DNA of 64,000 bases, taken from Streptomyces sp. HSG2. GTDB taxonomy: Bacteria > Actinomycetota > Actinomycetes > Streptomycetales > Streptomycetaceae. Position 1 is the first letter of the stretch. The number at the start of each line of letters is the position of its first letter. Below are positions 1-64,000 of this stretch, in pieces. The translations under genes were made by a program, and so were the position numbers. Under the pieces are notes generated by a model. The model was not told the origin of the DNA, made no database searches, and saw nothing but the letters and a program-made list of their open reading frames with translations. The stretch covers positions 2,480,001 through 2,544,000 of the forward strand of contig NZ_CP066801.1 in NCBI RefSeq assembly GCF_016598575.1. The letters run 5' to 3'.

Positions 1-72
1 GCAACGCCGCTACCCGCGAGGACATTCCCGCCCGATCCTCGACCGTCGGCGCGCGAGCGGCGCGCCGCCCCC

Positions 73-537
73 TCAGCCGTACATGCGCCGCATCGCGAAC
101 TCGACCATCTCCTCGACCGCCTTCGCGTCGAACACCATCCGGTGCTCGCCCTCCATGTCCAACACGAAGCCGTAGCCGGTCGGCAGCAGGTCGATCACCT
201 CGGCGCCGGTGATCACGAAGTACTTGGACTCCTTGCCCGCGTAGCGACGCAGTTCCTTGAGCGAGGTGAACATCGGGATCACCGGCTGCTGCGTGTTGTG
301 CAGCGCGAGGAAGCCCGGATTCTCGCCACGAGGGCAGTAGACCTTCGACGTGGCGAAGATCTGCTGGAAGTCCTCGGCGACCAGCTGGCCGGTGGTGAAG
401 GCCCGCACCGCGTCCGCGAGCGACGGCGGGGAGGGTTCCGGGTAGGCGGGCGACGGCTGCCCGTACCCGCCGGACATCGGCTGCTGCGGCGGGGCGTACT
501 GCCCCTGGGGGCCCGCGGTCTGGTCGTAGCCGTACAT
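73..537 (-). CDS. SseB family protein
   Basis: A 154-residue protein. The first ~35 residues are Gly/Gln/Pro/Tyr-rich and look disordered. The rest (from about SLADAVRAF to the end) fits the SseB N-terminal fold, with the typical stretch [17 protein letters not shown] and a hydrophobic [10 protein letters not shown] strand. SseB-fold proteins in actinomycetes have no firm biochemical role. The ATG at 537 was chosen because the upstream in-frame extension is low-complexity Arg/Pro sequence typical of non-coding high-GC DNA. It is divergent from the acyl-CoA dehydrogenase gene across a ~300-bp gap. Family assignment is fairly sure; function is unknown. Confidence 0.8.
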
Positions 538-732
538 GGCGCAAGCGTACCGAGCGACCACCCCCGACCGGGGGCGCCCCGGGCTCATCCGCCAAACCGG
601 AAAGGGCACTTCCGTCGCGAACCGCCCACCGGGGCGCGTCGGCCGGCGGCGACGACGGCGGGGCGCGGGGACGGCGGGGAGCACCCGACGGCCCGCGGGC
701 CGGTGGGGCCTGTCACACCTGCCGGAGAGGGG

Positions 733-759
733 TTGCTTCTTATTACCGACGGGTAGCAT
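733..759 (+). promoter_or_regulatory. candidate promoter with operator-like palindrome for the acyl-CoA dehydrogenase gene
   Basis: TTGCTT (733-738) and TAGCAT (754-759) lie 15 bp apart upstream of the gene at 837. Between and overlapping them is the inverted repeat TACC-GACG-GGTA (744-755). This is a plausible site for a fatty-acid-responsive repressor, but the regulator cannot be named. The rest of the 300-bp divergent gap shows nothing clear. Confidence 0.35.
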
Positions 760-836
760 CATCACAGTTACTGGTTGGTACGCGAAGCAGGCGCGAGGAG
801 TCAGTGCCTCGCCGATCTCTCAACGGAGCCGTCGCC

Positions 837-2663
837 ATGGGGCACTACAAGTCGAATCTCCGCGACATCGAGTTCAACCTCTTCGAGGTGCTCGGCCGCG
901 ACAAGCTGTACGGCACCGGCCCGTTCGCCGAGATGGACGTGGACACGGCCAAGAGCATCCTGGAGGAGATGACCCGCCTCTCGGAGAACGAGCTGGCCGA
1001 GTCCTTCGCCGACGCGGACCGCAACCCGCCGGTCTTCGACCCGGAGACCGGCACCGCCCCGGTCCCGGAATCCTTCAAGAAGAGCTACCAGGCCTTCATG
1101 GACTCCGAGTACTGGCGTCTCGGCCTCCCGGAGGCCATCGGCGGCACCACCGCCCCGCCCTCGCTGATCTGGTCCTACGCGGAACTGATCCTCGGCGCCA
1201 ACCCGGCCGTGTGGATGTACTCCTCCGGCCCCGCCTTCGCCGGGATCCTCCACCAGGAGGGCAACGACGTCCAGAAGAAGATCGCCGAGATCGCGGTCGA
1301 GAAGCAGTGGGGCTCCACCATGGTGCTCACCGAGCCGGACGCCGGCTCCGACGTGGGCGCCGGGCGCAGCAAGGCGGTGCGACAGGAGGACGGCTCCTGG
1401 CACATCGAGGGCGTGAAGCGCTTCATCACCTCGGGTGAGCACGACATGTCCGAGAACATCATCCACTACGTACTCGCCCGCCCCGAGGGCGCCGGCCCGG
1501 GCACCAAGGGCCTGTCCCTCTTCCTCGTCCCGAAGTTCCTGTTCGACTTCGAGACCGGCGAGCTGGGCGAGCGCAACGGCGTCTACGCGACCAACGTCGA
1601 GCACAAGATGGGCCTGAAGGCCTCCAACACCTGCGAGATGACCTTCGGGGACCGCCACCCGGCCAAGGGCTGGCTGATCGGCGACCGCCACGACGGAATC
1701 CGCCAGATGTTCCGGATCATCGAGTTCGCCCGGATGATGGTCGGCACGAAGGCGATCTCCACGCTCTCGACGGGCTACCTCAACGCCCTGGAGTACGCCA
1801 AGGAGCGGGTGCAAGGCCCGGACCTGGCGCAGTTCATGGACAAGACCGCCCCCAAGGTCACCATCACCCACCACCCCGATGTCCGTCGCTCCCTGATGAC
1901 GCAGAAGGCGTACGCGGAGGGCATGCGGGCGCTCGTGCTGTACACGGCCTCGGTGCAGGACTCGATCGCGGCCAAGGAGGCCGCGGGGGAGGACGCGAAG
2001 GCCGAGCACGCCCTGAACGACCTGCTCCTCCCGGTGGTCAAGGGCTACGGCTCGGAGAAGGGCTACGAGCAGCTCGCCCAGTCCCTCCAGACCTTCGGCG
2101 GTTCGGGCTTCCTGCAGGAGTACCCGATCGAGCAGTACATTCGGGACTCCAAGATCGACACCCTGTACGAGGGCACCACGGCCATCCAGGGCCAGGACTA
2201 CTTCTTCCGGAAGATCGTCCGAAACCAGGGCTCCGCCCTCAACTCGCTCGCGGGCGACATCAAGGAGTTCCTCGCCCTCGGCACCGGCGGCGAGGAGCTG
2301 GCCGAGGCCCGCGAGCAGCTCGCCCGGGCCGCCACCGAGCTGGAGTCCCTGGTCGGCCTCATGCTCACCGATCTCGCCGCCACAGAGCAGGACGCGAAGA
2401 ACATCTACAAGGTGGGGCTCAACACCACCCGCCTGCTGATGGCCTCCGGTGACGTGATCGTCGGATACCTGCTGCTCAAGGGCGCGGCCGTCGCCGTCGA
2501 GAAGCTCCCCACGGCCGCCGGCAAGGACCAGGCCTTCTACACCGGCAAGATCGCCGCGGCGCGGTTCTTCGCCACCACCGTCCTGCCGGGCGTCGCGCTC
2601 GCCCGCGAGATGGCCGAGGGCGTCGCCCTGGACCTGATGGAACTGGACGAGGCGGCCTTCTGA
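837..2663 (+). CDS. acyl-CoA dehydrogenase (large, FadE5-like)
   Basis: A 608-residue flavoprotein for the first step of acyl-CoA beta-oxidation. It belongs to the long acyl-CoA dehydrogenase subgroup (about 600 residues instead of about 380) with an extra C-terminal helical domain. Visible signatures are TEPDAGSD in the FAD-binding middle domain and [20 protein letters not shown], which carries the usual catalytic-base region (near residue 445). The ATG at 837 ([19 protein letters not shown]) was preferred over an in-frame GTG at 804 because ACGGAG sits about 8 bases upstream and the family starts there. It appears monocistronic, followed by a strong hairpin. Substrate chain length cannot be read from sequence. 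Confidence 0.92.
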
Positions 2664-2705
2664 TCGGCTGATCGTCAGCCGATCGACCTCGCGCCGTCCA
2701 CCGAC

Positions 2706-2740
2706 GAGGGCCCGCTCCCGGGGAGGGGAAGCGGGCCCTC
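2706..2740 (+). terminator. intrinsic terminator after the acyl-CoA dehydrogenase gene
   Basis: A perfect 11-bp stem (GAGGGCCCGCT, 2706-2716, with AGCGGGCCCTC, 2730-2740) and a 13-nt loop, 42 bp past the stop codon. There is no U-run, as is common in Streptomyces. Confidence 0.75.
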
Positions 2741-2761
2741 CCGCGTAGCTAGGGTGAACCC

Positions 2762-4051
2762 ATGAGCGAACCCGCCCGCTTCGACCGCGGCCACACCAAC
2801 GACCTGATGTCCTTCCTCGCGGCCGGCCCCACTCCCTACCACGCCGTGGCGAACGTCGCCGATCGGTTGGCGGAGGCCGGATTCCGCCAGGTCGCCGAGA
2901 CAGACCCATGGGACGGCGCGAGCGGCGGCCGATACGTGGTGCGGGGCGGGGCGATCGTCGCCTGGTACGTGCCCGAGGGTGCCGAGCCGCACACCCCGTT
3001 CCGGATCGTGGGCGCCCACACCGACTCGCCCAACCTGCGCGTCAAGCCCCGCCCGGACAGCGGAGCGCACGGCTGGCGGCAGGTCGCCGTGGAGGTGTAC
3101 GGCGGCCCCCTGCTCAACTCCTGGCTCGACCGGGACCTCGGCCTGGCCGGCCGACTGAGCCTGCGCGACGGCTCCACCCGTCTGGTCAACGTCGACCGCC
3201 CGCTGCTCCGCATCCCCCAACTCGCCATCCACCTGGACCGCGCGGTCTCCTCGGAGGGCCTCAAGCTCGACAAGCAACGCCACCTCCAGCCCGTCTGGGG
3301 CGTGGGCGACCATGTCCGCGACGGGGACCTCATCGCCTTCCTCGAAGCGGAGGCGGGAATTCCGGCCGGTGAGACCACCGGCTGGGACCTGATGGTCCAC
3401 GCACTGGAACGCCCGGCCTACCTGGGCCGGGACGGCGACCTCGTCGCGGGCCCGCGCATGGACAACCTGCTGTCCGTGCACGCCGGGACCGCCGCGCTCG
3501 TCACAGCCGCACGAGGGCCCGCGCACATCCCCGTCCTCGCGGCCTTCGACCACGAGGAGAACGGCTCCCAGTCGGACACCGGCGCCGACGGGCCGCTCCT
3601 CGGCAGCGTCCTCGAACGGTCGGTGTTCGCCCGCGGCGGTTCGTACGAGGACCGGGCGCGCGCCTTCGCGGGCACGGTCTGTCTCTCCTCCGACACCGGA
3701 CACGCCGTCCACCCCAACTACCCCGAGCGGCACGATCCCACGCACCATCCCCGGGTCAACGGCGGCCCGATCCTCAAGGTCAACGTCAACAACCGCTACG
3801 CCACCGACGGCGCCGGGCGGGCCGTGTGGGCCTCGGCGTGCGAGAGAGCGGGCGTCCCCTTCCAGTCCTTCGTCTCCAACAACTCCATGCCCTGCGGCAC
3901 CACCATCGGTCCGATCACGGCCGCCCGGCACGGGATCCGGACCGTGGACGTGGGCGTGGCCATCCTGTCGATGCACAGCGCCCGCGAGTTGTGCGGCGCC
4001 GACGACCCGGGATCGCTGGCGGCCTCGCTCACGGCCTTCCTGGAGAGCTGA
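2762..4051 (+). CDS. M18 family aminopeptidase
   Basis: A 429-residue cytosolic zinc aminopeptidase of the aspartyl aminopeptidase family. Metal and active-site motifs are in order: GAHTDSPNLR near residue 83, FDHEENGS near 262, DTGHAVHPNYPERHDP near 311, and MHSARELCGADDP near 404. Length is normal for bacterial M18 enzymes. The start ATG follows AGGGTGAACCC. It is convergent with the cupin gene 110 bp downstream, with no clear terminator in that gap. The family is secure; peptide preference (acidic N-terminal residues are usual) is family knowledge. Confidence 0.93.
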   Translation: MSEPARFDRGHTNDLMSFLAAGPTPYHAVANVADRLAEAGFRQVAETDPWDGASGGRYVVRGGAIVAWYVPEGAEPHTPFRIVGAHTDSPNLRVKPRPDSGAHGWRQVAVEVYGGPLLNSWLDRDLGLAGRLSLRDGSTRLVNVDRPLLRIPQLAIHLDRAVSSEGLKLDKQRHLQPVWGVGDHVRDGDLIAFLEAEAGIPAGETTGWDLMVHALERPAYLGRDGDLVAGPRMDNLLSVHAGTAALVTAARGPAHIPVLAAFDHEENGSQSDTGADGPLLGSVLERSVFARGGSYEDRARAFAGTVCLSSDTGHAVHPNYPERHDPTHHPRVNGGPILKVNVNNRYATDGAGRAVWASACERAGVPFQSFVSNNSMPCGTTIGPITAARHGIRTVDVGVAILSMHSARELCGADDPGSLAASLTAFLES

Positions 4052-4160
4052 CCCCCGAAACGGCCGAGACCGGAACCCGGCGGGGCCGGGCGGGCCGGGT
4101 CGCGGCCGGGGCTTCCGCGACCTCCGGCGTACCCAGGCGGGTGCGGACGACCGGCCCCGG

Positions 4161-4592
4161 TCAGTTGCCCGGTGGGGACGGGTTCAGCGCGTGACCGGCG
4201 GTCGCGTCCACGTGGTCGGGCACCTCCTCGTGCCGGTCGCCGACGCTGAGCGTTCCCACCGGCTCGAAGAGCGGGATCTCGGTCGGGACCGCCGCGCCGG
4301 GGCGGTGCTCGACCCCACGTGGGACGGTGAAGACCGATCCGGCGGGCAGGGAGACGGCCCGCTCCCCGGCCGCTTCGCGCGAATCGATGCGAAGTTCGTC
4401 GGAGAGGACCAGGAAGAACTCGTCGGTGTCGTCGTGGGCGTGCCACACGTGCTCGCCCTCCACCTTGGCGATGCGCACGTCGTAGTCGTTGACGGCGCTG
4501 ACGACTCGTGGGCTCCACCGCTCGTCGAAGGAGGCGAAGGCAGAGGCGAGGGAGACGGGATACCCACCCGTCCCGTCCGCCCGCCGGCTCAC
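4161..4592 (-). CDS. cupin domain-containing protein
   Basis: A small (143-residue) single-domain beta-barrel protein. The metal-binding cupin motifs are visible: WHAHDDTDEFFLVLSDEL (H-x-H-x5-E type) and PRGVEHRP for the second histidine. No fused catalytic domain is present, so enzymatic activity versus sensing is open. The start is uncertain; an internal Val (VSLASAFASFDERW) may be the true start because the first ~13 residues look like leader sequence. It is co-directional with the amidohydrolase gene 118 bp upstream. Confidence 0.8.
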   Translation of the reverse strand: MSRRADGTGGYPVSLASAFASFDERWSPRVVSAVNDYDVRIAKVEGEHVWHAHDDTDEFFLVLSDELRIDSREAAGERAVSLPAGSVFTVPRGVEHRPGAAVPTEIPLFEPVGTLSVGDRHEEVPDHVDATAGHALNPSPPGN

Positions 4593-4710
4593 TCCGTCGA
4601 CCGCACCGCTCGTCGAACCCCGCCCCTCACTCGTCCGTTGCGCCGGGGCGAAGTCGGGCCGGCGCGGGCCAGGCCGCCGACCCCCGCGAGGCCCGAGGCC
4701 CGGGCCCGGC

Positions 4711-5529
4711 TCAGCCGCCGGGCCTCACCCGCAGCACACGGTCCCGTAGTACCGGGAAGGCCTCCCTGGTCTCGGCCACCCGCGCGGGGTCCACCTCGGC
4801 CGTGAGGACCTGCTCCCCGGGGCCCGCCTCGGCGACGACCTCGCCCCACGGATCGACCACGAGGGAGTGGCCTGCCTGCGGAACCCCGGCGTGCGTCCCG
4901 GCCGTGCCGCACGCCAGCACGTACGCCTGGTTCTCCACCGCCCGTGCCCGGGCCAGCAGCGTCCAGTGGGCGCGGCGACGCTCCGGCCAGCCGGCCGAGA
5001 CCACGAGCGTCTCCGCCCCCTCGGCGACCAGGCCTCGAAAGAGTTCGGGAAAGCGGAGGTCGTAGCAGGTGGCCAGGCCCAGCGTCGTCTCCGGCAGACG
5101 CGTCGTCACCAGATCTTCCCCGGCGCCCATGAGGAGGGCCTCGCCCCGGTCGAAACCGAACCGATGGATCTTCCGGTAGGTGGCGACGAGATCACCGTCG
5201 GGGGAGAAGACCAGAGAGGTGTTGTACAACCGACGTTCGCCCGGCGCGGGTTCGTGGGTCGAGGGCACTCGCTCGGGAATCGATCCGGCGTGCAGCCACA
5301 CCCCGGCCGCGCGTGCCGCCTCCGCCATCGCCTGACCGGTCGGCCCTGTCGGCTCCTCGGCCTCGGTGTCGAACTCCTCGTAGGCGAACGCTCCCGTCGT
5401 CCACAACTCGGGGAGGACGACCAGGTCCGCGACGCCGGACCGCTCCCGCACGAGCGCGGCGGCACGGGCCCTGCGGGCCGCGGTCGTCTCCCCCTCGTTC
5501 ACGGACATCTGGATCAACGAGACGCGCAC
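4711..5529 (-). CDS. carbon-nitrogen hydrolase (nitrilase superfamily)
   Basis: A 272-residue hydrolase of C-N bonds in amides. The Glu-Lys-Cys triad is clear: E41 in LPELW, K120 in TYRKIHRFGFDRGE, C155 in ATCYDLRFPE. The RFGFDRGE loop and the LRFPEL context resemble omega-amidase or deaminated-glutathione amidase (Nit) members rather than plant-type nitrilases, so metabolite repair is the likely role; that is inference. Its start faces the isomerase-like gene divergently, 194 bp away. Confidence 0.88.
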   Translation of the reverse strand: MRVSLIQMSVNEGETTAARRARAAALVRERSGVADLVVLPELWTTGAFAYEEFDTEAEEPTGPTGQAMAEAARAAGVWLHAGSIPERVPSTHEPAPGERRLYNTSLVFSPDGDLVATYRKIHRFGFDRGEALLMGAGEDLVTTRLPETTLGLATCYDLRFPELFRGLVAEGAETLVVSAGWPERRRAHWTLLARARAVENQAYVLACGTAGTHAGVPQAGHSLVVDPWGEVVAEAGPGEQVLTAEVDPARVAETREAFPVLRDRVLRVRPGG

Positions 5530-5723
5530 ATTGCCACCGTTCTGGCCCCCGGGCCGTCGACGTGGGAGGTCCCGGCGGGCCTACGATCGTGGACGAAAGC
5601 GCTGCCGGGGTACCGCACAGCAGCGTAACTTAGCGTCCCAAGACACCCGCCGACCGCAGCCGCCTTCCACTGGCATCGACGCCGCCACCCGCCCGTGTAC
5701 CGACCGCCGAGGGGTCCCGTTCC

Positions 5724-6548
5724 GTGAGTCTGCATCCCACCCTCCAGCCCTACGCCGACGCCTGGACTCACTCGATCAGGGCGATATCAGAGCTGGTCAC
5801 ACCGCTGGCCGAGGGGGATTGGAACCGCAGGACACCTTGCCCGGCGTGGTCCGTGCGGGACGTCGTCTCGCACGTCATCGGCCGGGATTGCGAGATGCTG
5901 GGCGACCCGCGCCCCATCCACGCGCTTCCCCGCGACCTGTTCCACGTCACCAACGACCTTCAGCGCTACATGGAGATGCAGGTCGACGTCCGCAGGCACC
6001 ACACCGCGCCGGAGATGACGGCCGAGTTGGAGTACACGATCATCCGCCGCGATCGCCAGCTGCGCAACGAATCCCGCGCCCCGGAGACCCCGGTGCGAGG
6101 ACCGCTCGGTGTGGAGCGGACGTTGGAGGAGACGATGCGGCTGCACGCCTTCGACGTCTGGACGCACGAGCAGGACCTGCGGGCCGCGCTGGGGCGCCCC
6201 GGCGGCCTGGGCTCGCCCGGCGCCCTCGTCGCCCGTGAGGTGTTGCTGACCGCGCTGCCCCGGGTCGTCGCCGAGAAGGCGCGGGCGCCCCGGAGTTCCG
6301 CCGTCGTCTTCGACGTGCACGGACCGGTCGAGTTCCTGCGGACGGTCCGGGTGGACATCCGCGGGCGCGGAACCCTGGAGACCGCTCCCGCGCTGGGGCC
6401 CGCCGTCGGTCTCGCCCTCGACTGGGAGACGTTCTTCCGCCTCGCCTGCGGCCGGGTGACACCGGAGGCGGTGGCCGGACGGATCAAGACCGAGGGGGAC
6501 CCGGCCCTGGCCACGGCCATCCTCCGCAATCTCGCCGTCACCCCCTGA
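5724..6548 (+). CDS. maleylpyruvate isomerase-type, mycothiol-dependent protein (DinB-like fold)
   Basis: A 274-residue protein with an N-terminal DinB-like four-helix domain of the mycothiol-dependent maleylpyruvate isomerase group. The signature is TPCPAWSVRDVVSHVIGRDCEML near residues 33-55, with RLHAFDVWTHEQDLR near 135. These domains use three metal-binding histidines and mycothiol as thiol cofactor, in line with an actinomycete host. A C-terminal SCP2-like half follows (EFLRTVRVDIRGRG to the end). The GTG start was chosen at the first conserved residues. The substrate is not inferable. Confidence 0.8.
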   Translation: MSLHPTLQPYADAWTHSIRAISELVTPLAEGDWNRRTPCPAWSVRDVVSHVIGRDCEMLGDPRPIHALPRDLFHVTNDLQRYMEMQVDVRRHHTAPEMTAELEYTIIRRDRQLRNESRAPETPVRGPLGVERTLEETMRLHAFDVWTHEQDLRAALGRPGGLGSPGALVAREVLLTALPRVVAEKARAPRSSAVVFDVHGPVEFLRTVRVDIRGRGTLETAPALGPAVGLALDWETFFRLACGRVTPEAVAGRIKTEGDPALATAILRNLAVTP

Positions 6549-6761
6549 CGTCCCCGCGAGCCCGCGGCCTCGGGTCGGCGCCCGGGCCGTCGGAGACTCC
6601 GGGGGCGAGCGCGGAACCGCCCGTTGGGGGTGGCGTCGTCCTCCCCGGGCGCCCCCGTCCGCGCGGACGCGGGGTCCGCGACACCCCGAGCGTCTGGAGG
6701 ACGAAGACCGAGGAGAAGGCGGAAGGGCCGAGACCTCGACCCCGAACCCGCCGACGGCGTC

Positions 6762-7094
6762 GAGGCCGGCCACGCCGAGCGAGGAGCGGAAGACGACGGC
6801 GACGAAGTACGCACGGACGCCCACGCCCACGCCCCGCACGGCGACGGCGCGCCCGTGCGCCAACCGGGCCCCCCGGGGGCCGCCGCCCTCCGCTCACCGC
6901 ACCTCGCCCCGGGCCAGGTGCGAGAACGGAGGCCGGCCACGCCGAGCGAGGAGCGGAAGACGACGGCGACGAAGTACGCACGGACGCCCACGCCCACGCC
7001 CCGCACGGCGACGGCGCGCCCGTGCGCCAACCGGGCCCCCCGGGGGCCGCCGCCCTCCGCTCACCGCACCTCGCCCCGGGCCAGGTGCGAGAAC
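6762..7094. repeat. exact 166-bp tandem duplication (period 167 bp)
   Basis: 6762-6927 and 6929-7094 are identical by eye over 166 bp, with one base between them. The second copy contains the last 11 codons and stop of the GntR gene plus its downstream DNA; the first copy repeats that 3' end as a non-coding remnant. The interval 6549-6761 before it is a GC-rich stretch in which no gene was seen, so this is a post-gene duplication inside an intergenic region. Confidence 0.95.
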
Positions 7095-7711
7095 CAGCCG
7101 ATGTGCCGTCGGACCAGCTCCACCGCGCGGTCGGCCTCGCCGGCGCGGAGCGCCGCGAGGATCTGCCCGTGTTCGCCCGCGGACTTGGCGATCCGGTCCG
7201 GATGCGAGTGCATCACGGCGACACCCATCCGCAACTGCCGGTCTCTCAGCTGGTCGTAGAGCCGGGAGAGAATGTCGTTGCCGCCGCTGCGCACGATCTC
7301 GGCGTGGAAGCAGCGGTCGGTGACCGCCGCCCCCGCGAGGTCACCTTCGGCGGCCTGTCGGTGCTGCCGGGCGAGCAACTCCTCCAACCGTTCGACCAGC
7401 CCCTCGGGCGCGGGCACGGCCTTCCTGGCCGCGTGCTCCTCCACCAGCAGTCTGGTCTCCACCACGTCGGCGATTTCCTGCGCCGAGACCGACAGGACCA
7501 AGGCGCCCTTCTTGGGGTAGAGCCGGACCAGGCCCTCGACCTCCAGCCGGAGCAGCGCCTCGCGCACCGGGGTGCGCGAGACCCCGAGCGCCTCGGCCAA
7601 CTCGCCCTCGGTGAGAAGGGTCCCACCCTCGTAGTCGCGTTCCAGGACGCCCTGTTTGAGATGGTGGTAGACGCGCTCGGAGGCGGCCGGTGGCTTGAGG
7701 GGCGCAGACAT
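7061..7711 (-). CDS. GntR family transcriptional regulator (FCD/FadR-type)
   Basis: A 216-residue repressor-type regulator. An N-terminal winged helix (ERVYHHLKQGVL to EALGVSRTPVREALLRLEVEGLVRL, residues ~10-70) precedes an all-helical FCD ligand domain with candidate metal histidines (FHAEIV, MHSHPD). The ATG at 7711 was chosen because upstream in-frame sequence is non-coding in character. It lies 112 bp downstream of, and in the same direction as, bkd operon 1, so it may control branched-chain keto-acid metabolism; that is inference from position. Its last codons lie inside the 166-bp duplication. Confidence 0.88.
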   Translation of the reverse strand: MSAPLKPPAASERVYHHLKQGVLERDYEGGTLLTEGELAEALGVSRTPVREALLRLEVEGLVRLYPKKGALVLSVSAQEIADVVETRLLVEEHAARKAVPAPEGLVERLEELLARQHRQAAEGDLAGAAVTDRCFHAEIVRSGGNDILSRLYDQLRDRQLRMGVAVMHSHPDRIAKSAGEHGQILAALRAGEADRAVELVRRHIGWFSHLARGEVR

Positions 7712-7823
7712 GCCGACAGCATAGATACAACAGTGAGGCGTGACAGCCCCCGTGCGGAATGCGGACACCACCCCGCGCCCCGCCGGCGGGCCCGCCCCGA
7801 GGGACCGACCCGCCACCGGCGCC

Positions 7824-9245
7824 TCACACCCAGGTGACGAGCCGCTTGGGGCGTTCCAGGATCGCCGCCACGTCGGCGAGCACCTTCGAGCCCAGTTCGC
7901 CGTCGACCAGGCGATGGTCGAAGCTCAGCGCCAGGGTGGTGACCTGACGTGGCTTCACCTTGCCCTTGTGGACCCAGGGTTGCGGCTTGATCGCGCCGAC
8001 GGCCAGGATGGCCGACTCTCCCGGGTTCAGGATGGGGGTGCCGGTGTCCACGCCGAAGACACCGACATTGGTGATCGTCACGGTGCCGCCCCGCATGGCC
8101 GCGGGAGAGGTCCTGCCCTCGCGCGCCGTGGAGACCAGGTCTCCCAGGGAACGGGCGAGTTCCGGGAGCGTCTGCGCGTGGGCGTCCTTGACGTTGGGGA
8201 CGATCAGCCCGCGCGGGGTCGCCGCGGCGATGCCCAGGTTGACGTAGTGCTTGACCACGATCTCCTGGGCGGCCTCGTCCCAAGAGGCGTTCACCTCGGG
8301 GTTGCGCCTGATCGCCACCAGCAGCGCCTTGGCGATCAGCAGCAACGGGTTCACCCGGAGGCCCGCGAACTCCCCGTCCCGCTTGAGTTCCTCGACCAAC
8401 CGCATGGTCCGGGTCACGTCGACCGTGACGAACTCGGTGACGTGCGGAGCGGTGAAGGCCGAACCGACCATGGCCGCCGCCGTGGCCTTGCGCACGCCCT
8501 TGACGGGGACCCGGGTCTCGCGCTCCCCGCCCGTGCCGGACGCGCCGGCGACGGTTGTCACGACCTCGGTCTCCGGGACCGGACTCTCCTCCGGTCGGAC
8601 GGGTGCCGCCGCGGCGTGCACGTCCTCCCGAGTGATCACTCCGTCCGGACCGGTGGGGGTGACGGTCGTCAGGTCGACGCCCAGATCCTTCGCCAGTTTC
8701 CGCACCGGAGGCTTGGCCAGCGGCCGGCCGGGAGCCGGCGTCGCCGGGACGCCCGGGGCCTCGGAGGCCGGGAGAGGGACGGGACCTCGGCCGTTCGCCC
8801 CGCTCGTGGTGGAGGGCGGCGGGGCAGCGGCGACCTGGGGGCCCTTGCGGGGGCGGCGCCGGGTCGAGGACGTGGACACCCCGTACCCGACCAGGACCGG
8901 CTGACGAGCCCGCGGCTCGGTCGTCTCGCCCTCCGTCGGGGACGCGGCGGGGATCTCCGCCTCGGGCTCGGGTGCCGGGGCGTCGCCCGCCACCTCCACG
9001 GTGATGATCACCGTGCCGACGTCCACCGTGGTGCCCTCCGGGAACCGCAGCTCACCGACCACGCCGTCGAAGGGGATGGGCAGTTCGACGGCGGCCTTGG
9101 CCGTCTCGACCTCGCAGACCGCCTGACCGTCGGTGACGGTGTCACCCGGTCGGACATACCACTTGAGGATCTCCGCCTCGGTGAGCCCCTCGCCCACGTC
9201 GGGCATCCTGAACTCGCGCACGTTCCCTCGCGTCATCGTCGTCAC
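7824..9245 (-). CDS. bkdC: branched-chain keto-acid dehydrogenase E2, cluster 1
   Basis: A 473-residue dihydrolipoamide acyltransferase core of the 2-oxoacid dehydrogenase complex. Domains are a lipoyl domain (residues ~9-86, lipoyl-lysine K50 in VETAKAAVE), a Pro/Ala-rich linker, an E3-binding domain (~175-212, VRKLAKDLGV), and a catalytic domain (~238-473) with the active-site motif SFDHRLVDGE near the C-terminus. It is the last gene of a leftward E1alpha-E1beta-E2 operon, 9 bp after E1beta. Pyruvate versus branched-chain specificity is not certain from sequence; gene order favours bkd. A second full set lies at 21.0-24.6 kb. Confidence 0.9.
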   Translation of the reverse strand: MTTMTRGNVREFRMPDVGEGLTEAEILKWYVRPGDTVTDGQAVCEVETAKAAVELPIPFDGVVGELRFPEGTTVDVGTVIITVEVAGDAPAPEPEAEIPAASPTEGETTEPRARQPVLVGYGVSTSSTRRRPRKGPQVAAAPPPSTTSGANGRGPVPLPASEAPGVPATPAPGRPLAKPPVRKLAKDLGVDLTTVTPTGPDGVITREDVHAAAAPVRPEESPVPETEVVTTVAGASGTGGERETRVPVKGVRKATAAAMVGSAFTAPHVTEFVTVDVTRTMRLVEELKRDGEFAGLRVNPLLLIAKALLVAIRRNPEVNASWDEAAQEIVVKHYVNLGIAAATPRGLIVPNVKDAHAQTLPELARSLGDLVSTAREGRTSPAAMRGGTVTITNVGVFGVDTGTPILNPGESAILAVGAIKPQPWVHKGKVKPRQVTTLALSFDHRLVDGELGSKVLADVAAILERPKRLVTWV

Positions 9246-9254
9246 GCCCTCTCC

Positions 9255-10235
9255 TCAGTACGCCAGCGAGCGATCGACGGCGTCCAACACCCGATCCAGG
9301 TCGGGCAGGTACTCCTCCTCCAGGCGCGCCGGGGGATAGGGGGCGTGGTAGCCGCCCACCCGCAGCACCGGGGCCTCCAGGTGATAGAAGCAGCGCTCGG
9401 TGATCCGAGCGGCGATCTCCGCCCCGGAGCCGAAGAAGACGGGGGCCTCGTGCACCACGACCAACCGGCCGGTCTTCTCCACGGACGCCTGGACCGTGTC
9501 GAAGTCGATCGGGGAGATGGAGCGCAGGTCGAGCACCTCCAGCGAGCGCCCCTCCTCCCCGGCCGCAGCGGCCACCTCCTGACACAGCTTCACCATCGGA
9601 CCGTAGGCGGCCAGGGTGAGATCGGAGCCCTCCCGGACGACGTCGGCCTTGTGCAGGGGGCCGGGGACCGCCTCGGTGTCGACGTCGGCCTTGTCCCAGT
9701 ACCGTCGTTTGGGCTCGAAGAAGATCACCGGGTCGTCGCTCCGCACGGCCTGGCGCATCATCCAATACGCGTCGGACGCGTTGGAGGGACTGACCACCTT
9801 GAGGCCCGCCACATGGGCGAAGAGCGCCTCGGGGGACTCCGAGTGGTGCTCCACCGCGCCGATCCCGCCGCCATAGGGGATGCGGATGACGATCGGCATC
9901 CGGACCGTGCCCAGCGCACGGGCGTGCATCTTCGCCAGTTGGGTGACGATCTGGTCGTAGGCGGGAAAGACGAACCCGTCGAACTGGATCTCCACGACGG
10001 GGCGGTAGCCCCGCAGGGCCAGCCCGATCGCGGTGCCCACGATGCCGGACTCGGCGAGCGGGGTGTCGATGACGCGACTCTCGCCGAAGTCCTTCTGCAG
10101 CCCGTCCGTCACACGGAAGACGCCGCCCAGCTTGCCCACGTCCTCCCCCATGATCAGGACCTTGGGGTCGGCCTCCAGGGCGTGCCGGAGCGACTCGTTG
10201 ATCGCCTTGGCGAGAGCCATCTTCTCCACGGCCAT
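9255..10235 (-). CDS. bkdB: branched-chain keto-acid dehydrogenase E1 beta, cluster 1
   Basis: A 326-residue transketolase-like beta subunit that completes the thiamine diphosphate site of E1. Typical segments are MGEDVGKLGGVFRVTDGL near residue 30, DTPLAESGIVGTAIGLA near 57, RIPYGGGIGAVEHHSESPEA near 117, and the C-terminal RVGGYHAPYPPARLEE. It begins 2 bp after the E1alpha stop, so translational coupling is likely. Confidence 0.92.
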   Translation of the reverse strand: MAVEKMALAKAINESLRHALEADPKVLIMGEDVGKLGGVFRVTDGLQKDFGESRVIDTPLAESGIVGTAIGLALRGYRPVVEIQFDGFVFPAYDQIVTQLAKMHARALGTVRMPIVIRIPYGGGIGAVEHHSESPEALFAHVAGLKVVSPSNASDAYWMMRQAVRSDDPVIFFEPKRRYWDKADVDTEAVPGPLHKADVVREGSDLTLAAYGPMVKLCQEVAAAAGEEGRSLEVLDLRSISPIDFDTVQASVEKTGRLVVVHEAPVFFGSGAEIAARITERCFYHLEAPVLRVGGYHAPYPPARLEEEYLPDLDRVLDAVDRSLAY

Positions 10236-10237
10236 GA

Positions 10238-11425
10238 TCAGACCCCTTCCGCGTCCGCGAACGACGCCTGGTAGGCGGCGAACTGGGCCCGCTCCTCGTC
10301 GACGAGCGCGTGCCCGTCCGCGTACACGTTCTCGAAGATGGCGTGCCGGTCCGGGTCCGGCATGGAACGAACCGCCTCGCGCACCCGTTTGCCCAACGCC
10401 TCGCTCTCGGACTCCAGTTCCTCGAAGAACGCGTCGTCCGCGTGGTGCGTGGCCTCCAGATGCCGGCGCAGGCGGAGGATCGGGTCCTTGGCCTCCCAGG
10501 CCGCCCGCTCGTCGTCGTGACGGTAGCGGGAGGGGTCGTCCGACGTGGTGTGGGCGCCCATGCGGTAGGTGTATGCCTCGATCAGCGACGGACCGTCACC
10601 GTGCCGGGCCCGCTCCAAGGCCCAACGGCTGACCGCGAGCGTGGCCAGGACGTCGTTGCCGTCCACACGCACGCCGGGGAAACCGAACCCCTGCGCGCGC
10701 TGATAGAGCGGCACCCTGGTCTGCTTCTCGTTCGACTCGGAGATCGCCCACTGGTTGTTCTGACAGAAGAACACCACCGGGGCGTTGTAGACCGCCGCGA
10801 AGTTGAACGCCTCGCTGACGTCGCCCTGGCTGGAGGCCCCGTCGCCGAAGTACGCGATGACGGCCGAGTCGGCGCCGTCCATGGCCACGCCCATCGCGTA
10901 GCCCGTGGCGTGAAGGGTCTGGGACCCGATGACGATCGTGTACAGCTGGAAGTTGTTGCCGTTGGGGTCCCAACCGCCGTTGTTCACCCCGCGGAACATG
11001 CCGAGGAGCTTGGCCGGGTCCACCCCGCGGCACCAGGCGACACCGTGCTCGCGGTAGGTGGGGAAGACGTGGTCGTCCTCACGCGTGGCACGACCCGAAC
11101 CGATCTGGGCCGCCTCCTGGCCGAGCAGGGAGGCCCACAGCCCCAGCTCGCCCTGCCGTTGCAGCGACGTCGCCTCGGCATCGAAGCGTCGAGTGAGCAC
11201 CATGTCGCGATAGAGGCCGCGCAGATCCTCTGGGGTGACGTCCTCGACGTACGTGTCGTACTCGGCGTTCTTGACGCGCTTTCCCTCGGGCGTCAGCAGT
11301 TGGATCGGCTCGCCCTCGCCTCGCGGGGCGCTCTTGCGGGTGGCGCGCTTGGTGCCGGTAGTGGTGCCGGCCTTGCTCCCGGCGCTGCGTCGCGGCTTGC
11401 GCGCGGCAGTGCTCTCCACGGTCAC
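10238..11425 (-). CDS. bkdA: branched-chain keto-acid dehydrogenase E1 alpha, cluster 1
   Basis: A 395-residue thiamine-dependent decarboxylase subunit that decarboxylates branched-chain keto acids and loads E2; the products prime branched fatty acids in Streptomyces. The cofactor motif GDGASSQGDVSEAFNFAA followed by QNN is intact. There is a ~40-residue Lys/Arg/Ser/Thr-rich N-terminal tail (KPRRSAGSKAGTTTGTKRATRKSAPR) that cluster 2 lacks. It is the first gene of the operon, divergent from the response regulator. Confidence 0.92.
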   Translation of the reverse strand: MTVESTAARKPRRSAGSKAGTTTGTKRATRKSAPRGEGEPIQLLTPEGKRVKNAEYDTYVEDVTPEDLRGLYRDMVLTRRFDAEATSLQRQGELGLWASLLGQEAAQIGSGRATREDDHVFPTYREHGVAWCRGVDPAKLLGMFRGVNNGGWDPNGNNFQLYTIVIGSQTLHATGYAMGVAMDGADSAVIAYFGDGASSQGDVSEAFNFAAVYNAPVVFFCQNNQWAISESNEKQTRVPLYQRAQGFGFPGVRVDGNDVLATLAVSRWALERARHGDGPSLIEAYTYRMGAHTTSDDPSRYRHDDERAAWEAKDPILRLRRHLEATHHADDAFFEELESESEALGKRVREAVRSMPDPDRHAIFENVYADGHALVDEERAQFAAYQASFADAEGV

Positions 11426-11618
11426 GTGTGCTCCTCCGTCGGTCCGGCCCCCGGGTTCGCCGGATGCCAGTGCGGCTCACCTGTCTTCCGGCGGACACAC
11501 GGGGTGGGTGCGGCTCGGTCGGGGAACAGGCGGACAAGTGCCCCGGCGAGCACCCTGCACCATGCACGTTACCCAGTGCTCCACATGTCTGCGAAACCAT
11601 TCCTGACCTGCGTTTTTC

Positions 11619-11632
11619 CTTGGATCTCCAAG
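11619..11632. promoter_or_regulatory. operator-like palindrome in the bkdA1/response-regulator gap
   Basis: CTTGGA-TC-TCCAAG is a perfect palindrome in a locally AT-richer part of the 332-bp divergent gap. It could serve either gene. No binding protein is identified. Confidence 0.3.
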
Positions 11633-11670
11633 TAAATCCGGCAGGAGGGGAACTGTCACTGGTCACAGCC

Positions 11671-11700
11671 TTGCAGGGGGCCGGAACAACGGCACGTTAT
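11671..11700 (+). promoter_or_regulatory. candidate promoter of the response regulator gene
   Basis: TTGCAG (11671-11676) and CGTTAT (11695-11700) with an 18-bp spacer, about 57 bp before the start codon. It is a moderate match to the housekeeping sigma consensus. Confidence 0.35.
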
Positions 11701-11757
11701 CCCGGCCACCCCGGGCACGGGAAGAGCCGATGTGTGAGACTGGGCGACGTGGGCGAA

Positions 11758-12417
11758 ATGGCCGTGATCCGTGTGTTCGTCCTGGACGACCACGAGGTCG
11801 TCCGGAGAGGTGTGCGCGACCTGTTGTCCGCCGAGCCCGACATCGAGGTGGTCGGTGAGGCCGGGACGGCGTCCGAAGCCCTCTCCCTGATCCCCGCCAC
11901 CCGCCCCGACGTGGCCGTCCTGGACGTACGGCTGCCGGACGGCAGCGGGGTCGAGGTGTGCCGGGAGATCCGTTCCCGGGACGAGTCCGTCCGGTGTCTG
12001 GTCCTGACCTCGTACGCGGACGACGAGGCCCTCTTCGAGGCGATCATGGCCGGTGCCGCCGGGTACGTTCTCAAGGACATCCGCGGCGGGGAGCTGCTGG
12101 CCGCGCTCCGGGAGGTCGCCGCCGGCCGAACCCTGCTGGATCCCGTCGCCACGGCACGGGTGCTGCGGCGCCTTCGCGGGGGCTCCGGCACGGGCACGGA
12201 CGCGGTGGACGACCGGATTCAACGCCTCACCGAGCGGGAGCGGCGCATCCTGGAACTGATCGGCGAGGGGCTGACCAACCGCGCCATCGGGGCTCGCCTC
12301 CACCTCGCGGAGAAGACGATCAAGAACTACGTGTCAGGCCTGCTCGCCAAACTCGGCATGGAACGACGCTCCCAGGCCGCGGCGTACGTGGCTCGCCGAC
12401 AGGCCGAGCGCCGCTGA
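11758..12417 (+). CDS. NarL/LuxR-type response regulator (orphan)
   Basis: A 219-residue two-component regulator. The receiver domain (residues 1-~115) carries the acidic pair in LDDHE and the phospho-acceptor Asp in VAVLDVRLPDGSG, and ends with the Lys in GYVLKDIRGGEL. The C-terminal LuxR-type HTH (LTERERRILELIGEGLTNRAIGARLHLAEKTIKNYVSGLLAKLGMERRSQAAAY region) closely resembles DevR/DosR-type regulators. No histidine kinase is adjacent, so it is an orphan here. The ATG at 11758 has a GTG alternative three codons upstream. It is convergent with the kinase gene. Confidence 0.9.
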   Translation: MAVIRVFVLDDHEVVRRGVRDLLSAEPDIEVVGEAGTASEALSLIPATRPDVAVLDVRLPDGSGVEVCREIRSRDESVRCLVLTSYADDEALFEAIMAGAAGYVLKDIRGGELLAALREVAAGRTLLDPVATARVLRRLRGGSGTGTDAVDDRIQRLTERERRILELIGEGLTNRAIGARLHLAEKTIKNYVSGLLAKLGMERRSQAAAYVARRQAERR

Positions 12418-12566
12418 CACCGGGCGCCGCCGGGCCCGATCACGCCCTCGGCGCGCCGCGTGACCGCCGGGCCGTGGCCCATCGTGCCCGGCCACGACCC
12501 CCGTGGGGGCCGTGCCGAAGCCGTGGCGGAGGACGGCGGGCGAGGATTCTCGGGCCGGCGGCCCGG

Positions 12567-14207
12567 TCAGAGGCCTTCGCCCTCACCACCGCCGGCGGCC
12601 CCGCCGTCGGCTCCCGCGGTGTCCTCGCCCCCGCCACCACCGTCACCACCACCGCCGGTGCCGTCGTCCGGCGGGGGCGACGGGGAAGCGGTGGCGGTGG
12701 AGGGCTCCTCCGTCGGCTCTTCCACCGTCTCGGTCGGCTCCCCCTCGTCCGTCGGCTCGACCGGAGGCTCCTCGGTGGCCGTCTCCGTCGGCTCGGGCGT
12801 CGGGGTGTAGGGCGGCGGCCACTGGCGATCCTGGTCACCGCCACCGCCACCGCCCGTCCCCGTGTCGGGCGAGCTGTCGACGGGCTCGTCGTCCGTCTCC
12901 TCGGTCTGCGAGGGACTGGAGGACGCCTCCTGGGAGGTCTGCGAGGTGCGAGGGGACGGCGAGGTACCGGTGTCGGCCTCGCCGGTACCGGCCTGGTCCA
13001 TGTTCATCGCGAGGGCCACTCCCCCCACCACGGCGATCACCGCGAGCACCGCGAGGATCCACAGCTTGCCCCGCCCGCTGCCGCGGTTGCCGTGGCCCTC
13101 GAAGCCCCCGTCGTCGCCGCCGTAGCCGGCGGGCAGGATCGGCTGCGGGATCTGCGCCGTGCCGGCGCCGTGGTCGGGGCGCGGCATGGCGGTCGTCCCC
13201 TGGAAACCGCCGGAAGGGGTGGGGCGGCCGTCGTGCGACGCGACGGGGCCCGTGTTCCACGTGCCCGTGTGCCCACCCTGGTCGTAGAGCATCTGGAGCC
13301 CGTACTGGACCAGTCCGCGCATCTCCTCGGCGGTCTGGAAACGGTCGTCCGGCTCCTTGGCCAAAGAGCGCATCACCAGCCCGTCCAGCTCCGGCGGGCA
13401 GCCGTCCGACGCCTCGGACGGTGGGGTCGGGATGTCCTGGACGTGCTGATAGACCACCGACAGCGGGGTCTCCCCGGTGAACGGGGGGCGCAACGCCAGC
13501 AGCTCGTAGAGGAGACAGCCGGTGGCGTACAGGTCGGACCGGTGGTCCACGGCCTTGCCGAGGGCCTGCTCCGGCGACAGGTACTGCGGCGTGCCCATCA
13601 CCATGCCGGTCTGCGTCATGGTCGTCGAGGCCCCGTGCAGAGCGCGGGCGATGCCGAAGTCCATCACCTTGACGGCACCGCTGTCGGTGATGATCACATT
13701 CCCCGGCTTGATGTCGCGGTGCACGATGCCGTGCTGGTGCGAGTAGGCCAGCGCCTCCAGCACACCCGAGACGATGATCAACGCCTGCTCGGGTCCGGGC
13801 GCCTCCGCGTTCATCAGGAGATCGCGGATGGTGTGGCCCTCGACCAACTCCATCACGATGTACGGCACCGACTGCCCGGCGACGATGTCCTCGCCGGAGT
13901 CGTACACGGCGACGATGGCCTGGTGGTTCAGACCGGCCACCGACTGTGCCTCGCGGGTGAAGCGGGCCTTGGACACCGGATCCTCGGCCAGGTCGGCACG
14001 GAGCAGCTTGACCGCCACGGTCCGCCCGAGGCGCACGTCCTCGGCGGCGAACACGTCGGCCATGCCTCCGCGCCCGAGCCGACGCGTCAGCCGATACCGG
14101 CCGTCGCCGACCAGCCCGCCGTCCCCCCATTGCTCGGGGGCGTCCGACGAGCCTCCGCCAGTCGCCTCGGGGTCGGACGGGCCCTGAGAGCGCTGCTGCT
14201 GTGCCAT
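12567..14207 (-). CDS. membrane Ser/Thr protein kinase with low-complexity extracellular tail
   Basis: A 546-residue Hanks-type kinase. The kinase domain is residues ~38-300: Gly loop LGRGGMADV (44-52), VAVKLLRADL lysine, HRDIKPGNVI catalytic loop, DFGIARA, and GTPQYLSPEQA. A juxtamembrane Gly/Pro-rich linker precedes one membrane helix (~380-401, LWILAVLAVIAVVGGVALAM). The ~145-residue outside part is Ser/Thr/Pro/Glu then Gly-rich, with no PASTA or other sensor domain, unlike the kinase at 60905. What it senses is unknown. It is convergent with the response regulator. Confidence 0.9.
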   Translation of the reverse strand: MAQQQRSQGPSDPEATGGGSSDAPEQWGDGGLVGDGRYRLTRRLGRGGMADVFAAEDVRLGRTVAVKLLRADLAEDPVSKARFTREAQSVAGLNHQAIVAVYDSGEDIVAGQSVPYIVMELVEGHTIRDLLMNAEAPGPEQALIIVSGVLEALAYSHQHGIVHRDIKPGNVIITDSGAVKVMDFGIARALHGASTTMTQTGMVMGTPQYLSPEQALGKAVDHRSDLYATGCLLYELLALRPPFTGETPLSVVYQHVQDIPTPPSEASDGCPPELDGLVMRSLAKEPDDRFQTAEEMRGLVQYGLQMLYDQGGHTGTWNTGPVASHDGRPTPSGGFQGTTAMPRPDHGAGTAQIPQPILPAGYGGDDGGFEGHGNRGSGRGKLWILAVLAVIAVVGGVALAMNMDQAGTGEADTGTSPSPRTSQTSQEASSSPSQTEETDDEPVDSSPDTGTGGGGGGDQDRQWPPPYTPTPEPTETATEEPPVEPTDEGEPTETVEEPTEEPSTATASPSPPPDDGTGGGGDGGGGGEDTAGADGGAAGGGEGEGL

Positions 14208-14669
14208 CAGTCCTCGCCGTCGTTTCTGCCCGCGGTGCGCGCGGTGTTGTCACGGTCTCCGTCGGCCACGCTACAGCCTCATCGCGGGGCCGCGGACCGG
14301 GATGGGCGCCGGAACCGACACAAGGTGGACCCGCGTCGCCACACCGCCGGACGGGAGCACGGCGCACCGACCGCACCCCGGGCCCCCAGCGCCCCACCGC
14401 GCGTGACGTCCCGGGCGAGCCCACGCCACGTCCTCGACGAACCCCGGCCCGGCACGCGGACCGTACGGGCGGTTTCGCGGGGGACCGAGAGGCCGGGGCG
14501 TGGCAAACCTCACGCGCCCCGGCCGGAGGTGGGTGCCGGGGCCCTCAGGAGCCACTGGTGCGCGGACAGGCGACGCCTACGGGCCGCACGCGGAAGGAGC
14601 CCTCACTGGCCGCCCCCGGACCGCCGACCCCGAACGACTCTCGGCCCGAGCGGTCGCCGGATGCGACGG
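14208..14669. other. intergenic region without a recognised gene
   Basis: About 460 bp between the kinase start and the proteasome-activator stop, both leftward. It should hold the kinase promoter, but no convincing -35/-10 pair was found. Open frames here are low-complexity Arg/Pro sequences and were not called. Confidence 0.5.
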
Positions 14670-15209
14670 TCACAGGTAAGGACCGCCGGTCCTCCCAACG
14701 GGGTGGGGCGGCTCCTCGCCGTCGTGACCGACTCCTGGCGGAAGGGCGCGACGCATCTGCTCCAGCTGCGCCCGCGCCGCCATCTGCTGGGCGAACAGCG
14801 TCGTCTGGATCCCGTGGAACAGCCCTTCGAGCCAACCGACCAACTGGGCTTGGGCGATGCGCAACTCGGCGTCGCTCGGCGTGGCCTCGTCCGCGAAGGG
14901 CAGGGAGAGGCGCTCCAGCTCCTCCACCAGCTCCGGGGCGAGCCCGTCCTCCAACTCCTTCACCGAGCCGGCGTGGATCTCCTTGAGCCGAGCACGGCTC
15001 GCCTCGTCGAGCGGTGCGGCGCGGACCTCCTCCAGCAACTGCTTGATCATGCTCCCGATGCGCATGACCTTGGCCGGCTGCTCCACCTGCTCCGTCACCG
15101 GGATCTCGCGGGACTCCTGATCCCCGCCGCCACCCAGCGCCATGCCGTCCTGGCCGACCACCAGGATCTGTGGCTTCTCCGACGACCCGTCGTTCCTCGG
15201 CGTTTCCAT
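14670..15209 (-). CDS. bpa: bacterial proteasome activator (Bpa/PafE family)
   Basis: A 179-residue ring-forming, ATP-independent activator of the 20S proteasome. The helical core runs from about VMRIGSMIKQLLEEVRAAPLDEASRARL to QTTLFAQQMAARAQLEQMRR, typical of the family. The extreme C-terminus, GGPYL, keeps the Tyr-Leu end used to dock into the proteasome alpha ring; the mycobacterial protein ends GQYL (family knowledge). The ATG at 15209 was chosen; an in-frame ATG seven codons upstream (15230) is possible. Confidence 0.88.
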   Translation of the reverse strand: METPRNDGSSEKPQILVVGQDGMALGGGGDQESREIPVTEQVEQPAKVMRIGSMIKQLLEEVRAAPLDEASRARLKEIHAGSVKELEDGLAPELVEELERLSLPFADEATPSDAELRIAQAQLVGWLEGLFHGIQTTLFAQQMAARAQLEQMRRALPPGVGHDGEEPPHPVGRTGGPYL

Positions 15210-15462
15210 GGCGCCATTGTCCCCCACCATCACGCCGTTCGAAGAGGTGGCCCCGGGCCCGCCCGGAGCGGGGGCGCTCCTGGGACCACGCCGGACACGC
15301 CGCCCCGTGGCCGTCGTGGCCACCGGACGTCCACGGAACGCCGTCGGTCCGCGCGCCGCCGCGGCCGTCGGACGGCCCCTCCCGAGGTGCCACCACGCCC
15401 GTCGGGTGTGAGGCTGGGACCGTCGATTCCGCCGCCCGCGCCGCCGGAAAGGGGTGACCGCC

Positions 15463-16275
15463 ATGTCCCCGTGGCTGCGCACCCTGGGAGCCGCGGGCGT
15501 GGCGGGAACGATCGGGATGGGCACTGTGCTGGGCATACCCCAGATCGGGTCCGCCCACGGCGTGGGCCGGAACACGATCACCCCGCTCGTGTCGGCCGTG
15601 CCGGACCCCACGCGCTCGCCGGGGAGATCGGGTTCGCCGGTCGGCGTTCACGGGCTGATATCGCTTCCCGATCCCGACGGGCCCCGGAGCGGGCCCACCT
15701 CCGCCACCCCGTGGTCGACCCCGCGCGCGAGCGCCACCCCTTCTCCTCCCCCTGCCGGGGAGACGGACCCGCCCATCATCGGGCGCGAGCCGGCGGGGGA
15801 GGCGCCGAGAGCGCCGTCGGCCGCGCCGGAGGCGTCGGCGTCGCGGCCGGCCTCGGGGGCACCTGGGCCGAAGCGCCCGGGCCCACCCTCGGCCTCCCGG
15901 TCGACCACGCCCCACGCACCGACGTCCCGACCTCCGTGGCCCCCGCTCGCTCCTCGCCCCTCCCGGGCGGAACCCCATCGGGACGACCGGCACGACGGAC
16001 CACGACGCTGGGCGCCGGACGCCTCTCGACGATGGCATACGCCCAAGGGCGACGGGCCCGCCCGGGAGGTGCCGGGCGGCGCGGTGGCGGTACCCAGTCC
16101 TTCGACGTCGAGCGATCAGAGAGAAGCGGTGCTCGCCCCTTCCCGAACCGACCACCGCCCCGGCCGTCACCGTGACACGGCGGCGGCGCGCGTTCTTCCT
16201 CTGGGCAGTGGTCTGATGCTCCTCGGACTCGGCATGGCGCTCGCCCTGGCCGGCCTGCGACTACGGCGCGGCTGA
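15463..16275 (+). CDS. hypothetical exported Pro-rich protein with C-terminal membrane anchor
   Basis: A 270-residue protein of unknown function. An N-terminal hydrophobic stretch (LRTLGAAGVAGTIGMGTVLGI) looks like a signal sequence. The middle ~200 residues are Pro/Ser/Ala/Arg-rich and probably disordered. The C-terminus is LPLGSG, a hydrophobic helix (LMLLGLGMALALAGL) and RLRRG, so it resembles a wall- or membrane-anchored protein, although no exact LPxTG or LAxTG is present. The ATG at 15463 was preferred over a GTG nine bases upstream because GGAAAGGGG is then well spaced. Confidence 0.6.
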   Translation: MSPWLRTLGAAGVAGTIGMGTVLGIPQIGSAHGVGRNTITPLVSAVPDPTRSPGRSGSPVGVHGLISLPDPDGPRSGPTSATPWSTPRASATPSPPPAGETDPPIIGREPAGEAPRAPSAAPEASASRPASGAPGPKRPGPPSASRSTTPHAPTSRPPWPPLAPRPSRAEPHRDDRHDGPRRWAPDASRRWHTPKGDGPAREVPGGAVAVPSPSTSSDQREAVLAPSRTDHRPGRHRDTAAARVLPLGSGLMLLGLGMALALAGLRLRRG

Positions 16276-16410
16276 GGACGGGGTGCGCGGCCGAGGCGGG
16301 TGGTCCCCCGACGACACCGTCCCTGCCCTCGGCGGACGGCCCCGGGCCGCCCGACCGTCGGACGGACGGCGCGGGCAGGGCATCCGCGTCCCGAGCCGAG
16401 GCGCCGTCCC

Positions 16411-17391
16411 TCAGCCCGCGAGGAGCAGGACCTTCCCCACGTGTCCGCTCCCCTCCACGACGCGGTGCGCGGCGGCGGCCTGGTCCATGGGGAGTTCACG
16501 ATCGACGACGGGACGGACACGACCGGCCTCCACGAGGGGCCAGACGTGCTCCCGCACGGCGGAGACGATGGCCGCCTTCTCCTCCGGAGGTCGCGCCCGC
16601 AACGAGGTCGCCGTCACGGCGGCACGTTTGCGCAGCAGCCGCCCGATGTCGAGTTCGCCCTTGACGCCTCCCTGCATGCCGATGATGGCGAGGCGCCCGT
16701 TGACCGCGAGAGTCCGAATGTTCCGGTCCAGATACCGCGCACCCATGTTGTCGAGAACGACGTCCGCGCCGGCGCCCTCCGTGGCGCGCTCGATTTCCTC
16801 CACGAAATCCTGTTCGCGGTAGTCGATCAGGATCTCCGCGCCCAGTTCGGCGCAGCGCTCCAGTTTCTCCCGGGTACCCGCCGTCACGGCGACCCGCGCG
16901 CCGACGGCCTTGGCGAGCTGGATCGCCATGGTGCCGATGCCGCTCGACCCGCCGTGGACCAGCACGGTCTCTCCCGGGCGCAGGTGGGCGACCATGAAGA
17001 GGTTCGACCAGACCGTGGCGGCGACCTCGGGCAACGCCGCGGCCCGGGCGAGGGTGACGCCCTCGGGGACGGGCAGCAGTTGTCCCGCCGGGACGGCGAC
17101 CCGCTCGGCGTAGCCCCCGCCTCCGAGGAGGGCGCACACCTCGTCGCCGACGGCCCATCCCGACACCCCGGGACCGAGGCCGGCGACGCGACCGGAGCAC
17201 TCCAGGCCGGGGTAGGGCGAGGCACCGGGAGGCGGATCGTAGTGACCTTGCCGTTGCAGGATGTCGGCCCGGTTCACGGCGCTGGCGGTGACCTGGAGCA
17301 GGACTTCGCCGACACCGGGTACCGGATCGGGAACTTCCGCCCAGACCAGCGCCTCGGCATCTCCGGGTTCGGGGATCGTGATCGCATGCAT
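16411..17391 (-). CDS. NADPH:quinone oxidoreductase (medium-chain dehydrogenase/reductase family)
   Basis: A 326-residue zinc-free quinone reductase of the zeta-crystallin type. It has the N-terminal GroES-like domain (VNRADILQRQGHYDPPPG) and a Rossmann domain with VLVHGGSSGIGTMAIQLAKAVGARV (residues ~143-167). The C-terminal half keeps VVLDNMGARYL and AAHRVVEGSGHVGKVLL. Zinc-ligand cysteines of alcohol dehydrogenases are absent. It starts 69 bp after the K+ channel gene and reads the same way. Confidence 0.9.
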   Translation of the reverse strand: MHAITIPEPGDAEALVWAEVPDPVPGVGEVLLQVTASAVNRADILQRQGHYDPPPGASPYPGLECSGRVAGLGPGVSGWAVGDEVCALLGGGGYAERVAVPAGQLLPVPEGVTLARAAALPEVAATVWSNLFMVAHLRPGETVLVHGGSSGIGTMAIQLAKAVGARVAVTAGTREKLERCAELGAEILIDYREQDFVEEIERATEGAGADVVLDNMGARYLDRNIRTLAVNGRLAIIGMQGGVKGELDIGRLLRKRAAVTATSLRARPPEEKAAIVSAVREHVWPLVEAGRVRPVVDRELPMDQAAAAHRVVEGSGHVGKVLLLAG

Positions 17392-17460
17392 GGGGCGACG
17401 CTACCGCCGCCCGGCTCGGCGACCGACCGGCGCCGAGGCCTCGGCCGGGTTCAGGCGGTC

Positions 17461-18558
17461 TCAGTCACGGGGCAGGGGCCTGACGTCGGGGGTGACCCGA
17501 GTGGCCGGTGTCGCCCTCACGATGGTGATCAACCGGTCCGTCAGTTCCAGCACGCCGACGGCCGGATCGTCGTAACCGAGCACACGGTGTCCGCGCAACA
17601 CGCTCACCACCAGATCATCGGTCTCCCGCGGGCTGCGGCCCACCTCGGACTTTATGACCGGCCGTTCGACGAGGTCGAGCCCACTGCCCTGCTGGATCAG
17701 ATCCTCCATGACCATCCCGGCGGCCGGGCTGAGCACGGAGAGTCCGAGGAGTCGCCCGGCCGCGCTGGCACTGGTGATCACCGCGTCCGCCCCGGACTGC
17801 TTGAGAAGCGGCGCGTTCTCCTCTTCTCGGACCGCGGCCACGATCTTGGCTCCTCGGTTGAGCTGTCGAGCCGTCAAGGCCACCAGGACGGCCGTGTCGT
17901 CCCGCTGGGTGGCGATCAGGATCTGTCGCGCCTTCTGTACCTCGGCGCGCTTGAGTACGTCGCTGCGGGTGGCGTCACCGATCACCCCGGCGTAGCCGTC
18001 GGCCGTGGCGGCCTCGATCACCTTGGTGCTGGGGTCGACGACGACGACCTGTTCCTTCCGGAGCCCGGTCGCGCAGACGGTCTGCAGAGCGGATCGTCCC
18101 TTCGTCCCGAACCCGACGACGACGGTGTGATCGCGCAAGGTGGACCTCCAGCGGTTGAGTCGCCATTCCTCCCGGGTGCGCTCGGTGAGTGCTTCCAGCG
18201 TGGTGCCGACGAGGATGATCAGGAACAGCACGCGCAGGGGCGTGATGACCAGGATGTTGGTCAGCCGGGCCGCGTCGGTCACGGGGGTGATGTCGCCGTA
18301 CCCGGTGGTCGAGAGCGTGACAGTGGCGTAGTAGAAGGAGTCGAGGAGGTCGATGGGGCCGTCGGAATTGTCGCTGTACCCGGCGCGGTCGACGTAGACG
18401 ATCAGAGCGGTGAGCACCAGGACCAACAGGGCGAGCGAGAGTCGCTTGGCGACCTGCCGCACCGGATGCTCCACCAGCTTGCGCGGAAGCTTCACGCGGT
18501 GCGTCACCAGATGCTCGTCCGCTTGGCGGGCGATGAGGTCTTGGCCCGGCAGTTTCAC
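17461..18558 (-). CDS. potassium channel family protein with RCK (TrkA-N) domain
   Basis: A 365-residue two-transmembrane K+ channel. Helix 1 is LALLVLVLTALIVYV (near residue 38), the pore and selectivity filter is TVTLSTTGYGDITP, helix 2 is LVITPLRVLFLIILVGTTL, and the cytoplasmic RCK/TrkA-N domain begins VVVGFGTKGRSALQTV, followed by a C-terminal regulatory half. The GTG at 18558 overlaps the moeA stop by four bases (GTGA), so the genes are probably co-translated. That same stretch is a perfect parS site. Confidence 0.9.
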   Translation of the reverse strand: MKLPGQDLIARQADEHLVTHRVKLPRKLVEHPVRQVAKRLSLALLVLVLTALIVYVDRAGYSDNSDGPIDLLDSFYYATVTLSTTGYGDITPVTDAARLTNILVITPLRVLFLIILVGTTLEALTERTREEWRLNRWRSTLRDHTVVVGFGTKGRSALQTVCATGLRKEQVVVVDPSTKVIEAATADGYAGVIGDATRSDVLKRAEVQKARQILIATQRDDTAVLVALTARQLNRGAKIVAAVREEENAPLLKQSGADAVITSASAAGRLLGLSVLSPAAGMVMEDLIQQGSGLDLVERPVIKSEVGRSPRETDDLVVSVLRGHRVLGYDDPAVGVLELTDRLITIVRATPATRVTPDVRPLPRD

Positions 18559-18565
18559 GTGAAAC
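18552..18565. promoter_or_regulatory. parS site (ParB-binding)
   Basis: GTTTCACGTGAAAC is a perfect 14-bp palindrome identical to the core of the actinobacterial/Bacillus parS consensus. It lies exactly over the moeA stop/channel start junction. parS sites cluster around oriC, which agrees with the gene neighbourhood. Confidence 0.88.
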
Positions 18566-19991
18566 ACACTCCGATTCCGCCGGTGGTCCACGGCAGGTCG
18601 AGCAACTCCGCGTCCTGCCCGACGTCCACGCCACCGGGTGGGACGACCGCGAGGGCGTCGGCCGCCGCGACACCCCTCAGCATCGCCGGTCCCGCGTAGG
18701 GCAGAGGTACCGCCTCGGCACCGCGCAGTGTCACCGGGACGAGCCGGGTGCCACCGGGGTGTCCTCGCACGGCGCCCGCCAGAGGGACCGCGTACGTCTC
18801 CGCGACCGGCCTGGCGGCCAGCGCCCGGAGCACCGGCTCGACCAACGTCAGCAGACCCGAGACGGCCGCGAGGGGGTTGCCGGGCAGACCGACGAACAAC
18901 TGGGTGGGTCCGGTCCGGGCGAGCAGCATCGGATGCCCGGGGCGTACCCGCACGCCGTCCACGAGGCGTTCGGCGCCCAGCCGGCGCAGCACCGCGTGGA
19001 CGTGGTCGAGGGGGCCGGCGGCGGTCCCACCGGTGGTGACGACGACATCGGCCTGTGCCCGGCCGATCTCGCGGGCCAACGCGTCGGCATCGTCACCGAG
19101 GCGCCGTTCCGACACGACCTCGGCGCCGAGCGCCCGCAGCCAAGGCGGCAGCATCGGCCCGAGGGCGTCCCTGATCATCCCGTCGTGTGGCGGACCCGAG
19201 CGAAGCAGTTCGTCCCCGAGGACGAGCACGGCGACCCGAGGCCGTCCGACGGCGACCAGGTCGTCGTAGCCGGCCGCCGCCGCGAGTCCGAGAACGGCCG
19301 GGGTCACCGTGGCACCGGCCGGCAGCAGGCGGTCACCGCTCCGGCACTCCTGGCCTCGGGGGCGGATGTCCTGGCCCGGGACGATCTCGTGAAGGGCGTG
19401 CAACCGCCCCCCGTCCGTGAGACGGCCGTGCTCGGACCGCAACACCGCGGTGGTGTCCGGCGGAACACGGACACCGGTCGCGACGCGGACCGCCTCGCCG
19501 TCCACGAGCGGGGTGGACTCGGCGTCCCCGGCGGACAGGCTCCCTCGCCGTACCTGCCAGGGCCCGGGCCCGGCCAGCGCCCAACCGTCCATCGCGGACG
19601 TGTCGAAGGCAGGAAGGTCCGTCAGCGCGGTCAGTGGATCGACCAGTGTGCGGCCGAGCGCCTCCTGAAGCGGTACGGCACCGGCCGTCGAAATCGCCCG
19701 AGCGATGGCGCGTCCGGCCGCGACCGCGTTCTCCCGAGCGTCGGGCCAAGAAAGGTCGGCCGTCGGGGGGGCCTGCGGGCTCGCGGTTTCGCCCGTCGTG
19801 TACCGCGTGCCGCCGGACTCCGGGCGGTGAGGGGCGGGCACATCCCTCACCAGCGCGAGCGCCTCCTCGATGTCCGGGTCGTCCACGTCCGGTCGGGCGC
19901 CGTGCCCGACCGTGCCGTCGGCTGCCTCGGCGGGCGCGTCGGCCGTGACGGCCTCGGGTCCGTCCGGGGCAGGCGCGGGGTAGGGGGTCAT
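18555..19991 (-). CDS. moeA: molybdopterin molybdenumtransferase MoeA
   Basis: A 478-residue enzyme that inserts molybdate into adenylylated molybdopterin. Family signatures are FDTSAMDGWAL (near residue 130), VVTTGGTAAGPLDHV, RPGHPMLLARTG and GLPGNPLAAVSGLL. An N-terminal extension of ~85 acidic/Pro-rich residues (EAVTADAPAEAADG and so on) precedes the MoeA core and is longer than in most homologues. It overlaps the mobA stop by four bases (ATGA) and the channel start by four, so the three genes form a tight operon. Confidence 0.92.
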   Translation of the reverse strand: MTPYPAPAPDGPEAVTADAPAEAADGTVGHGARPDVDDPDIEEALALVRDVPAPHRPESGGTRYTTGETASPQAPPTADLSWPDARENAVAAGRAIARAISTAGAVPLQEALGRTLVDPLTALTDLPAFDTSAMDGWALAGPGPWQVRRGSLSAGDAESTPLVDGEAVRVATGVRVPPDTTAVLRSEHGRLTDGGRLHALHEIVPGQDIRPRGQECRSGDRLLPAGATVTPAVLGLAAAAGYDDLVAVGRPRVAVLVLGDELLRSGPPHDGMIRDALGPMLPPWLRALGAEVVSERRLGDDADALAREIGRAQADVVVTTGGTAAGPLDHVHAVLRRLGAERLVDGVRVRPGHPMLLARTGPTQLFVGLPGNPLAAVSGLLTLVEPVLRALAARPVAETYAVPLAGAVRGHPGGTRLVPVTLRGAEAVPLPYAGPAMLRGVAAADALAVVPPGGVDVGQDAELLDLPWTTGGIGVCFT

Positions 19992-20965
19992 CCGTGCTCC
20001 TCGCGGGCACCGAGAGCGGGGGAAGGGGCGGCGTCGAGAGTGCCGGAGCCCGTCGGATCCGCCGGGCCGCCGGTCTTTCCCTCGTCGGCCCAGCTTCGGG
20101 CCAGCGCGGTGGCCGCCCGCACCGCTTCGGCGACGGCGAGAGGGCCCCCACCCGACCGCGCCGCCGCGTAGCCGACGAGGAAGGTGGTCAGCGGCGCCGC
20201 CGGACGGGCCACACCGTGGGCGGCGTCACGGGCCAGGTCGAGCAGCGACGCGGCGTCGACATCGAGGTCGACCCCAAGCTCCTCCTCGACCGCGGAGATC
20301 CATTCGTCCAACACGAGCCCATGCTCCCTGATACGAGCCCTCGCCCTGGCGATGTCGTCCCAGGTGTCGCAGTCGAAGGACGCGACGGGGTCCTTGACCC
20401 GTTCCACGGCCAATGACGCGGTGAGTACGCGCAGGGGCAACCCGTCGAGGACCCGGTGCTCCCGACGCAGCCGCGTCAGGGCGTGGCGCAGGGCACGACC
20501 TCGGTAGACGGCGACCAAGGGTTGCTCGCGCCCTTCCGCGTCCGTCGTCAGCACCCCGTCCGCCGTGCCGGCCGCGAGGGCGTCGAGCAGTCGGTGTACG
20601 TGGGCCCCGGTGACGAACGGCAGGTCGGCCGAGAGGACCACGATCCGTTCCGCCTCGGTACACCGGGCCCCGGCCTCGAGGGCGGCCAGCGGCCCGGCGC
20701 CGGGCGGGTCCTCGCCGGCCCATGTCACCGGCCGCGCGACCGGTGCGGGCTCGGCCACCACCACGGTGGCGCAGGCATCGGCGCAGGACCGGAGCACCCT
20801 GTCGAGCAGCGTGCGCCCGCCGACCCGCACGGAGGGCTTGTCGACGCCGCCAAGCCGGCGGGCGGCGCCCCCGGCGAGAACGACGGCGTCGTACCCGGCG
20901 GGCCCGCTCCGGGAGCCGGGGCCGGCCTCGACGCCGCGGGCGCCGCTGCACTCGTACGCGGTCAT
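19988..20965 (-). CDS. mobA: molybdenum cofactor guanylyltransferase-like protein (MobA) with C-terminal helical domain
   Basis: A 325-residue fusion. The N-terminal ~210 residues are a MobA-type nucleotidyltransferase: AVVLAGGAARRLGGVDKPSVRVGGRTLLDRV for GTP binding, LSADLPFVTGAHV for the metal aspartate, and FDCDTWDDIARAR at the end. The remaining ~115 residues (LDEWISAVEEELGVDLDVDAASLLDLARDAAHGVARPAAPLTTFLVGYAAARSG region) form a small helical domain (DUF6457-like) that also occurs as a separate protein. It starts 54 bp after bkdC2 in the same direction. Confidence 0.88.
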   Translation of the reverse strand: MTAYECSGARGVEAGPGSRSGPAGYDAVVLAGGAARRLGGVDKPSVRVGGRTLLDRVLRSCADACATVVVAEPAPVARPVTWAGEDPPGAGPLAALEAGARCTEAERIVVLSADLPFVTGAHVHRLLDALAAGTADGVLTTDAEGREQPLVAVYRGRALRHALTRLRREHRVLDGLPLRVLTASLAVERVKDPVASFDCDTWDDIARARARIREHGLVLDEWISAVEEELGVDLDVDAASLLDLARDAAHGVARPAAPLTTFLVGYAAARSGGGPLAVAEAVRAATALARSWADEGKTGGPADPTGSGTLDAAPSPALGAREEHG

Positions 20966-21019
20966 CCCCCGAGTATGCGGCCCCGCTCGGGTCCACGGAA
21001 CGCGGGGACCCGAGCCCGG

Positions 21020-22429
21020 TCAGAGTGTGCGCAGCAGCACAGCCGGCTGTTCCACACAATCCGCCACGTACCGTAGGAAACCTCCCGCAGTGCCCCCGTC
21101 GCACACCCGGTGATCGAAGGTGAGCGACAACTGCACGACCTGCCGCACGGCGAGTTCCCCGGCGTGCGCCCAGGGCTTGGGTGCCACGCGCCCCACACCG
21201 AGCATCGCCGCCTCGGGATGGTTGATGATCGGCGTCGAGCCGTCCACGCCGAAGACCCCGTAGTTGTTGAGAGTGAAGGTGCCTCCCGTCAACTGGGCAG
21301 GCGACAGCGTGCCGTTCCGCGCCGCCTCCGTCAGCCGCGCGAACTCGGCCGAGAAGGACTCGGCGCTGCGCGTGTGCGCGTCCCGCACCACCGGGACCAC
21401 GAGCCCACGCGCGGTCTGGGCCGCGAAGCCCAGGTGGACCCGGTCGAACCGGACGATCTCCCGGGCCTCGTGGTCGACCCTGGCGTTCAACTCCGGGTGG
21501 CGAGCCAACGCGGCGGCGCAGATCCGCGCCAGCAACGCCATCAGGGAGACCCGCGGACCGTCCACGCCGTTCACGGCGGCCCGGGCACGGATCAGTTCGG
21601 TGGCGTCGGCGTCCACCCAGCAGGTCGCGTCAGGGATCTCGCGCCTGCTACGGGACAGCTTGTCCGCCACGGCGCCACGCAACCCCCGCAGCGGCGTGCG
21701 GACGCCATCGACGCCGGGAGAGGGGGACGTCGGAGCCCCGCCCCTCGGTCCGGGATCCGCCGGGGCGGCCGACTCCGACGACGGACGCGCCGCCTCGCCG
21801 CCCGGTCGCCCGATCGCCCGCCGGTCCACGCCCAGGACGTCCTCCACGTCGCTGCGGAGGATCAACCCCTCCGGACCGGACCCCCGCAGCTCCCGCAGAT
21901 CGACTTGGTGTTGCCTGGCCAGTCGGCGGACCAGCGGGGAGATGACGGGCACCGGGCCCTCGGGCCGCTTCGCCGGGCGTGGGTGCCCGTCCGCTCGCCC
22001 GCCCGCGCCGGTCGGACGCGCCGCCCCCGCCGGCCTCACCCTGCGGCGTCGCGAGGACGCCCCAGAGGTGCCGTAACCGACCAGGACGTTCCCGGACCCT
22101 CCGGTCGCGTCCGACGCCTCCGGGGAACCGCTTCCCACGCCGGGCGCCCGCGCTCCCCGGTCCCCGTCCGGGGCCTGCCCGTCCACACCGATCGCCACCG
22201 TCAGCAGGGGCGAGCCCACGGGCAGTTCCTCGCCCTCCTCACCGAATCGGGCGGTGACCACCCCCGCGTGAGGGCAGGGCACCTCCACCGACGCCTTGGC
22301 GGTCTCGACCTCCACCACCGGCTGGTCCACGACCACGACGTCACCGACATCGACCAGCCAGCGCACGATCTCCGCCTCGGTGAGCCCTTCGCCGAGGTCG
22401 GGAAGCCTGAACTCCAGCGCCCGCGTCAT
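21020..22429 (-). CDS. bkdC: branched-chain keto-acid dehydrogenase E2, cluster 2
   Basis: A 469-residue acyltransferase. The lipoyl domain has K45 in VETAKASVE, followed by a Gly/Arg/Pro linker, the E3-binding domain (SPLVRRLARQHQVDLRELRGSGPEGLI region), and a catalytic domain ending in LTFDHRVCDGGTAGGF with the active-site His and Asp. The ATG at 22429 overlaps the E1beta stop (ATGA), which fixes the start. mobA follows 54 bp later in the same direction. Confidence 0.92.
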   Translation of the reverse strand: MTRALEFRLPDLGEGLTEAEIVRWLVDVGDVVVVDQPVVEVETAKASVEVPCPHAGVVTARFGEEGEELPVGSPLLTVAIGVDGQAPDGDRGARAPGVGSGSPEASDATGGSGNVLVGYGTSGASSRRRRVRPAGAARPTGAGGRADGHPRPAKRPEGPVPVISPLVRRLARQHQVDLRELRGSGPEGLILRSDVEDVLGVDRRAIGRPGGEAARPSSESAAPADPGPRGGAPTSPSPGVDGVRTPLRGLRGAVADKLSRSRREIPDATCWVDADATELIRARAAVNGVDGPRVSLMALLARICAAALARHPELNARVDHEAREIVRFDRVHLGFAAQTARGLVVPVVRDAHTRSAESFSAEFARLTEAARNGTLSPAQLTGGTFTLNNYGVFGVDGSTPIINHPEAAMLGVGRVAPKPWAHAGELAVRQVVQLSLTFDHRVCDGGTAGGFLRYVADCVEQPAVLLRTL

Positions 22430-23433
22430 CGGCTCTCCGCCTCCCACTGCAGACGCCCCACCGCGTCAAGGATCCGGTCCACGCCGGGCAGATGATGGCG
22501 CTCCAGCATGGGCGGGGGATACGGCACGTCGAAGCCCGCCACCCGCAACACCGGCGCCTCCAGCCGATGGAAGCAGCGTTCCGTGACCCGGGCCGCGATC
22601 TCCGCGCCGGGCCCCGCGAAGGATCCCGCCTCGTGGACGACGAGGGCACGCCCGGTCCGTCGCACGGAGGCGCACACCGTCTCGTCGTCGAACGGGACCA
22701 GAGACCTCAGATCGACCACTTCCAGCTCCCAGCCCTCGGCGACGGCGGCCTCCGCCGCCTCCAGGCAGACCGGGACGGAAGGCCCGTAGGTGAGAAGGGT
22801 GACGCTCCGCCCCGGACGCCGCACCACCGCCCGGCCGACCGGCTCGACGGCCGCGGGCGCCTCGGGGTCCCACGGCTCCTTCGACCAGTAGAGGCGTTTG
22901 GGTTCGAGGAAGACCACCGGATCGTCGGAGACGACGGCGGCGCGCAGCAGACCGTACGCGTCGGCGACCGTGGCGGGTGTGACGACGTGCAGCCCCGGCG
23001 TCGCCATGTAGTACGCCTCGGACGAGTCGCTGTGGTGCTCCACACCGCCGATTCCTCCCCCGTAGGGGACGCGAATGGTCAGGGGCATGGGCAGGCGGCC
23101 TCGGGTGCGGTTTCGCATCCGGGCGACGTGCGACACCAGTTGTTCGAACGCCGGATAGGCGAAGGCGTCGAACTGCATCTCCACCACCGGGCGCAGACCG
23201 TACATCGCCATCCCCACGGCCGTGCCCAAGATGCCGGCCTCGGCGAGCGGGGTGTCCGTGCAGCGGTGCTCGCCGAACTCCTCGGCCAGCCCGTCCGTGA
23301 CCCGGAAGACGCCGCCGAGCTTCCCGACGTCCTCGCCCATGACGTGGACACCGGGATCGGCGGCCATGGAATCGCGTAGCGCGCGTCGGAGAGCGCTCGC
23401 CAGAGTGGCCGGCTTCTCGGCGAGAGTCGTCAC
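22426..23433 (-). CDS. bkdB: branched-chain keto-acid dehydrogenase E1 beta, cluster 2
   Basis: A 335-residue E1 beta subunit, closely related to the cluster 1 copy: MGEDVGKLGGVFRVTDGLAEEFGEHR, DTPLAEAGILGTAVGMA, and RVPYGGGIGGVEHHSDSSEAYY, the last differing from SPEA in cluster 1. The GTG at 23433 overlaps the E1alpha stop by four bases, which selects it over an upstream in-frame ATG at 23472. Confidence 0.92.
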   Translation of the reverse strand: MTTLAEKPATLASALRRALRDSMAADPGVHVMGEDVGKLGGVFRVTDGLAEEFGEHRCTDTPLAEAGILGTAVGMAMYGLRPVVEMQFDAFAYPAFEQLVSHVARMRNRTRGRLPMPLTIRVPYGGGIGGVEHHSDSSEAYYMATPGLHVVTPATVADAYGLLRAAVVSDDPVVFLEPKRLYWSKEPWDPEAPAAVEPVGRAVVRRPGRSVTLLTYGPSVPVCLEAAEAAVAEGWELEVVDLRSLVPFDDETVCASVRRTGRALVVHEAGSFAGPGAEIAARVTERCFHRLEAPVLRVAGFDVPYPPPMLERHHLPGVDRILDAVGRLQWEAESR

Positions 23434-24566
23434 CGGCCGGCTCCTTCCGCCTCCGCGCTCAGCTCGGCGCACAACCCGTCACGTTGCTCGCGAAGCTGCC
23501 GGGTGGGTTGGTCGTACACATGGGCGAAGAGCGCGAGGGGATCGAGCTGGGGGGTGACGTTCATCCGCGCTCGCAGGTCCGCGGCCATCCGTTCGGCCTC
23601 CTCCTCGACGGCCCGCACCCCCTCGTCGTCGAGCAGGCCACGACGGGTCAGCTCCCGACGCAGGAGTTCGACGGGGTCGTGCTCGCGCCAGGTCTCGACC
23701 TCGTCGTCGCCCCGATAGCGCGTGGCGTCGTCGGCGTTGGTGTGGGCGTCCACCCGATAGGTGATCGCCTCGACCAGAGTGGGCCCGCACCCCTGCCGGG
23801 CCTGGTGGACGGAGTCGGCGAGTACCTGGTGGACCGCGACGACGTCGTTTCCGTCGACCAGGCGACCGGGCATGCCGTAGCCGACCGCCTTGTGAGCCAG
23901 AGACGGGGCAGCGGTCTGCTTGTCGAGGGGGACGGAGATGGCGAAGCCGTTGTTCTGCACCAGGAAGACGACCGGCGCCCGCCAGACGGCCGCGAAGTTC
24001 AGCGCCTCGTGGAAGTCTCCCTCGCTGGTGCCCCCGTCGCCGACCAGTGCCAGGGCGACGACGTCGTCGCCCTGGAGACGGGCCGCGTGCGCCAGCCCCA
24101 CCGCGTGGGGCAACTGGGTGGCGAGCGGCGTGGACAGCGGGGCCACGCGATGCTCACGCGGGTCGTAGCCGGTGTGCCAGTCGCCCCGGAGCAGGGTGAG
24201 CGCCTCGACGGGGTCGACGCCCCGGGCGACGACAGCGAGCGTGTCACGGTAGCTCGGGAAGAGCCAGTCGTGGTCCCGCAGGGCGTGTGCCGCCGCGATC
24301 TGACACGCCTCCTGACCCGCGCTCGACGGGTAGACGGCGAGCCGCCCCTGCTTCGTCAGCGCCGTGGCCTGGGTGTTGTATCGCCTGCCGCGCACCAGCC
24401 GAGCATGCAGGGCGAGGAGCGACTCGGGGTCGATGTCACCGGCCGCGGCCGTCCCGAGGACGCGGTACGGCTCGGCGTCGGGCAGCAACGGCGCGGGGTC
24501 CGTACGGGGCTGCCAGGCGGGTGGCGGCGTGGGCCGGTACCCGACCCGCTGCTCCGTGACCGTCAT
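23430..24566 (-). CDS. bkdA: branched-chain keto-acid dehydrogenase E1 alpha, cluster 2
   Basis: A 378-residue E1 alpha subunit with the thiamine motif GDGGTSEGDFHEALNFAAVWRAP and QNN. The ATG at 24566 follows a strong ribosome site (GAGGAGGTGCC). First gene of the second bkd operon, which probably runs on through mobA, moeA and the channel gene. An ACCGA-N4-TCGGT palindrome and a DnaA-box pair lie in its upstream region, and an Lrp/AsnC gene diverges from it. Confidence 0.92.
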   Translation of the reverse strand: MTVTEQRVGYRPTPPPAWQPRTDPAPLLPDAEPYRVLGTAAAGDIDPESLLALHARLVRGRRYNTQATALTKQGRLAVYPSSAGQEACQIAAAHALRDHDWLFPSYRDTLAVVARGVDPVEALTLLRGDWHTGYDPREHRVAPLSTPLATQLPHAVGLAHAARLQGDDVVALALVGDGGTSEGDFHEALNFAAVWRAPVVFLVQNNGFAISVPLDKQTAAPSLAHKAVGYGMPGRLVDGNDVVAVHQVLADSVHQARQGCGPTLVEAITYRVDAHTNADDATRYRGDDEVETWREHDPVELLRRELTRRGLLDDEGVRAVEEEAERMAADLRARMNVTPQLDPLALFAHVYDQPTRQLREQRDGLCAELSAEAEGAGR

Positions 24567-24625
24567 GACGGCACCTCCTCGTGGGAGCGGCTTCTCGGCC
24601 CCCACGGGTGTGACGGGCCTCACCT

Positions 24626-24639
24626 ACCGATTGTTCGGT
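24626..24639. promoter_or_regulatory. TetR-type operator candidate upstream of bkdA2
   Basis: ACCGA-TTGT-TCGGT (perfect 5-bp arms, 4-bp spacer), 60 bp before the bkdA2 start. The same arms and spacing occur at 26569-26582 and 31544-31557 in front of phenylacetate genes. Confidence 0.55.
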
Positions 24640-24672
24640 CGCCGGGGCATTTTGGCTACAGGCGGCCCCGGG

Positions 24673-24696
24673 CTGTGGACAAACGGTTGTCCACAG
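24673..24696. promoter_or_regulatory. inverted pair of perfect DnaA boxes / divergent operator
   Basis: CTGTGGACAA-ACGG-TTGTCCACAG is a perfect 10-bp inverted repeat. Each arm contains TTGTCCACA, the preferred Streptomyces DnaA box, one per strand. The arms can also serve as TTGTCC -35 hexamers for the two divergent promoters (bkdA2 leftward, Lrp gene rightward), so it could equally be the Lrp/AsnC operator. Confidence 0.6.
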
Positions 24697-24740
24697 CCTG
24701 TGATGACAGCAGTACGTCCATCGTAGGAAGGCGGGGGGAG

Positions 24741-25265
24741 ATGGCATCTGAACAAATGGCCGAGCCGGGGGACGGAGTCGAGAGCACCGCGGGGCAGGCA
24801 CCTGTCCCGCGTCCGCTCTCCCGCCCCATGGACGCCGTGGATCGCGGCATCCTGCGGGTACTGCAGACGGACGGTCGCGCGTCGGTACGGTCGGTCGCCG
24901 AGCGGGTGCACGTCTCCCGCGCCAACGCCTACGCGCGCATCAACCGCCTCGTCGAGGACGGGGTCATCCGCGGATTCGGCGCCCGTGTCGACCACGAGCG
25001 GGCGGGGCAGGGGACATCCGCGTACATCACGCTGAGGATCGTGCAGAACAGTTGGCGCACGGTCCGCGAGCGGCTCAGGCAGTTGCCCGGGGCCTCCCAC
25101 ATCGCCTTGGTCGGCGGCGACTTCGACGTCCTGCTGTTGGTGCACACGCCGGACAACCGCGCCCTGCGGGAGCTGGTCCTGACCCGTATCCAGTCGATAC
25201 CCGAGGTGCTGGGCAGCCGGACCCTGCTGGTCTTCGAGGAGGAGGACCTGGAGTCCGGCGACTGA
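24741..25265 (+). CDS. Lrp/AsnC family transcriptional regulator (BkdR-like)
   Basis: A 174-residue regulator divergent from bkd operon 2, the usual arrangement for BkdR, which senses branched-chain amino acids. The N-terminal winged HTH (MDAVDRGILRVLQTDGRASVRSVAERVHVSRANAYARINRLVEDGVIRGF) precedes a RAM/AsnC ligand domain (ALVGGDFDVLLLVHTPDNRALRELV). A ~30-residue acidic/Pro leader precedes the HTH. The ATG at 24741 has GGGGGGAG directly upstream. BkdR identity is inferred from family and position. Confidence 0.88.
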   Translation: MASEQMAEPGDGVESTAGQAPVPRPLSRPMDAVDRGILRVLQTDGRASVRSVAERVHVSRANAYARINRLVEDGVIRGFGARVDHERAGQGTSAYITLRIVQNSWRTVRERLRQLPGASHIALVGGDFDVLLLVHTPDNRALRELVLTRIQSIPEVLGSRTLLVFEEEDLESGD

Positions 25266-25384
25266 CCTCGCCGGCATCTCTCGACCGTGCCCGGGCCGCG
25301 CACCGCTCGCTCCGGCCGGTGTGGGCGCCCTGGGAGGACCCGCCCGACTGCCCGATCGAGGCCTCCACGTCGGGGCGGGCCCGC

Positions 25385-25975
25385 TCAGCGCTCCCGGCGC
25401 AGGCCCTCGAAGACGAGGCGGACCACCGCGTCGCGGACCTCCGAGGCACCCGTCTCCCGTCCCTCGGGGCGATACCACTCCACGATGGAATTGATCATCC
25501 CGAAGGCGAGGCGCGTGGCGAGCCGGGCCTCCACGTCGTCCCGCACGTCGCCCTCGCCGGCGGCGGCCCGCAGCAGCTCCGCCACCCGCCGGTCGAACTC
25601 GCGGCGCCGTTCCAGCGCCCAGCGCTCCGTGGCGGTGTTGCCGCGCACCCGGAGCAGCAGGGTCACGTGGGGCAGCTCGGCCATGAGGACCTCGACCGTG
25701 CGCCGCACCACGTACTCCAGCCGCTCCACGGCCCGGCCACGCCGCGCGGGCTCCTCCTCCAGGATGCCGAAGAGCCCGTCCAGCGCACGGCCGACGGACC
25801 GGCGCAGCAACTCCTCCTTGCCGGAGACATGATGGTAGATCGACGACTTGGAGATCCCCGCGGCCTGGGAGAGGTGCTCCATCGAAGTGCCGTCGTAGCC
25901 TCGCTCCTCGAAGACCCGCACGGCGACGGAGAGCAGGGTCTCCGGGGTGTAGGTGTCGCGTCGGCCGGAGTTCAC
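25385..25975 (-). CDS. TetR family transcriptional regulator (PaaR-like)
   Basis: A 196-residue repressor. The TetR HTH is at residues ~9-55 (LLSVAVRVFEERGYDGTSMEHLSQAAGISKSSIYHHVSGKEELL) and the rest is the helical ligand domain. The GTG at 25975 overlaps the stop of the upstream dehydrogenase remnant (GTGA), so the two are one transcript that probably starts near the palindrome at 26569-26582. Lying between the bkd2 and paa genes and behind that palindrome, it is the best candidate to bind ACCGA-N4-TCGGT and respond to phenylacetyl-CoA; both points are inference. Confidence 0.88.
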   Translation of the reverse strand: MNSGRRDTYTPETLLSVAVRVFEERGYDGTSMEHLSQAAGISKSSIYHHVSGKEELLRRSVGRALDGLFGILEEEPARRGRAVERLEYVVRRTVEVLMAELPHVTLLLRVRGNTATERWALERRREFDRRVAELLRAAAGEGDVRDDVEARLATRLAFGMINSIVEWYRPEGRETGASEVRDAVVRLVFEGLRRER

Positions 25976-26511
25976 GCGGCCTCTCCCTCCCCTGCCCGAC
26001 CGGCGTGGGCGTGCCGGCGAAGGGCGAGGGACGGCGCGTATCGACCGGAGGGGTCGCGGCGGTGAGCCTCGGAGAGGGGCCCGCCACTCGCGCTCGCGGA
26101 GGGGGCAAGGGCCACTCGGGTGGCCCGACGGTAGTCGAGGGCCAGGTCGAATCGGACCGCGGCGCCCGACTCCGAGGCGGTCCGGCCGTCGGCGAGGAAC
26201 ACACGACCGCCGCTCGGCAGGAGCATGCCCGAGGGCCCCTCCACGTCCCCGGCACGGACCTCGATGCCCGCCTCGCGGATCAGTGCGGGCAACTCGGCTG
26301 CCGGTTCGGCCGGTTCCCCGACGACCACGTGCCCGGGCGTCGTGCCGGCGGGCCGGGCGCCGATGGCGTCGACGGCCTCCCTGGCCCGCCCCGGAACGGC
26401 GTCGTAGAGCCGCACGGGATGTCCGGCCACCAGCGCCACCCGCGCTGTTCCCTGGCCCATCGTGCCCGTTCCGGCGACGGCCGCGGCACGGTCGAGGTCG
26501 AGTGCTGTCAT
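25972..26511 (-). pseudogene. 3-hydroxyacyl-CoA dehydrogenase (PaaH-type) with large internal and C-terminal deletions
   Basis: A 179-residue frame. Residues 1-~45 are the start of a dehydrogenase Rossmann fold (AAVAGTGTMGQGTARVALVAGHPVRLYDAVPGRA). It then jumps to a segment (IREAGIEVRAGDVEG...VFLADGRTASESGAAVRFDLALDYRRATRVALAPSAS) that resembles a region much further on in full-length actinomycete PaaH-like proteins. The catalytic dimerisation domain is missing and the end is a basic low-complexity tail. It stays open and is coupled to the TetR gene, so it is a deletion remnant rather than a frameshift. Enzyme activity is very unlikely. Confidence 0.65.
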
Positions 26512-26568
26512 GGGCGCGATCCTCCCGCACGGCGTCCGTCCACAGATGCGGGGGACCCCCTTGTCCCG

Positions 26569-26582
26569 ACCGATCGTTCGGT
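26569..26582. promoter_or_regulatory. TetR-type operator candidate between paaN and the TetR operon
   Basis: ACCGA-TCGT-TCGGT, perfect arms. It sits between TTGTCC (26561-26566) and TACTCT (26583-26588), a plausible promoter for paaN, so binding would block transcription. It also lies upstream of the divergent remnant-TetR transcript, allowing autoregulation. Confidence 0.6.
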
Positions 26583-26686
26583 TACTCTAACCCTGTCCGG
26601 CTGTTCCCGCCCAGAATTCCGCCCAGGTCCTCCCGTCCGGGCCGCGAGCCCGGCGGAGAGCTCTTGAGACGAGGAGTCGCTCCCCC

Positions 26687-28399
26687 ATGGCCGCCGAACT
26701 CACCGCGCACTCACTGATCGCCGAACACCGGCCCACCCTCGACCGTGCGCTGGAGGCGATCACCACCCGCGCGTACTGGTCCCCCCACCCCGAACACCCC
26801 AAGGCATACGGGGAGAACGGCGGCCTGGACGCGACCGCGGGCAAGGCGGCCTTCGACGCCCTGTCGGGTACGCGCTTCGACCTCGGACAGCCGGGCACCG
26901 ACGGATGGGTCGACGGCGAGTCCTCCCCGTACGGCCCCTCCCTCGGGGTCGGCTACCCTCACGCGGATCCCGACACGCTTCTCCCCGCCATGGAGGAAGG
27001 GATCCCCGCGTGGCGCGACGCGGGACCCGAGCTGCGTGCCGCGGTCTGCCTGGAGATCCTCGGTCGGATCGGCGACCGGACCCACGAGTTCGCCCACGCG
27101 GTCATGCACACCTCCGGCCAGGCGTTCATGATGGCGTTCCAGGCGGGCGGCCCGCACGCCCAGGACCGCGGTCTTGAGGCCATCGCGTACGCCTACGCGG
27201 AGCAGGTCCGTGTCCCCGCGAGCGCCCGATGGGTGAAGCCACAGGGCAAGCGCGACCCTCTGACGCTCACCAAGCGCTTCACCCCGGTCCCCCGCGGCAT
27301 CGGCCTGGTGATCGGTTGCAACACCTTCCCCACGTGGAACGGCTACCCCGGCCTGTTCGCCTCGCTGGCCACGGGCAACGCCGTCCTGGTCAAGCCCCAC
27401 CCGCGGGCCGTGCTGCCGCTCGCGCTCACGGTGCGGATCGCCCGCGAAGTGCTCGGCGCGTCGGGATTCGACCCGAACCTCGTCTGTCTCGCGGCCGAGC
27501 GACCGGGCGAGGGCATCGCCAAGACCCTCGCGGTCCGGCCGGAGATCCGCGTCGTCGACTACACCGGATCGACGGAATTCGGGGACTGGCTGGAGGCCAA
27601 TGCCCGCCAGGCACAGGTGTTCACCGAGAAGGCCGGCGTCAACACCGTGATCGTCGAATCCACCGACGACTACCGGGGCATGCTGTCCAATCTCGCCTTC
27701 TCCCTTTCCCTGTACAGCGGCCAGATGTGCACCACCCCGCAGAACCTCCTGATCCCCCGTGGAGGAATCCGCACCGACCAGGGCCCCAAGACCTTCGACG
27801 AGGTGACCGCGGACCTCGCGCGGGCCGTCGACGCACTCCTGGAGGACGACGCGCGGGCCTGTGGACTGCTCGGTGCCCTCGTCAACCCGGACGTCAAGGC
27901 CCGTGTGGAGAGTGTCGCGGATCTGGGCGAAGTCGTCCTGGCCTCCCGCGAGATCACCCACCCCGAGTTCCCCGACGCCGTCGTGCGCACCCCGGCCATC
28001 GTGAAGGTGGACGGAGCGAAACCGGACGACGAGGCCGTGTATCTGAGCGAGCGGTTCGGCCCGATCTCCTTCGCCGTCGCCGTCGACTCCCCCGGCCACG
28101 CGGTGCGGCTGCTGCGCCGTAGCGTCAGAGAACAGGGGGCGATGACCGTCGGCGCCCACACCACCGACCCGGAGGTGGAACGGGCCGTCACCGAGGCCTG
28201 TCTGGCGGAGGCCGCCCAGCTGTCGCTCAACCTCACCGGCGGGGTGTACGTCAATCAGACGGCCGCGTTCTCCGATCTCCACGGCTCCGGCGGAAACCCG
28301 GCGGCCAACGCCGCCCTCACCGACGGCGCCTTCGTGGCCTCGCGGTTCCGCGTGATCGAGGTACGAAGCGAGGAGCACAACACCTCGGAGTCCGCCTGA
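26687..28399 (+). CDS. paaN: phenylacetic acid degradation protein PaaN (aldehyde dehydrogenase fold)
   Basis: A 570-residue protein of the aldehyde dehydrogenase superfamily that in the phenylacetate pathway acts on the ring-opened CoA aldehyde. Visible are the PaaN-type N-terminus (LDRALEAITTRAYWSPHPEHPKAYGENG), GCNTFPTWNGYPGLFASLATGNAVLVKPHP for the cofactor fold, FTEKAGVNTVIVES, and the cysteine in LYSGQMCTTPQNLLIP (near residue 345). There is no hydratase domain, so it is the PaaN type, not the two-domain PaaZ. It is preceded by a TetR-type operator. Confidence 0.92.
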   Translation: MAAELTAHSLIAEHRPTLDRALEAITTRAYWSPHPEHPKAYGENGGLDATAGKAAFDALSGTRFDLGQPGTDGWVDGESSPYGPSLGVGYPHADPDTLLPAMEEGIPAWRDAGPELRAAVCLEILGRIGDRTHEFAHAVMHTSGQAFMMAFQAGGPHAQDRGLEAIAYAYAEQVRVPASARWVKPQGKRDPLTLTKRFTPVPRGIGLVIGCNTFPTWNGYPGLFASLATGNAVLVKPHPRAVLPLALTVRIAREVLGASGFDPNLVCLAAERPGEGIAKTLAVRPEIRVVDYTGSTEFGDWLEANARQAQVFTEKAGVNTVIVESTDDYRGMLSNLAFSLSLYSGQMCTTPQNLLIPRGGIRTDQGPKTFDEVTADLARAVDALLEDDARACGLLGALVNPDVKARVESVADLGEVVLASREITHPEFPDAVVRTPAIVKVDGAKPDDEAVYLSERFGPISFAVAVDSPGHAVRLLRRSVREQGAMTVGAHTTDPEVERAVTEACLAEAAQLSLNLTGGVYVNQTAAFSDLHGSGGNPAANAALTDGAFVASRFRVIEVRSEEHNTSESA

Positions 28400-28422
28400 C
28401 GGCGGCCCTCACCGGACGGTGG

Positions 28423-28465
28423 CGGGGCGGGCCCGTGGTGGCCCGCGTCGTCCCCGCCCGCCCCG
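28423..28465. terminator. hairpin between convergent paaN and TrmH genes
   Basis: CGGGGCGGGC (28423-28432) pairs with GCCCGCCCCG (28456-28465) across a 23-nt loop, in the 99-bp convergent gap; it may serve both strands. Confidence 0.5.
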
Positions 28466-28498
28466 GCGCGCGGGGAGCGACATGCCCCTGGGCGAGGA

Positions 28499-29275
28499 TC
28501 AGGACGGGCCCTCGTCTGGAGCGGCGAGGCGACCGACCGACGCGCCGGCGCTCCAGTGGTACAACGCCATGGCGACGCTGGTCGCCAGGTTGTAGCTGGA
28601 GACCCCGGCGCGCATCGGGAGCGACACCAGCCGGTCGGCCCGGCCGCGGAGTTCGCCCGAGAGCCCGTCGCGCTCGGAGCCGAAGGCGAGTAGGGCGTCG
28701 TCGGGCAACCGCAGGCGACGGAGGTCCTCGCCCGTCGGGTCGAGGGCGTAGAGCGGGCCGTCGGGGAGGCGGTCGACTTCCACGGGTTCCACGACCGTCG
28801 CGAAGTGCAGCCCCGCGCCGCCCCGCACCACGGTGGCGTGCCAGGGGTCGAGCGTCCCCGTCGTGACCACCCCCGTGGCGCCGAAACCCGCCGCGAGCCT
28901 GACCACGGCCCCGGCGTTGCCGAGATGGCGCGGCCGGTCGAGCACCACGAGCGGCGCCCGGCGGGGGATTCGCGCCAGCTCCCGGAGGTTGGCATCCCGC
29001 GAGGGGCGCTCGGCAAGGGCCGCCACGCCGGTGGGATGTGGCCGGGGAACCAGAGATTCGTACACGGACCCGGGGACCTCGTCGAGGATCGCGCCGAGTC
29101 GCTCCCGCAGGTCGGGTGCCAGCTCGTCGGCGAGGGCCAGCACGGCCCGGCGGTCCTGGGTCACCGCCGCGGGGACCTCCGCACCGAAGCGAAGGGCGTG
29201 CTTGAGCGCGTGGAAGCCGTCCAGCAGCACGGTGGAGGAGGCGAGCCGACGCCAGTCGGTCACGAGGTCGGTCAT
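28499..29275 (-). CDS. TrmH/SpoU family RNA 2'-O-methyltransferase
   Basis: A 258-residue SPOUT methyltransferase. An N-terminal substrate domain precedes the knotted catalytic domain with its three motifs: LVVLDRPRHLGNAGAVVRLAAGFG, LLAFGSERDGLSGELRGRAD, and LPMRAGVSSYNLATSVAMALYHW. The RNA target cannot be told from sequence. Its ATG overlaps the HTTM gene stop (ATGA), so it is the last gene of a three-gene operon. Confidence 0.9.
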   Translation of the reverse strand: MTDLVTDWRRLASSTVLLDGFHALKHALRFGAEVPAAVTQDRRAVLALADELAPDLRERLGAILDEVPGSVYESLVPRPHPTGVAALAERPSRDANLRELARIPRRAPLVVLDRPRHLGNAGAVVRLAAGFGATGVVTTGTLDPWHATVVRGGAGLHFATVVEPVEVDRLPDGPLYALDPTGEDLRRLRLPDDALLAFGSERDGLSGELRGRADRLVSLPMRAGVSSYNLATSVAMALYHWSAGASVGRLAAPDEGPS

Positions 29276-30477
29276 GCGGGGAAGCCTACGGGCGGCTCGG
29301 CGGGAGCTTCGCCCCGACGGCCCCGCACCGATCGGACCACGCGTCGACGGAGCCTCTCCCGCAGCCGCCCGAGCCGGCCGGCCACCCGGCGCAGGAAGGA
29401 GGTCGGGAGGAAGAACGAGTCGGACGCGATCATCGCCATCGAGAAGAAGGGCAACCCCAGAACGACACCGATCGCGAGGTGCTCCACCACCATGAACACC
29501 AACAACGGGTTCTTCAGACGCCGATCGAACAAGGCGAAGGGGAAGGCGACCTGTGCGATCACGGTCCCGTAGCTGACGACCATCACCAGCGTGGCACTGG
29601 AGGCGAGGAAGGCGGCCAGGGAAGGCCAGGGCGAGAAGTACTCCAGGTTCAAGGGGTAGTGGACGGCGGTGCCGTCCTGCCAGCGCGACCCCTGGATCTT
29701 GTACCATCCGGCCGTCGCGTAGATCAGACAGACCTCGGCCGCGATCACCAGCAGGGCACCGTTGTGCACGACATCGGCGATCAGGTCCAGCAACACCCTC
29801 GGTTCGCGGAACCGCTCGACGTGCCCGACGACCCACCACCATCCCTGAGCCGTCCAGACGGTCCAGAGAGCCACCGGCACCATGGGATCGCCGCCGAGCC
29901 GATCACCGAGCGTCGCCCCGAGCAGCGCGCAGCCGAAGGTGCCCCACAAGGCCGGCCCGATCCGGTCCGGGACTCGCCGTCCGCGCCCGCGCGCGGCGGC
30001 CGCGCGCCTTTCGCGGCGCGCGTCCAGGGACCACACCCGTCCGCACCGAGTGAGGACCAGGTACAGGCTCATCAGGTGCAGGACGTTGTCCCCGCCGTCG
30101 CCGACGAACACACTGCGGTTCTGGAGGGAGAGCACGCCCACCATGAAGAGCACCGACATGGTGCGGGTCCGCCAGCCGAGGAGGAGGAGAGCGCTGCTCG
30201 CCACGGCCGCCAGGTAGCCGATCTCGAACCACAGCCGGCCGTCCCGCCACAGAAGCGCCGTGAAGGCCCCGTTGTCGGCGACCAGTTGTCGGGCCAACGA
30301 GGTGTTCCACGGCCCGTCGGGTCCGTACAGCCCATGGCGGTGGGGGGCCTCCCGCAAGAGGAAGAGCAGCCAGGTCAGGCTGATCCCGATGCGCAGCAGT
30401 GCCGTCTGGTACACGGCGAGCGGCCCGTCGGTGACACGCCGGAGCCCGCGGCCCGCGGTCCGGATCGGGCGACTCAT
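29272..30477 (-). CDS. HTTM domain membrane protein
   Basis: A 401-residue multi-spanning membrane protein with the horizontally-transferred transmembrane (HTTM) domain related to vitamin K-dependent carboxylase. Typical features are RIGISLTWLLFLLREAPHRHGLYGP, FVGDGGDNVLHLMSLYLVLTRCG, ATAGWYKIQGSRWQDGTAVHYPLNLEYFSPWPSL, and at least six hydrophobic segments. The ATG at 30477 overlaps the DUF5819 stop (ATGA), which fixes the start. Function is unknown; HTTM and DUF5819 proteins are commonly paired in actinomycetes. Confidence 0.88.
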   Translation of the reverse strand: MSRPIRTAGRGLRRVTDGPLAVYQTALLRIGISLTWLLFLLREAPHRHGLYGPDGPWNTSLARQLVADNGAFTALLWRDGRLWFEIGYLAAVASSALLLLGWRTRTMSVLFMVGVLSLQNRSVFVGDGGDNVLHLMSLYLVLTRCGRVWSLDARRERRAAAARGRGRRVPDRIGPALWGTFGCALLGATLGDRLGGDPMVPVALWTVWTAQGWWWVVGHVERFREPRVLLDLIADVVHNGALLVIAAEVCLIYATAGWYKIQGSRWQDGTAVHYPLNLEYFSPWPSLAAFLASSATLVMVVSYGTVIAQVAFPFALFDRRLKNPLLVFMVVEHLAIGVVLGLPFFSMAMIASDSFFLPTSFLRRVAGRLGRLRERLRRRVVRSVRGRRGEAPAEPPVGFPA

Positions 30478-31304
30478 CCGGTCACGCCCCCCGACTCCGG
30501 GTGCGGAACCGACCACCAGGGGAGTTCCCGGTAGTGAGGTCGGAGGGACGTCCCCTCGCGGCCCCATTCGGGCGGCGGCACGTCGGTGGTCCGGGCGCGA
30601 AGCTGGACCCGGTGGATGGTCCCGCCCGCTCCGGCTGCTCCGTCGCGGTCCAGTCGCAGCACCGCGAGCCGACGCAGGTAGGACTCGGAGAGCGCGCCCC
30701 GCGAGCCGAGGGGCCGGTCGTCACCGTCGTGGGTCGCGAGGAAGAAGTCCCAGGCCCGGCGGAGTTGGTTCTGTCGCGTGTGACTGGGGGCCGGGTCGCC
30801 GTCGATGGCCCGCCCGTCCTCGGCGGACAGGTCGCGCCATTCGGTCGTCCGCCTGTCTCCGTCGGCCGTCCGTACCTCGGCCCGCGCCTCGACCGCCGTC
30901 TCCCTCTGAAGCGGGTTCGGGGCGAACAGCTTCCAGTTCTGCTCGAACTCCGGATAGATCCAGGCATCGATGGTCTCGGCGTGCCGACGCGACAGCGTGT
31001 TGTCCGGAGCGACGTGGAGGAACACCATGCCGATGTGGACGCACACCGTCACGGCGACCACCGTCACGGCCAGGAGGGCGCCTACCCGGTAGTGGAAGGA
31101 CAGCGCGGACAGACGGGAGCGGGCCTCGGTCGGGACGGGGGCCTGGGAGCTTCGGGCCTCCGGTCCCTCGCGCGCTCCCTCGCGAGGCGGCGATGCCGGC
31201 GCCTCGGACGGAGGCGTCGCCTCGGGCGGGATTCGGGGGGCGGGGAGCGTGGAAGGGGTCTCGGACACGTCGGGGCGGCTCGGCTCGATGTCGTGCGCTT
31301 CCAT
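30474..31304 (-). CDS. DUF5819 family protein
   Basis: A 276-residue protein. The first ~70 residues are Pro/Ser/Glu-rich, then comes one membrane helix (VGALLAVTVVAVTVCVHIGMVFLHVAP), then an extracytoplasmic domain with WIYPEFEQNWKLFAPNPLQRE, the hallmark of the family. Function is unknown. It is translationally coupled to the HTTM gene, suggesting a membrane complex. The start is taken at ATG 31304; an ATG eight codons upstream is an alternative. Confidence 0.85.
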   Translation of the reverse strand: MEAHDIEPSRPDVSETPSTLPAPRIPPEATPPSEAPASPPREGAREGPEARSSQAPVPTEARSRLSALSFHYRVGALLAVTVVAVTVCVHIGMVFLHVAPDNTLSRRHAETIDAWIYPEFEQNWKLFAPNPLQRETAVEARAEVRTADGDRRTTEWRDLSAEDGRAIDGDPAPSHTRQNQLRRAWDFFLATHDGDDRPLGSRGALSESYLRRLAVLRLDRDGAAGAGGTIHRVQLRARTTDVPPPEWGREGTSLRPHYRELPWWSVPHPESGGVTG

Positions 31305-31489
31305 TCCGTCCCGCTTTCCCTGTCCCACGGCGTCCGGCGCGGACCGCCCGCCTCCCGAGATCGCCGACGCTCACACCGCCCCGTCCCGGCCTCGCCGACG
31401 GCGTGTCCTGACGCGGTCGCGCGGCCCGGACCGATCCCTCCTCGGCAGCCCGCATGGGGGCGAGAGCCCTCGACACGAGCCCCGGCAGA

Positions 31490-31498
31490 TTATCCACA
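31490..31498 (+). promoter_or_regulatory. DnaA box
   Basis: TTATCCACA matches the classic DnaA-box consensus exactly. A single box in the paaA/DUF5819 divergent gap; it may titrate DnaA or be fortuitous. Confidence 0.4.
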
Positions 31499-31502
31499 GC
31501 GG

Positions 31503-31557
31503 TTGACAGCTCGGGAGGACCGTCCCACCATGGAACCTCGCAGACCGAACGATCGGT
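31503..31557 (+). promoter_or_regulatory. paaA promoter with TetR-type operator
   Basis: TTGACA (31503-31508) with CACCAT 17 bp later (31526-31531) gives a housekeeping-type promoter with a strong -35. The palindrome ACCGA-ACGA-TCGGT (31544-31557) lies just downstream of the expected transcription start, where a repressor would block initiation. paaA begins 40 bp later. Confidence 0.6.
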
Positions 31558-31596
31558 CGGGAGGATTCCCGGCAGACCCGGGCCAAGGGGGATCTC

Positions 31597-32607
31597 ATGG
31601 CGACAGCGGCCGAGAAGGACACATCCGGTGCGGGTGAGGGCCCCGGTCCCGACCGACTCGCCGATCCACACGGCCACGAGCAAGCCTTCGACGCCGCCAT
31701 CGCGGCCGACGAGCGCATCGAACCACGCGACTGGATGCCGGACGCCTACCGCGCGACGCTCATCCGGCAGATCGCCCAACACGCCCATTCCGAGATCATC
31801 GGCATGCAGCCGGAGGCCAACTGGATCACTCGCGCCCCCTCGCTGCGCCGCAAGGCCATTCTCATGGCCAAGGTCCAGGACGAGGCGGGCCACGGGCTCT
31901 ATCTCTACAGCGCCGCCGAGACCCTCGGCGTGAGCCGAGAGGAACTGCTGGACAAGCTCCACTCGGGCCGACAGAAGTACTCGTCCATCTTCAACTACCC
32001 CACGTTGACCTGGGCCGATGTGGGGGCCATCGGCTGGCTCGTGGACGGAGCCGCCATCACCAACCAGGTGCCGCTCTGCCGCTGCTCCTACGGCCCGTAC
32101 GCGCGGGCGATGGTCCGGGTCTGCAAGGAGGAGTCCTTCCACCAGCGGCAGGGATACGAGCTGCTCTTGGCCCTGAGCCGGGGCACGGCGGAGCAGCACG
32201 CCATGGCCCAGGACTCCGTGGACCGTTGGTGGTGGCCGTCGTTGATGATGTTCGGCCCCTCGGACGACGCCTCGCGGCACTCCGCCCAGTCGATGGCCTG
32301 GAAGATCAAACGCCATTCCAACGACGAGCTCCGCCAGCGATTCGTCGACATCTGCGTACCGCAGGCCGCGTCCCTCGGGCTCACCCTTCCCGACCCCGAC
32401 CTCCGATGGAACGAGGAGCGGGGCCACCACGACTTCGGCCCCATCGACTGGGCCGAGTTCAGGGGCGTCCTCGACGGCGACGGCCCGTGCAACGACCAAC
32501 GGATCACCCAGCGCCGCCGCGCCCACGAGGAAGGCGCGTGGGTGCGGGAGTCGGCCGCGGCCTACGCGGCCAGGCACACCGACGAGCACGAGGGAGCACG
32601 GGCATGA
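31597..32607 (+). CDS. paaA: 1,2-phenylacetyl-CoA epoxidase subunit PaaA
   Basis: A 336-residue catalytic subunit of the multicomponent oxygenase that epoxidises the ring of phenylacetyl-CoA. Ferritin-like di-iron ligands are visible in [20 protein letters not shown] (residues ~90-109) and [12 protein letters not shown] (~178-189), each an ExxH pair. Substrate-channel segments such as [13 protein letters not shown] are typical. First gene of paaABCDE, all joined by 4-5-base stop/start overlaps. There is no paaK or paaG in the window, so the pathway must be completed elsewhere. Confidence 0.95.
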
Positions 32608-32891
32608 GCAGCACCGACTGGCCGCTGTGGGAGGTATTCGTCCGCTCGCGTCGCGGGCTCTCCCACACCCACGCGGGCAGCTTGCACGCGCCCGACGCCG
32701 AACTCGCCCTGCGCAACGCGAGGGACCTGTACACGCGCCGCGGCGAGGGAGTCTCCCTCTGGGTCGTCCCGGCGTCCGCTATCACCGCCTCCTCACCCGA
32801 CGAGAAGGACCCGTTCTTCGCCCCGGCGGCCGACAAGCCGTACCGGCACCCCACGTTCTACGAGATCCCGGAAGGGGTGCGGCACCTGTGA
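32604..32891 (+). CDS. paaB: 1,2-phenylacetyl-CoA epoxidase subunit PaaB
   Basis: A 95-residue small subunit that bridges the PaaAC dimers. It begins [41 protein letters not shown], diagnostic for PaaB. Length is normal. Start (ATGA overlap with paaA) and stop (overlap with paaC GTG) are both fixed by coupling. Confidence 0.95.
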
Positions 32892-33622
32892 AGACCCCGA
32901 CCGCCCACCTCGGCCTGCCGGCGCCCGGCGCCCTCGCTCTCGGCGACGACGCCCTGGTGCTCTCCCACCGCCTGGGAGAATGGGCCGGCCACGCCCCCGT
33001 TCTGGAGGAAGAGGTCGCTCTCGCCAACATCGCGCTCGATCTGCTGGGCCAGGCACGCGTGTTGCTGTCCGCCGTCGGGGACGAGGACGAACTGGCCTTC
33101 CTGCGGGATGAGCGGGCCTTCCGGAACCTCCAGCTGGTCGAGCAACCGAACGGCGACTTCGCGCACACCATCGCCCGCCAGCTGTACTTCTCCGTCCACC
33201 AGCACGCGCTCTTCGACGCCCTCGCCTCGGGTTCCGGTCCGTTCGCCCCCCTAGCGGCCAAGGCGGTCAAGGAGGTCGCCTACCACCGGGACCACGCCGA
33301 GCAGTGGACACTCCGTCTCGGCGATGGCACGGAGACCGGACACGTGCGGATGCGCCGGGCCTGTTCCGCGCTCTGGCGGTACACCGGGGAGATGTTCCGG
33401 CCGGTGGAAGGCGTCGACGTCGACTGGGAAGGACTGGAACGCACCTGGCTGGAGACCATCGAGGACATCCTGCGTCGCGCGACCCTCTGTCTGCCCGAGG
33501 GACCGCGGTCCGGCGCCTGGGCCGCCGGCGCGGGCCGCCAAGGGCTCCACACCGAGAGCTTCGGCCGGATGGTGGCGGAGATGCAGCACCTGCGTCGGAG
33601 TCACCCCGGGGCGTCCTGGTGA
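32888..33622 (+). CDS. paaC: 1,2-phenylacetyl-CoA epoxidase subunit PaaC
   Basis: A 244-residue structural partner of PaaA with the same ferritin-like fold. It has the family stretches LSHRLGEWAGHAPVLEEEVALANIALDLLGQARVLL, LVEQPNGDFAHTIARQLYF and KEVAYHRDHAEQW. The GTG start overlaps the paaB stop (GTGA) and the stop overlaps the paaD start. Confidence 0.95.
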   Translation: MKTPTAHLGLPAPGALALGDDALVLSHRLGEWAGHAPVLEEEVALANIALDLLGQARVLLSAVGDEDELAFLRDERAFRNLQLVEQPNGDFAHTIARQLYFSVHQHALFDALASGSGPFAPLAAKAVKEVAYHRDHAEQWTLRLGDGTETGHVRMRRACSALWRYTGEMFRPVEGVDVDWEGLERTWLETIEDILRRATLCLPEGPRSGAWAAGAGRQGLHTESFGRMVAEMQHLRRSHPGASW

Positions 33623-34173
33623 CCCCGCTGGAGGCGGAACTCCTAGAGATCGCCGGATCGGTGCCCGACCCCGAGATGCCCGTCCTGTCGCTGCGCGAGC
33701 TCGGCGTCCTCCGCTCGTTGCGCGCTCACGGGCCTGAGTCCGTCGAGGTCGAGCTGACCCCGACCTACACCGGCTGCCCCGCGATCGAGGCGATGGCGCA
33801 GGACATCCGGGAGGCTCTCGGCCGGCGTGGCGTCCGCGACGTCGAGGTCCGAACGGTGCTCACCCCGGCGTGGTCCACCGACGACATCACCCCCGAGGGA
33901 CGGTCCAAGCTCCGGCGATTCGGGATCGCACCCCCGCGACCGTCGGAGGCCCACGGCCCCGTCTCCCTGAGGCTGGGCGCGACGCGACGAGGGGCGGTCG
34001 GCCCTTCATACGCCGAACCACCCGAGACGGCCGGGAGGGAAGCCCCTGTCCACTGCCCGCTCTGCGGCTCCCCCGACACCGAGTTGCTCAGCCGATTCTC
34101 CTCCACCGCGTGCAAGGCGCTGCGCCGATGCCGCGGTTGTCGCGAACCGTTCGACCACTTCAAGGAGTTGTGA
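33619..34173 (+). CDS. paaD: phenylacetate degradation protein PaaD (Fe-S/MIP18-type)
   Basis: A 184-residue protein needed for an active epoxidase, thought to help Fe-S maturation. The N-terminal DUF59/MIP18 domain contains VPDPEMPVLSLRELGVLR and LTPTYTGCPAIEAM. A C-terminal four-cysteine zinc-ribbon-like segment reads CPLCGSPDTELLSRFSSTACKALRRCRGCREPFDHFK. Between them is a ~30-residue variable linker. GTG start coupled to paaC. Confidence 0.92.
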   Translation: MTPLEAELLEIAGSVPDPEMPVLSLRELGVLRSLRAHGPESVEVELTPTYTGCPAIEAMAQDIREALGRRGVRDVEVRTVLTPAWSTDDITPEGRSKLRRFGIAPPRPSEAHGPVSLRLGATRRGAVGPSYAEPPETAGREAPVHCPLCGSPDTELLSRFSSTACKALRRCRGCREPFDHFKEL

Positions 34174-35237
34174 TGGCCCGCTTCCACCGCCTTCGCGTGG
34201 CCGCGGTCGACCGACTCACCGAGGACTCCGTCGCCCTCACCCTGGCGGTCCCCCCCGAACACACCCGGGACTTCCGCCACGTCCCCGGTCAACACCTCAC
34301 GCTGCGCCGCTTCGTGGGGGGACGTGAAGAGCGCCGCACCTACTCGATCTGTTCCCCCGCACCCGACCCGCGAGCGGCGGCCCCCGAGTTGCTGAGAGTG
34401 GGAATCCGCTTGGTGGAGGGGGGAAGCTTCTCGACGTACGCGGCGAAGGAGATCGCCGTCGGGGACCAACTGGAGGCCATGCCCCCCGCCGGCCGCTTCA
34501 CTCTGCGGCCCGCGCCGGGACACTACGCGGCGATCGTGGGCGGCAGTGGCATCACCCCGGTGCTGTCCATCGCCTCCACGCTCCTGGCATGTGAGCCCGC
34601 AGCCCGCTTCTGCCTCGTCCGGGGTGACCGGACGTCCGCGTCCACCATGTTCCTCGAAGAAGTCGCCGATCTGAAGGACCGCTTCCGGGAACGGTTCCAC
34701 CTGGTGACGATGCTGTCGCGAGAAGAGCAGCAGGCGGGCCTGCCGTCGGGCCGGCTCGACCGAGCCCGCCTCGCCGCCTTGTTGCCGGTCCTGCTTCCCG
34801 TCGGAGGAATCGACGGCTGGTTCCTCTGCGGTCCACAGGGGTTGGTGCGGGCGGCGGAGTCGGCGCTGGAGGACCTCGCCGTCCGTCGGGACCGCGTCCA
34901 CCAGGAGATCTTCCACGTGGACTCTCCCGCGCCGGACTCCGATCCCCTGCCCACCTTGAACCACGGCACGATCACCGCCCGCCTCGACGGACGGAGCGGC
35001 ACCTGGTCCGTCCGACAAGGCGAGTCCGTCCTGGATACCGTGCTGCGCAACCGCGCCGACACCCCCTACGCGTGCAAAGGCGGGGTCTGCGGCACCTGCC
35101 GAGCCCTCCTCGTCTCGGGGGAGGTCCGTATGGACCGCGACTACGCCCTGGAGGCGGAGGAGATGGAACGGGGATACGTCCTGGCCTGCCAGTCCCGTCC
35201 CATGACCGAGGCCGTGGAAGTGGACTTCGACCGATAG
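34173..35237 (+). CDS. paaE: 1,2-phenylacetyl-CoA epoxidase reductase PaaE
   Basis: A 354-residue reductase that passes NADPH electrons to PaaA. Three domains are visible: FAD-binding barrel (RRTYSICS near residue 53), NAD-binding domain (VGGSGITPVLSIASTLL near 112, and FLCGPQGLV), and a plant-type 2Fe-2S domain at the C-terminus (YACKGGVCGTCRALLVSGEV, with the fourth Cys in VLACQSRP). TGATG overlap with paaD. Followed by two hairpins that end the operon. Confidence 0.95.
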   Translation: MARFHRLRVAAVDRLTEDSVALTLAVPPEHTRDFRHVPGQHLTLRRFVGGREERRTYSICSPAPDPRAAAPELLRVGIRLVEGGSFSTYAAKEIAVGDQLEAMPPAGRFTLRPAPGHYAAIVGGSGITPVLSIASTLLACEPAARFCLVRGDRTSASTMFLEEVADLKDRFRERFHLVTMLSREEQQAGLPSGRLDRARLAALLPVLLPVGGIDGWFLCGPQGLVRAAESALEDLAVRRDRVHQEIFHVDSPAPDSDPLPTLNHGTITARLDGRSGTWSVRQGESVLDTVLRNRADTPYACKGGVCGTCRALLVSGEVRMDRDYALEAEEMERGYVLACQSRPMTEAVEVDFDR

Positions 35238-35302
35238 CCTCGGGACCGGCCGGCCGGGCACCGCGAGATGCGCCGGCCCCCAGCGGCGCTCACCTCTCGC
35301 AC

Positions 35303-35364
35303 CGAGAAGACGCCCCGCTTCTCGTGGGGGGAGGCGGACGGCTCCGGCTGCGGCCGAGCCGTCC
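35303..35364 (+). terminator. tandem hairpins after paaE
   Basis: CGAGAAG/CTTCTCG (35303-35309 with 35318-35324, 8-nt loop) and GGACGGCTC/GAGCCGTCC (35336-35344 with 35356-35364, 11-nt loop). Together they probably end the paaABCDE transcript. Confidence 0.6.
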
Positions 35365-35452
35365 CTCGGTCCGGACGGCGCGTTCCCATATCCGTCCGTC
35401 CGGTCTAAAGTGACGTGCCATCAGATGCGTAGTCCCCTCGTCCGCTCGCGCG

Positions 35453-35466
35453 GCCGAACGGTCGGT
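35453..35466. promoter_or_regulatory. near-match to the ACCGA-N4-TCGGT operator
   Basis: GCCGA-ACGG-TCGGT differs from the three perfect sites only at the first base. It lies 39 bp before the acyl-CoA dehydrogenase start, so this gene may be a weaker member of the regulon. Confidence 0.35.
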
Positions 35467-35504
35467 CGCACGCCCCCGGACCACAGGCCCTCTGGAGGAT
35501 CCGC

Positions 35505-36641
35505 GTGGACTTCACCTTCACCGAGGAGCAGCGGGCCGCCGCGGAGGCCGCCAAGGGCGTCTTCGCCTCCGTCGCACCCGACGCGGTGACCAGTCCGACG
35601 CTCGCGCCGGGAGCCGTCGCCGAAGGATGGGACACACCCCTGTGGACGCGGCTGGCCAAGGCGGACCTGCTGGGTCTGCCCCTGAGAGCCCCCCACGGTT
35701 CCGGGCTGGACACGATCGCCCTGTGCCTCGTGCTCAGGGAGTCCTCCCGGGTACTGGCCCGCGTGCCACTCCTGGAGAACAGCGCGGCGGCGGTGGCCGT
35801 CCAGAGACACGCCCCTTCCGACCCGGGAGACGACCTGCTCCAGCGGGTGGCGCGCGGAGAGTCGGTGTTGACGGTGGCCTCCCACGGTCGGACCGGTCAC
35901 GAGCCCGCCGAACTCGCGGTCTCCGCGCGACGGAACGGCGCCCGGTGGGTGCTGGACGGTATCCAGACCGCCGTACCGTGGGCGTTCGACGCGGACGTCG
36001 TCCTCGTACCGGCGTGCGCCGAGGACGGACGGCCGGTGGTGGCCCTGGTCGACCGCGAGCAGCCGGGAATCGAACTCGTCGAGCAGGTCTCCACGTCGGG
36101 TGAACGACTCGGCGAACTACGCCTTCGCTCCACCGAGATCGCCACCCGCGACATGCTGACCGGCGAGGGGGTCTGGGACGACCTGCGGGACCTGCTGACG
36201 ATAGGCACGTGCGCCCTGGCCCTCGGGCTGGGAGAACGCGTGTTGCGCATGACCGGCGAGTACACCGGCGAACGGGAGCAGTTCGGCCACCCCCTCGCCA
36301 CGTTCCAGGCCGTCGCCATGCAGGCGGCGGACCGCTACATCGACCTCCGGGCGATGGAGGTGACTCTCTGGCAAGCGGCATGGCGCCTGGACTCCGCAAC
36401 GGACGGCCCACTTCCCACCCGCGCGGACGTGGCGGTGGCCAAGATCTGGGCCGCGGAGGGGGTGCGCCGCGTGGTCCAGACGGCGCAGCACCTGCACGGC
36501 GGATTCGGCGCGGACGTGGACTGCGTCCTTCACCGGTATCACGCCTGGGCCAAGCACCTCGAACTTGCCCTCGGCCCCTCCTCGGCCCACGAGGAGGTGT
36601 TGGGCGACCTGCTGGCGGCCCACCCCATGGCGATCAACTGA
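35505..36641 (+). CDS. acyl-CoA dehydrogenase family protein (divergent)
   Basis: A 378-residue protein of the short acyl-CoA dehydrogenase fold. The N-terminus MDFTFTEEQRAAAEAAKGVF and the C-terminal RVVQTAQHLHGGFGADVDCVLHRYHAWAKHLEL region are family-like. The central FAD signature (TEPxAGSD type) is not recognisable, and the usual catalytic Glu near the C-terminus is not evident, so it may be a non-catalytic partner of a heteromeric dehydrogenase. The GTG start follows TCTGGAGGATC. Position behind a paa-type operator hints at aromatic or fatty acyl-CoA metabolism. Confidence 0.82.
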   Translation: MDFTFTEEQRAAAEAAKGVFASVAPDAVTSPTLAPGAVAEGWDTPLWTRLAKADLLGLPLRAPHGSGLDTIALCLVLRESSRVLARVPLLENSAAAVAVQRHAPSDPGDDLLQRVARGESVLTVASHGRTGHEPAELAVSARRNGARWVLDGIQTAVPWAFDADVVLVPACAEDGRPVVALVDREQPGIELVEQVSTSGERLGELRLRSTEIATRDMLTGEGVWDDLRDLLTIGTCALALGLGERVLRMTGEYTGEREQFGHPLATFQAVAMQAADRYIDLRAMEVTLWQAAWRLDSATDGPLPTRADVAVAKIWAAEGVRRVVQTAQHLHGGFGADVDCVLHRYHAWAKHLELALGPSSAHEEVLGDLLAAHPMAIN

Positions 36642-36749
36642 GGAAGGAGAGGCGGCCACCCCGGAGGGGCCCCACCCCTGCGGCATCCGTCCTCCACCGA
36701 CGTCGTCGGCCGCCCGGAGGCCGGCCCGTCGCCGCCACGACTTCGCCCG

Positions 36750-37097
36750 CTACAGCACCTGCCCCGGCTCGTCTCGTTCCGTGACGACGGGCCGGCCGGT
36801 GGCGGCCCAGACCTGCATGCCGCCCGCCACGTTGACCGCGTCCACCCCGCGCTGAATCAGGTACTGCGTGACCTGTGCCGACCGCCCACCGCTCCGGCAG
36901 ATCACATGGATCCGCCCGTTCGGCGGGGCCGCCGCGCTCAATTCGTCGTAGCGAGCCACGAACTCGCTGACGGGAAGGTGCACCGCGCCCCGGGCGTGGC
37001 CCGCCCGCCATTCGTCGATCTCCCGGACATCCAGCAGGAAGTCGTCGTCCCCGAGATGCGTGACCTCTACAGTGGGCACACCGGCTGCGAAACTCAT
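36750..37097 (-). CDS. rhodanese-like domain protein
   Basis: A 115-residue single-domain rhodanese. The active-site loop is ICRSGGRS, with the persulfide cysteine. LLDVREIDEWRAGHARGAVHLP and NVAGGMQVWAATGRPV are standard CH2A/CH2B flanks. It probably transfers sulfur in the cytosol; the partner is unknown. The ATG at 37097 was chosen as the first start before conserved sequence. It is convergent with the acyl-CoA dehydrogenase. Confidence 0.9.
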   Translation of the reverse strand: MSFAAGVPTVEVTHLGDDDFLLDVREIDEWRAGHARGAVHLPVSEFVARYDELSAAAPPNGRIHVICRSGGRSAQVTQYLIQRGVDAVNVAGGMQVWAATGRPVVTERDEPGQVL

Positions 37098-37155
37098 GCC
37101 TCCGACGCTACCGGAAGGCAGGGCCACTGCCACGCCCTCGCCGAGCACGGCCTCG

Positions 37156-38004
37156 CTACGGCCGTCCCACCAGATCCGCGAGCTCCGCCTCTCGCTCGGC
37201 CACCTGGCCCTCCAATCGCTCCGCGATCTCCTCCAACAACCGGTCCGGATCATCGGGCGCCAACCGCAGCATGGCCCCTACGGGTCCCTCTTCCAACTCC
37301 CGCGCGACCTTGGTCAGAAGGTCCTTGCGCCGCGAGAGCCACTCCAGACGGGCATACAGTTCCTCGGCCCGACCAGCGACGGGACAAGGAGGCCGAGGTC
37401 CCGACTCCCACTCCGCGGAGAGCTCGCGCAGCCCACCCTCGTCCGCCCGTGCGTAGGCCGCGTTGACCCGTGTGATGAACTCCTCCCGGCGCACCCGGTC
37501 CGGCTCGTCCCGCGCCAGGTCGGGATGGGCCCCGCGCACCAGCTCGCGATAGAGACGACGGACCTCCTCCGGAGGCCGGACGCGCCGCGGCGGCCTGACA
37601 GGCCGGTCGGTGAGCATCGCGACGGCCTCCGGGAACAGCCCCTCCCCGTCCATCCAACCGTGCAGCAGTTCCTCGACGCCGGGCAGCGGGGCCAGACGCT
37701 CCCGTGCCTCGTCGGCGCGCCGACGGTCCTCCGCATCGCCGCTTCGGGCGGCGCGCTCCGCGAGAAGACGAGCATCCAACTCTTCCAACCGCGCGTACAG
37801 CGGACCCAACCGCTGATGGTGAAGTCGGGAGAAGTTCTCCACCTCGACCCGGAAGGTCTCCACCGCGATCTCGTACTCGATCAGCGCCCTTTCGGCCGAC
37901 CGCACGGCCCGCTCCAACCGATCCTCGGGGCGGGCGTCTTGTCCTGGCGGCACCGACCCTTCAGGGGGTCCGCCATCGGCCTGTTCAGCTTCCGGGATCG
38001 TCAC
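37156..38004 (-). CDS. J-domain (DnaJ-like) protein
   Basis: A 282-residue protein with a degenerate central J-domain. RLYRELVRGAHPDLARDEPDRVRREEFITRVNAAYARAD contains the HPD tripeptide needed to stimulate an Hsp70 (near residue 160). Flanking regions are long charged helices, probably coiled coil (LERAVRSAERALIEYEIAVETFRVEVENF; EELYARLEWLSRRKDLLTKVARELEE). No zinc-finger or client domain is present. The Hsp70 partner and client are unknown. Confidence 0.8.
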   Translation of the reverse strand: MTIPEAEQADGGPPEGSVPPGQDARPEDRLERAVRSAERALIEYEIAVETFRVEVENFSRLHHQRLGPLYARLEELDARLLAERAARSGDAEDRRRADEARERLAPLPGVEELLHGWMDGEGLFPEAVAMLTDRPVRPPRRVRPPEEVRRLYRELVRGAHPDLARDEPDRVRREEFITRVNAAYARADEGGLRELSAEWESGPRPPCPVAGRAEELYARLEWLSRRKDLLTKVARELEEGPVGAMLRLAPDDPDRLLEEIAERLEGQVAEREAELADLVGRP

Positions 38005-38168
38005 CCGACCAGCCTAGGTCACGGCCGGACCCATGCCGGTCCGCTCGCCGCCCCGCCCCCGGACAACCACGACAACGCGGAGGCGCGGGAGCCGAACCGC
38101 CACCTGTCACTCCCGGGCGGCGTCGACGGTGTGCCTGGGGCGAGACGTCCGGGGCGGCCCCTCGGCCC

Positions 38169-39599
38169 TCACACCCCCATCTCGGCCGCCACTCGACCGC
38201 CACGCACCGCCGCCACCAAGTCGGCGTGATCGGCCTCGGTCCGGTCCGCGTAGGCGAGGGCGAAGACGGCCCCGGCTTCGTCGAGTTCGTCGCTCTTGCC
38301 GCAGTACGCGGCGAGGAGTCTCGGGTCGACGGTGTGCGCGTGCGCGCGAGCGAGGAGCGCCCCGGTCATCCGCGCGTAGTCGTCGATCTGATCCGCCGCG
38401 AGAGCGGCCGGGTCGACACTGCCCTTCCGATTGCGGAACTGCCTTACCTGGAAGGGACGTCCGTCGACGGAGGTCCAGCCCAACAGGACGTCGCTGACCA
38501 CCTGCATCCGCTTCTGACCGCTCACCACGCGCCGACCCTCGTGCTCCACCTCGGGCACGGCGAAGCCCACCGACCCCAGGTGGGGTGACAACACCGAGGT
38601 GCGAGCCTCCTTGACCTGCAACACCAGTGGCCGGCCCCGGTGGTCCAGCAGCAGTACGACGTAGGACCGGGTCCCGACACTCCCGGTGCCGACGACCCGA
38701 AAGGCCACATCCCGCACCGCGTAACGGGCGAGCAACGGATGCCGATCCTCCGGGACCGTGCGCAGGTAAGGCCCCAGGGCCGCCACGACCGCCGCCGCCT
38801 CCCGGTCGGGGACCCTGCGCAGCACCGGAGGCGCGTCCACGAAGCGCCGACCCCCGTCCGGGGCGGGCTCGGTCGACTTGGCCGCGAAGCGCCCGCTGGT
38901 GTTGGCCCGCGCCTTCTCCGACACCCGTTCCAGGATGCCGAGCAGATCGTGGGCGTCGGCGTGCGAGACCAACTCCTCGTCCGCGATGGCGTTCCACGCG
39001 TCCAGCGCCGGCAACCTTGCCAACAGACGCATGGTTCGTCGGTAGGAGCCCACCGCGTCGTAGGCGGCCTCCCGGCAGGTCTCGTCGTCGGCTCCGGCCT
39101 CCCGCCCCGCCGACACCAGCGACACGGCCAACCGCTTCAGATCCCACTCCCAGGGGCCGTGGACCGTCTCGTCGAAGTCGTTCAGGTCAATCACCAGGTC
39201 GCCACGGGCATCCCCGTACAGACCGAAGTTCGCGGCGTGCGCGTCACCGCACAACTGGGCGCCGACCCCGGTCACGGGAGTGCGGGCCAAGTCGTACGCC
39301 ATCAGCCCGGCCGCCCCCCGCAGGAACGCGAACGGCGTCGCCGCCATCCGTCCGACGCGAATCGGGGTCAGCTCGGGGATCCTCCCCCGGCCGGATTCCT
39401 CGACAGCGCGTACCGCCCCCGGCCGCGCCGGGTCCCATACCACGCGCGCGTGCGCCGACCGCGGCACGCTCACCCGCAGCGCCTTGCCCCGCGCCTTGGG
39501 GGAGTCGGTCGCGGGCCATCCCGCGAAACCCGGCACCGAGGGCAACCGGTCCTCGCCGCCGGCACACTCCGTCCCCGCCCCGCTGATCCCCTCCGCCAT
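38169..39599 (-). CDS. DUF2252 domain-containing protein
   Basis: A 476-residue protein of a kinase-like fold family of unknown function. Typical blocks are FLRGAAGLMAYDLARTPVTGVGAQLCGDAHAANFGLYGDARGDLVIDLNDFDETVHGPWEWDLKRLAVSL, with GDAHAANFG and DLNDFDE resembling kinase catalytic and metal loops. FRVVGTGSVGTRSYVVLLLDH and LLARAHAHTVDP follow. The ATG at 39599 (MAEGISGAG) was chosen because upstream sequence is Arg-rich and non-coding in character. Confidence 0.88.
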   Translation of the reverse strand: MAEGISGAGTECAGGEDRLPSVPGFAGWPATDSPKARGKALRVSVPRSAHARVVWDPARPGAVRAVEESGRGRIPELTPIRVGRMAATPFAFLRGAAGLMAYDLARTPVTGVGAQLCGDAHAANFGLYGDARGDLVIDLNDFDETVHGPWEWDLKRLAVSLVSAGREAGADDETCREAAYDAVGSYRRTMRLLARLPALDAWNAIADEELVSHADAHDLLGILERVSEKARANTSGRFAAKSTEPAPDGGRRFVDAPPVLRRVPDREAAAVVAALGPYLRTVPEDRHPLLARYAVRDVAFRVVGTGSVGTRSYVVLLLDHRGRPLVLQVKEARTSVLSPHLGSVGFAVPEVEHEGRRVVSGQKRMQVVSDVLLGWTSVDGRPFQVRQFRNRKGSVDPAALAADQIDDYARMTGALLARAHAHTVDPRLLAAYCGKSDELDEAGAVFALAYADRTEADHADLVAAVRGGRVAAEMGV

Positions 39600-40344
39600 C
39601 GTCGTCGTCCTCCCCGAGACCGTCTCCGCGCGCGCGGATCTCCGGCCCGGAGCCCGCGTGTCCCGCGAGGGAGTCACGCCGCGCAGGTGTCGCGCCGCCC
39701 TCCCCACAGCGGGACCGGCCCCACCGTACGCCCCGGCGCGCGCCCGTGTGGCTCGGGCTCGCACCACTCTCGACAGCCTCCTCACCCGTACGGCGCGCCG
39801 GCCGTTCGGTCGCTCTGCCCAGCGGAGGGGAATCCACTCACCACTGCCCCGCGTCATCGTCTCCCCCCACCCGCCCCGGTCCCCGCCCTCCCCGACCTGG
39901 ACGTCGAACCGGCCCGACGGTGGCCTTCACACCTGCTCAGGATCGACGGCGTACGTCGGAGCCGCGGTCTGCGGCGGCACTCTCCATGTCCGACCCTCCA
40001 CGCTGCCCTGACCGAGGACGGCCGGGCCGTACGTCGAGCCGGCCGTGGCCCTGATCGTTCGGGGATCGCTCTCGCTGATCACGCTCACGCGCCCTCCACG
40101 CGAAGACGCTTCACTCGCCACGAGCAAGCCGGCTCTCCGCGGTTCTGGTGCCACGAGCGGCGAACTCGCCGAGAAACCCAAGATCACCGGGCAGGCGCGC
40201 GGCCGGGAGTCGAACTACTTCCGCCCGCCACCATCGAGGTCGGGCGACCGGAGGCTGAGAGAGACATCACACCTCCGAGTCGCGTTCGCCGGTCCGAACC
40301 CACCCGCGCGGACCCCCCGGACTTCCGGCTCCGACGCGAACAAA
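39600..40344. other. gene-free stretch before the accessory region
   Basis: About 745 bp between the DUF2252 start and the 40-bp palindrome. It should carry the DUF2252 promoter. A leftward 86-codon frame with a GTG start (39927-40187) has no ribosome site and no recognised family, so it was not called. Nothing else supportable is seen. Confidence 0.5.
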
Positions 40345-40384
40345 GGAGACGGCTCTCGTCGTGATCACGACGAGAGCCGTCTCC
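40345..40384. terminator. perfect 40-bp palindrome at the left edge of the accessory region
   Basis: Two 20-bp arms with no spacer, centred at TGA|TCA. The left arm starts GGAGACGGCTCTCGTC. The leftward strand continues TTTGTT, so it can act as an intrinsic terminator for leftward transcripts from the IS region. Its 12-bp centre TCGTGATCACGA is identical to that of the palindrome at 55326-55365. Confidence 0.7.
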
Positions 40385-40471
40385 ATATGTATTGTGGGGC
40401 ACCGACGAAACGCGCTGTTCAGGGCCTATTCGACACCCGTTGAAGATCGCTTCCCGCGCTGATGTATTGAG

Positions 40472-42130
40472 CCTGGATCCACCGCGTGAATTCTCGTCTC
40501 CGGTATCCGGCGGGCTCGGGGTGATCTTTCGGGGTGCGGGCAGCACGATGGGCCGGGTGGCCGTCCGGTGCGGGGTCTCCGAGGTTTTTCAGGTCGTGGG
40601 TGGTCAGGTCGGCTGCGTGGTTCAGGTGAGCATGCGCTGGCCGGTGGCGGTCCACAGGTCGGTGAAGTCGTCACACCAGCGCCAGCGTTCGGGCAGGTGG
40701 AGGGTGAGGCGGCGGGCTCCGGTGGCGATCCGGGCGGGGATGTTGATGAGGTGGCGGCGGATGGTGCCGGTCCTCGCCTTGGCGTGGAAGGCGGAGGCGA
40801 GGTGGCCGCTCGCACGGGTGAGGTTGTAGGCGGTGGCGGCCAGGGTCAACCAGGCGGCGTTCGCGGTGAACTTCCCCGAGGGCAGGTGGGCGAGGGCGGA
40901 GTCTTCCAGGTCGGCGAAGACCTGCTCGATGACGGCGTGTTCGCGGTGCATCGGCTCGGCCTGAGCGAGGACGAAGGGGCTGTCGGTGAAGATCACATGG
41001 TGGCGCCAGACCCCGAACAGTTCGGCCTGGCCGGCGGGCACGCCGGTGGGGTTCAGCCGCTTCACGCGGCGCACGATGAGCCGTGCGGTGGTGTGGAACG
41101 CCTTCTTCTTGCTGGTGAACGCGGTGAAGGGGATCTCGGTGATCTCGGCGTCGGAGATCCAGCGTTCCTCCTCGGCGTCCCAGACGGCGCTGGCGTACTT
41201 GATCGGCGTCCAAGCGTCCTCGGGGATGCCCGCGATGGCCTCGCGGATGGTCTTCTTGACCGCGACGGCCAGAGAGAACGCGGCGCCGGCCTTGCGGCAC
41301 ACATCGACGACCTTGTGGGAGAAGTACGCCGAGTCCGCGCGGACGACGACTTGGGCGGTGATGCCCATGGCCCGGACCGTGGCCAGTGCCTCGCGCAGCA
41401 GACTCGCCGCGCCCTTGCCGGAGCCTGCCGAACCCTTGCGCAGCCTGGTGGCCACGATCACGGGGGCGCAGGTGGACGTCTTCACGGTGACGATCTGGAA
41501 GTGCAGCCCGCGCTGCTTGGTGTAGCCGAAGGAGGCGCCCTGCTTGGCAGGGCCGTAGACCTGCTTGACCTTGGAGTCGATGTCCACGAACACCACCTCG
41601 TCCCGCTTCGGGATGAGGCCGGTGTGCGCGGCCAGGCGGCAGGTGAACGCCCGTGCAGCGGACTCCAGTTGGCGCACATGCCCCCAGGTGAAGGCACGCA
41701 GGAAACTGCCCAGCGTGGAGGGCGCCCGCACCCCGCCGAACAGGCGCGGCAGCCCGCCGTGACGCAGTATGTCCAGGTCGTCGATGCTGTCCGCCCCGGC
41801 GACCATGCCGCCCACGATCGACATCGCTTTCGCGTCGGCGGCCGTACCGGCCCCGTTCTTCGCAGTGGTCAGGTGGACCTTCTCGGCCACCAGAGCGGGC
41901 AGACCGCACCGCTCGGCCAGCCGGAACGTCGGGACCAGCCCGGCGTGCGCGATCAGGTCAGGGTCGTCGAACGCGGCGAAGAGCTCCGCGGGCCTGTGGG
42001 AGACTTTCACTTACGAGGTGCCTTGCTTCGTGGGACTGGTGTGGGCGTAGGAACTCCCATCGTCCCAGGTCAGCAGGCACCTCTTCTCTTTTCATCGCCC
42101 GCAGGCCGAGTATCACGCGGTGGATCCAGG
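40472..42130 (-). mobile_element. IS1380 family insertion sequence (complete)
   Basis: Perfect 18-bp terminal inverted repeats CCTGGATCCACCGCGTGA (40472-40489) and its complement (42113-42130). The 5-bp target duplication TTGAG flanks it at 40467-40471 and 42131-42135. Length 1,659 bp and one intact transposase are normal for the family, so it is a recent, probably active insertion. Confidence 0.9.
40622..42010 (-). CDS. IS1380 family transposase
   Basis: A 462-residue DDE transposase. Conserved segments include VFVDIDSKVKQVYGPAKQGASFGYTKQRGLHF with the first Asp, VVVRADSAYFSHKVVDVCRKAGA with the second Asp, and REHAVIEQVFADLEDSALAHLPSGKFTANAAWL towards the catalytic Glu. Full length with no frameshift. 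It lies inside terminal repeats with a target duplication. Confidence 0.92.
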   Translation of the reverse strand: MKVSHRPAELFAAFDDPDLIAHAGLVPTFRLAERCGLPALVAEKVHLTTAKNGAGTAADAKAMSIVGGMVAGADSIDDLDILRHGGLPRLFGGVRAPSTLGSFLRAFTWGHVRQLESAARAFTCRLAAHTGLIPKRDEVVFVDIDSKVKQVYGPAKQGASFGYTKQRGLHFQIVTVKTSTCAPVIVATRLRKGSAGSGKGAASLLREALATVRAMGITAQVVVRADSAYFSHKVVDVCRKAGAAFSLAVAVKKTIREAIAGIPEDAWTPIKYASAVWDAEEERWISDAEITEIPFTAFTSKKKAFHTTARLIVRRVKRLNPTGVPAGQAELFGVWRHHVIFTDSPFVLAQAEPMHREHAVIEQVFADLEDSALAHLPSGKFTANAAWLTLAATAYNLTRASGHLASAFHAKARTGTIRRHLINIPARIATGARRLTLHLPERWRWCDDFTDLWTATGQRMLT

Positions 42131-42153
42131 TTGAGGCGGAACTGTTCAGTTGC

Positions 42154-42290
42154 CTATTCGAGGGTGTAGCGGACGTGGCGGGCGTGGAAGTAGCCGCGGA
42201 CGTGGTGGGGCTGTTGCTGTCGGCGGTGGAGGAAGCGTCGGGTTTCGCGGGCGAGGTCGTCGACCGAACGGGCCCCGGGCGGCGTGGACT
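42154..42290 (-). pseudogene. C-terminal remnant of a transposase-like protein
   Basis: Leftward frame ending ...SVDDLARETRRFLHRR...ARHVRYTLE then stop at 42154. It is cut on its upstream side by the IS1634-like terminal repeat at 42291. It has the look of a transposase C-terminus, but I cannot name the family. A sequence like its stop-codon region (CTGTTCAG-GCCTATTCGA) recurs at 40415-40433 on the far side of the IS1380. Confidence 0.4.
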
Positions 42291-44267
42291 GGCCCGGGTT
42301 CCGCAGTTGATGTAGCGGTATAGTCCGTAGATTCGGGTGTTGACGTGCGGAAACGCGCCGTCGGCTGGTGGGACGGCGTGTATCTAGGGCCGGTGGTTCG
42401 TGCTGGTCAGCGGCTCGCGGGGGCGAGCTGGTAGATCCGTGGCGGTGGGTCGAGCTTGAGGGCGTTCAGCAGGTCGCGTTGGGGTTTGGTGATCTCGGTG
42501 CGCTGCTGGAAGGTGCCGGCGGGGCCGGTGAAGGTGCCGAGCTTGATGCGGTCGAGTTCGTGGCGCAGTGTCGGCCAGGTCTGTCCGGTCTGGGTCTCGG
42601 CGATGCGGGCCAGGAGCAGGGCGAGCCAGCAGAGCAGAACGTGAGCGCGTATGCGCTCTTCCTTGCGGTGGAAGACCGGTCGCAGGTCGATGACCTGCTT
42701 CATGTCCCGCCAGCCCCGTTCAACTTCGAGGAGTTGCTTGTAACCGAGCGCGATGTCCTCGCTGGTCATCTTGGGGTCGGAGGTGCGCAGCAGGTACTTG
42801 CCGTCCAGGTTCTCCTCGGCCTTGATCTTCGCGGCGGCGATGCGCAGCAGCCCGCCGGGCGTGACGCGCAGGTAGCGGTTGAGGCCGGGCTTGGTGGAGA
42901 TCACCCCGCGCAACTCGGCGCGCTTGGCCGGGGTGAGCTTGTCGGTGTTGTCGATCAGGTCGGTGAGGTGGGCGACGAGGCGGTCTCTGACCTTCGCGTC
43001 GCGGTCGGCGGCGTCAGAGTTGAAGCAGATGACGAACCGTTCGTCCTCGCGGATGCGGACCTCCTTGACCCGCAGGTTGTCCCGGAAGTCCTGGTAACGG
43101 CCCTGGCGGGCCAGCGCCTCGGTGGCCTCGGCCGATCCGGAGCGCAGCTTCTCGCCGATGATGTAGTGGTGATCGGCCGTGCGGAGGTGGTGGCGGTTGC
43201 GTTCGGAGGCGAAGCCGCGGTCGGCGACCCACACGATCCGGGAGAGGGTCCAGTCGCGCATGTCGTCCTTGACCTGCCTGATCAGCGCCGAGTCGCTGGT
43301 GCAGCCGGGCCAGGACCACACCCGCACCGGGATGCCGGTGCGGGTGACGGCCATCCCGATCACGACCTGCGGGAGATCATCACGGTGGTCCTTGGACTTG
43401 CCGAACGACCGGAAGCCCCGTACTTGGTGCTCGTCGGTCGCCTCGTTCTCGCCGACGGGCCGGCCCTGCTCGTCGCGGGCGACGGCTTCGTCGGCGTCCT
43501 CGGTCTCGAAGTAGGTGGAGGTGGTGTCGAAGAACAGCAGGTCGACCTCCAGGTTGAGGAGGTTGGCGACCTGGTGGAACACCTCTTCCTCAAGCGCGGC
43601 GGAGATCTCGAGCAGCCAGTCCATCGCCCGGTAGCAGGCGTCGTCGCTGGTGGCGGGCAGCCCGTCGATCGCGACGTCGTCATTGACCCACCGGGCCGCC
43701 GCGAGCTTCGACGACGGCGCCAGGGCCCGGTTGGCGACCAGCGCGAACAGCACCCGCTCCGCGCTGGCATCGAGACGACGCTTCTTGAGCAGCCGTTTCA
43801 TCGCCTTGCCGATCTGAAGCTGCTGCCAGAGCCCGTCCAGCACCCAGGTGCCGCCCAGCGGCCGGGACTCCACGAACACCAGACCGTCGGCCGCCGCGGA
43901 CAGAGCGGCATCGGGGTCCAGGAACCGGGTCACCGAGGCCACCAGCCGCTGCAGCGCTTCTCGGTTGGAGGCGTCCTCCCGGCCGAAGTTGTAGATGACC
44001 TGCGCCTTGGACCGCTTCGCCGCCGGGTCCCACACGTTGTGCGCCAGCTGCAGGTAGCGCACCACCGTGCCGTCCTTGTTCCGCCGAGGAGTCGACCGCA
44101 GATACATGGACTAGAACCTAGCGCTACAACCCAAGGCAGGGACGGGAAAGCGCCTACAAGCGTGTATCTAGGCCGAAACTCGATTCCCGCCAGCCGTCAC
44201 ACCGCTGACCAGCAGGTTCGACCTCACCCGCGGCCCAGAACCCCGATTAACTGCGGAACCCGGGCCA
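42291..44267 (-). mobile_element. IS1634 family insertion sequence (complete)
   Basis: Perfect 19-bp outer inverted repeats TGGCCCGGGTTCCGCAGTT (42291-42309; complement at 44249-44267). The similarity resumes 71 bp inside both ends with CGGCTGG(T/C)GGGA, so the ends are imperfect inverted repeats of about 85 bp. 1,977 bp with one intact transposase. No short target duplication was found. A 13-bp direct repeat GCGTGTATCTAGG lies near each end (42376-42388, 44160-44172). Confidence 0.75.
42407..44107 (-). CDS. IS1634 family transposase
   Basis: A 566-residue DDE transposase. The N-terminus RNKDGTVVRYLQLAHNVWDPAAKRSKAQVIYNFGRED is characteristic of IS1634 proteins. Catalytic-region segments are DLLFFDTTSTYFETED, RIVWVADRGFASERNR and LLEVERGWRDMKQVIDLRPVFHRKEERIRAHV with the final acidic residues. 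Full length, no frameshift. Confidence 0.9.
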   Translation of the reverse strand: MYLRSTPRRNKDGTVVRYLQLAHNVWDPAAKRSKAQVIYNFGREDASNREALQRLVASVTRFLDPDAALSAAADGLVFVESRPLGGTWVLDGLWQQLQIGKAMKRLLKKRRLDASAERVLFALVANRALAPSSKLAAARWVNDDVAIDGLPATSDDACYRAMDWLLEISAALEEEVFHQVANLLNLEVDLLFFDTTSTYFETEDADEAVARDEQGRPVGENEATDEHQVRGFRSFGKSKDHRDDLPQVVIGMAVTRTGIPVRVWSWPGCTSDSALIRQVKDDMRDWTLSRIVWVADRGFASERNRHHLRTADHHYIIGEKLRSGSAEATEALARQGRYQDFRDNLRVKEVRIREDERFVICFNSDAADRDAKVRDRLVAHLTDLIDNTDKLTPAKRAELRGVISTKPGLNRYLRVTPGGLLRIAAAKIKAEENLDGKYLLRTSDPKMTSEDIALGYKQLLEVERGWRDMKQVIDLRPVFHRKEERIRAHVLLCWLALLLARIAETQTGQTWPTLRHELDRIKLGTFTGPAGTFQQRTEITKPQRDLLNALKLDPPPRIYQLAPASR

Positions 44268-44628
44268 GGCGGCGCAACGACTTCGTCGTCCACGTCAGCG
44301 GCTTCATCGGGTCGCCCCGCGTGTTGTCCTCGACCAGCTCCAGCAGGGCCGGCACCAGGCCCGGGTCCTTGTCCGCCAGGGCCGGACGGCCCGCTCCCGG
44401 CCGTCGCACCCGCCTGTCCGGCTCCGCGACGGCGTCGAGTTCGGCCAGGCCCCGGCCGACGCACCCCTTCGAAACCCCCGCAGCCCGCGCCACCGCGGCG
44501 ATCCCGCCGTGCCCCAGCTGCCGGGCCTCCGCGCCGTAGAGGATCCGGCGCTGCCGCTCATTCAGATACGGCGTCACCGCCTCGAGCTTCGCCCGTAACG
44601 ACCCCGTCGATCCATCAAAGCGCCTCAT
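44224..44628 (-). pseudogene. ISAzo13 family transposase, N-terminal fragment
   Basis: The 134-codon frame begins ERQRRILYGAEARQLGHGGIAAVARAAGVSKGCVGRGLAELDAV and runs to GDPMKPLTWTTKSLRRLA, the typical ISAzo13 N-terminal region (HTH and RRPGAGR linker). After LRRLA the sequence enters the terminal repeat of the IS1634 element (44267). Full proteins have roughly 400 residues, so about two thirds is lost and no continuation is seen on the other side of that IS. Confidence 0.8.
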
Positions 44629-44865
44629 ACCACATCAACGAGCCCAACTACCCCAAGCAACCCACTAAATCATCGACGACCACGTCGGCACCACACCCCA
44701 GCGCTCTCGTCCGTCACGTCCGAATCGTCAACGATCGACTCGCTCGGACTTTGATGGGCCGATGGTCTCTCGCGAGCACCGGGCGACTCGCAGGCCAGCA
44801 CGTGCGAACGACGCGCTGACGCGGCGTGAAGGAGGAGGGCGGGCGGTGAGGAGTGGAATCCTGCG

Positions 44866-45687
44866 TCAGGCGAGCCAGTAGTAGGGCAGGCGCAGAAGTT
44901 CGGCGGCACGGCAAGCGACAGCCTCGGCATGAGGCGGGGCGCTTTCGTCGGCGAGGCCTCGCGTCAGGTGCAGGTGAAGGGACTGCAAGGTGGCGAAGGT
45001 GTTGAACGCCCAGGCCGGCAGTGGGCCCGGTCCTCCGCCCTCCAGAGCATCCGCCACCACCGTCAGCCACCCGACGGCCTCCTCGCTGTTCAGGCCCGGA
45101 GCTTGGAGGACGCGCGCGAGTGCCCGGGCGAGGCGCGCGTCCTCAGACTGGGTGTAAACGTAGTCGGTCCGCGCAACCGTCATTCTCCGGGCACACAGTT
45201 CGAGTAGTTCGGTGCGGCGGTCGGGCAATACCTTCGCGAATGCAGCGGCAGCATCGGCACCGTGTGCCACAGCGTGCAGCCAGCCCCTGGAGTCGTCCCA
45301 TCCGCGTGTGTCCTGTTCGGCCGGATACCAGGCGGAGAATTCGGCATACCAACTTTCGACAGTGTTCCGGGGCACCAGACCGGGGGTGGTGTGCTCGCGC
45401 AGCAGTATGGCGCAGAGAATCAGCGGTGCGAAGGTTCGCGCCTGCACCTCGGGATGGGTGAAACGGCCGGCGGCAGTGTCGCCAAGCGCCTGGAGGACTC
45501 CGTCGAGATGCCCCCGTCCGATCCATCGGGCAGCACCTGTGTAAGCGTACTCGTCACGGATCCGTGCGTCGGGGGAGATCAACATGGCCGACAGCTCATC
45601 GGCGAGCCGAGAAGCCGATACTCCTCGACGGGGGAAGGGGAAGCCGTCGGCCGCGATCGACGGCCAGTCGAGAGGATCAGAAGTCAT
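44866..45687 (-). CDS. DUF2785 domain-containing protein
   Basis: A 273-residue cytosolic helical protein. Segments matching DUF2785 are LADELSAMLISPDARIRDEYAYTGAARWI, WYAEFSAWYPAEQDTRGWDDSRGWLHAVAHGADAAAAFA and LLELCARRMT, with a terminal LLRLPYYWL. Biochemical role is unknown. It stands alone among IS remnants, 238 bp from the ISAzo13 fragment, and appears to be intact cargo or a stranded host gene. Confidence 0.75.
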   Translation of the reverse strand: MTSDPLDWPSIAADGFPFPRRGVSASRLADELSAMLISPDARIRDEYAYTGAARWIGRGHLDGVLQALGDTAAGRFTHPEVQARTFAPLILCAILLREHTTPGLVPRNTVESWYAEFSAWYPAEQDTRGWDDSRGWLHAVAHGADAAAAFAKVLPDRRTELLELCARRMTVARTDYVYTQSEDARLARALARVLQAPGLNSEEAVGWLTVVADALEGGGPGPLPAWAFNTFATLQSLHLHLTRGLADESAPPHAEAVACRAAELLRLPYYWLA

Positions 45688-45915
45688 CGCACCCGGCTTT
45701 CTTGTCTCACTGTTGGCTGCGCCACGTCGGAGGGCAGGTCGACCCCAAGCTCATTCTCCCCGACCGCCACTCACTGAGCCTTTCCCGGTAAGCACCCGTC
45801 ACTCGTTGTGATCGCGCTGGCGACGCTGCGGCCCGTGGGTCCCCAAGTCCGGTCAGGCGTAAGGCCCCTGGTAAGAACGATCTTGCGACAGATTCTTCTG
45901 ACCGAGGGGCCTCAC

Positions 45916-46074
45916 GTGTCGGCCAGTGTCACATGCACCGCCGTGCTCGATGTGAAGCGGTCCACCGCCGAGCACCTGGCCCGGCTGCTGCGCGACCACC
46001 GCATCGCGGCCGGAACTCGCAGGGGCAGGCGGGCGCTGGGCTGCTTCCGTCAGGCAGTGTTTGTCCTGCGATGG
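45916..46074 (+). pseudogene. IS5-like transposase, N-terminal part (split gene)
   Basis: GTG start, 53 codons: VLDVKRSTAEHLARLLRDHR to ALGCFRQAVFVLRW. It is broken by the IS1182 element at 46075. Joining across that element's CGATGG duplication gives VLRW|FLDGTRLAQL in frame with 47955 onward. Upstream (45688-45915) there is only an imperfect stem AGGCCCCT/AGGGGCCT (45862-45912). Confidence 0.8.
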
Positions 46075-47948
46075 GACTCTGTTGCGCATTTTGCTGCGGG
46101 GTGCTCGTCGGGTCGGGGATGATCGTTCCGTTGGGTCCTGCCGGGTTGTTGCGGGGCCCGGGGAGGACGGTGCTCGGTGTCGATGCGGCCGCAGGGGTTA
46201 CCAGAGGTTCCGGAGTTGACGGCGGCGGTGGCCGCGGTGGTGTTCCCGGACGGCTCGCTGGCGATGCGGGTTCGGGAGGAGTTGGCGGGGGTGTTCGCGG
46301 ACGAGCCGTTCGCGGAGGCGTTCGGTGCGCGCGGGCCGGCGGGATTGTCGCCGGGGATGCTGGCGCTGGTCACGGTGTTGCAGTTCGCGGAGAACCTGAC
46401 CGACCGGCAGGCCGCGGAGGCGGTGCGTGAGCGCCTGTCGTGGAAGTACGCGCTGGGACTGGAGTTGACCGACACCGGTTTCGACTTCACGGTGCTGGCG
46501 AGGTTCCGGGCTCGGCTGGTCGAGCACGGCATGGAGCGCTTGGTCTTCGACCGGCTGCTGGAGCACTGCCGCGGCAAGGGCCTGGTCGGCGGGCGGGAAA
46601 CAGCGCACGGACTCCACGCACGTGATCAGTGCGGTGCGGGACCTGAACCGTCTGGAGCTGGCCGGGGAGAGCGTGCGCGCGGTGCTGGAGGCGCTGGCCG
46701 GTGCGGCGCCGTCCTGGCTGGCGGGCCGGTTCGGGGCTGAGCGGGTCGCCGAGTGGGAGCTGCGGTATGCGGCCCGCGTGGATTCCTGGCGGCTGCCGTC
46801 GTCGAAGACCAGGCGGGACCGGCTCGCCGAGGTCTACGGGCAGGACGCGCTCGTGCTGCTGCGCGCCGTGCGCGAGCCGGATGCCCCCGCTTGGCTGCGC
46901 GAAGTGGAGCCGGTGGAGTTGCTGCGGCGGATCTTCGTGCAGACCTACCACGTCACCTGCAACGCCCGGGGACGGGAGGTGGTCAGGAAGCGGGAGGCCG
47001 ACAGTGACGGCGTCCCGCCCGGACAACTGCGGCTCGCCTCGCCCTACGACGCGGATGCCCGCTGGTCGGCGAAGGGAGACGAGCTGTTCTGGTGCGGCTA
47101 CAAGGTCCACCTCACCGAGACCTGCGACAACGACAACGGCACTGACGGTGCGGGCGGCACTGACGGAACCGCTCCCGCCGCGGCCGGCCGCCCCGCACCT
47201 GATCACGGACGTGGCCACCACCGCCTCGACCGCGCCGGACGTGACTGCCACCGCCGCCATCCAGCACCGCCTGGCCGAACGCCAGGTCAAGCCGGGCGAG
47301 CACTACCTCGACTCCGGCTACCCCTCCGCCGACCTCGTCACCGACGCGGCCCGCGACGGCATCACCATGATCACCCCGCTCCTCGGCGACCACTCCCGCC
47401 AGGCACGGGAGGCCGAGGGCTTCGACAAGGCCGCGTTCCGGATCGACTGGAACACCCGCCAGGTGACCTGCCCCGAGGGCAGCACCAGCACCGGCTGGTA
47501 TCCCGTGCAACAGCACGGCCGCGACGCCATCGTGATCGCCTTCGCCGGCGGTGACTGCCGCCCCTGCCCTCCCGCGAGCGGTGCACCGCTGCCGTCCGCG
47601 GCAATCGCATGCTCACCTGCGGCCCCGCGAGGTCCACGAGCACGTCACCGCCGCCCGCGCCGAGCAGAAGAGCGACACCTGGCAGGCCAAGTACGCCCTG
47701 CGTGCAGGTGTCGAGGGCACCATCAACCAGGCCCTCGACGTCACCGGGATGCGCCGGGCCCGCTACCGCGGCCTGCCCAAGGTCACCCTCCAACACGCCT
47801 TCTCCGCCACCGCGATCAACATCATCCGGCTCGACGCCCACTGGGCCAGCCGCCAGCCCCACCGCACCAGACGATCCTGGACAAGCCGCCTGTCCCGCCT
47901 CGTCTACCAACTCGCCGCGTAGCACCAGCCAAAATGCGCAACAGAGTC
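46075..47948 (+). mobile_element. IS1182 family insertion sequence inserted in an IS5-like transposase gene
   Basis: Perfect 19-bp terminal inverted repeats GACTCTGTTGCGCATTTTG (46075-46093; complement 47930-47948) and a 6-bp target duplication CGATGG (46069-46074 and 47949-47954). 1,874 bp. Excision restores the interrupted gene exactly in frame. Its own transposase is frameshifted. Confidence 0.9.
46177..47922 (+). pseudogene. IS1182 family transposase with three frameshifts
   Basis: The protein is readable only by switching frames. Part 1 is PELTAAVAAVVFPDGSLAMRVREELAG to LEHCRGKGLVGGRETA (46177-~46603). Part 2 is THVISAVRDLNRLELAGESVRAVLEALAG to KGDELFWCGYKVHLTETCDN (to ~47170). Part 3 is AAPHLITDVATTASTAPDVTA to AFAGGDCRPCP (to ~47565). 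Part 4 is RAEQKSDTWQAKYALRAGVEGTINQALDVTGMRRARYRGLPKVTLQH to the stop at 47922. Family motifs survive in all parts, so decay, or base-calling error in GC runs, is recent. Not functional as read. Confidence 0.88.
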
Positions 47949-47954
47949 CGATGG

Positions 47955-48280
47955 TTCCTTGACGGCACGCGCCTGGCCCAACTCCCCCGCGACAACGACC
48001 TGTCGACCTCCACCGCATACCGCTACCTCCACGAGGGGCTGACCGTCCTGGCCGCCGGGGCACCGGACCTTTCGACTGCGCTTGAGCGTGCGAAGGCGGC
48101 CGGGCTTACTCATCTGAACCTCGACGGCACCGTCATCCGGACCGACCGCGTCGCCGCACCCGGCCCCTACGGCGCCGACCTGTGGTGGTCCGGAAAACAC
48201 AAGCACCACGGTGGGAACGTACAGGTCATCGCCACGCCGGACGGCTGGCCGATCTGGGTCTCACCGGTCCGCCCCGGTAC
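47955..48280 (+). pseudogene. IS5-like transposase, middle part (split and truncated)
   Basis: Continues the gene broken at 46074: FLDGTRLAQLPRDNDLSTSTAYRYLHEGLTVLAAGAPDLSTALERAKAAGLTHLNLDGTVIRTDRVAAPGP, then the DDE-domain beginning WWSGKHKHHGGNVQVIATPDGWPIWVSPVRPG. It stops at the IS701 insertion (48281). What follows on the other side of that IS is not transposase, so its 3' part was already missing. Confidence 0.8.
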
Positions 48281-49727
48281 TACAGCCGTGAGTCGCAATC
48301 GCGGTCTCTTCGGTTGCGGGTGGCGTGATGGCATCGGAGGGCCCGGGCTTGGTGGGTGCGTCGCCAGAGCGATTGCGCTGTGACCAGGGCGGCAGCGATC
48401 GGCGGTGGGGGCCAGACGACGCGGTTGAGGAGTCGGCGGATCTCTTCGGCGCTGTAGCGGATCAGCTGCTCAACGGGTCTGGATCCCCCTTTTCGGGATG
48501 GTCGGGCTGGTCGGGTTCCGGGACGGGTGGTGGCGGGCTCGTGGTGTCGTCGGTACGGGTGGCGGTGACGTTCAGGAAGGCGAGGGCGGCCATGGACAAG
48601 GTGATATGGCGCATCCAGGCGTCCCAGGTGCGGACTTCGTAGTGGTCCAGGCCGCAGTCGGACTTCGCGGTCTCGAAGCAGTCCTCGATGGACCAGCGCA
48701 GCCCCATCACGCGGACGATCTCGCTGAGCGGGGTTCCGGTGCGGGCGTGGACGGCGAAGTAGGCGACCTTGGACGCGTCACTGATGGAGCGGCGGACCAG
48801 GAGCAGGTGGACGAAGCCGCGGCGGGGGCCGCCGTCGGAGCCGCCGGGCCAGATGACCTCGGCCAGCGCCCAGTCGTAACGGCGTTCTCCCTTGGTACCC
48901 TTCCCGCACGAGCGCCGCTCGAAGACAAGGGGGACCTTCCGGGTCAGGACATCGACCCGCAGCGGCCCGGTCCCGTGCGTGCTCGCGGTCTCGTCCACGG
49001 GGACGGCCAGCACATACGGGATGCGGCGACGTTCAAGTGCCGCCCTGAGCTCGCGGTCCTGGCCGTAGGCGCTGTCGGCGGCCACCCACCCGAGGGGCAC
49101 ACCAGCCCGGCGGCAGCGTTCCACCATGCGTCGGCCCAGCTCCGGCTTGGTGATGACCTCTTTCGCTCTTGGGCGGGGGATCTTCGCCTCCCGGCACCTG
49201 GCGGCATCCTGGGTCCAGACGGCCGGCACATACGGTTCCCGATCGATCAGTGCCCGTCCGGTGTCGACCGCGTAGGCGCAGAAGACCATGACCTGGCAGT
49301 TCTCGATCTGCCCGGTGACCCCGACGTACTGGCGGGCCACCCCGGCCGATTTGACGCCCTTCTTCAAGAACGCCGTCTCGTCCAGCACGAGCACCCCGTC
49401 CGCACGTCCCAAGTGAGTAACGACGAACGACCGAACACAGTCCCGGAGTTGATCGGGCAACCAGGTCGACCGCGACAGAAACCATTGCACCCTGTCCGGT
49501 GTCGCGTCCCCGACATGCTCGGCGATCTGCCAGCCGTTCTTCCGCTCGACCGGCGCGATCAACGCCTGCAGATACGCCATCGCCGTCCGCCGCCGATCCG
49601 CCCGCCCGAACACCCAGGCCAACGAGGCGAAGAACTCCTCGAACCAGCCCGACCACACCTGCACCGCACGCTCCGTACCCACGTACAGACCAACGCGTTA
49701 CACACTCACAGGACACTCACGGCTGTA
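48281..49727 (-). mobile_element. IS701 family insertion sequence (complete)
   Basis: Terminal inverted repeat TACAGCCGTGAGT (48281-48293; complement 49715-49727) flanked by the 4-bp target duplication GTAC (48277-48280 and 49728-49731). 1,447 bp with one intact transposase. It interrupts the junction of the IS5-like remnant and the CYTH-like gene. Confidence 0.88.
48462..49682 (-). CDS. IS701 family transposase
   Basis: A 406-residue DDE transposase. It has QWFLSRSTWLPDQLRDCVRSFVVTHLGRADGVLVLDETAFLKKGVKSAGVARQYVGVTGQ with the first Asp, VPLGWVAADSAYGQDRELRAALERR with the second, and LRWSIEDCFETAKSDCGLDHYEVRTWDAWMRHITLSMAALAFL with the Glu. Intact, normal length. About 180 bp of non-coding DNA separates its stop from the left terminal repeat. 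Confidence 0.92.
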   Translation of the reverse strand: MGTERAVQVWSGWFEEFFASLAWVFGRADRRRTAMAYLQALIAPVERKNGWQIAEHVGDATPDRVQWFLSRSTWLPDQLRDCVRSFVVTHLGRADGVLVLDETAFLKKGVKSAGVARQYVGVTGQIENCQVMVFCAYAVDTGRALIDREPYVPAVWTQDAARCREAKIPRPRAKEVITKPELGRRMVERCRRAGVPLGWVAADSAYGQDRELRAALERRRIPYVLAVPVDETASTHGTGPLRVDVLTRKVPLVFERRSCGKGTKGERRYDWALAEVIWPGGSDGGPRRGFVHLLLVRRSISDASKVAYFAVHARTGTPLSEIVRVMGLRWSIEDCFETAKSDCGLDHYEVRTWDAWMRHITLSMAALAFLNVTATRTDDTTSPPPPVPEPDQPDHPEKGDPDPLSS

Positions 49728-50960
49728 GTACTGGACGGCTGGGCTTTTCATGCAATCCTTCAGGAACGAGAGCTTCGAGTAGAAGCTGCGTTCGGCGACT
49801 GTGCCCCTCTTGTGAAGGTGTTTCTCAACGAGACGCGTGAGCAGGTCGAGGTCTGTGTCGATCGACGCCGCGTCCATTCCCTCGTGCTGCCGTGTCTCCA
49901 GGTATTCGATCTCGACCTGCCGCAGTTTCTGCTCCGGTGCACCGATGACCGCAATCTCGTCAGTCTCGATACCGAAGCAGTGACCCGTCACCGTGGATAT
50001 CACATTGAGATCAAACCGGGTACGAGTGAAAGAAGGAAGTCGCCGGAACGTCAGCAAGGGATACTCGCGCGCGAGGTACTCCTCGAATTCTCTGTTGGCC
50101 ACCTCAACTCCCTTGCGGAATATCTCCTCGCGCCGGAGGGAGTCTTCACGGAACTTCTTCTGCTTGAGTTGATACTTGCCGTTCGGGCATTCCTGGAAGG
50201 CTATGTGCCCCACCTCGGAATCCGGGTCGATGACTTCGAAGTTGTGCTGCACAAAGTGCCACCGGGTGAACTCGTAGCCTGGGTCGGTGATGAATCCGTC
50301 GAATTCTCTGGCCTCGATGGACTGCCACATGTCGCGAGTGAGCTCCCAGATGGAAACCTCGTCGAGGAGGTTCACCTTCCGCTCGATCTCGATGCCCTGC
50401 TCGTATGTGAAGTATGCGTTTCCCTCGATACGGACGTAGTCCGTCATCGCGTCGCTGACGGTGAGCGCCTGCCGTACCAGATCCGCGATATCCGTGCGGG
50501 CGGGGTGGTCGAAGCGGGCCACCCGGACGAAGAGGACTCCGATGCTGCGCACCCGTCCCAGCACCAGCACCTCCGTGTACGGGCGCGAGACGTTCGTATG
50601 GGTGCGCAGCATCATCAGCGGAACGAGTGACCCGAGGTCGCCAGAAAGCTGTGCGTGTTGCTCCAGTTCCGTTGTGAAGCCGGTGAAGTCCCAGGTCGGG
50701 AACGGCTCCGTGGGCTCGGAGAGCTTCCGTACCGGTCCGTTCGGTGGCACCAGGGAGAGGGAGCGCGCGGCCGTCCCGGCCGGCCGAAGGAACTCCAGAG
50801 CTCGCTCGCTCCCTCCCGACTCATCCTCCAGTCCGACAGCCAGGAGGGGCGCGGATGAGTGCGGCGCGACGGTGTACTGGTGGGCGACGTCACCGAATAT
50901 GAGATTCCTCACCACTGCTCCGCCAGCACTCTCTCCATCCGAAATAATCTGCGCGTCCAA
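49698..50960 (-). CDS. CYTH-like domain protein, C-terminus overwritten by IS701
   Basis: A 420-residue frame whose last ~10 residues (YSRECPVSV) come from the IS701 end; native sequence stops at SPAVQ. The C-terminal half matches the CYTH/triphosphate-tunnel pattern: EIERKVNL (ExExK), GKYQLKQKKF, FGIETDEIAVIG, LRQVEIEYLETR and FYSKLSFLKD. The N-terminal ~185 residues match nothing I know. The TTG at 50960 was chosen because AGGAG lies 5 bases upstream; ATG 50999 is possible. The DNA is visibly less GC-rich than the core, suggesting foreign origin. Substrate (a triphosphate or other polyanion?) is unknown. Confidence 0.65.
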   Translation of the reverse strand: MDAQIISDGESAGGAVVRNLIFGDVAHQYTVAPHSSAPLLAVGLEDESGGSERALEFLRPAGTAARSLSLVPPNGPVRKLSEPTEPFPTWDFTGFTTELEQHAQLSGDLGSLVPLMMLRTHTNVSRPYTEVLVLGRVRSIGVLFVRVARFDHPARTDIADLVRQALTVSDAMTDYVRIEGNAYFTYEQGIEIERKVNLLDEVSIWELTRDMWQSIEAREFDGFITDPGYEFTRWHFVQHNFEVIDPDSEVGHIAFQECPNGKYQLKQKKFREDSLRREEIFRKGVEVANREFEEYLAREYPLLTFRRLPSFTRTRFDLNVISTVTGHCFGIETDEIAVIGAPEQKLRQVEIEYLETRQHEGMDAASIDTDLDLLTRLVEKHLHKRGTVAERSFYSKLSFLKDCMKSPAVQYYSRECPVSV

Positions 50961-51433
50961 AACAACTCCTAGAGCGATTCTCGGCTGAAACGGGCCCATT
51001 TCCGCCCTCGACCGAGAGGGGAGCATCTGTTTTCGGCGAGGGTGGAACATGCCCCGTGGCATTAATCCGGAGACGGCACACCATGCGGTGATGCGAGAAA
51101 TGGCAGGCCGACGGGCGTCGATCGGGCGACCGCAAAGATGCAGATGTGGAGGTTAATCGACTTTCCGATGGGCGTCAAACAGTCGGGAAGTCAGAGGGGG
51201 ACTCCCCATAGAGCGACCCAATTGCCAAAACCACCAGGTGACTGAAGGATATTGAACAGAATGATCCAAATCGCCCCTCACTGCCGCTATGTGAATAAAT
51301 CGGTTATGGATCTGCGGGAGCTCAAGTCCCCCTGGACTTAACCTCCTTGACACCTTCCGCCTGCCCGTGAAGACTTCTCAGTCGATCTTGCTGGAACCGC
51401 ACCCTGCGTTCCGGCCGACCAAACGGGTGGGTC
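50961..51433. promoter_or_regulatory. AT-richer divergent gap between the CYTH-like and gpmI-like genes
   Basis: About 470 bp, the most AT-rich stretch of the window by eye, probably carrying divergent promoters. It contains an inverted repeat AAGTCC-CCCT-GGACTT (51324-51339) about 95 bp before the gpmI-like start, followed by CTTGACACC. No gene was recognised. Confidence 0.4.
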
Positions 51434-52918
51434 ATGATCAGCGAAACCAAGAGACGTGTTCTCCTGCTTGTCCTCGACGGATTCGGCTGGGCCCCGGAGC
51501 GCCCCAACAATCCGCTCACGGAGGCGCGAACTCCGTTTATCGCGGGTCTGGAAAGCCGTCGGCCACCGGCACTCCTGGAGGCATCCGGAACCGTCGTCGG
51601 ACTTCCGCCGGGGCAGGTAGGGAATTCCGAAGTCGGGCACCTGACCATTGGAACGGGCCGCACGATCCCCCAGGCAGCAGTCGTCATCGACCGGGCAATC
51701 GCCGAAGGTGGCCTGCGCGGCCGGCCGGAATTGGGCAGCGTCTTCTCCCGTTCCCGGGCCGCCGGCCGAGACGTCCACCTGATCGGCATCGCCTCGACGG
51801 GCGGCGCCCACGGGCACATCGACCACATCTCCGCGCTGCTCGACCTGGCCAGGGAGTACGGCTGGGCGGAACGCACCCACGTCCACGCGGTGACCGACGG
51901 CCGCGACGTACCGGCCCGCTCCGCACTCGGTGATCTCACCCGACTCGAAGACAAGGGCGCACGACTCGCCACACTCGTCGGGCGGAAACTCGCGATGGAC
52001 CGCTCCGGGCGCACTGAGCGGACCGAGGCCGTCTTCGCCGCCTTGACCGGTGCTGGCCCGGCCCCCGTGACCGACTGGCGCACGGCCGTCGCAGATCAGT
52101 ACGCCGACGGGCACGCCGACGAGAACCTGGAGCCCGTCATCGTGGCCGGGGCGCCGCGCATCACGCCCGGTGACGAGGTCGTCATGACCAACTTCCGCCC
52201 CGACGGCCTGCGTCAGCTCGCCGCACGGTTCGCCGCGGCAGGGCAGCCGCTGACCACCATGACGAAGTACAGCGACGACATCACTGCCTGCCCCGTCTTC
52301 GACCCCGGCCAAGTGGACGGCACCCTGGCCCAGGCGGTGGCCGAGGCCGGCCTGTCCCAGGTACACGTGGCGGAGCGTGAGAAGTTCGGCCATGTCACCT
52401 ACCTACTCAACGGCTATACCCAGACGCTGCAGCCGGCGGAGCGGCATGTCCCGATCGCGAGCAGGACCGACGTCACAGGTTTCGACCAAGCGCCGGAGAT
52501 GTCCGCATCCGCGATCACCGAGGTCCTCCTGGACGAGCTATCCTCCGGGGAGGCCGACTTCATGGTGGCCAACATCGCCAACGTGGACACCGTCGGCCAT
52601 ACCGGTGTGTACGACGCCGTGCGCCACGCTGCCGAGGTGGTCGACACGTGCCTGATTCGGATCGCCGAGGCCGCCGAGCGGCACGGCGTGGTGCTGGTGA
52701 TCACCGCCGACCACGGCAATGGCGAGCGCATGCGTGACGCCGACGGCGTACCCGACACCCGGCACACCGCCAACCCCGTGCCGCTGTGGGTGGTCGGTTC
52801 CGACCACCCCACCTCCGCGACGGGCGATCTCCGCGATATCGCGCCCACCTGCCTCCACCTGCTGGGGGTCGATCCGCCAGCGGCGATGTCCGGCCGAGTT
52901 CTGCGAAGGGCGCTGTGA
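51434..52918 (+). CDS. gpmI: 2,3-bisphosphoglycerate-independent phosphoglycerate mutase-like enzyme
   Basis: A 494-residue alkaline-phosphatase-superfamily enzyme. Two-metal and nucleophile residues are conserved: D15 (LVLDGFG), S65 (GNSEVGHL), H126, D154 (TDGRD), D385/H389 (NVDTVGHTG), D426/H427 (TADHGNG), H444. Substrate arginines R184/R190 (GRKLAMDR) and K317 (EREKFGHVTYLLNG) are kept. The usual NFRxDR motif is NFRPDG, however, so the second arginine is Gly258. It is coupled (TGATG) to a TauD-like gene and embedded in an IS-rich island. It may be a specialised paralogue rather than a glycolytic enzyme; that is inference. Confidence 0.88.
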   Translation: MISETKRRVLLLVLDGFGWAPERPNNPLTEARTPFIAGLESRRPPALLEASGTVVGLPPGQVGNSEVGHLTIGTGRTIPQAAVVIDRAIAEGGLRGRPELGSVFSRSRAAGRDVHLIGIASTGGAHGHIDHISALLDLAREYGWAERTHVHAVTDGRDVPARSALGDLTRLEDKGARLATLVGRKLAMDRSGRTERTEAVFAALTGAGPAPVTDWRTAVADQYADGHADENLEPVIVAGAPRITPGDEVVMTNFRPDGLRQLAARFAAAGQPLTTMTKYSDDITACPVFDPGQVDGTLAQAVAEAGLSQVHVAEREKFGHVTYLLNGYTQTLQPAERHVPIASRTDVTGFDQAPEMSASAITEVLLDELSSGEADFMVANIANVDTVGHTGVYDAVRHAAEVVDTCLIRIAEAAERHGVVLVITADHGNGERMRDADGVPDTRHTANPVPLWVVGSDHPTSATGDLRDIAPTCLHLLGVDPPAAMSGRVLRRAL

Positions 52919-53610
52919 TGACGCCACACCAGCCGTTTGACACCGTGTGGTTCGAGATACCGAAGGAGCTCGCCGAGAGCACGCCAGACGTACTGCAGGC
53001 CGAGCTCCGGCAGTACGCGGAACGCCACCTCGACGGTTCCCCGGGCTACTTCCTGTTGGCCGGGCTCGACCACCTCGACCTGGACGGATATCGGTCCTTC
53101 GCGGTGGCGGCGTCCAGCGCGCTCGGCCGACTCATGCCGCAGGACGGCGCGGGCTCGCTGTTGCGGGAGGTCCGCGACCGGGGCGTGGCGCTCGGCGAAG
53201 GTTCCACCGGGCGGTACTCCGACTCCCGCACGGGCGGGAATCTGCACACCGACTCCCCGCACCGGCCAACCGCCGTCCCCGATTACTTCACACTGACGTG
53301 CGTCCACCAGGCTGCCATCGGAGGCGACCTGCTCCTGGTCAGGCTGGCCGACGTCGTCGAGCGCCTGCGGGACCATCCCGATGCGTTGGAAACCCTGCGC
53401 AGACCCATGCACTTCGACACCCGTGACGACACCCCGGGCGTCCCGCGAACCGTGCTCCGCCCCGTCCTGGAGACCAAGGATAACCGGGAGCACGTCCACT
53501 ACCTGCGGGAGTACATCGAGATCGGGCACCGGCAGCCCGGTGTCCCCCTCTCACCCCGGAACAGACCAGTGCTCTCGACGCCCTGGACGAACTGCTACCG
53601 TCGCCCAGTG
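52918..53610 (+). pseudogene. TauD/TfdA-type dioxygenase, frameshifted and 3'-truncated
   Basis: The start overlaps the gpmI-like stop. The fold is clear up to about residue 210: RYSDSRTGGNLHTDSPHRPTAVPDYFTLTCVHQAAIGGDLLLV contains the iron-binding H-x-D, then RRPMHFDTRDD, RTVLRPVLE and HYLREYIEIGH. At the C-run 53544-53548 one base appears missing: the +1 frame then reads PLTPEQTSALDALDELL, as expected for the family. Shortly after, near 53607, the sequence switches to a transposase-like protein, so the distal iron histidine is lost. Not functional as read. Confidence 0.8.
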
Positions 53611-53635
53611 CACCGGCCGCAAGCGGACACTCACC

Positions 53636-55189
53636 GTGCGGGCCCTGCTTCTCGGCATGTGGCTGGCCGCCGCGCGCAACGCCGGGACCGTCGTCTTCAC
53701 GTCAGTCACCAACCTCCTCTACTTCTCCCTGACCGACGAGATGCGCGCACTCCTTGACATCCCCCACTACCCCGACCACGCCCGCGGCTTCGAAGCCGCG
53801 TACCACGTCGTCCGACGCCTGGCCCACCGCATCGAGAAAGCGGTTGACCCCTCACCACTGCCCAAGAACCACCGCCTTGACCGCGAGCTCGCCGCCCGCC
53901 TCCTTGCCGAGGCCGACCCCGAGGAACTCGCCGGCAGGCGCTCGCTCATGCTGCGGGTCGTCAACCGGATCCTTGCCATGTCCCTCCTCGACGCCCACCC
54001 CCTGCTGGAGGGCCGCTGGGACGGCTCGGCCGCCCTGGACGCCACCGTCATCGGTACCTACTCCAAGGGCCTGTCGGCCGACAGCCCGGTCACGGCGAGC
54101 GACCCCGACGCCGGCTGGTACGTCCGCACCGCCAAGCACAAGGACCCCCTCGTGACCGACGCACCGCCACAGGAGCGGATCAAGAAGCGCCTGTACGGCT
54201 ACGACGCCTGCCTCGTCGTCGCACGCGACCCCGACCACGACGGCGCACCGCTGCCCGACGGCTCGGCCAACCCCGACGTCGTCCCGTCCCTGGTCGTCGC
54301 GTTCTCCCTCGACAAGCCCAGCCACCGCCCCGCCGAGGTCGCCCTCGAAGCCCTCCAGCAGGTCGATCCCCGCTACCCCCGCGGCTACCTCGCCGGCGAC
54401 CGCCTCTACCCCGACCAGAAGCCGGACAAGTTCCAGCTGCCCATCCGTGCCCTGGGCTACCAGCCCGTCTACGACTACGCCAAGGACCAGCTCGGCGTGC
54501 AGGCCCAGTTCGCCGGGGCAGAACTCGTCGAGGGCAACTGGTACTGCCCCTCCATGCCCCAGCCCCTCAAGGACGCCACCAAGGACCTCGTCACCAAGAA
54601 GATCGACAAGCAGACCTGGATCAACCGGATCCGGCAGCGCACCGCCTACCTCTTCATGCCCAAACAGCGTGCCGACGCCGAGGGCCACCGCCGCATGATG
54701 TGCCCCGCCGAAGCCAACCGCGGCCAGTGCTCCCTCAAGCCCTACACCCTCGGCCGGGGCATCCACCTGCCCCTCATCGACCCCGAACCCAGCCCCGCCG
54801 GCTCGCCCACCGCCTGCACCCAGCGCACCATCACCCTCCCGCCCGAGGTTGGCGCCCAGCTCTGGCAGCCCCTCCAGTACGGCACCGCGGAATGGCAGCG
54901 CGTCTACTTCCGGCTCCGCAACGCCATCGAGGGGATGAACGGCTTCGGCAAGGACCCCCTCTACGAACACCTGGAGCCCGGCGGCACCCGCCGCATCCGC
55001 GGCATCGCCGCCCAGGCCATCCTCCTGGCCTTCCAACTCGCCCACGCCAACAAACGCAAGCTCGCCACCTGGGCCGGCAGCATCGCCCTCCACGGCGACC
55101 AGCCCCACCGCCGCCCCACCCGCCGTCGCAAGACCAAACCCCTGGGCACCTGGACACCCAAGGGGTACCTCACCGAAACGACTGCGTGA
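53636..55189 (+). pseudogene. transposase-like protein lacking its N-terminus
   Basis: A long open frame (517 codons from GTG 53636). Upstream in the same frame CTGRKRTLTVRALLLGMWLAAARNAGTVVFTS begins abruptly, so the N-terminus is missing. Later segments are LDATVIGTYSKGL, YVRTAKHKDP, YLAGDRLYPDQKPDKFQLPIRALGYQPVYDYAKDQLG, YLFMPKQRADAEGHRRMMCPAEANRGQC and WQRVYFRLRNAIEGMNGFGKDPLYEHLEPGGTRRIRGIAAQAILLAFQLAHANKRKL. The DDE-like layout and late Glu-containing helix indicate a transposase; the exact IS family is uncertain. Confidence 0.6.
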
Positions 55190-55245
55190 GAGGGGTCACA
55201 CCCCGGCAAGCCAACTGAAGGCCAACAACCGAAGACCCGGAACAC

Positions 55246-55279
55246 GACTGCCCGGCGGCTCCCCAGCCGCCGGGCAGTC
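55246..55279 (+). terminator. strong hairpin after the transposase-like gene
   Basis: GACTGCCCGGCGGCT pairs perfectly (15 bp) with AGCCGCCGGGCAGTC across a CCCC loop, 57 bp past the stop codon. Confidence 0.75.
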
Positions 55280-55325
55280 ACGCGCGCAAGCCGCACCACA
55301 CCCCACCTGACCAGCAAGGAAAAGC

Positions 55326-55365
55326 GAAACGGTCGGCATCGTGATCACGATGCCGACCGTTTCGT
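55326..55365 (-). terminator. perfect 40-bp palindrome, terminator of tRNA-Leu
   Basis: Two 20-bp arms centred at TGA|TCA. The leftward strand continues with CTTTTCC, 37 nt after the tRNA 3' end, so it fits an intrinsic terminator for the leftward tRNA. It shares the 12-bp centre TCGTGATCACGA with the palindrome at 40345-40384. Confidence 0.75.
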
Positions 55366-55401
55366 CGGTGCTACCAGGACACTTTCGTCGGTGTCCCGTT
55401 G

Positions 55402-55485
55402 TGCGCGAGGGGGGAGTTGAACCCCCACGCCCTTGCGGGCACTGGAACCTGAATCCAGCGCGTCTGCCTATTCCGCCACCCGCGC
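55402..55485 (-). tRNA. tRNA-Leu (CAG anticodon)
   Basis: 84 nt. The acceptor stem GCGCGGG pairs with CTCGCGC (one G-U). Anticodon arm is CTGGA-TTCAGGT-TCCAG with anticodon CAG, a long variable arm (TGCCCGCAAGGGCG) typical of class II tRNAs, and T-arm GGGGG-TTCAACT-CCCCC. CCA is not encoded. It marks the right edge of the IS-rich region; tRNA genes are common integration targets. Confidence 0.95.
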
Positions 55486-56047
55486 ATTTGGGTGAGCCGA
55501 TCGGGCCCGAAACCACTGACCGGCCCCTCCCGACACCGAGAAGACTAGCACGCTGAACAGGGTGGTCTCACATCCCGCTCCGGCACCGCACTCGCGGGAG
55601 AGGCGGGAGAGAGCACGCCAAGCCGGGGAACGACACGTACACGTTCGGGTATCAACCGAGTACCACTCGGCCGGTCTGCGCCCGGGGGAGGTTCCGGCCC
55701 GCCCGCGGGTACGGGACACTTGCCAGTGACCCCCTCTACGATTCTGGGCATGAGTCCGCTCACGAGCGCCCCCGAGAGGTTCCGAACAGGGCTCCGGCGG
55801 GAACTCCGGGAGGCGTCGGGGCCACGTCGGGGTTCCGGACCCGCCCCGGCGGCCGAGTCGACGGGGGGAACCAGCCGACGGACCGGCGCGTGGATACGAT
55901 CAGTAAGCAGTACCAGGTGGGCACAGCGCGAGGGCGCGAGGCGCGGACGGACGGGACGCGGATGAGCGGCGCACCGGGATACACGCAGGCAAGACAGAGC
56001 GGTACGCGGAGCAGTGGGCGGGACGCCAGCGACGGAGGAGGTGCCCC
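55486..56047. other. intergenic region upstream of tRNA-Leu and fhaA
   Basis: About 560 bp carrying the leftward tRNA promoter and the rightward fhaA promoter. TACGAT occurs at 55737-55742 and 55895-55900 as possible -10 boxes, the second with GGAACC 21 bp upstream, but neither has a good -35. Short frames here are low-complexity and were not called. Confidence 0.35.
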
Positions 56048-56887
56048 ATGGGAGTCCTGAAGAAGTTCGAGCAGCGCCTCGAAGGTCTGGTCAACGGCAC
56101 CTTCGCCAAGGTGTTCAAGTCCGAGGTGCAGCCTGTGGAGATCGCCGGGGCGCTCCAACGCGAGTGCGACAACAACGCGACCATCTGGAACCGTGATCGC
56201 ACCGTCGTGCCGAACGACTTCATCGTGGAACTCAGCACCCCCGACTACGAGCGCCTCAGCCCGTACTCGGGACAGCTCGGCGAAGAGCTCGCCGGCATGG
56301 TGAGGGAGTACGCCAAGCAGCAGCGCTACACCTTCATGGGATCGATCAAGGTCCACCTGGAGAAGGCCGAGGACCTGGACACCGGTCTCTACCGGGTCCG
56401 CAGCCGCACGCTCGCCTCCTCCAGCAGCCACCCGGGTCCACCCCAGGGTCCGGCGGCGTCGCCCTCGGGATACGGGTATCCGCCCGCCGCGGGCGCCGGC
56501 GCGCCGCCCATGCCGTCCGCGCCGCCGCCGGGCCGGCCCGGCGGATACGGCCATCCCCACTCCGCCGAGAGCCCCCGGCCCCCGGCCGCCGCTCCGTCGA
56601 GCGGCACGACCCGCCACTGGGTCGAGATCAACGGCACCCGTCACCAGATCTCCCGGTCCACGCTGGTGCTCGGGCGCAGTACCGAGGCGGACGTCCGGAT
56701 CGACGACCCCGGTGTCAGCCGCAGACACTGCGAGATCCGGACCGGGACGCCCCCGACGATCCAGGATCTCGGATCCACCAACGGCATCGTGGTGGACGGG
56801 CAACACACCACCCGCGCTACGCTCCGCGACGGCTCGCGGATCGTCGTGGGCAGCACCACCGTTATCTATAGGCAAGCCGAAGGGTGA
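56048..56887 (+). CDS. fhaA: FhaA: DUF3662/FHA-domain protein
   Basis: A 279-residue cytosolic adaptor in the PknB cell-wall signalling cluster. The N-terminal DUF3662 domain (MGVLKKFEQRLEGLVNGTFAKVFKSEVQPVEIAGALQRECDNN..., residues 1-~115) is followed by a Gly/Pro/Tyr linker. The C-terminal FHA domain (~195-275) has the phosphothreonine-binding residues in LVLGRSTEADVRIDDPGVSRRHCEI and DLGSTNGI. In mycobacteria FhaA binds phosphorylated MviN to restrain peptidoglycan synthesis (family knowledge). It is the first gene of a rightward cluster. Confidence 0.93.
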   Translation: MGVLKKFEQRLEGLVNGTFAKVFKSEVQPVEIAGALQRECDNNATIWNRDRTVVPNDFIVELSTPDYERLSPYSGQLGEELAGMVREYAKQQRYTFMGSIKVHLEKAEDLDTGLYRVRSRTLASSSSHPGPPQGPAASPSGYGYPPAAGAGAPPMPSAPPPGRPGGYGHPHSAESPRPPAAAPSSGTTRHWVEINGTRHQISRSTLVLGRSTEADVRIDDPGVSRRHCEIRTGTPPTIQDLGSTNGIVVDGQHTTRATLRDGSRIVVGSTTVIYRQAEG

Positions 56888-56897
56888 TGCGGGGGCA

Positions 56898-57410
56898 ATG
56901 TCAGAGCTGACCCTCACGGTCATGCGGCTGGGTTTCCTGGCCGTACTGTGGCTGTTCGTGATCGTGGCCGTGCAGGTCATCCGCAGCGACCTGTTCGGTA
57001 CGCGCGTCACCCAGCGCGCGTCGCGCCGGGAGTCCGGACGGGACCGCCAACAGGGCGGGCGTCAGGCGCCGCCGCAGCAGCGCCAGCAGTCGGGCGGCGG
57101 TCGGGCCCGCCGCAACGCACCGACCAAGCTGGTGGTCACGGAGGGCACGCTCAGCGGCACCACCGTGGCGCTCCAGGGCCAGACCATCACCCTCGGTCGG
57201 GCCCACGACTCCACGATCGTGCTGGACGACGACTACGCCTCCAGCCGCCATGCCAGGATCTACCCCGACCAGGGGGGCCAGTGGATCGTGGAGGACCTGG
57301 GATCCACCAACGGCACCTACGTGGACCGGTCCCGGCTGACTTCCCCCACACCGATCTCCGTGGGCAACCCGATCCGCATCGGCAAGACCGTCATCGAGCT
57401 GCGGAAGTAG
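56898..57410 (+). CDS. fhaB: FhaB (FipA): membrane-anchored FHA-domain protein
   Basis: A 170-residue protein. An N-terminal membrane helix (LTVMRLGFLAVLWLFVIVAVQVIRSDLFG) is followed by a basic Gln/Arg-rich linker and a C-terminal FHA domain with ITLGRAHDSTIVLDDDYASSRHARI and DLGSTNGTYV. The homologue links FtsZ and FtsQ under oxidative stress in mycobacteria. Starts 10 bp after fhaA. Confidence 0.92.
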   Translation: MSELTLTVMRLGFLAVLWLFVIVAVQVIRSDLFGTRVTQRASRRESGRDRQQGGRQAPPQQRQQSGGGRARRNAPTKLVVTEGTLSGTTVALQGQTITLGRAHDSTIVLDDDYASSRHARIYPDQGGQWIVEDLGSTNGTYVDRSRLTSPTPISVGNPIRIGKTVIELRK

Positions 57411-57503
57411 TGCTACACCAATGAATGAGCGCGAGCGGAGCGAGCACGCGGCGGCGGCCGGCACCACGGGCCCCGGCGCGCTCCCGACCGGAGGGTGGGC
57501 AGT

Positions 57504-59114
57504 GTGGCGCGACACGACCGGCTGTACCCGGAGCCGACCGGCGAGGTGGGTATGAGCCTGTCACTGCGGTTCGCCGCCGGATCGCATCGGGGCATGATCC
57601 GGGAGGGGAACGAGGACTCCGGCTACGCCGGCCCCCGGCTGCTCGCCATCGCCGACGGCATGGGCGGCCAGGCCGCCGGCGAGGTCGCCTCCTCCGAGGT
57701 CATCTCGACCATCGTCGCCCTCGACGACGACATCCCCGGCTCCGACGTCCTCACCTCTCTCGGCACCTCGGTGCAGCGGGCCAACGACCAGCTTCGCCAG
57801 ATGGTCGCCGAGGACCCCAGCCTGGAGGGCATGGGCACCACGCTCACCGCGCTGCTGTGGACGGGGCAGCGACTCGGGCTGGTCCACGTCGGAGACTCGC
57901 GCGCCTACCTGCTGCGAGACGGGACCCTCTCCCAGATCACCCAGGACCACACCTGGGTCCAACGCCTCGTCGACGAGGGCCGTATCACCGAGGAAGAGGC
58001 GGGCACCCACCCACAACGCTCCCTGCTCATGCGCGCCCTGGGCAGCGGCGACCACGTCGAGCCGGACCTCTCCATCCGCGAGGTCCGGCCCGGCGACCGC
58101 TACCTCATCTGCTCCGACGGCCTGAGCGGGGTGGTCTCCCGCGAGACCATGCAGGAGACCCTCGCCGGTCACCGGGGACCCGAGGACGCGGTGCAGGAGC
58201 TGATCCAGCTCGCCCTGCGCGGCGGCGGACCCGACAACATCACCGTGATCATCGCGGACGTTCTCGACCCCGACGCCGGGGGCGCCCCGACCGAGCCGCT
58301 GTACGACACCCCCGTCGTGGTCGGAGCCGTCGCCGAGAATCAGCACCAGCTCACGGACAACGGCATCATGCAGACCCCGGCGGGTCGGGCCTCCGGCCTC
58401 GGACGGCCGGGTGGAGGCCACGGCGGAGCCGACGGGGCATTCGGAGATCCCGGCGGCGGGCCGGAGGGAGCCGACGCGGTAGACCCCTCCGAGGACTTCG
58501 GCGGCGAGGCGTTCGTCAGACCTCGCAGGCGTCGCCGCTGGCTCAAGGTGTCCCTGTACTCGGTGCTGGCCCTCTCCGTCGTCGGCGCCGGTCTGTACGG
58601 CGGCTGGCGTTGGACCCAGAGCCAGTACTACGTCGGCGCCAACGACGACCACGTCGCCCTCTACCGGGGGATCAGCCAGGATCTGGCCTGGGTGTCCCTG
58701 TCGAAGGTGGAGAAGGACCATCCGGAGATCGAACTGCGATACCTGCCTCCGTACCAGCAGAAGCTGGTCGAGTCCACGATCGCCGAGGGCGACCTGAACG
58801 ATGCCCGCTCGAAGATCGACGAGCTGGCGGTGCAGGCCTCCGCCTGCCAGAAGCAACTCGAACGCGCCGAACTGAGCGAGAGCGAGGCGGCGACGGCCGG
58901 CGACGAGGCGGCGGACGCCGCGGGAACCACGCCGGCGTCCCTGACGTCCAAGGCTTCGCCGACCCCGAGCCCGTCGTCACCCTCCACGGTGACCCCGTCG
59001 GACGATCCCTCGGTACCGGAGCCGACCTCGTCCGCGACCCCACCGAACCCCGACCCCGGCCCGACCCTCTCGGAGGAAGAACAGAAGGTCGTCTCGCTGT
59101 GCGGTCAGCAGTAG
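57504..59114 (+). CDS. pstP: PstP-type PP2C Ser/Thr protein phosphatase
   Basis: A 536-residue phosphatase that reverses PknB-type kinases. The PP2C domain (residues ~15-255) carries the metal motifs GMIREGNEDSG, IADGMGGQAAGEVAS, LVHVGDSRAYLLRDG, LICSDGLSG and GPDNITVII. One membrane helix (~345-367) is followed by an extracytoplasmic domain and a Ser/Thr/Pro tail. The GTG at 57504 was chosen because GGAGG is 9 bases upstream; GTG 57495 would abut it, and ATG 57552 (MSLSLRF) is also possible. Confidence 0.93.
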   Translation: MARHDRLYPEPTGEVGMSLSLRFAAGSHRGMIREGNEDSGYAGPRLLAIADGMGGQAAGEVASSEVISTIVALDDDIPGSDVLTSLGTSVQRANDQLRQMVAEDPSLEGMGTTLTALLWTGQRLGLVHVGDSRAYLLRDGTLSQITQDHTWVQRLVDEGRITEEEAGTHPQRSLLMRALGSGDHVEPDLSIREVRPGDRYLICSDGLSGVVSRETMQETLAGHRGPEDAVQELIQLALRGGGPDNITVIIADVLDPDAGGAPTEPLYDTPVVVGAVAENQHQLTDNGIMQTPAGRASGLGRPGGGHGGADGAFGDPGGGPEGADAVDPSEDFGGEAFVRPRRRRRWLKVSLYSVLALSVVGAGLYGGWRWTQSQYYVGANDDHVALYRGISQDLAWVSLSKVEKDHPEIELRYLPPYQQKLVESTIAEGDLNDARSKIDELAVQASACQKQLERAELSESEAATAGDEAADAAGTTPASLTSKASPTPSPSSPSTVTPSDDPSVPEPTSSATPPNPDPGPTLSEEEQKVVSLCGQQ

Positions 59115-59141
59115 GCCAGGCGTGAGAGGCACCGTCACACG

Positions 59142-60581
59142 ATGAGCAGCACACCTTCCAACCCGCCGACGCACCACACGTCGACCATCGGGGCGATCGG
59201 CGCGCCCAGCCGCCGCAACACCGAACTCGCGCTCCTGCTGTTCGCCGTGGCCATCCCGGTGTTCGCCTACGCCAACGTGGGTCTGGCGCTCGACGGCCGG
59301 GTTCCCGCCGGTCTGCTGAGCTACGGCCTCGGGCTCGGCCTGCTCGCGGGCGTCGGACACCTGGTGGTCCGCAGGTTCGCCCCCTACGCCGACCCGCTAC
59401 TGCTGCCCCTGGCCACGCTCCTCAACGGCCTGGGGCTGGTCGCCATCTGGCGGTTGGACCAGTCCGAGCTGCTCCAGTCGCTGAACCTGGCCGGTGGCGC
59501 CGCCCCGCGCCAGTTGCTGTACACCGCCCTGGGCATCGCCCTGTTCGTGGTCGTGATGATCTTCCTCAAGGACCATCGCGTCCTACAGCGCTACACCTAC
59601 ATCTCGATGCTGGTGGCTCTCGTCCTGCTGTTGCTGCCATTGGTTCCGGGCCTGGGTCGCAACATCTACGGCGCCAAGATCTGGATCCAGGTCGGTTCCT
59701 TCTCGATTCAGCCCGGCGAATTCGCCAAGATCGTTCTGGCCATCTTCTTCGCCGGCTACCTGATGGTGAAACGGGACGCGCTCGCGCTGGCCAGTCGCAG
59801 GGTGATGGGGCTGTACCTGCCGCGGGGTCGTGACCTGGGGCCGATCCTCGTGGTCTGGGCGGTGTCGATCCTGATCCTCGTCTTCGAGACGGACCTCGGC
59901 ACCTCGTTGCTGTTCTTCGGCATGTTCGTGATCATGCTGTACGTCGCCACCGAACGGACCAGCTGGATCGTGTTCGGCCTGCTCATGTCGGCCGCCGGTG
60001 CCGTGGGCGTGGCCAGCTTCGAGATCCACATCCAACAGCGCGTCGATGCGTGGCTCGACCCGATGGGGGAGTACCTGCTCTCCCGGGAGGGACTCGAAGG
60101 CCACTCGGAACAGGCCATGCAGGCCCTCTGGGCCTTCGGCTCCGGCGGCACGCTCGGTACCGGGTGGGGGCAGGGTCACTCCGAACTGATCCGCTTCGCC
60201 GCCAACTCGGACTTCATCCTCGCCACCTTCGCGGAGGAACTCGGCCTGGCCGGCACCATGGCCATCCTGCTCGTCTACGCGCTCATCGTCGAACGTGGCG
60301 TGCGCACCGCCCTGGCCGCCCGGGACCCCTTCGGGAAGCTCCTCGCCATCGGCCTGTCCGGGGCCTTCGCCCTCCAGGTCTTCGTCGTCGCCGGTGGTGT
60401 GATGGGGCTCATCCCGCTCACCGGGATGACCATGCCGTTCCTGGCCTACGGAGGCTCGTCGGTCATCGCCAACTGGGCGCTGGTCGGGGTACTGCTGAGG
60501 ATCAGCGACACGGCCCGACGCCCCGCCCCCACTCCCGCCGCCCAGCCCGACGCCGAGATGACCCAGGTCGTGCGCGGGTGA
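59142..60581 (+). CDS. SEDS family peptidoglycan glycosyltransferase (FtsW/RodA/SpoVE)
   Basis: A 479-residue polytopic membrane protein that polymerises lipid II. SEDS signatures are RNIYGAKIWIQVGSFSIQPGEFAKIVLAIFFAGYL, ETDLGTSLLFFGMFVIMLYVATERTSWI with the catalytic Asp region, and SDFILATFAEELGLAGTMAILLVYALIVERG then IPLTGMTMPFLAYGGSSVIANW. SEDS enzymes work with a class B penicillin-binding protein, normally the next gene here. It is missing: the next gene is the kinase 323 bp away. Whether this one acts in division or elongation cannot be told. Confidence 0.93.
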   Translation: MSSTPSNPPTHHTSTIGAIGAPSRRNTELALLLFAVAIPVFAYANVGLALDGRVPAGLLSYGLGLGLLAGVGHLVVRRFAPYADPLLLPLATLLNGLGLVAIWRLDQSELLQSLNLAGGAAPRQLLYTALGIALFVVVMIFLKDHRVLQRYTYISMLVALVLLLLPLVPGLGRNIYGAKIWIQVGSFSIQPGEFAKIVLAIFFAGYLMVKRDALALASRRVMGLYLPRGRDLGPILVVWAVSILILVFETDLGTSLLFFGMFVIMLYVATERTSWIVFGLLMSAAGAVGVASFEIHIQQRVDAWLDPMGEYLLSREGLEGHSEQAMQALWAFGSGGTLGTGWGQGHSELIRFAANSDFILATFAEELGLAGTMAILLVYALIVERGVRTALAARDPFGKLLAIGLSGAFALQVFVVAGGVMGLIPLTGMTMPFLAYGGSSVIANWALVGVLLRISDTARRPAPTPAAQPDAEMTQVVRG

Positions 60582-60904
60582 ACCGGTGCGGCGACGGCGC
60601 CCCCACGCCCCCGACGCGCGCACCGCACTCGCGCGGCGGCCCCTCGCCCGAGGAGCCCCGGCCCACGCCGCCGCGGCCGGACGCGGGGGAGAAACCGGAC
60701 GACGCTCCCGTCGGTGGTCGTCGTGGCCGCCAGTGACTCCGCTCACGTCGGCGTCCTATCGCCGCACGTTGCGATACCGGTCCTGTATCAGGTGCCGAGC
60801 TTGACCGGGTGGCGTGAACTGAGCCGGGTACCGTAGGCCGGACGGCAGCCCCCGACCGCGCGGCCTCCGCCGGTCGGGACCGACGAGAGGGCTGGTAGGT
60901 AACC
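60582..60904. other. gap where the penicillin-binding protein gene is expected
   Basis: 323 bp between the SEDS gene and pknB. A 52-residue frame with GTG overlapping the SEDS stop (60578-60736; VNRCGDGAPTPPTRAPHSRG...) is Pro/Arg-rich and does not resemble the start of a PbpA (hydrophobic helix, then pedestal), so it was not called a gene. TTGACC at 60801-60806 may belong to a pknB promoter. No transposon remnant is visible. Confidence 0.6.
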
Positions 60905-62968
60905 ATGGAAGAGCCGCGTCGCCTCGGCGGCCGGTACGAGCTGGGCCAGGTGCTCGGCCGTGGTGGCATGGCCGAGGTCTATCTCGCCCGGGACACCCGG
61001 CTCGGCCGCACCGTGGCGGTGAAGACGCTCCGCGCGGACCTCGCGCGGGACCCGTCCTTCCAGGCCCGGTTTCGCCGGGAGGCCCAGTCGGCGGCCTCGC
61101 TCAACCATCCCGCGATCGTCGCGGTCTACGACACGGGCGAGGACTACATCGACGGGGTGTCCATCCCGTACATCGTCATGGAGTACGTCGACGGCTCCAC
61201 CCTGCGCGAACTGCTGCACAGCGGACGCAAGCTGCTGCCCGAACGGGCCATGGAGATGACCGTCGGCATCCTCCAGGGCCTGGAGTACGCGCACCGCAGC
61301 GGCATCGTCCACCGTGACATCAAGCCGGCCAATGTCATGCTGACGCGCAACGGCCAGGTCAAGGTCATGGACTTCGGTATCGCCCGTGCCATGGGCGACT
61401 CCGGAATGACCATGACCCAGACCGCGGCCGTCATCGGTACCGCGCAGTACCTCTCCCCGGAGCAGGCGAAGGGCGAGCAGGTGGACGCCCGCAGCGACCT
61501 GTACTCGACCGGGTGTCTGCTCTACGAGTTGTTGACAGTCCGTCCTCCGTTCGTGGGGGACTCACCCGTGGCCGTGGCCTACCAGCACGTCCGCGAGGAA
61601 CCACAGCCCCCCAGCGTCTTCGATCCCGAGATCACCCCCGAGATGGACGCCATCGTCATGCGGGCCCTGGTCAAGGATCCGGCCTACCGCTACCAATCCG
61701 CCGACGAGATGCGTGCCGACATCGAGGCCTGCCTCGACGGTCAGCCGGTCGCCGCCACCGCCGCCGTGGCATCGGTCGGCTACGGCGGCGACCGCCCGAC
61801 GGCGACTCTGCACGCCGGTGGCTCCGGGCCGGGCGGCGGAGCCGCGACGACGATGCTGCCGCCGGTGGGCCCGGACGACGGAGGCTACGGCTACGACGAC
61901 CGCCCCGACCGGCGACGTCAGAGGAGGAACGGCAGGACCTCCACGGTCCTCCTGGTCCTGGCCGGTGTGCTCGTCCTCGTCGGCGCGATCCTCATCGGCC
62001 GCTACGTGGTGACCGGTGGCGGGACGGGCAACGACCCGGTGCGGGTGCCCAATCTCGTCGGCCAGTCGGAGGAGGACGCTCGGCGCCTGCTCGACAACTC
62101 CGACCTGTCGCTGGGGACGATCGAGGAGCGAGCCTGCGAAGACCAGCCCGAGGGCTTGGTCTGTGAGCAGACTCCGGCGTCCGGCTCGGAGGTGGACAAG
62201 CTCACCGCGATCGACGTGATCGTGTCGACGGGGGCACCCCAGGTCAGTGTGCCCAGTGTGATCGGTCTCAGCCAGGAGGACGCCGAGGCCAAGCTGGAGT
62301 CGGAGGACTACGAGTTCGACGTGGAGGTCGAACAGCGGGAGTCCTCGGAGGATCCGGGCACCGTCCTCGACCAGGACCCGATCAAGGGCAAGGAGGTCGA
62401 GAAGGGCACGACGATCACCCTCACCGTCGCCAAGGCCGAGGAGCGGGCCACCGTCCCGGACGTCATCGGCCGTTCCTGTGAGGAGGCGAAGGCCCAACTG
62501 GAGGACAACGACCTGGCAGGCTCCTGCGTCGAGCAGGAGACGGACGACCAGGATCAGGTCGGAAAGGTCGTCTCGACCACCCCGCAGGCCAACCAGCAGG
62601 TCGACAAGAACTCCCAGGTGCAGATCTTCGTGGGCAAGGCCGCCGAGAAGGAGAAGGTGGCCGTACCCGAGGTTCGCGAGCAGACCTTGTCGCAGGCCCA
62701 GGACACGCTGCGCGGCAGTGGCTTCACCGATGTCCGGGTCGCCGGCACCGGTGAGGTCGACGGAGACTCGCTGGTGATCCAGCAGAATCCGGCCGCCGGC
62801 ACCGAGGTGGAGGACCCCGCCGGGACTCAGGTGACCCTGGTCGTCGTCGGTGACGACGGGAACGGTGGGAACAATGGGAACGGCGGCGGGAACGGCGGGA
62901 ACGGTGGAAACGACGGGGGAGGCAACGGTGGCGGAGGCGGGTTCATCGGTGGCCTGAGAGGCGACTGA
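60905..62968 (+). CDS. pknB: PASTA-domain Ser/Thr protein kinase PknB
   Basis: A 687-residue receptor kinase sensing cell-wall fragments. The kinase domain (residues ~10-275) has LGRGGMAEVY, VAVKTLRADL, HRDIKPANVM (near 135), DFGIARA and GTAQYLSPEQAKGEQVDARSDLY. One membrane helix (~346-368) leads to four PASTA repeats beginning near 379 (VRVPNLVGQSEEDA), 446 (VSVPSVIGLSQEDA), 514 (ATVPDVIGRSCEEA) and 584 (VAVPEVREQTLSQA). The C-terminal ~40 residues are Gly/Asn repeats. It is the last rightward gene of the cluster. Confidence 0.95.
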   Translation: MEEPRRLGGRYELGQVLGRGGMAEVYLARDTRLGRTVAVKTLRADLARDPSFQARFRREAQSAASLNHPAIVAVYDTGEDYIDGVSIPYIVMEYVDGSTLRELLHSGRKLLPERAMEMTVGILQGLEYAHRSGIVHRDIKPANVMLTRNGQVKVMDFGIARAMGDSGMTMTQTAAVIGTAQYLSPEQAKGEQVDARSDLYSTGCLLYELLTVRPPFVGDSPVAVAYQHVREEPQPPSVFDPEITPEMDAIVMRALVKDPAYRYQSADEMRADIEACLDGQPVAATAAVASVGYGGDRPTATLHAGGSGPGGGAATTMLPPVGPDDGGYGYDDRPDRRRQRRNGRTSTVLLVLAGVLVLVGAILIGRYVVTGGGTGNDPVRVPNLVGQSEEDARRLLDNSDLSLGTIEERACEDQPEGLVCEQTPASGSEVDKLTAIDVIVSTGAPQVSVPSVIGLSQEDAEAKLESEDYEFDVEVEQRESSEDPGTVLDQDPIKGKEVEKGTTITLTVAKAEERATVPDVIGRSCEEAKAQLEDNDLAGSCVEQETDDQDQVGKVVSTTPQANQQVDKNSQVQIFVGKAAEKEKVAVPEVREQTLSQAQDTLRGSGFTDVRVAGTGEVDGDSLVIQQNPAAGTEVEDPAGTQVTLVVVGDDGNGGNNGNGGGNGGNGGNDGGGNGGGGGFIGGLRGD

Positions 62969-63028
62969 CGCCGCGCGGGCAACGGTAGGTGACCGTCGGT
63001 GCGACGACCTGTGCTCCCGTCGGACCGA

Positions 63029-63055
63029 CGGTCGGGGGGCGCCGGGCCCCGACCG
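63029..63055. terminator. hairpin between convergent pknB and sortase genes
   Basis: CGGTCGGGG (63029-63037) pairs perfectly with CCCCGACCG (63047-63055) across a 9-nt loop in the 270-bp convergent gap; probably bidirectional. Confidence 0.6.
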
Positions 63056-63238
63056 AGGTCGGCGATTCGTCGCCCCGGTTCACGCCGCTCCGGGCGTGCG
63101 TCGCGGGGGGCGCCGGGCCGGCCCGATCCGGGCACGCCGACTCGGTCGAACGGCGGGGCGGGCCCACCCTCACGCCGTCGTCGGGAGCGGGCCCAGAGCC
63201 GGTCCGCGGCATCTCCGCTCGGGGCTCTCCCGTCCTCG

Positions 63239-64000
63239 TCAGCGCAGCTCCGCGGGCGGCGTCCGCTCGCCGTCGACCTTCTCCGTGCGCACGAGTTCGC
63301 CCCAGACGACGTAGCGGTAACGACTCGTGTACAGCGGCGTACACGTCGTCAGCGTGATGTAGTGGCCGGCCTCCTCCTTGCCCGACCCTTCCGGGATCGG
63401 GGCGAGGACACCGACGTTGAACTTCGACGTCTCCGGCAGGATGCCGTAGACCTCGTAGACGTACCAGGTGTCCTTCGTCTCGAAGACGATGGGGTCGCCC
63501 TCACCGATCCGATGGATGTCGTGGAACTTGGCTCCGTGGCCATCCCGGTGCGCGGCCAGCGAGAAGTTTCCCCGCTCGCCCGTCGTCGGGAGCGCCGACT
63601 CCACGGGATCGGTGTAGTAGCCCGCGACGCCGTCGTTGAGGACTTCCATCGAGGTGCCTTCCTCGACCAGGATCTCCTCGCCCGACATCGTGGGGACGTG
63701 CAGGAAGCCGATACCGGCCTCGGTGTCGAGCGCGCCCGGTCCGGTCGGCGCCGCGTCGGCCTGTTCCCACGTCTCACGGACCGCTCCGGCCTGCCGTCCC
63801 GCCTCTCGGTCCGCGAGGACGTTGGTCCACCAGAGGGAGTAGGCGACGAAGAGGCCGAGGACGACACCGGCCGTGATCAACATCTCGCCGAGGAAGCCGA
63901 CCAGCAGGGCGGCCGGGCCGGGCCCGCGTCTGCGGGCCGCCCTTCTTCCGGAGGAGCCCGGGGGTGGGGTTTCGGCAGGACCGTACGCGCCGTGCTTCGC
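63239..64000 (-). CDS. class E sortase (N-terminus beyond the window)
   Basis: A membrane transpeptidase that anchors surface proteins. The frame is open to the window end, so at least 253 residues are visible. A Pro/Arg-rich cytoplasmic segment, a membrane helix (MLITAGVVLGLFVAYSLWW), then the sortase barrel with the catalytic His in FSLAAHRDGHG, the Cys in ITLTTCTPLYTSRYRYVVWGEL (TLTTC) and the Arg in TSRYR. The ATG at 63883 is internal to the first helix, so the true start lies upstream. The class E assignment is based on fold and actinomycete context; it usually prefers LAxTG signals. Confidence 0.92.
   Translation of the reverse strand, partial: AKHGAYGPAETPPPGSSGRRAARRRGPGPAALLVGFLGEMLITAGVVLGLFVAYSLWWTNVLADREAGRQAGAVRETWEQADAAPTGPGALDTEAGIGFLHVPTMSGEEILVEEGTSMEVLNDGVAGYYTDPVESALPTTGERGNFSLAAHRDGHGAKFHDIHRIGEGDPIVFETKDTWYVYEVYGILPETSKFNVGVLAPIPEGSGKEEAGHYITLTTCTPLYTSRYRYVVWGELVRTEKVDGERTPPAELR

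Follow-up and report, generated by a model that had tools for sequence, protein, structure and literature searches.

The window, the 64,000-nucleotide stretch analyzed here (positions 2,480,001 to 2,544,000 of a single-contig assembly of 5,282,528 bp [5.28 Mb] that is 99.74% complete), carries a run of genes with the order and orientation of the Streptomyces fhaA-fhaB-pstP-rodA(SEDS)-pbpA-pknB operon (SCO3843 to SCO3848; SCLAV_2950 to SCLAV_2946), including the same leader and the same neighbor gene, but differs from the Streptomyces SEDS-PbpA-PknB cluster in that the body of pbpA, a class B PBP gene of the SCO3847 type, is missing. The relatives of this genome are Streptomyces, and its SEDS protein reaches a top identity of 93%, to that of Streptomyces sp. 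SW4, among the best 80 of at least 567 confirmed loci. The features, in window coordinates, are as follows.

56048 to 56887, plus strand: fhaA (FhaA_N and FHA domains by Pfam), intact
56898 to 57410, plus strand: fhaB (FHA domain by Pfam), intact
57495 to 59114, plus strand: pstP, a PP2C-type phosphatase (Pfam), fast evolving in the window lineage (relative rates, dN)
59142 to 60581, plus strand: SEDS glycosyltransferase (RodA, SCO3846 type) of 479 amino acids, intact (PF01098, E value of 5e-78)
60578 to 60583, plus strand: retained pbpA start, a GTG across the SEDS stop (BLASTN against seven relatives)
60578 to 60736, plus strand: Pro/Arg-rich frame of 52 codons with a TGA at 60734 to 60736, without coding signal
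60584 to 60730, plus strand: unmatched filler of about 147 bp and about 84% GC where the pbpA body would be (relatives, genus search, and shuffles)
60731 to 60904, plus strand: retained pbpA stop region and conserved pknB leader, 79 to 84% identical to seven relatives (BLASTN)
60905 to 62968, plus strand: pknB, with a Ser/Thr kinase domain and four PASTA repeats (Pfam), intact
63239 to 63883, minus strand: sortase family gene, the next neighbor after pknB (Pfam)

The true start of pstP is probably at 57555, as judged from the reading frame. A tRNA-Leu (cag) gene lies upstream of fhaA on the minus strand (55401 to 55485), and the position of the sortase gene is occupied in S. coelicolor by a minus-strand hypothetical gene, SCO3849 (Table 7 of PMC6273383).

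The pbpA junction

As originally predicted, the SEDS gene and pknB are both intact by open reading frames and Pfam and are separated by 323 bp (60582 to 60904), and a short Pro/Arg-rich frame of 52 codons begins at a GTG (60578) that overlaps the SEDS stop. The operon thus retains a SEDS gene of the SCO3846 type, which is under selection (see below), and a PASTA-bearing pknB with its conserved leader, and lacks a pbpA directly after the former and before the latter. By our script's measure, the SEDS-pknB distance is 327 nt in the window versus 1,619 to 1,949 nt in 79 named Streptomyces loci.

The GTGA in which the SEDS stop and the pbpA start overlap is common to the window and the seven relatives with which it was compared. 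In BLASTN alignments to these relatives, the left-hand homology takes in both the SEDS stop and the GTGA pbpA start before ending at 60583, and the right-hand homology restarts at 60731 to 60733 in six of the seven and at 60743 in the seventh (L066), the right-hand block consisting of the pbpA stop region and a pknB leader of 169 to 191 bp (79 to 84% identity). Because homology breaks on both sides at sharp, shared positions, the shortened gap is not a product of chance.

The filler between these boundaries aligns with the pbpA genes of five relatives no better than shuffled sequence does (58 of 200 mononucleotide shuffles equal its score). When two candidates were scored per genome, at least 268 of 392 genus genomes matched the filler at an E value of ≤0.001 among the matches listed, the best of these outside the window genome reaching 56 bits over about 98 nt at 76% identity; we read such matches as GC-rich noise. 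The Pro/Arg-rich frame is, by the signals tested, not a gene: its GC content by codon position (0.85/0.75/0.87) is close to that of the other two forward frames and unlike that of the listed genes of the window genome, whose second-position GC is about 0.4 to 0.6; it has no Pfam match; and in the 391 other genus genomes (two candidates scored per genome), it matched only short GC-rich stretches. The frame-indifferent composition, the lack of a Pfam match, and the shuffle-level scores of the filler together rule out this mini-ORF as a new small partner of the SEDS protein. A search for promoter and terminator patterns at the junction found none, and none would be expected by chance either.

Occurrence of pbpA in Streptomyces

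The premise that actinobacterial loci of this kind almost always read SEDS-pbpA-pknB holds for Streptomyces. Among the named loci (the best 80 of at least 567 confirmed Streptomyces loci), 79 reach pknB, and L072 ends at the SEDS gene; every one of the 79 readable loci has a PbpA-like gene between the SEDS gene and pknB, and a PBP also lies downstream of the SEDS gene in all 23 of the same-genus loci and all 6 of the same-order loci compared. PMC6273383 likewise places a PBP next to the PASTA kinase in most Streptomyces, and its Table 7 has the operon PBP for S. coelicolor, S. clavuligerus, and S. griseus. No report of a Streptomyces strain without the operon pbpA was found in the literature searched, which lay mostly outside subscription papers.

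Using the SW4 PbpA as the query against 392 genus genomes, including that of the window, we obtained a match of orthologue strength (E value of ≤1.6e-184) in 387. The position of pbpA beside the SEDS gene was checked for the fetched loci, which include the three with the weakest matches (G053, G172, and G287), and pbpA lies beside the SEDS gene in all three; it is also in place in six further loci (G105, G218, G230, G402, G384, and G355). A small genome is rejected as the cause of the absence, since G218 (4.8 Mb), G355 (5.3 Mb), and G105 (5.7 Mb) keep pstP-SEDS-pbpA-pknB.

Five genomes fall below the cutoff, one of them being the window genome (best E value of 3.9e-159), and a loss of pbpA is rejected for each of the others. 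In G057, pieces of pbpA flank a run of N that marks an assembly gap; in G390, pbpA is split over two frames by a frameshift; and G001 (79% complete) and G357 (86% complete) are partial assemblies in which the operon-type SEDS gene (SEDS1) was not found either. Assembly damage or incompleteness explains these four, which leaves the window genome as the one convincing case of loss among those sampled.

One of the two outcomes anticipated in the original prediction, that the partner had moved elsewhere, is not supported by a search of the whole window genome, which returned no PbpA orthologue; its best matches, at 53%, 53%, and 51% identity, are three paralogues. (The genome encodes four SEDS proteins and has 12 matches to PF00905 at 11 loci.) In a tree of 46 proteins, these paralogues fall into clades a, c, and d, and none falls into clade b, which holds the operon PbpA, as follows.

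4.31 Mb: clade a PBP, an orphan
1.50 Mb: clade c PBP, beside SEDS2
1.463 Mb: clade d PBP, of an orphan clade

Clades a, c, and d each have support of 100/100, and the window genes lie firmly inside them (smallest starred sets of 99/88, 100/99, and 100/99); the forks around clade b are partly open, and the joining of a with c may be a long-branch effect. Clade a is also present in SW4, whose copy is the sister of the window copy. Relocation of pbpA is thereby excluded within the assembly as far as sequence comparison reaches, and a real loss of pbpA draws support from the genome-wide search, from the relatives that keep the gene, and from the sharp boundaries of the junction. Elsewhere in the genome, at 2,031,404 to 2,032,219, there is one PF00905 match, compared to two about 2 kb apart in G043, G134, and G108, and a second PBP may be missing there.

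The SEDS protein and the clavam-linked paralogue

The SEDS gene has pN/pS values of 0.106 between the window and SW4, 0.157 between the window and L047, and 0.162 between SW4 and L047. Where eight outgroups and SW4 agree, the window SEDS protein has 9 window-only changes in 477 gap-free columns, and the same comparison yields 3/128 for FhaA, 4/168 for FhaB, 40/460 for PstP, 16/626 for PknB, and 5/212 for the sortase; SW4-only changes in the eight-outgroup comparison number 0 to 5 per protein, and the window lineage is long-branched overall. By these counts, constraint on SEDS is no looser than on the neighbor genes. Set against 104 relatives (columns with at least 90 sequences), its window-only residues are confined to positions 312, 318, and 468, all of them variable columns. 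This purifying selection suggests that the window SEDS protein probably still works, and its strength favors the second outcome of the original prediction, that the protein is paired with a different PBP. PstP, for its part, is strongly accelerated, with 40 window-only changes, compared to 2 that are SW4-only, and most of this lies beyond residue 200 or so.

The paralogue of clade d borders a clavam-type beta-lactam cluster that occupies 1.463 to 1.485 Mb (1,462,998 to 1,484,702; loci L207, L215, and L216) of this small Streptomyces genome. The early clavam enzymes CeaS, Bls, Pah, and Cas are all encoded, together with Oat, with E values against PDB relatives of 0 (CeaS), 2e-194 (Bls), 3e-171 (Pah), 2e-151 (Cas, to clavaminate synthase 1), and 4e-190 (Oat), and the cluster further encodes a MecA_N class B PBP and an MFS protein, as well as a regulator of the BTAD/SARP type and two proteins of the OppA type. 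Late clavulanate genes include car, cyp, and gcaS; among the selected ORFs inspected for late genes, OppA-type, GNAT, MFS, and SARP-type proteins are present, and there is no P450 or ATP-grasp match. The clade-d gene is tail-to-tail with cas at a distance of about 130 bp, so that a PbpA-like class B PBP adjoins the clavam genes, and the SEDS2-PBPc pair lies about 15 kb beyond the cluster.

Among the 391 other genomes, Cas orthologues (≥57%) occur in 25 (24 full length and a contig-edge fragment in G061), clade d (≥71% identity) occurs in 42, and the two occur together in 9 (odds ratio of 5.7; Fisher P value of 0.0005, which ignores kinship). Clade d adjoins oat in G061; lies on the clavam contig in G233, about 15 kb from cas, about 2.7 kb from an oppA1 homologue, and about 8 kb from a SEDS2-type gene; and is 30 to 40 kb from cas in G073 and G098. 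In G294, a genome with no Cas match, clade d is about 4 kb from SEDS2-PBPc (L286, G294:C12:48000-66000), which hints at an older home that preceded linkage to the cluster. No other probed gene occurs within the few kilobases examined around the clade-d sites of G134, G262, CCM_MD2014, and S. cyaneochromogenes. A PbpA-like gene is absent from the 17 to 20 kb examined at each of 20 further Cas loci, 10 of which have a MecA_N PBP.

That clavam carriers lose pbpA as a class is rejected: 24 of the 25 other Cas-positive genomes were searched (G001, in which SEDS1 was not found, was left out), and 23 show SEDS1 with an adjacent PbpA; Cas-positive G258 has no SEDS1 match at the cutoff, and PbpA is present. 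All nine other genomes that combine Cas with clade d keep pbpA beside the SEDS gene, which argues that carrying clade d does not lead to the loss of pbpA and leaves the link between clade d and replacement resting on a single genome.

In RodA-PBP2 and FtsW-FtsI complexes, it is the anchor and pedestal of the PBP that contact the SEDS protein. Over residues 1 to 35 (the membrane anchor and juxtamembrane segment), identity to the operon PbpA is 69% for the clade-d protein, 39% for clade a, and 31% for clade c; the corresponding values are 56%, 54%, and 49% for the pedestal and 48%, 53%, and 50% for the transpeptidase domain, so that outside the anchor clade d is no nearer to PbpA than are a and c. 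With the first residues left out of the measurement, the anchors of two other clade-d proteins reach 75% (CCM_d) and 74% (cyaneo_d), and the similarity is therefore old or ancestral rather than a new adaptation. Nor did a search for convergence toward PbpA turn up any: of 52 sites diagnostic of b versus d, the clade-d protein of the window genome carries the d residue at 47, that of b at 2, and a different one at 3, compared to 47, 0, and 5 in the control, cyaneo_d.

The closest known parallel is S. clavuligerus, which has both an operon PBP (SCLAV_2947) and a PBP in its clavulanate cluster (SCLAV_4180) that are 53.3% identical (PMC6273383), a value similar to the 53% of the best PbpA match in the window genome. 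Like the clade-d protein, SCLAV_4180 is a PbpA-type class B PBP beside a clavam cluster, but S. clavuligerus keeps its operon PBP, whereas the window genome has lost the operon pbpA. Since SCLAV_2947 is termed “a low affinity PBP” (PMC6273383), the standard PbpA need not be sensitive to the drug, and the same source describes the self-resistance role of the SCLAV_2947/SCLAV_4180 group as unresolved. When placed in S. flavogriseus, the pbpA of the S. clavuligerus clavulanate cluster raised resistance to penicillin G and cefoxitin; the same study reports that PBP-2 confers more resistance than PBP-A, that linkage of pbpA to such clusters is rare among beta-lactam clusters, and that pbpR is found in 89% of clavulanate clusters (PMC9146315). 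Passages of PMC4416010, PMC6767563, and PMC12482188 add nothing decisive. The protein with MecA_N and transpeptidase domains encoded at 1.4766 to 1.4784 Mb may be the counterpart of the PBP-R (pcbR) of clavulanate clusters; as it is not PbpA-like, it is not a likely partner of SEDS1.

Candidate partners of the SEDS protein

We favor, at a probability of roughly 0.45, a lineage-specific loss of pbpA after which a functional RodA-type SEDS protein is now served by a paralogue, most likely the cluster-linked clade-d PBP. An event removed the canonical pbpA from the operon, leaving behind its start codon, its stop region, the pknB leader, and about 147 bp of unrelated filler; the RodA-type SEDS protein, to judge from the selection on it, would have remained functional, with a paralogous class B PBP as its partner. 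The likeliest stand-in would be the clade-d paralogue at 1.463 Mb, whose gene lies tail-to-tail with that for clavaminate synthase and whose anchor resembles that of PbpA the most. The loss itself is well shown, whereas replacement by a paralogue is something that we infer, with one supporting genome.

SEDS proteins and class B PBPs are usually regarded as fixed partners, and a natural strain with a selected SEDS protein but without its dedicated PBP would make partner choice directly testable. If clade d is the stand-in, the wall synthase uses a PBP tied to a beta-lactam cluster, and the standard one is no longer needed. Self-resistance by a duplicated insensitive target involves a second target copy beside the biosynthetic genes; the window genome is similar in having a putative second copy (clade d) beside the cluster and differs in that the standard copy itself has apparently been dropped. 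It is possible, if doubtful, that the SEDS protein of this putative beta-lactam producer switched to the cluster paralogue and that the standard pbpA was then deleted, self-resistance having replaced rather than supplemented the target. The tie to the cluster would then provide a specific example of a producer whose own wall synthase may have been altered by antibiotic production.

A real loss buffered by general redundancy, in which the clade-a orphan, the clade-c partner of SEDS2, or several PBPs serve the SEDS protein and the cluster is incidental, is a credible competitor. The clade-a and -c proteins are intact, and their transpeptidase domains are as close to that of PbpA as noted above (53% and 50%); clade a is shared with SW4 as a sister copy; and SEDS1-like copies that have no pbpA neighbor, found in G248 and on a plasmid of another Streptomyces strain, indicate that SEDS-PBP pairing may be loose. 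However, the anchors of a and c are unlike that of PbpA (39% and 31%), and clade c has its own SEDS2 adjoining.

It is unlikely that this strain can do without the SEDS-PbpA synthase, with the SEDS gene a remnant or its product working without a dedicated PBP and the wall made by class A PBPs and other SEDS-PBP pairs. Polar growth of C. glutamicum does run on either class A PBPs or a SEDS-class B PBP pair (PMC8262863), PknB loss in Streptomyces is reported to be harmless (PMC13432765, which also reports a rodA mutation among DivIVA suppressors), and the window genome has four SEDS genes and 11 transpeptidase-domain loci; strong purifying selection on SEDS, with window-only residues at the variable columns 312, 318, and 468 only, nevertheless argues against a remnant.

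An assembly or sequence artifact that hides a pbpA, either at the junction or on a replicon left out of the assembly, is improbable. G057 and G390 illustrate assembly damage that hits pbpA itself, and a plasmid may be absent from a single-contig assembly, but that contig is 99.74% complete, the roughly 147 bp of novel sequence at the junction are unlike pbpA and make a simple collapse unlikely, and paralogues at 51 to 53% identity to PbpA provide no near-identical repeat to collapse. Least probable is that one of the three PbpA-like genes elsewhere in the genome is a relocated and diverged orthologue, since all three are placed with orthologues from other species, in clades that have 100/100 support (a, c, and d), and clade b is represented in those species as well.

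Two extra SEDS genes were encountered in other strains. The SCO3846-type gene on plasmid NZ_CP109493.1 of Streptomyces sp. NBC_01435 (L290, 8001 to 9311) has no PBP, PknB, or PstP match within 8 kb, and that of G248 (L268, G248:C1:7187537-7188919) has no pbpA in its 1.5-kb flank and coexists with a normal copy. Could these be spare or resistance SEDS copies?
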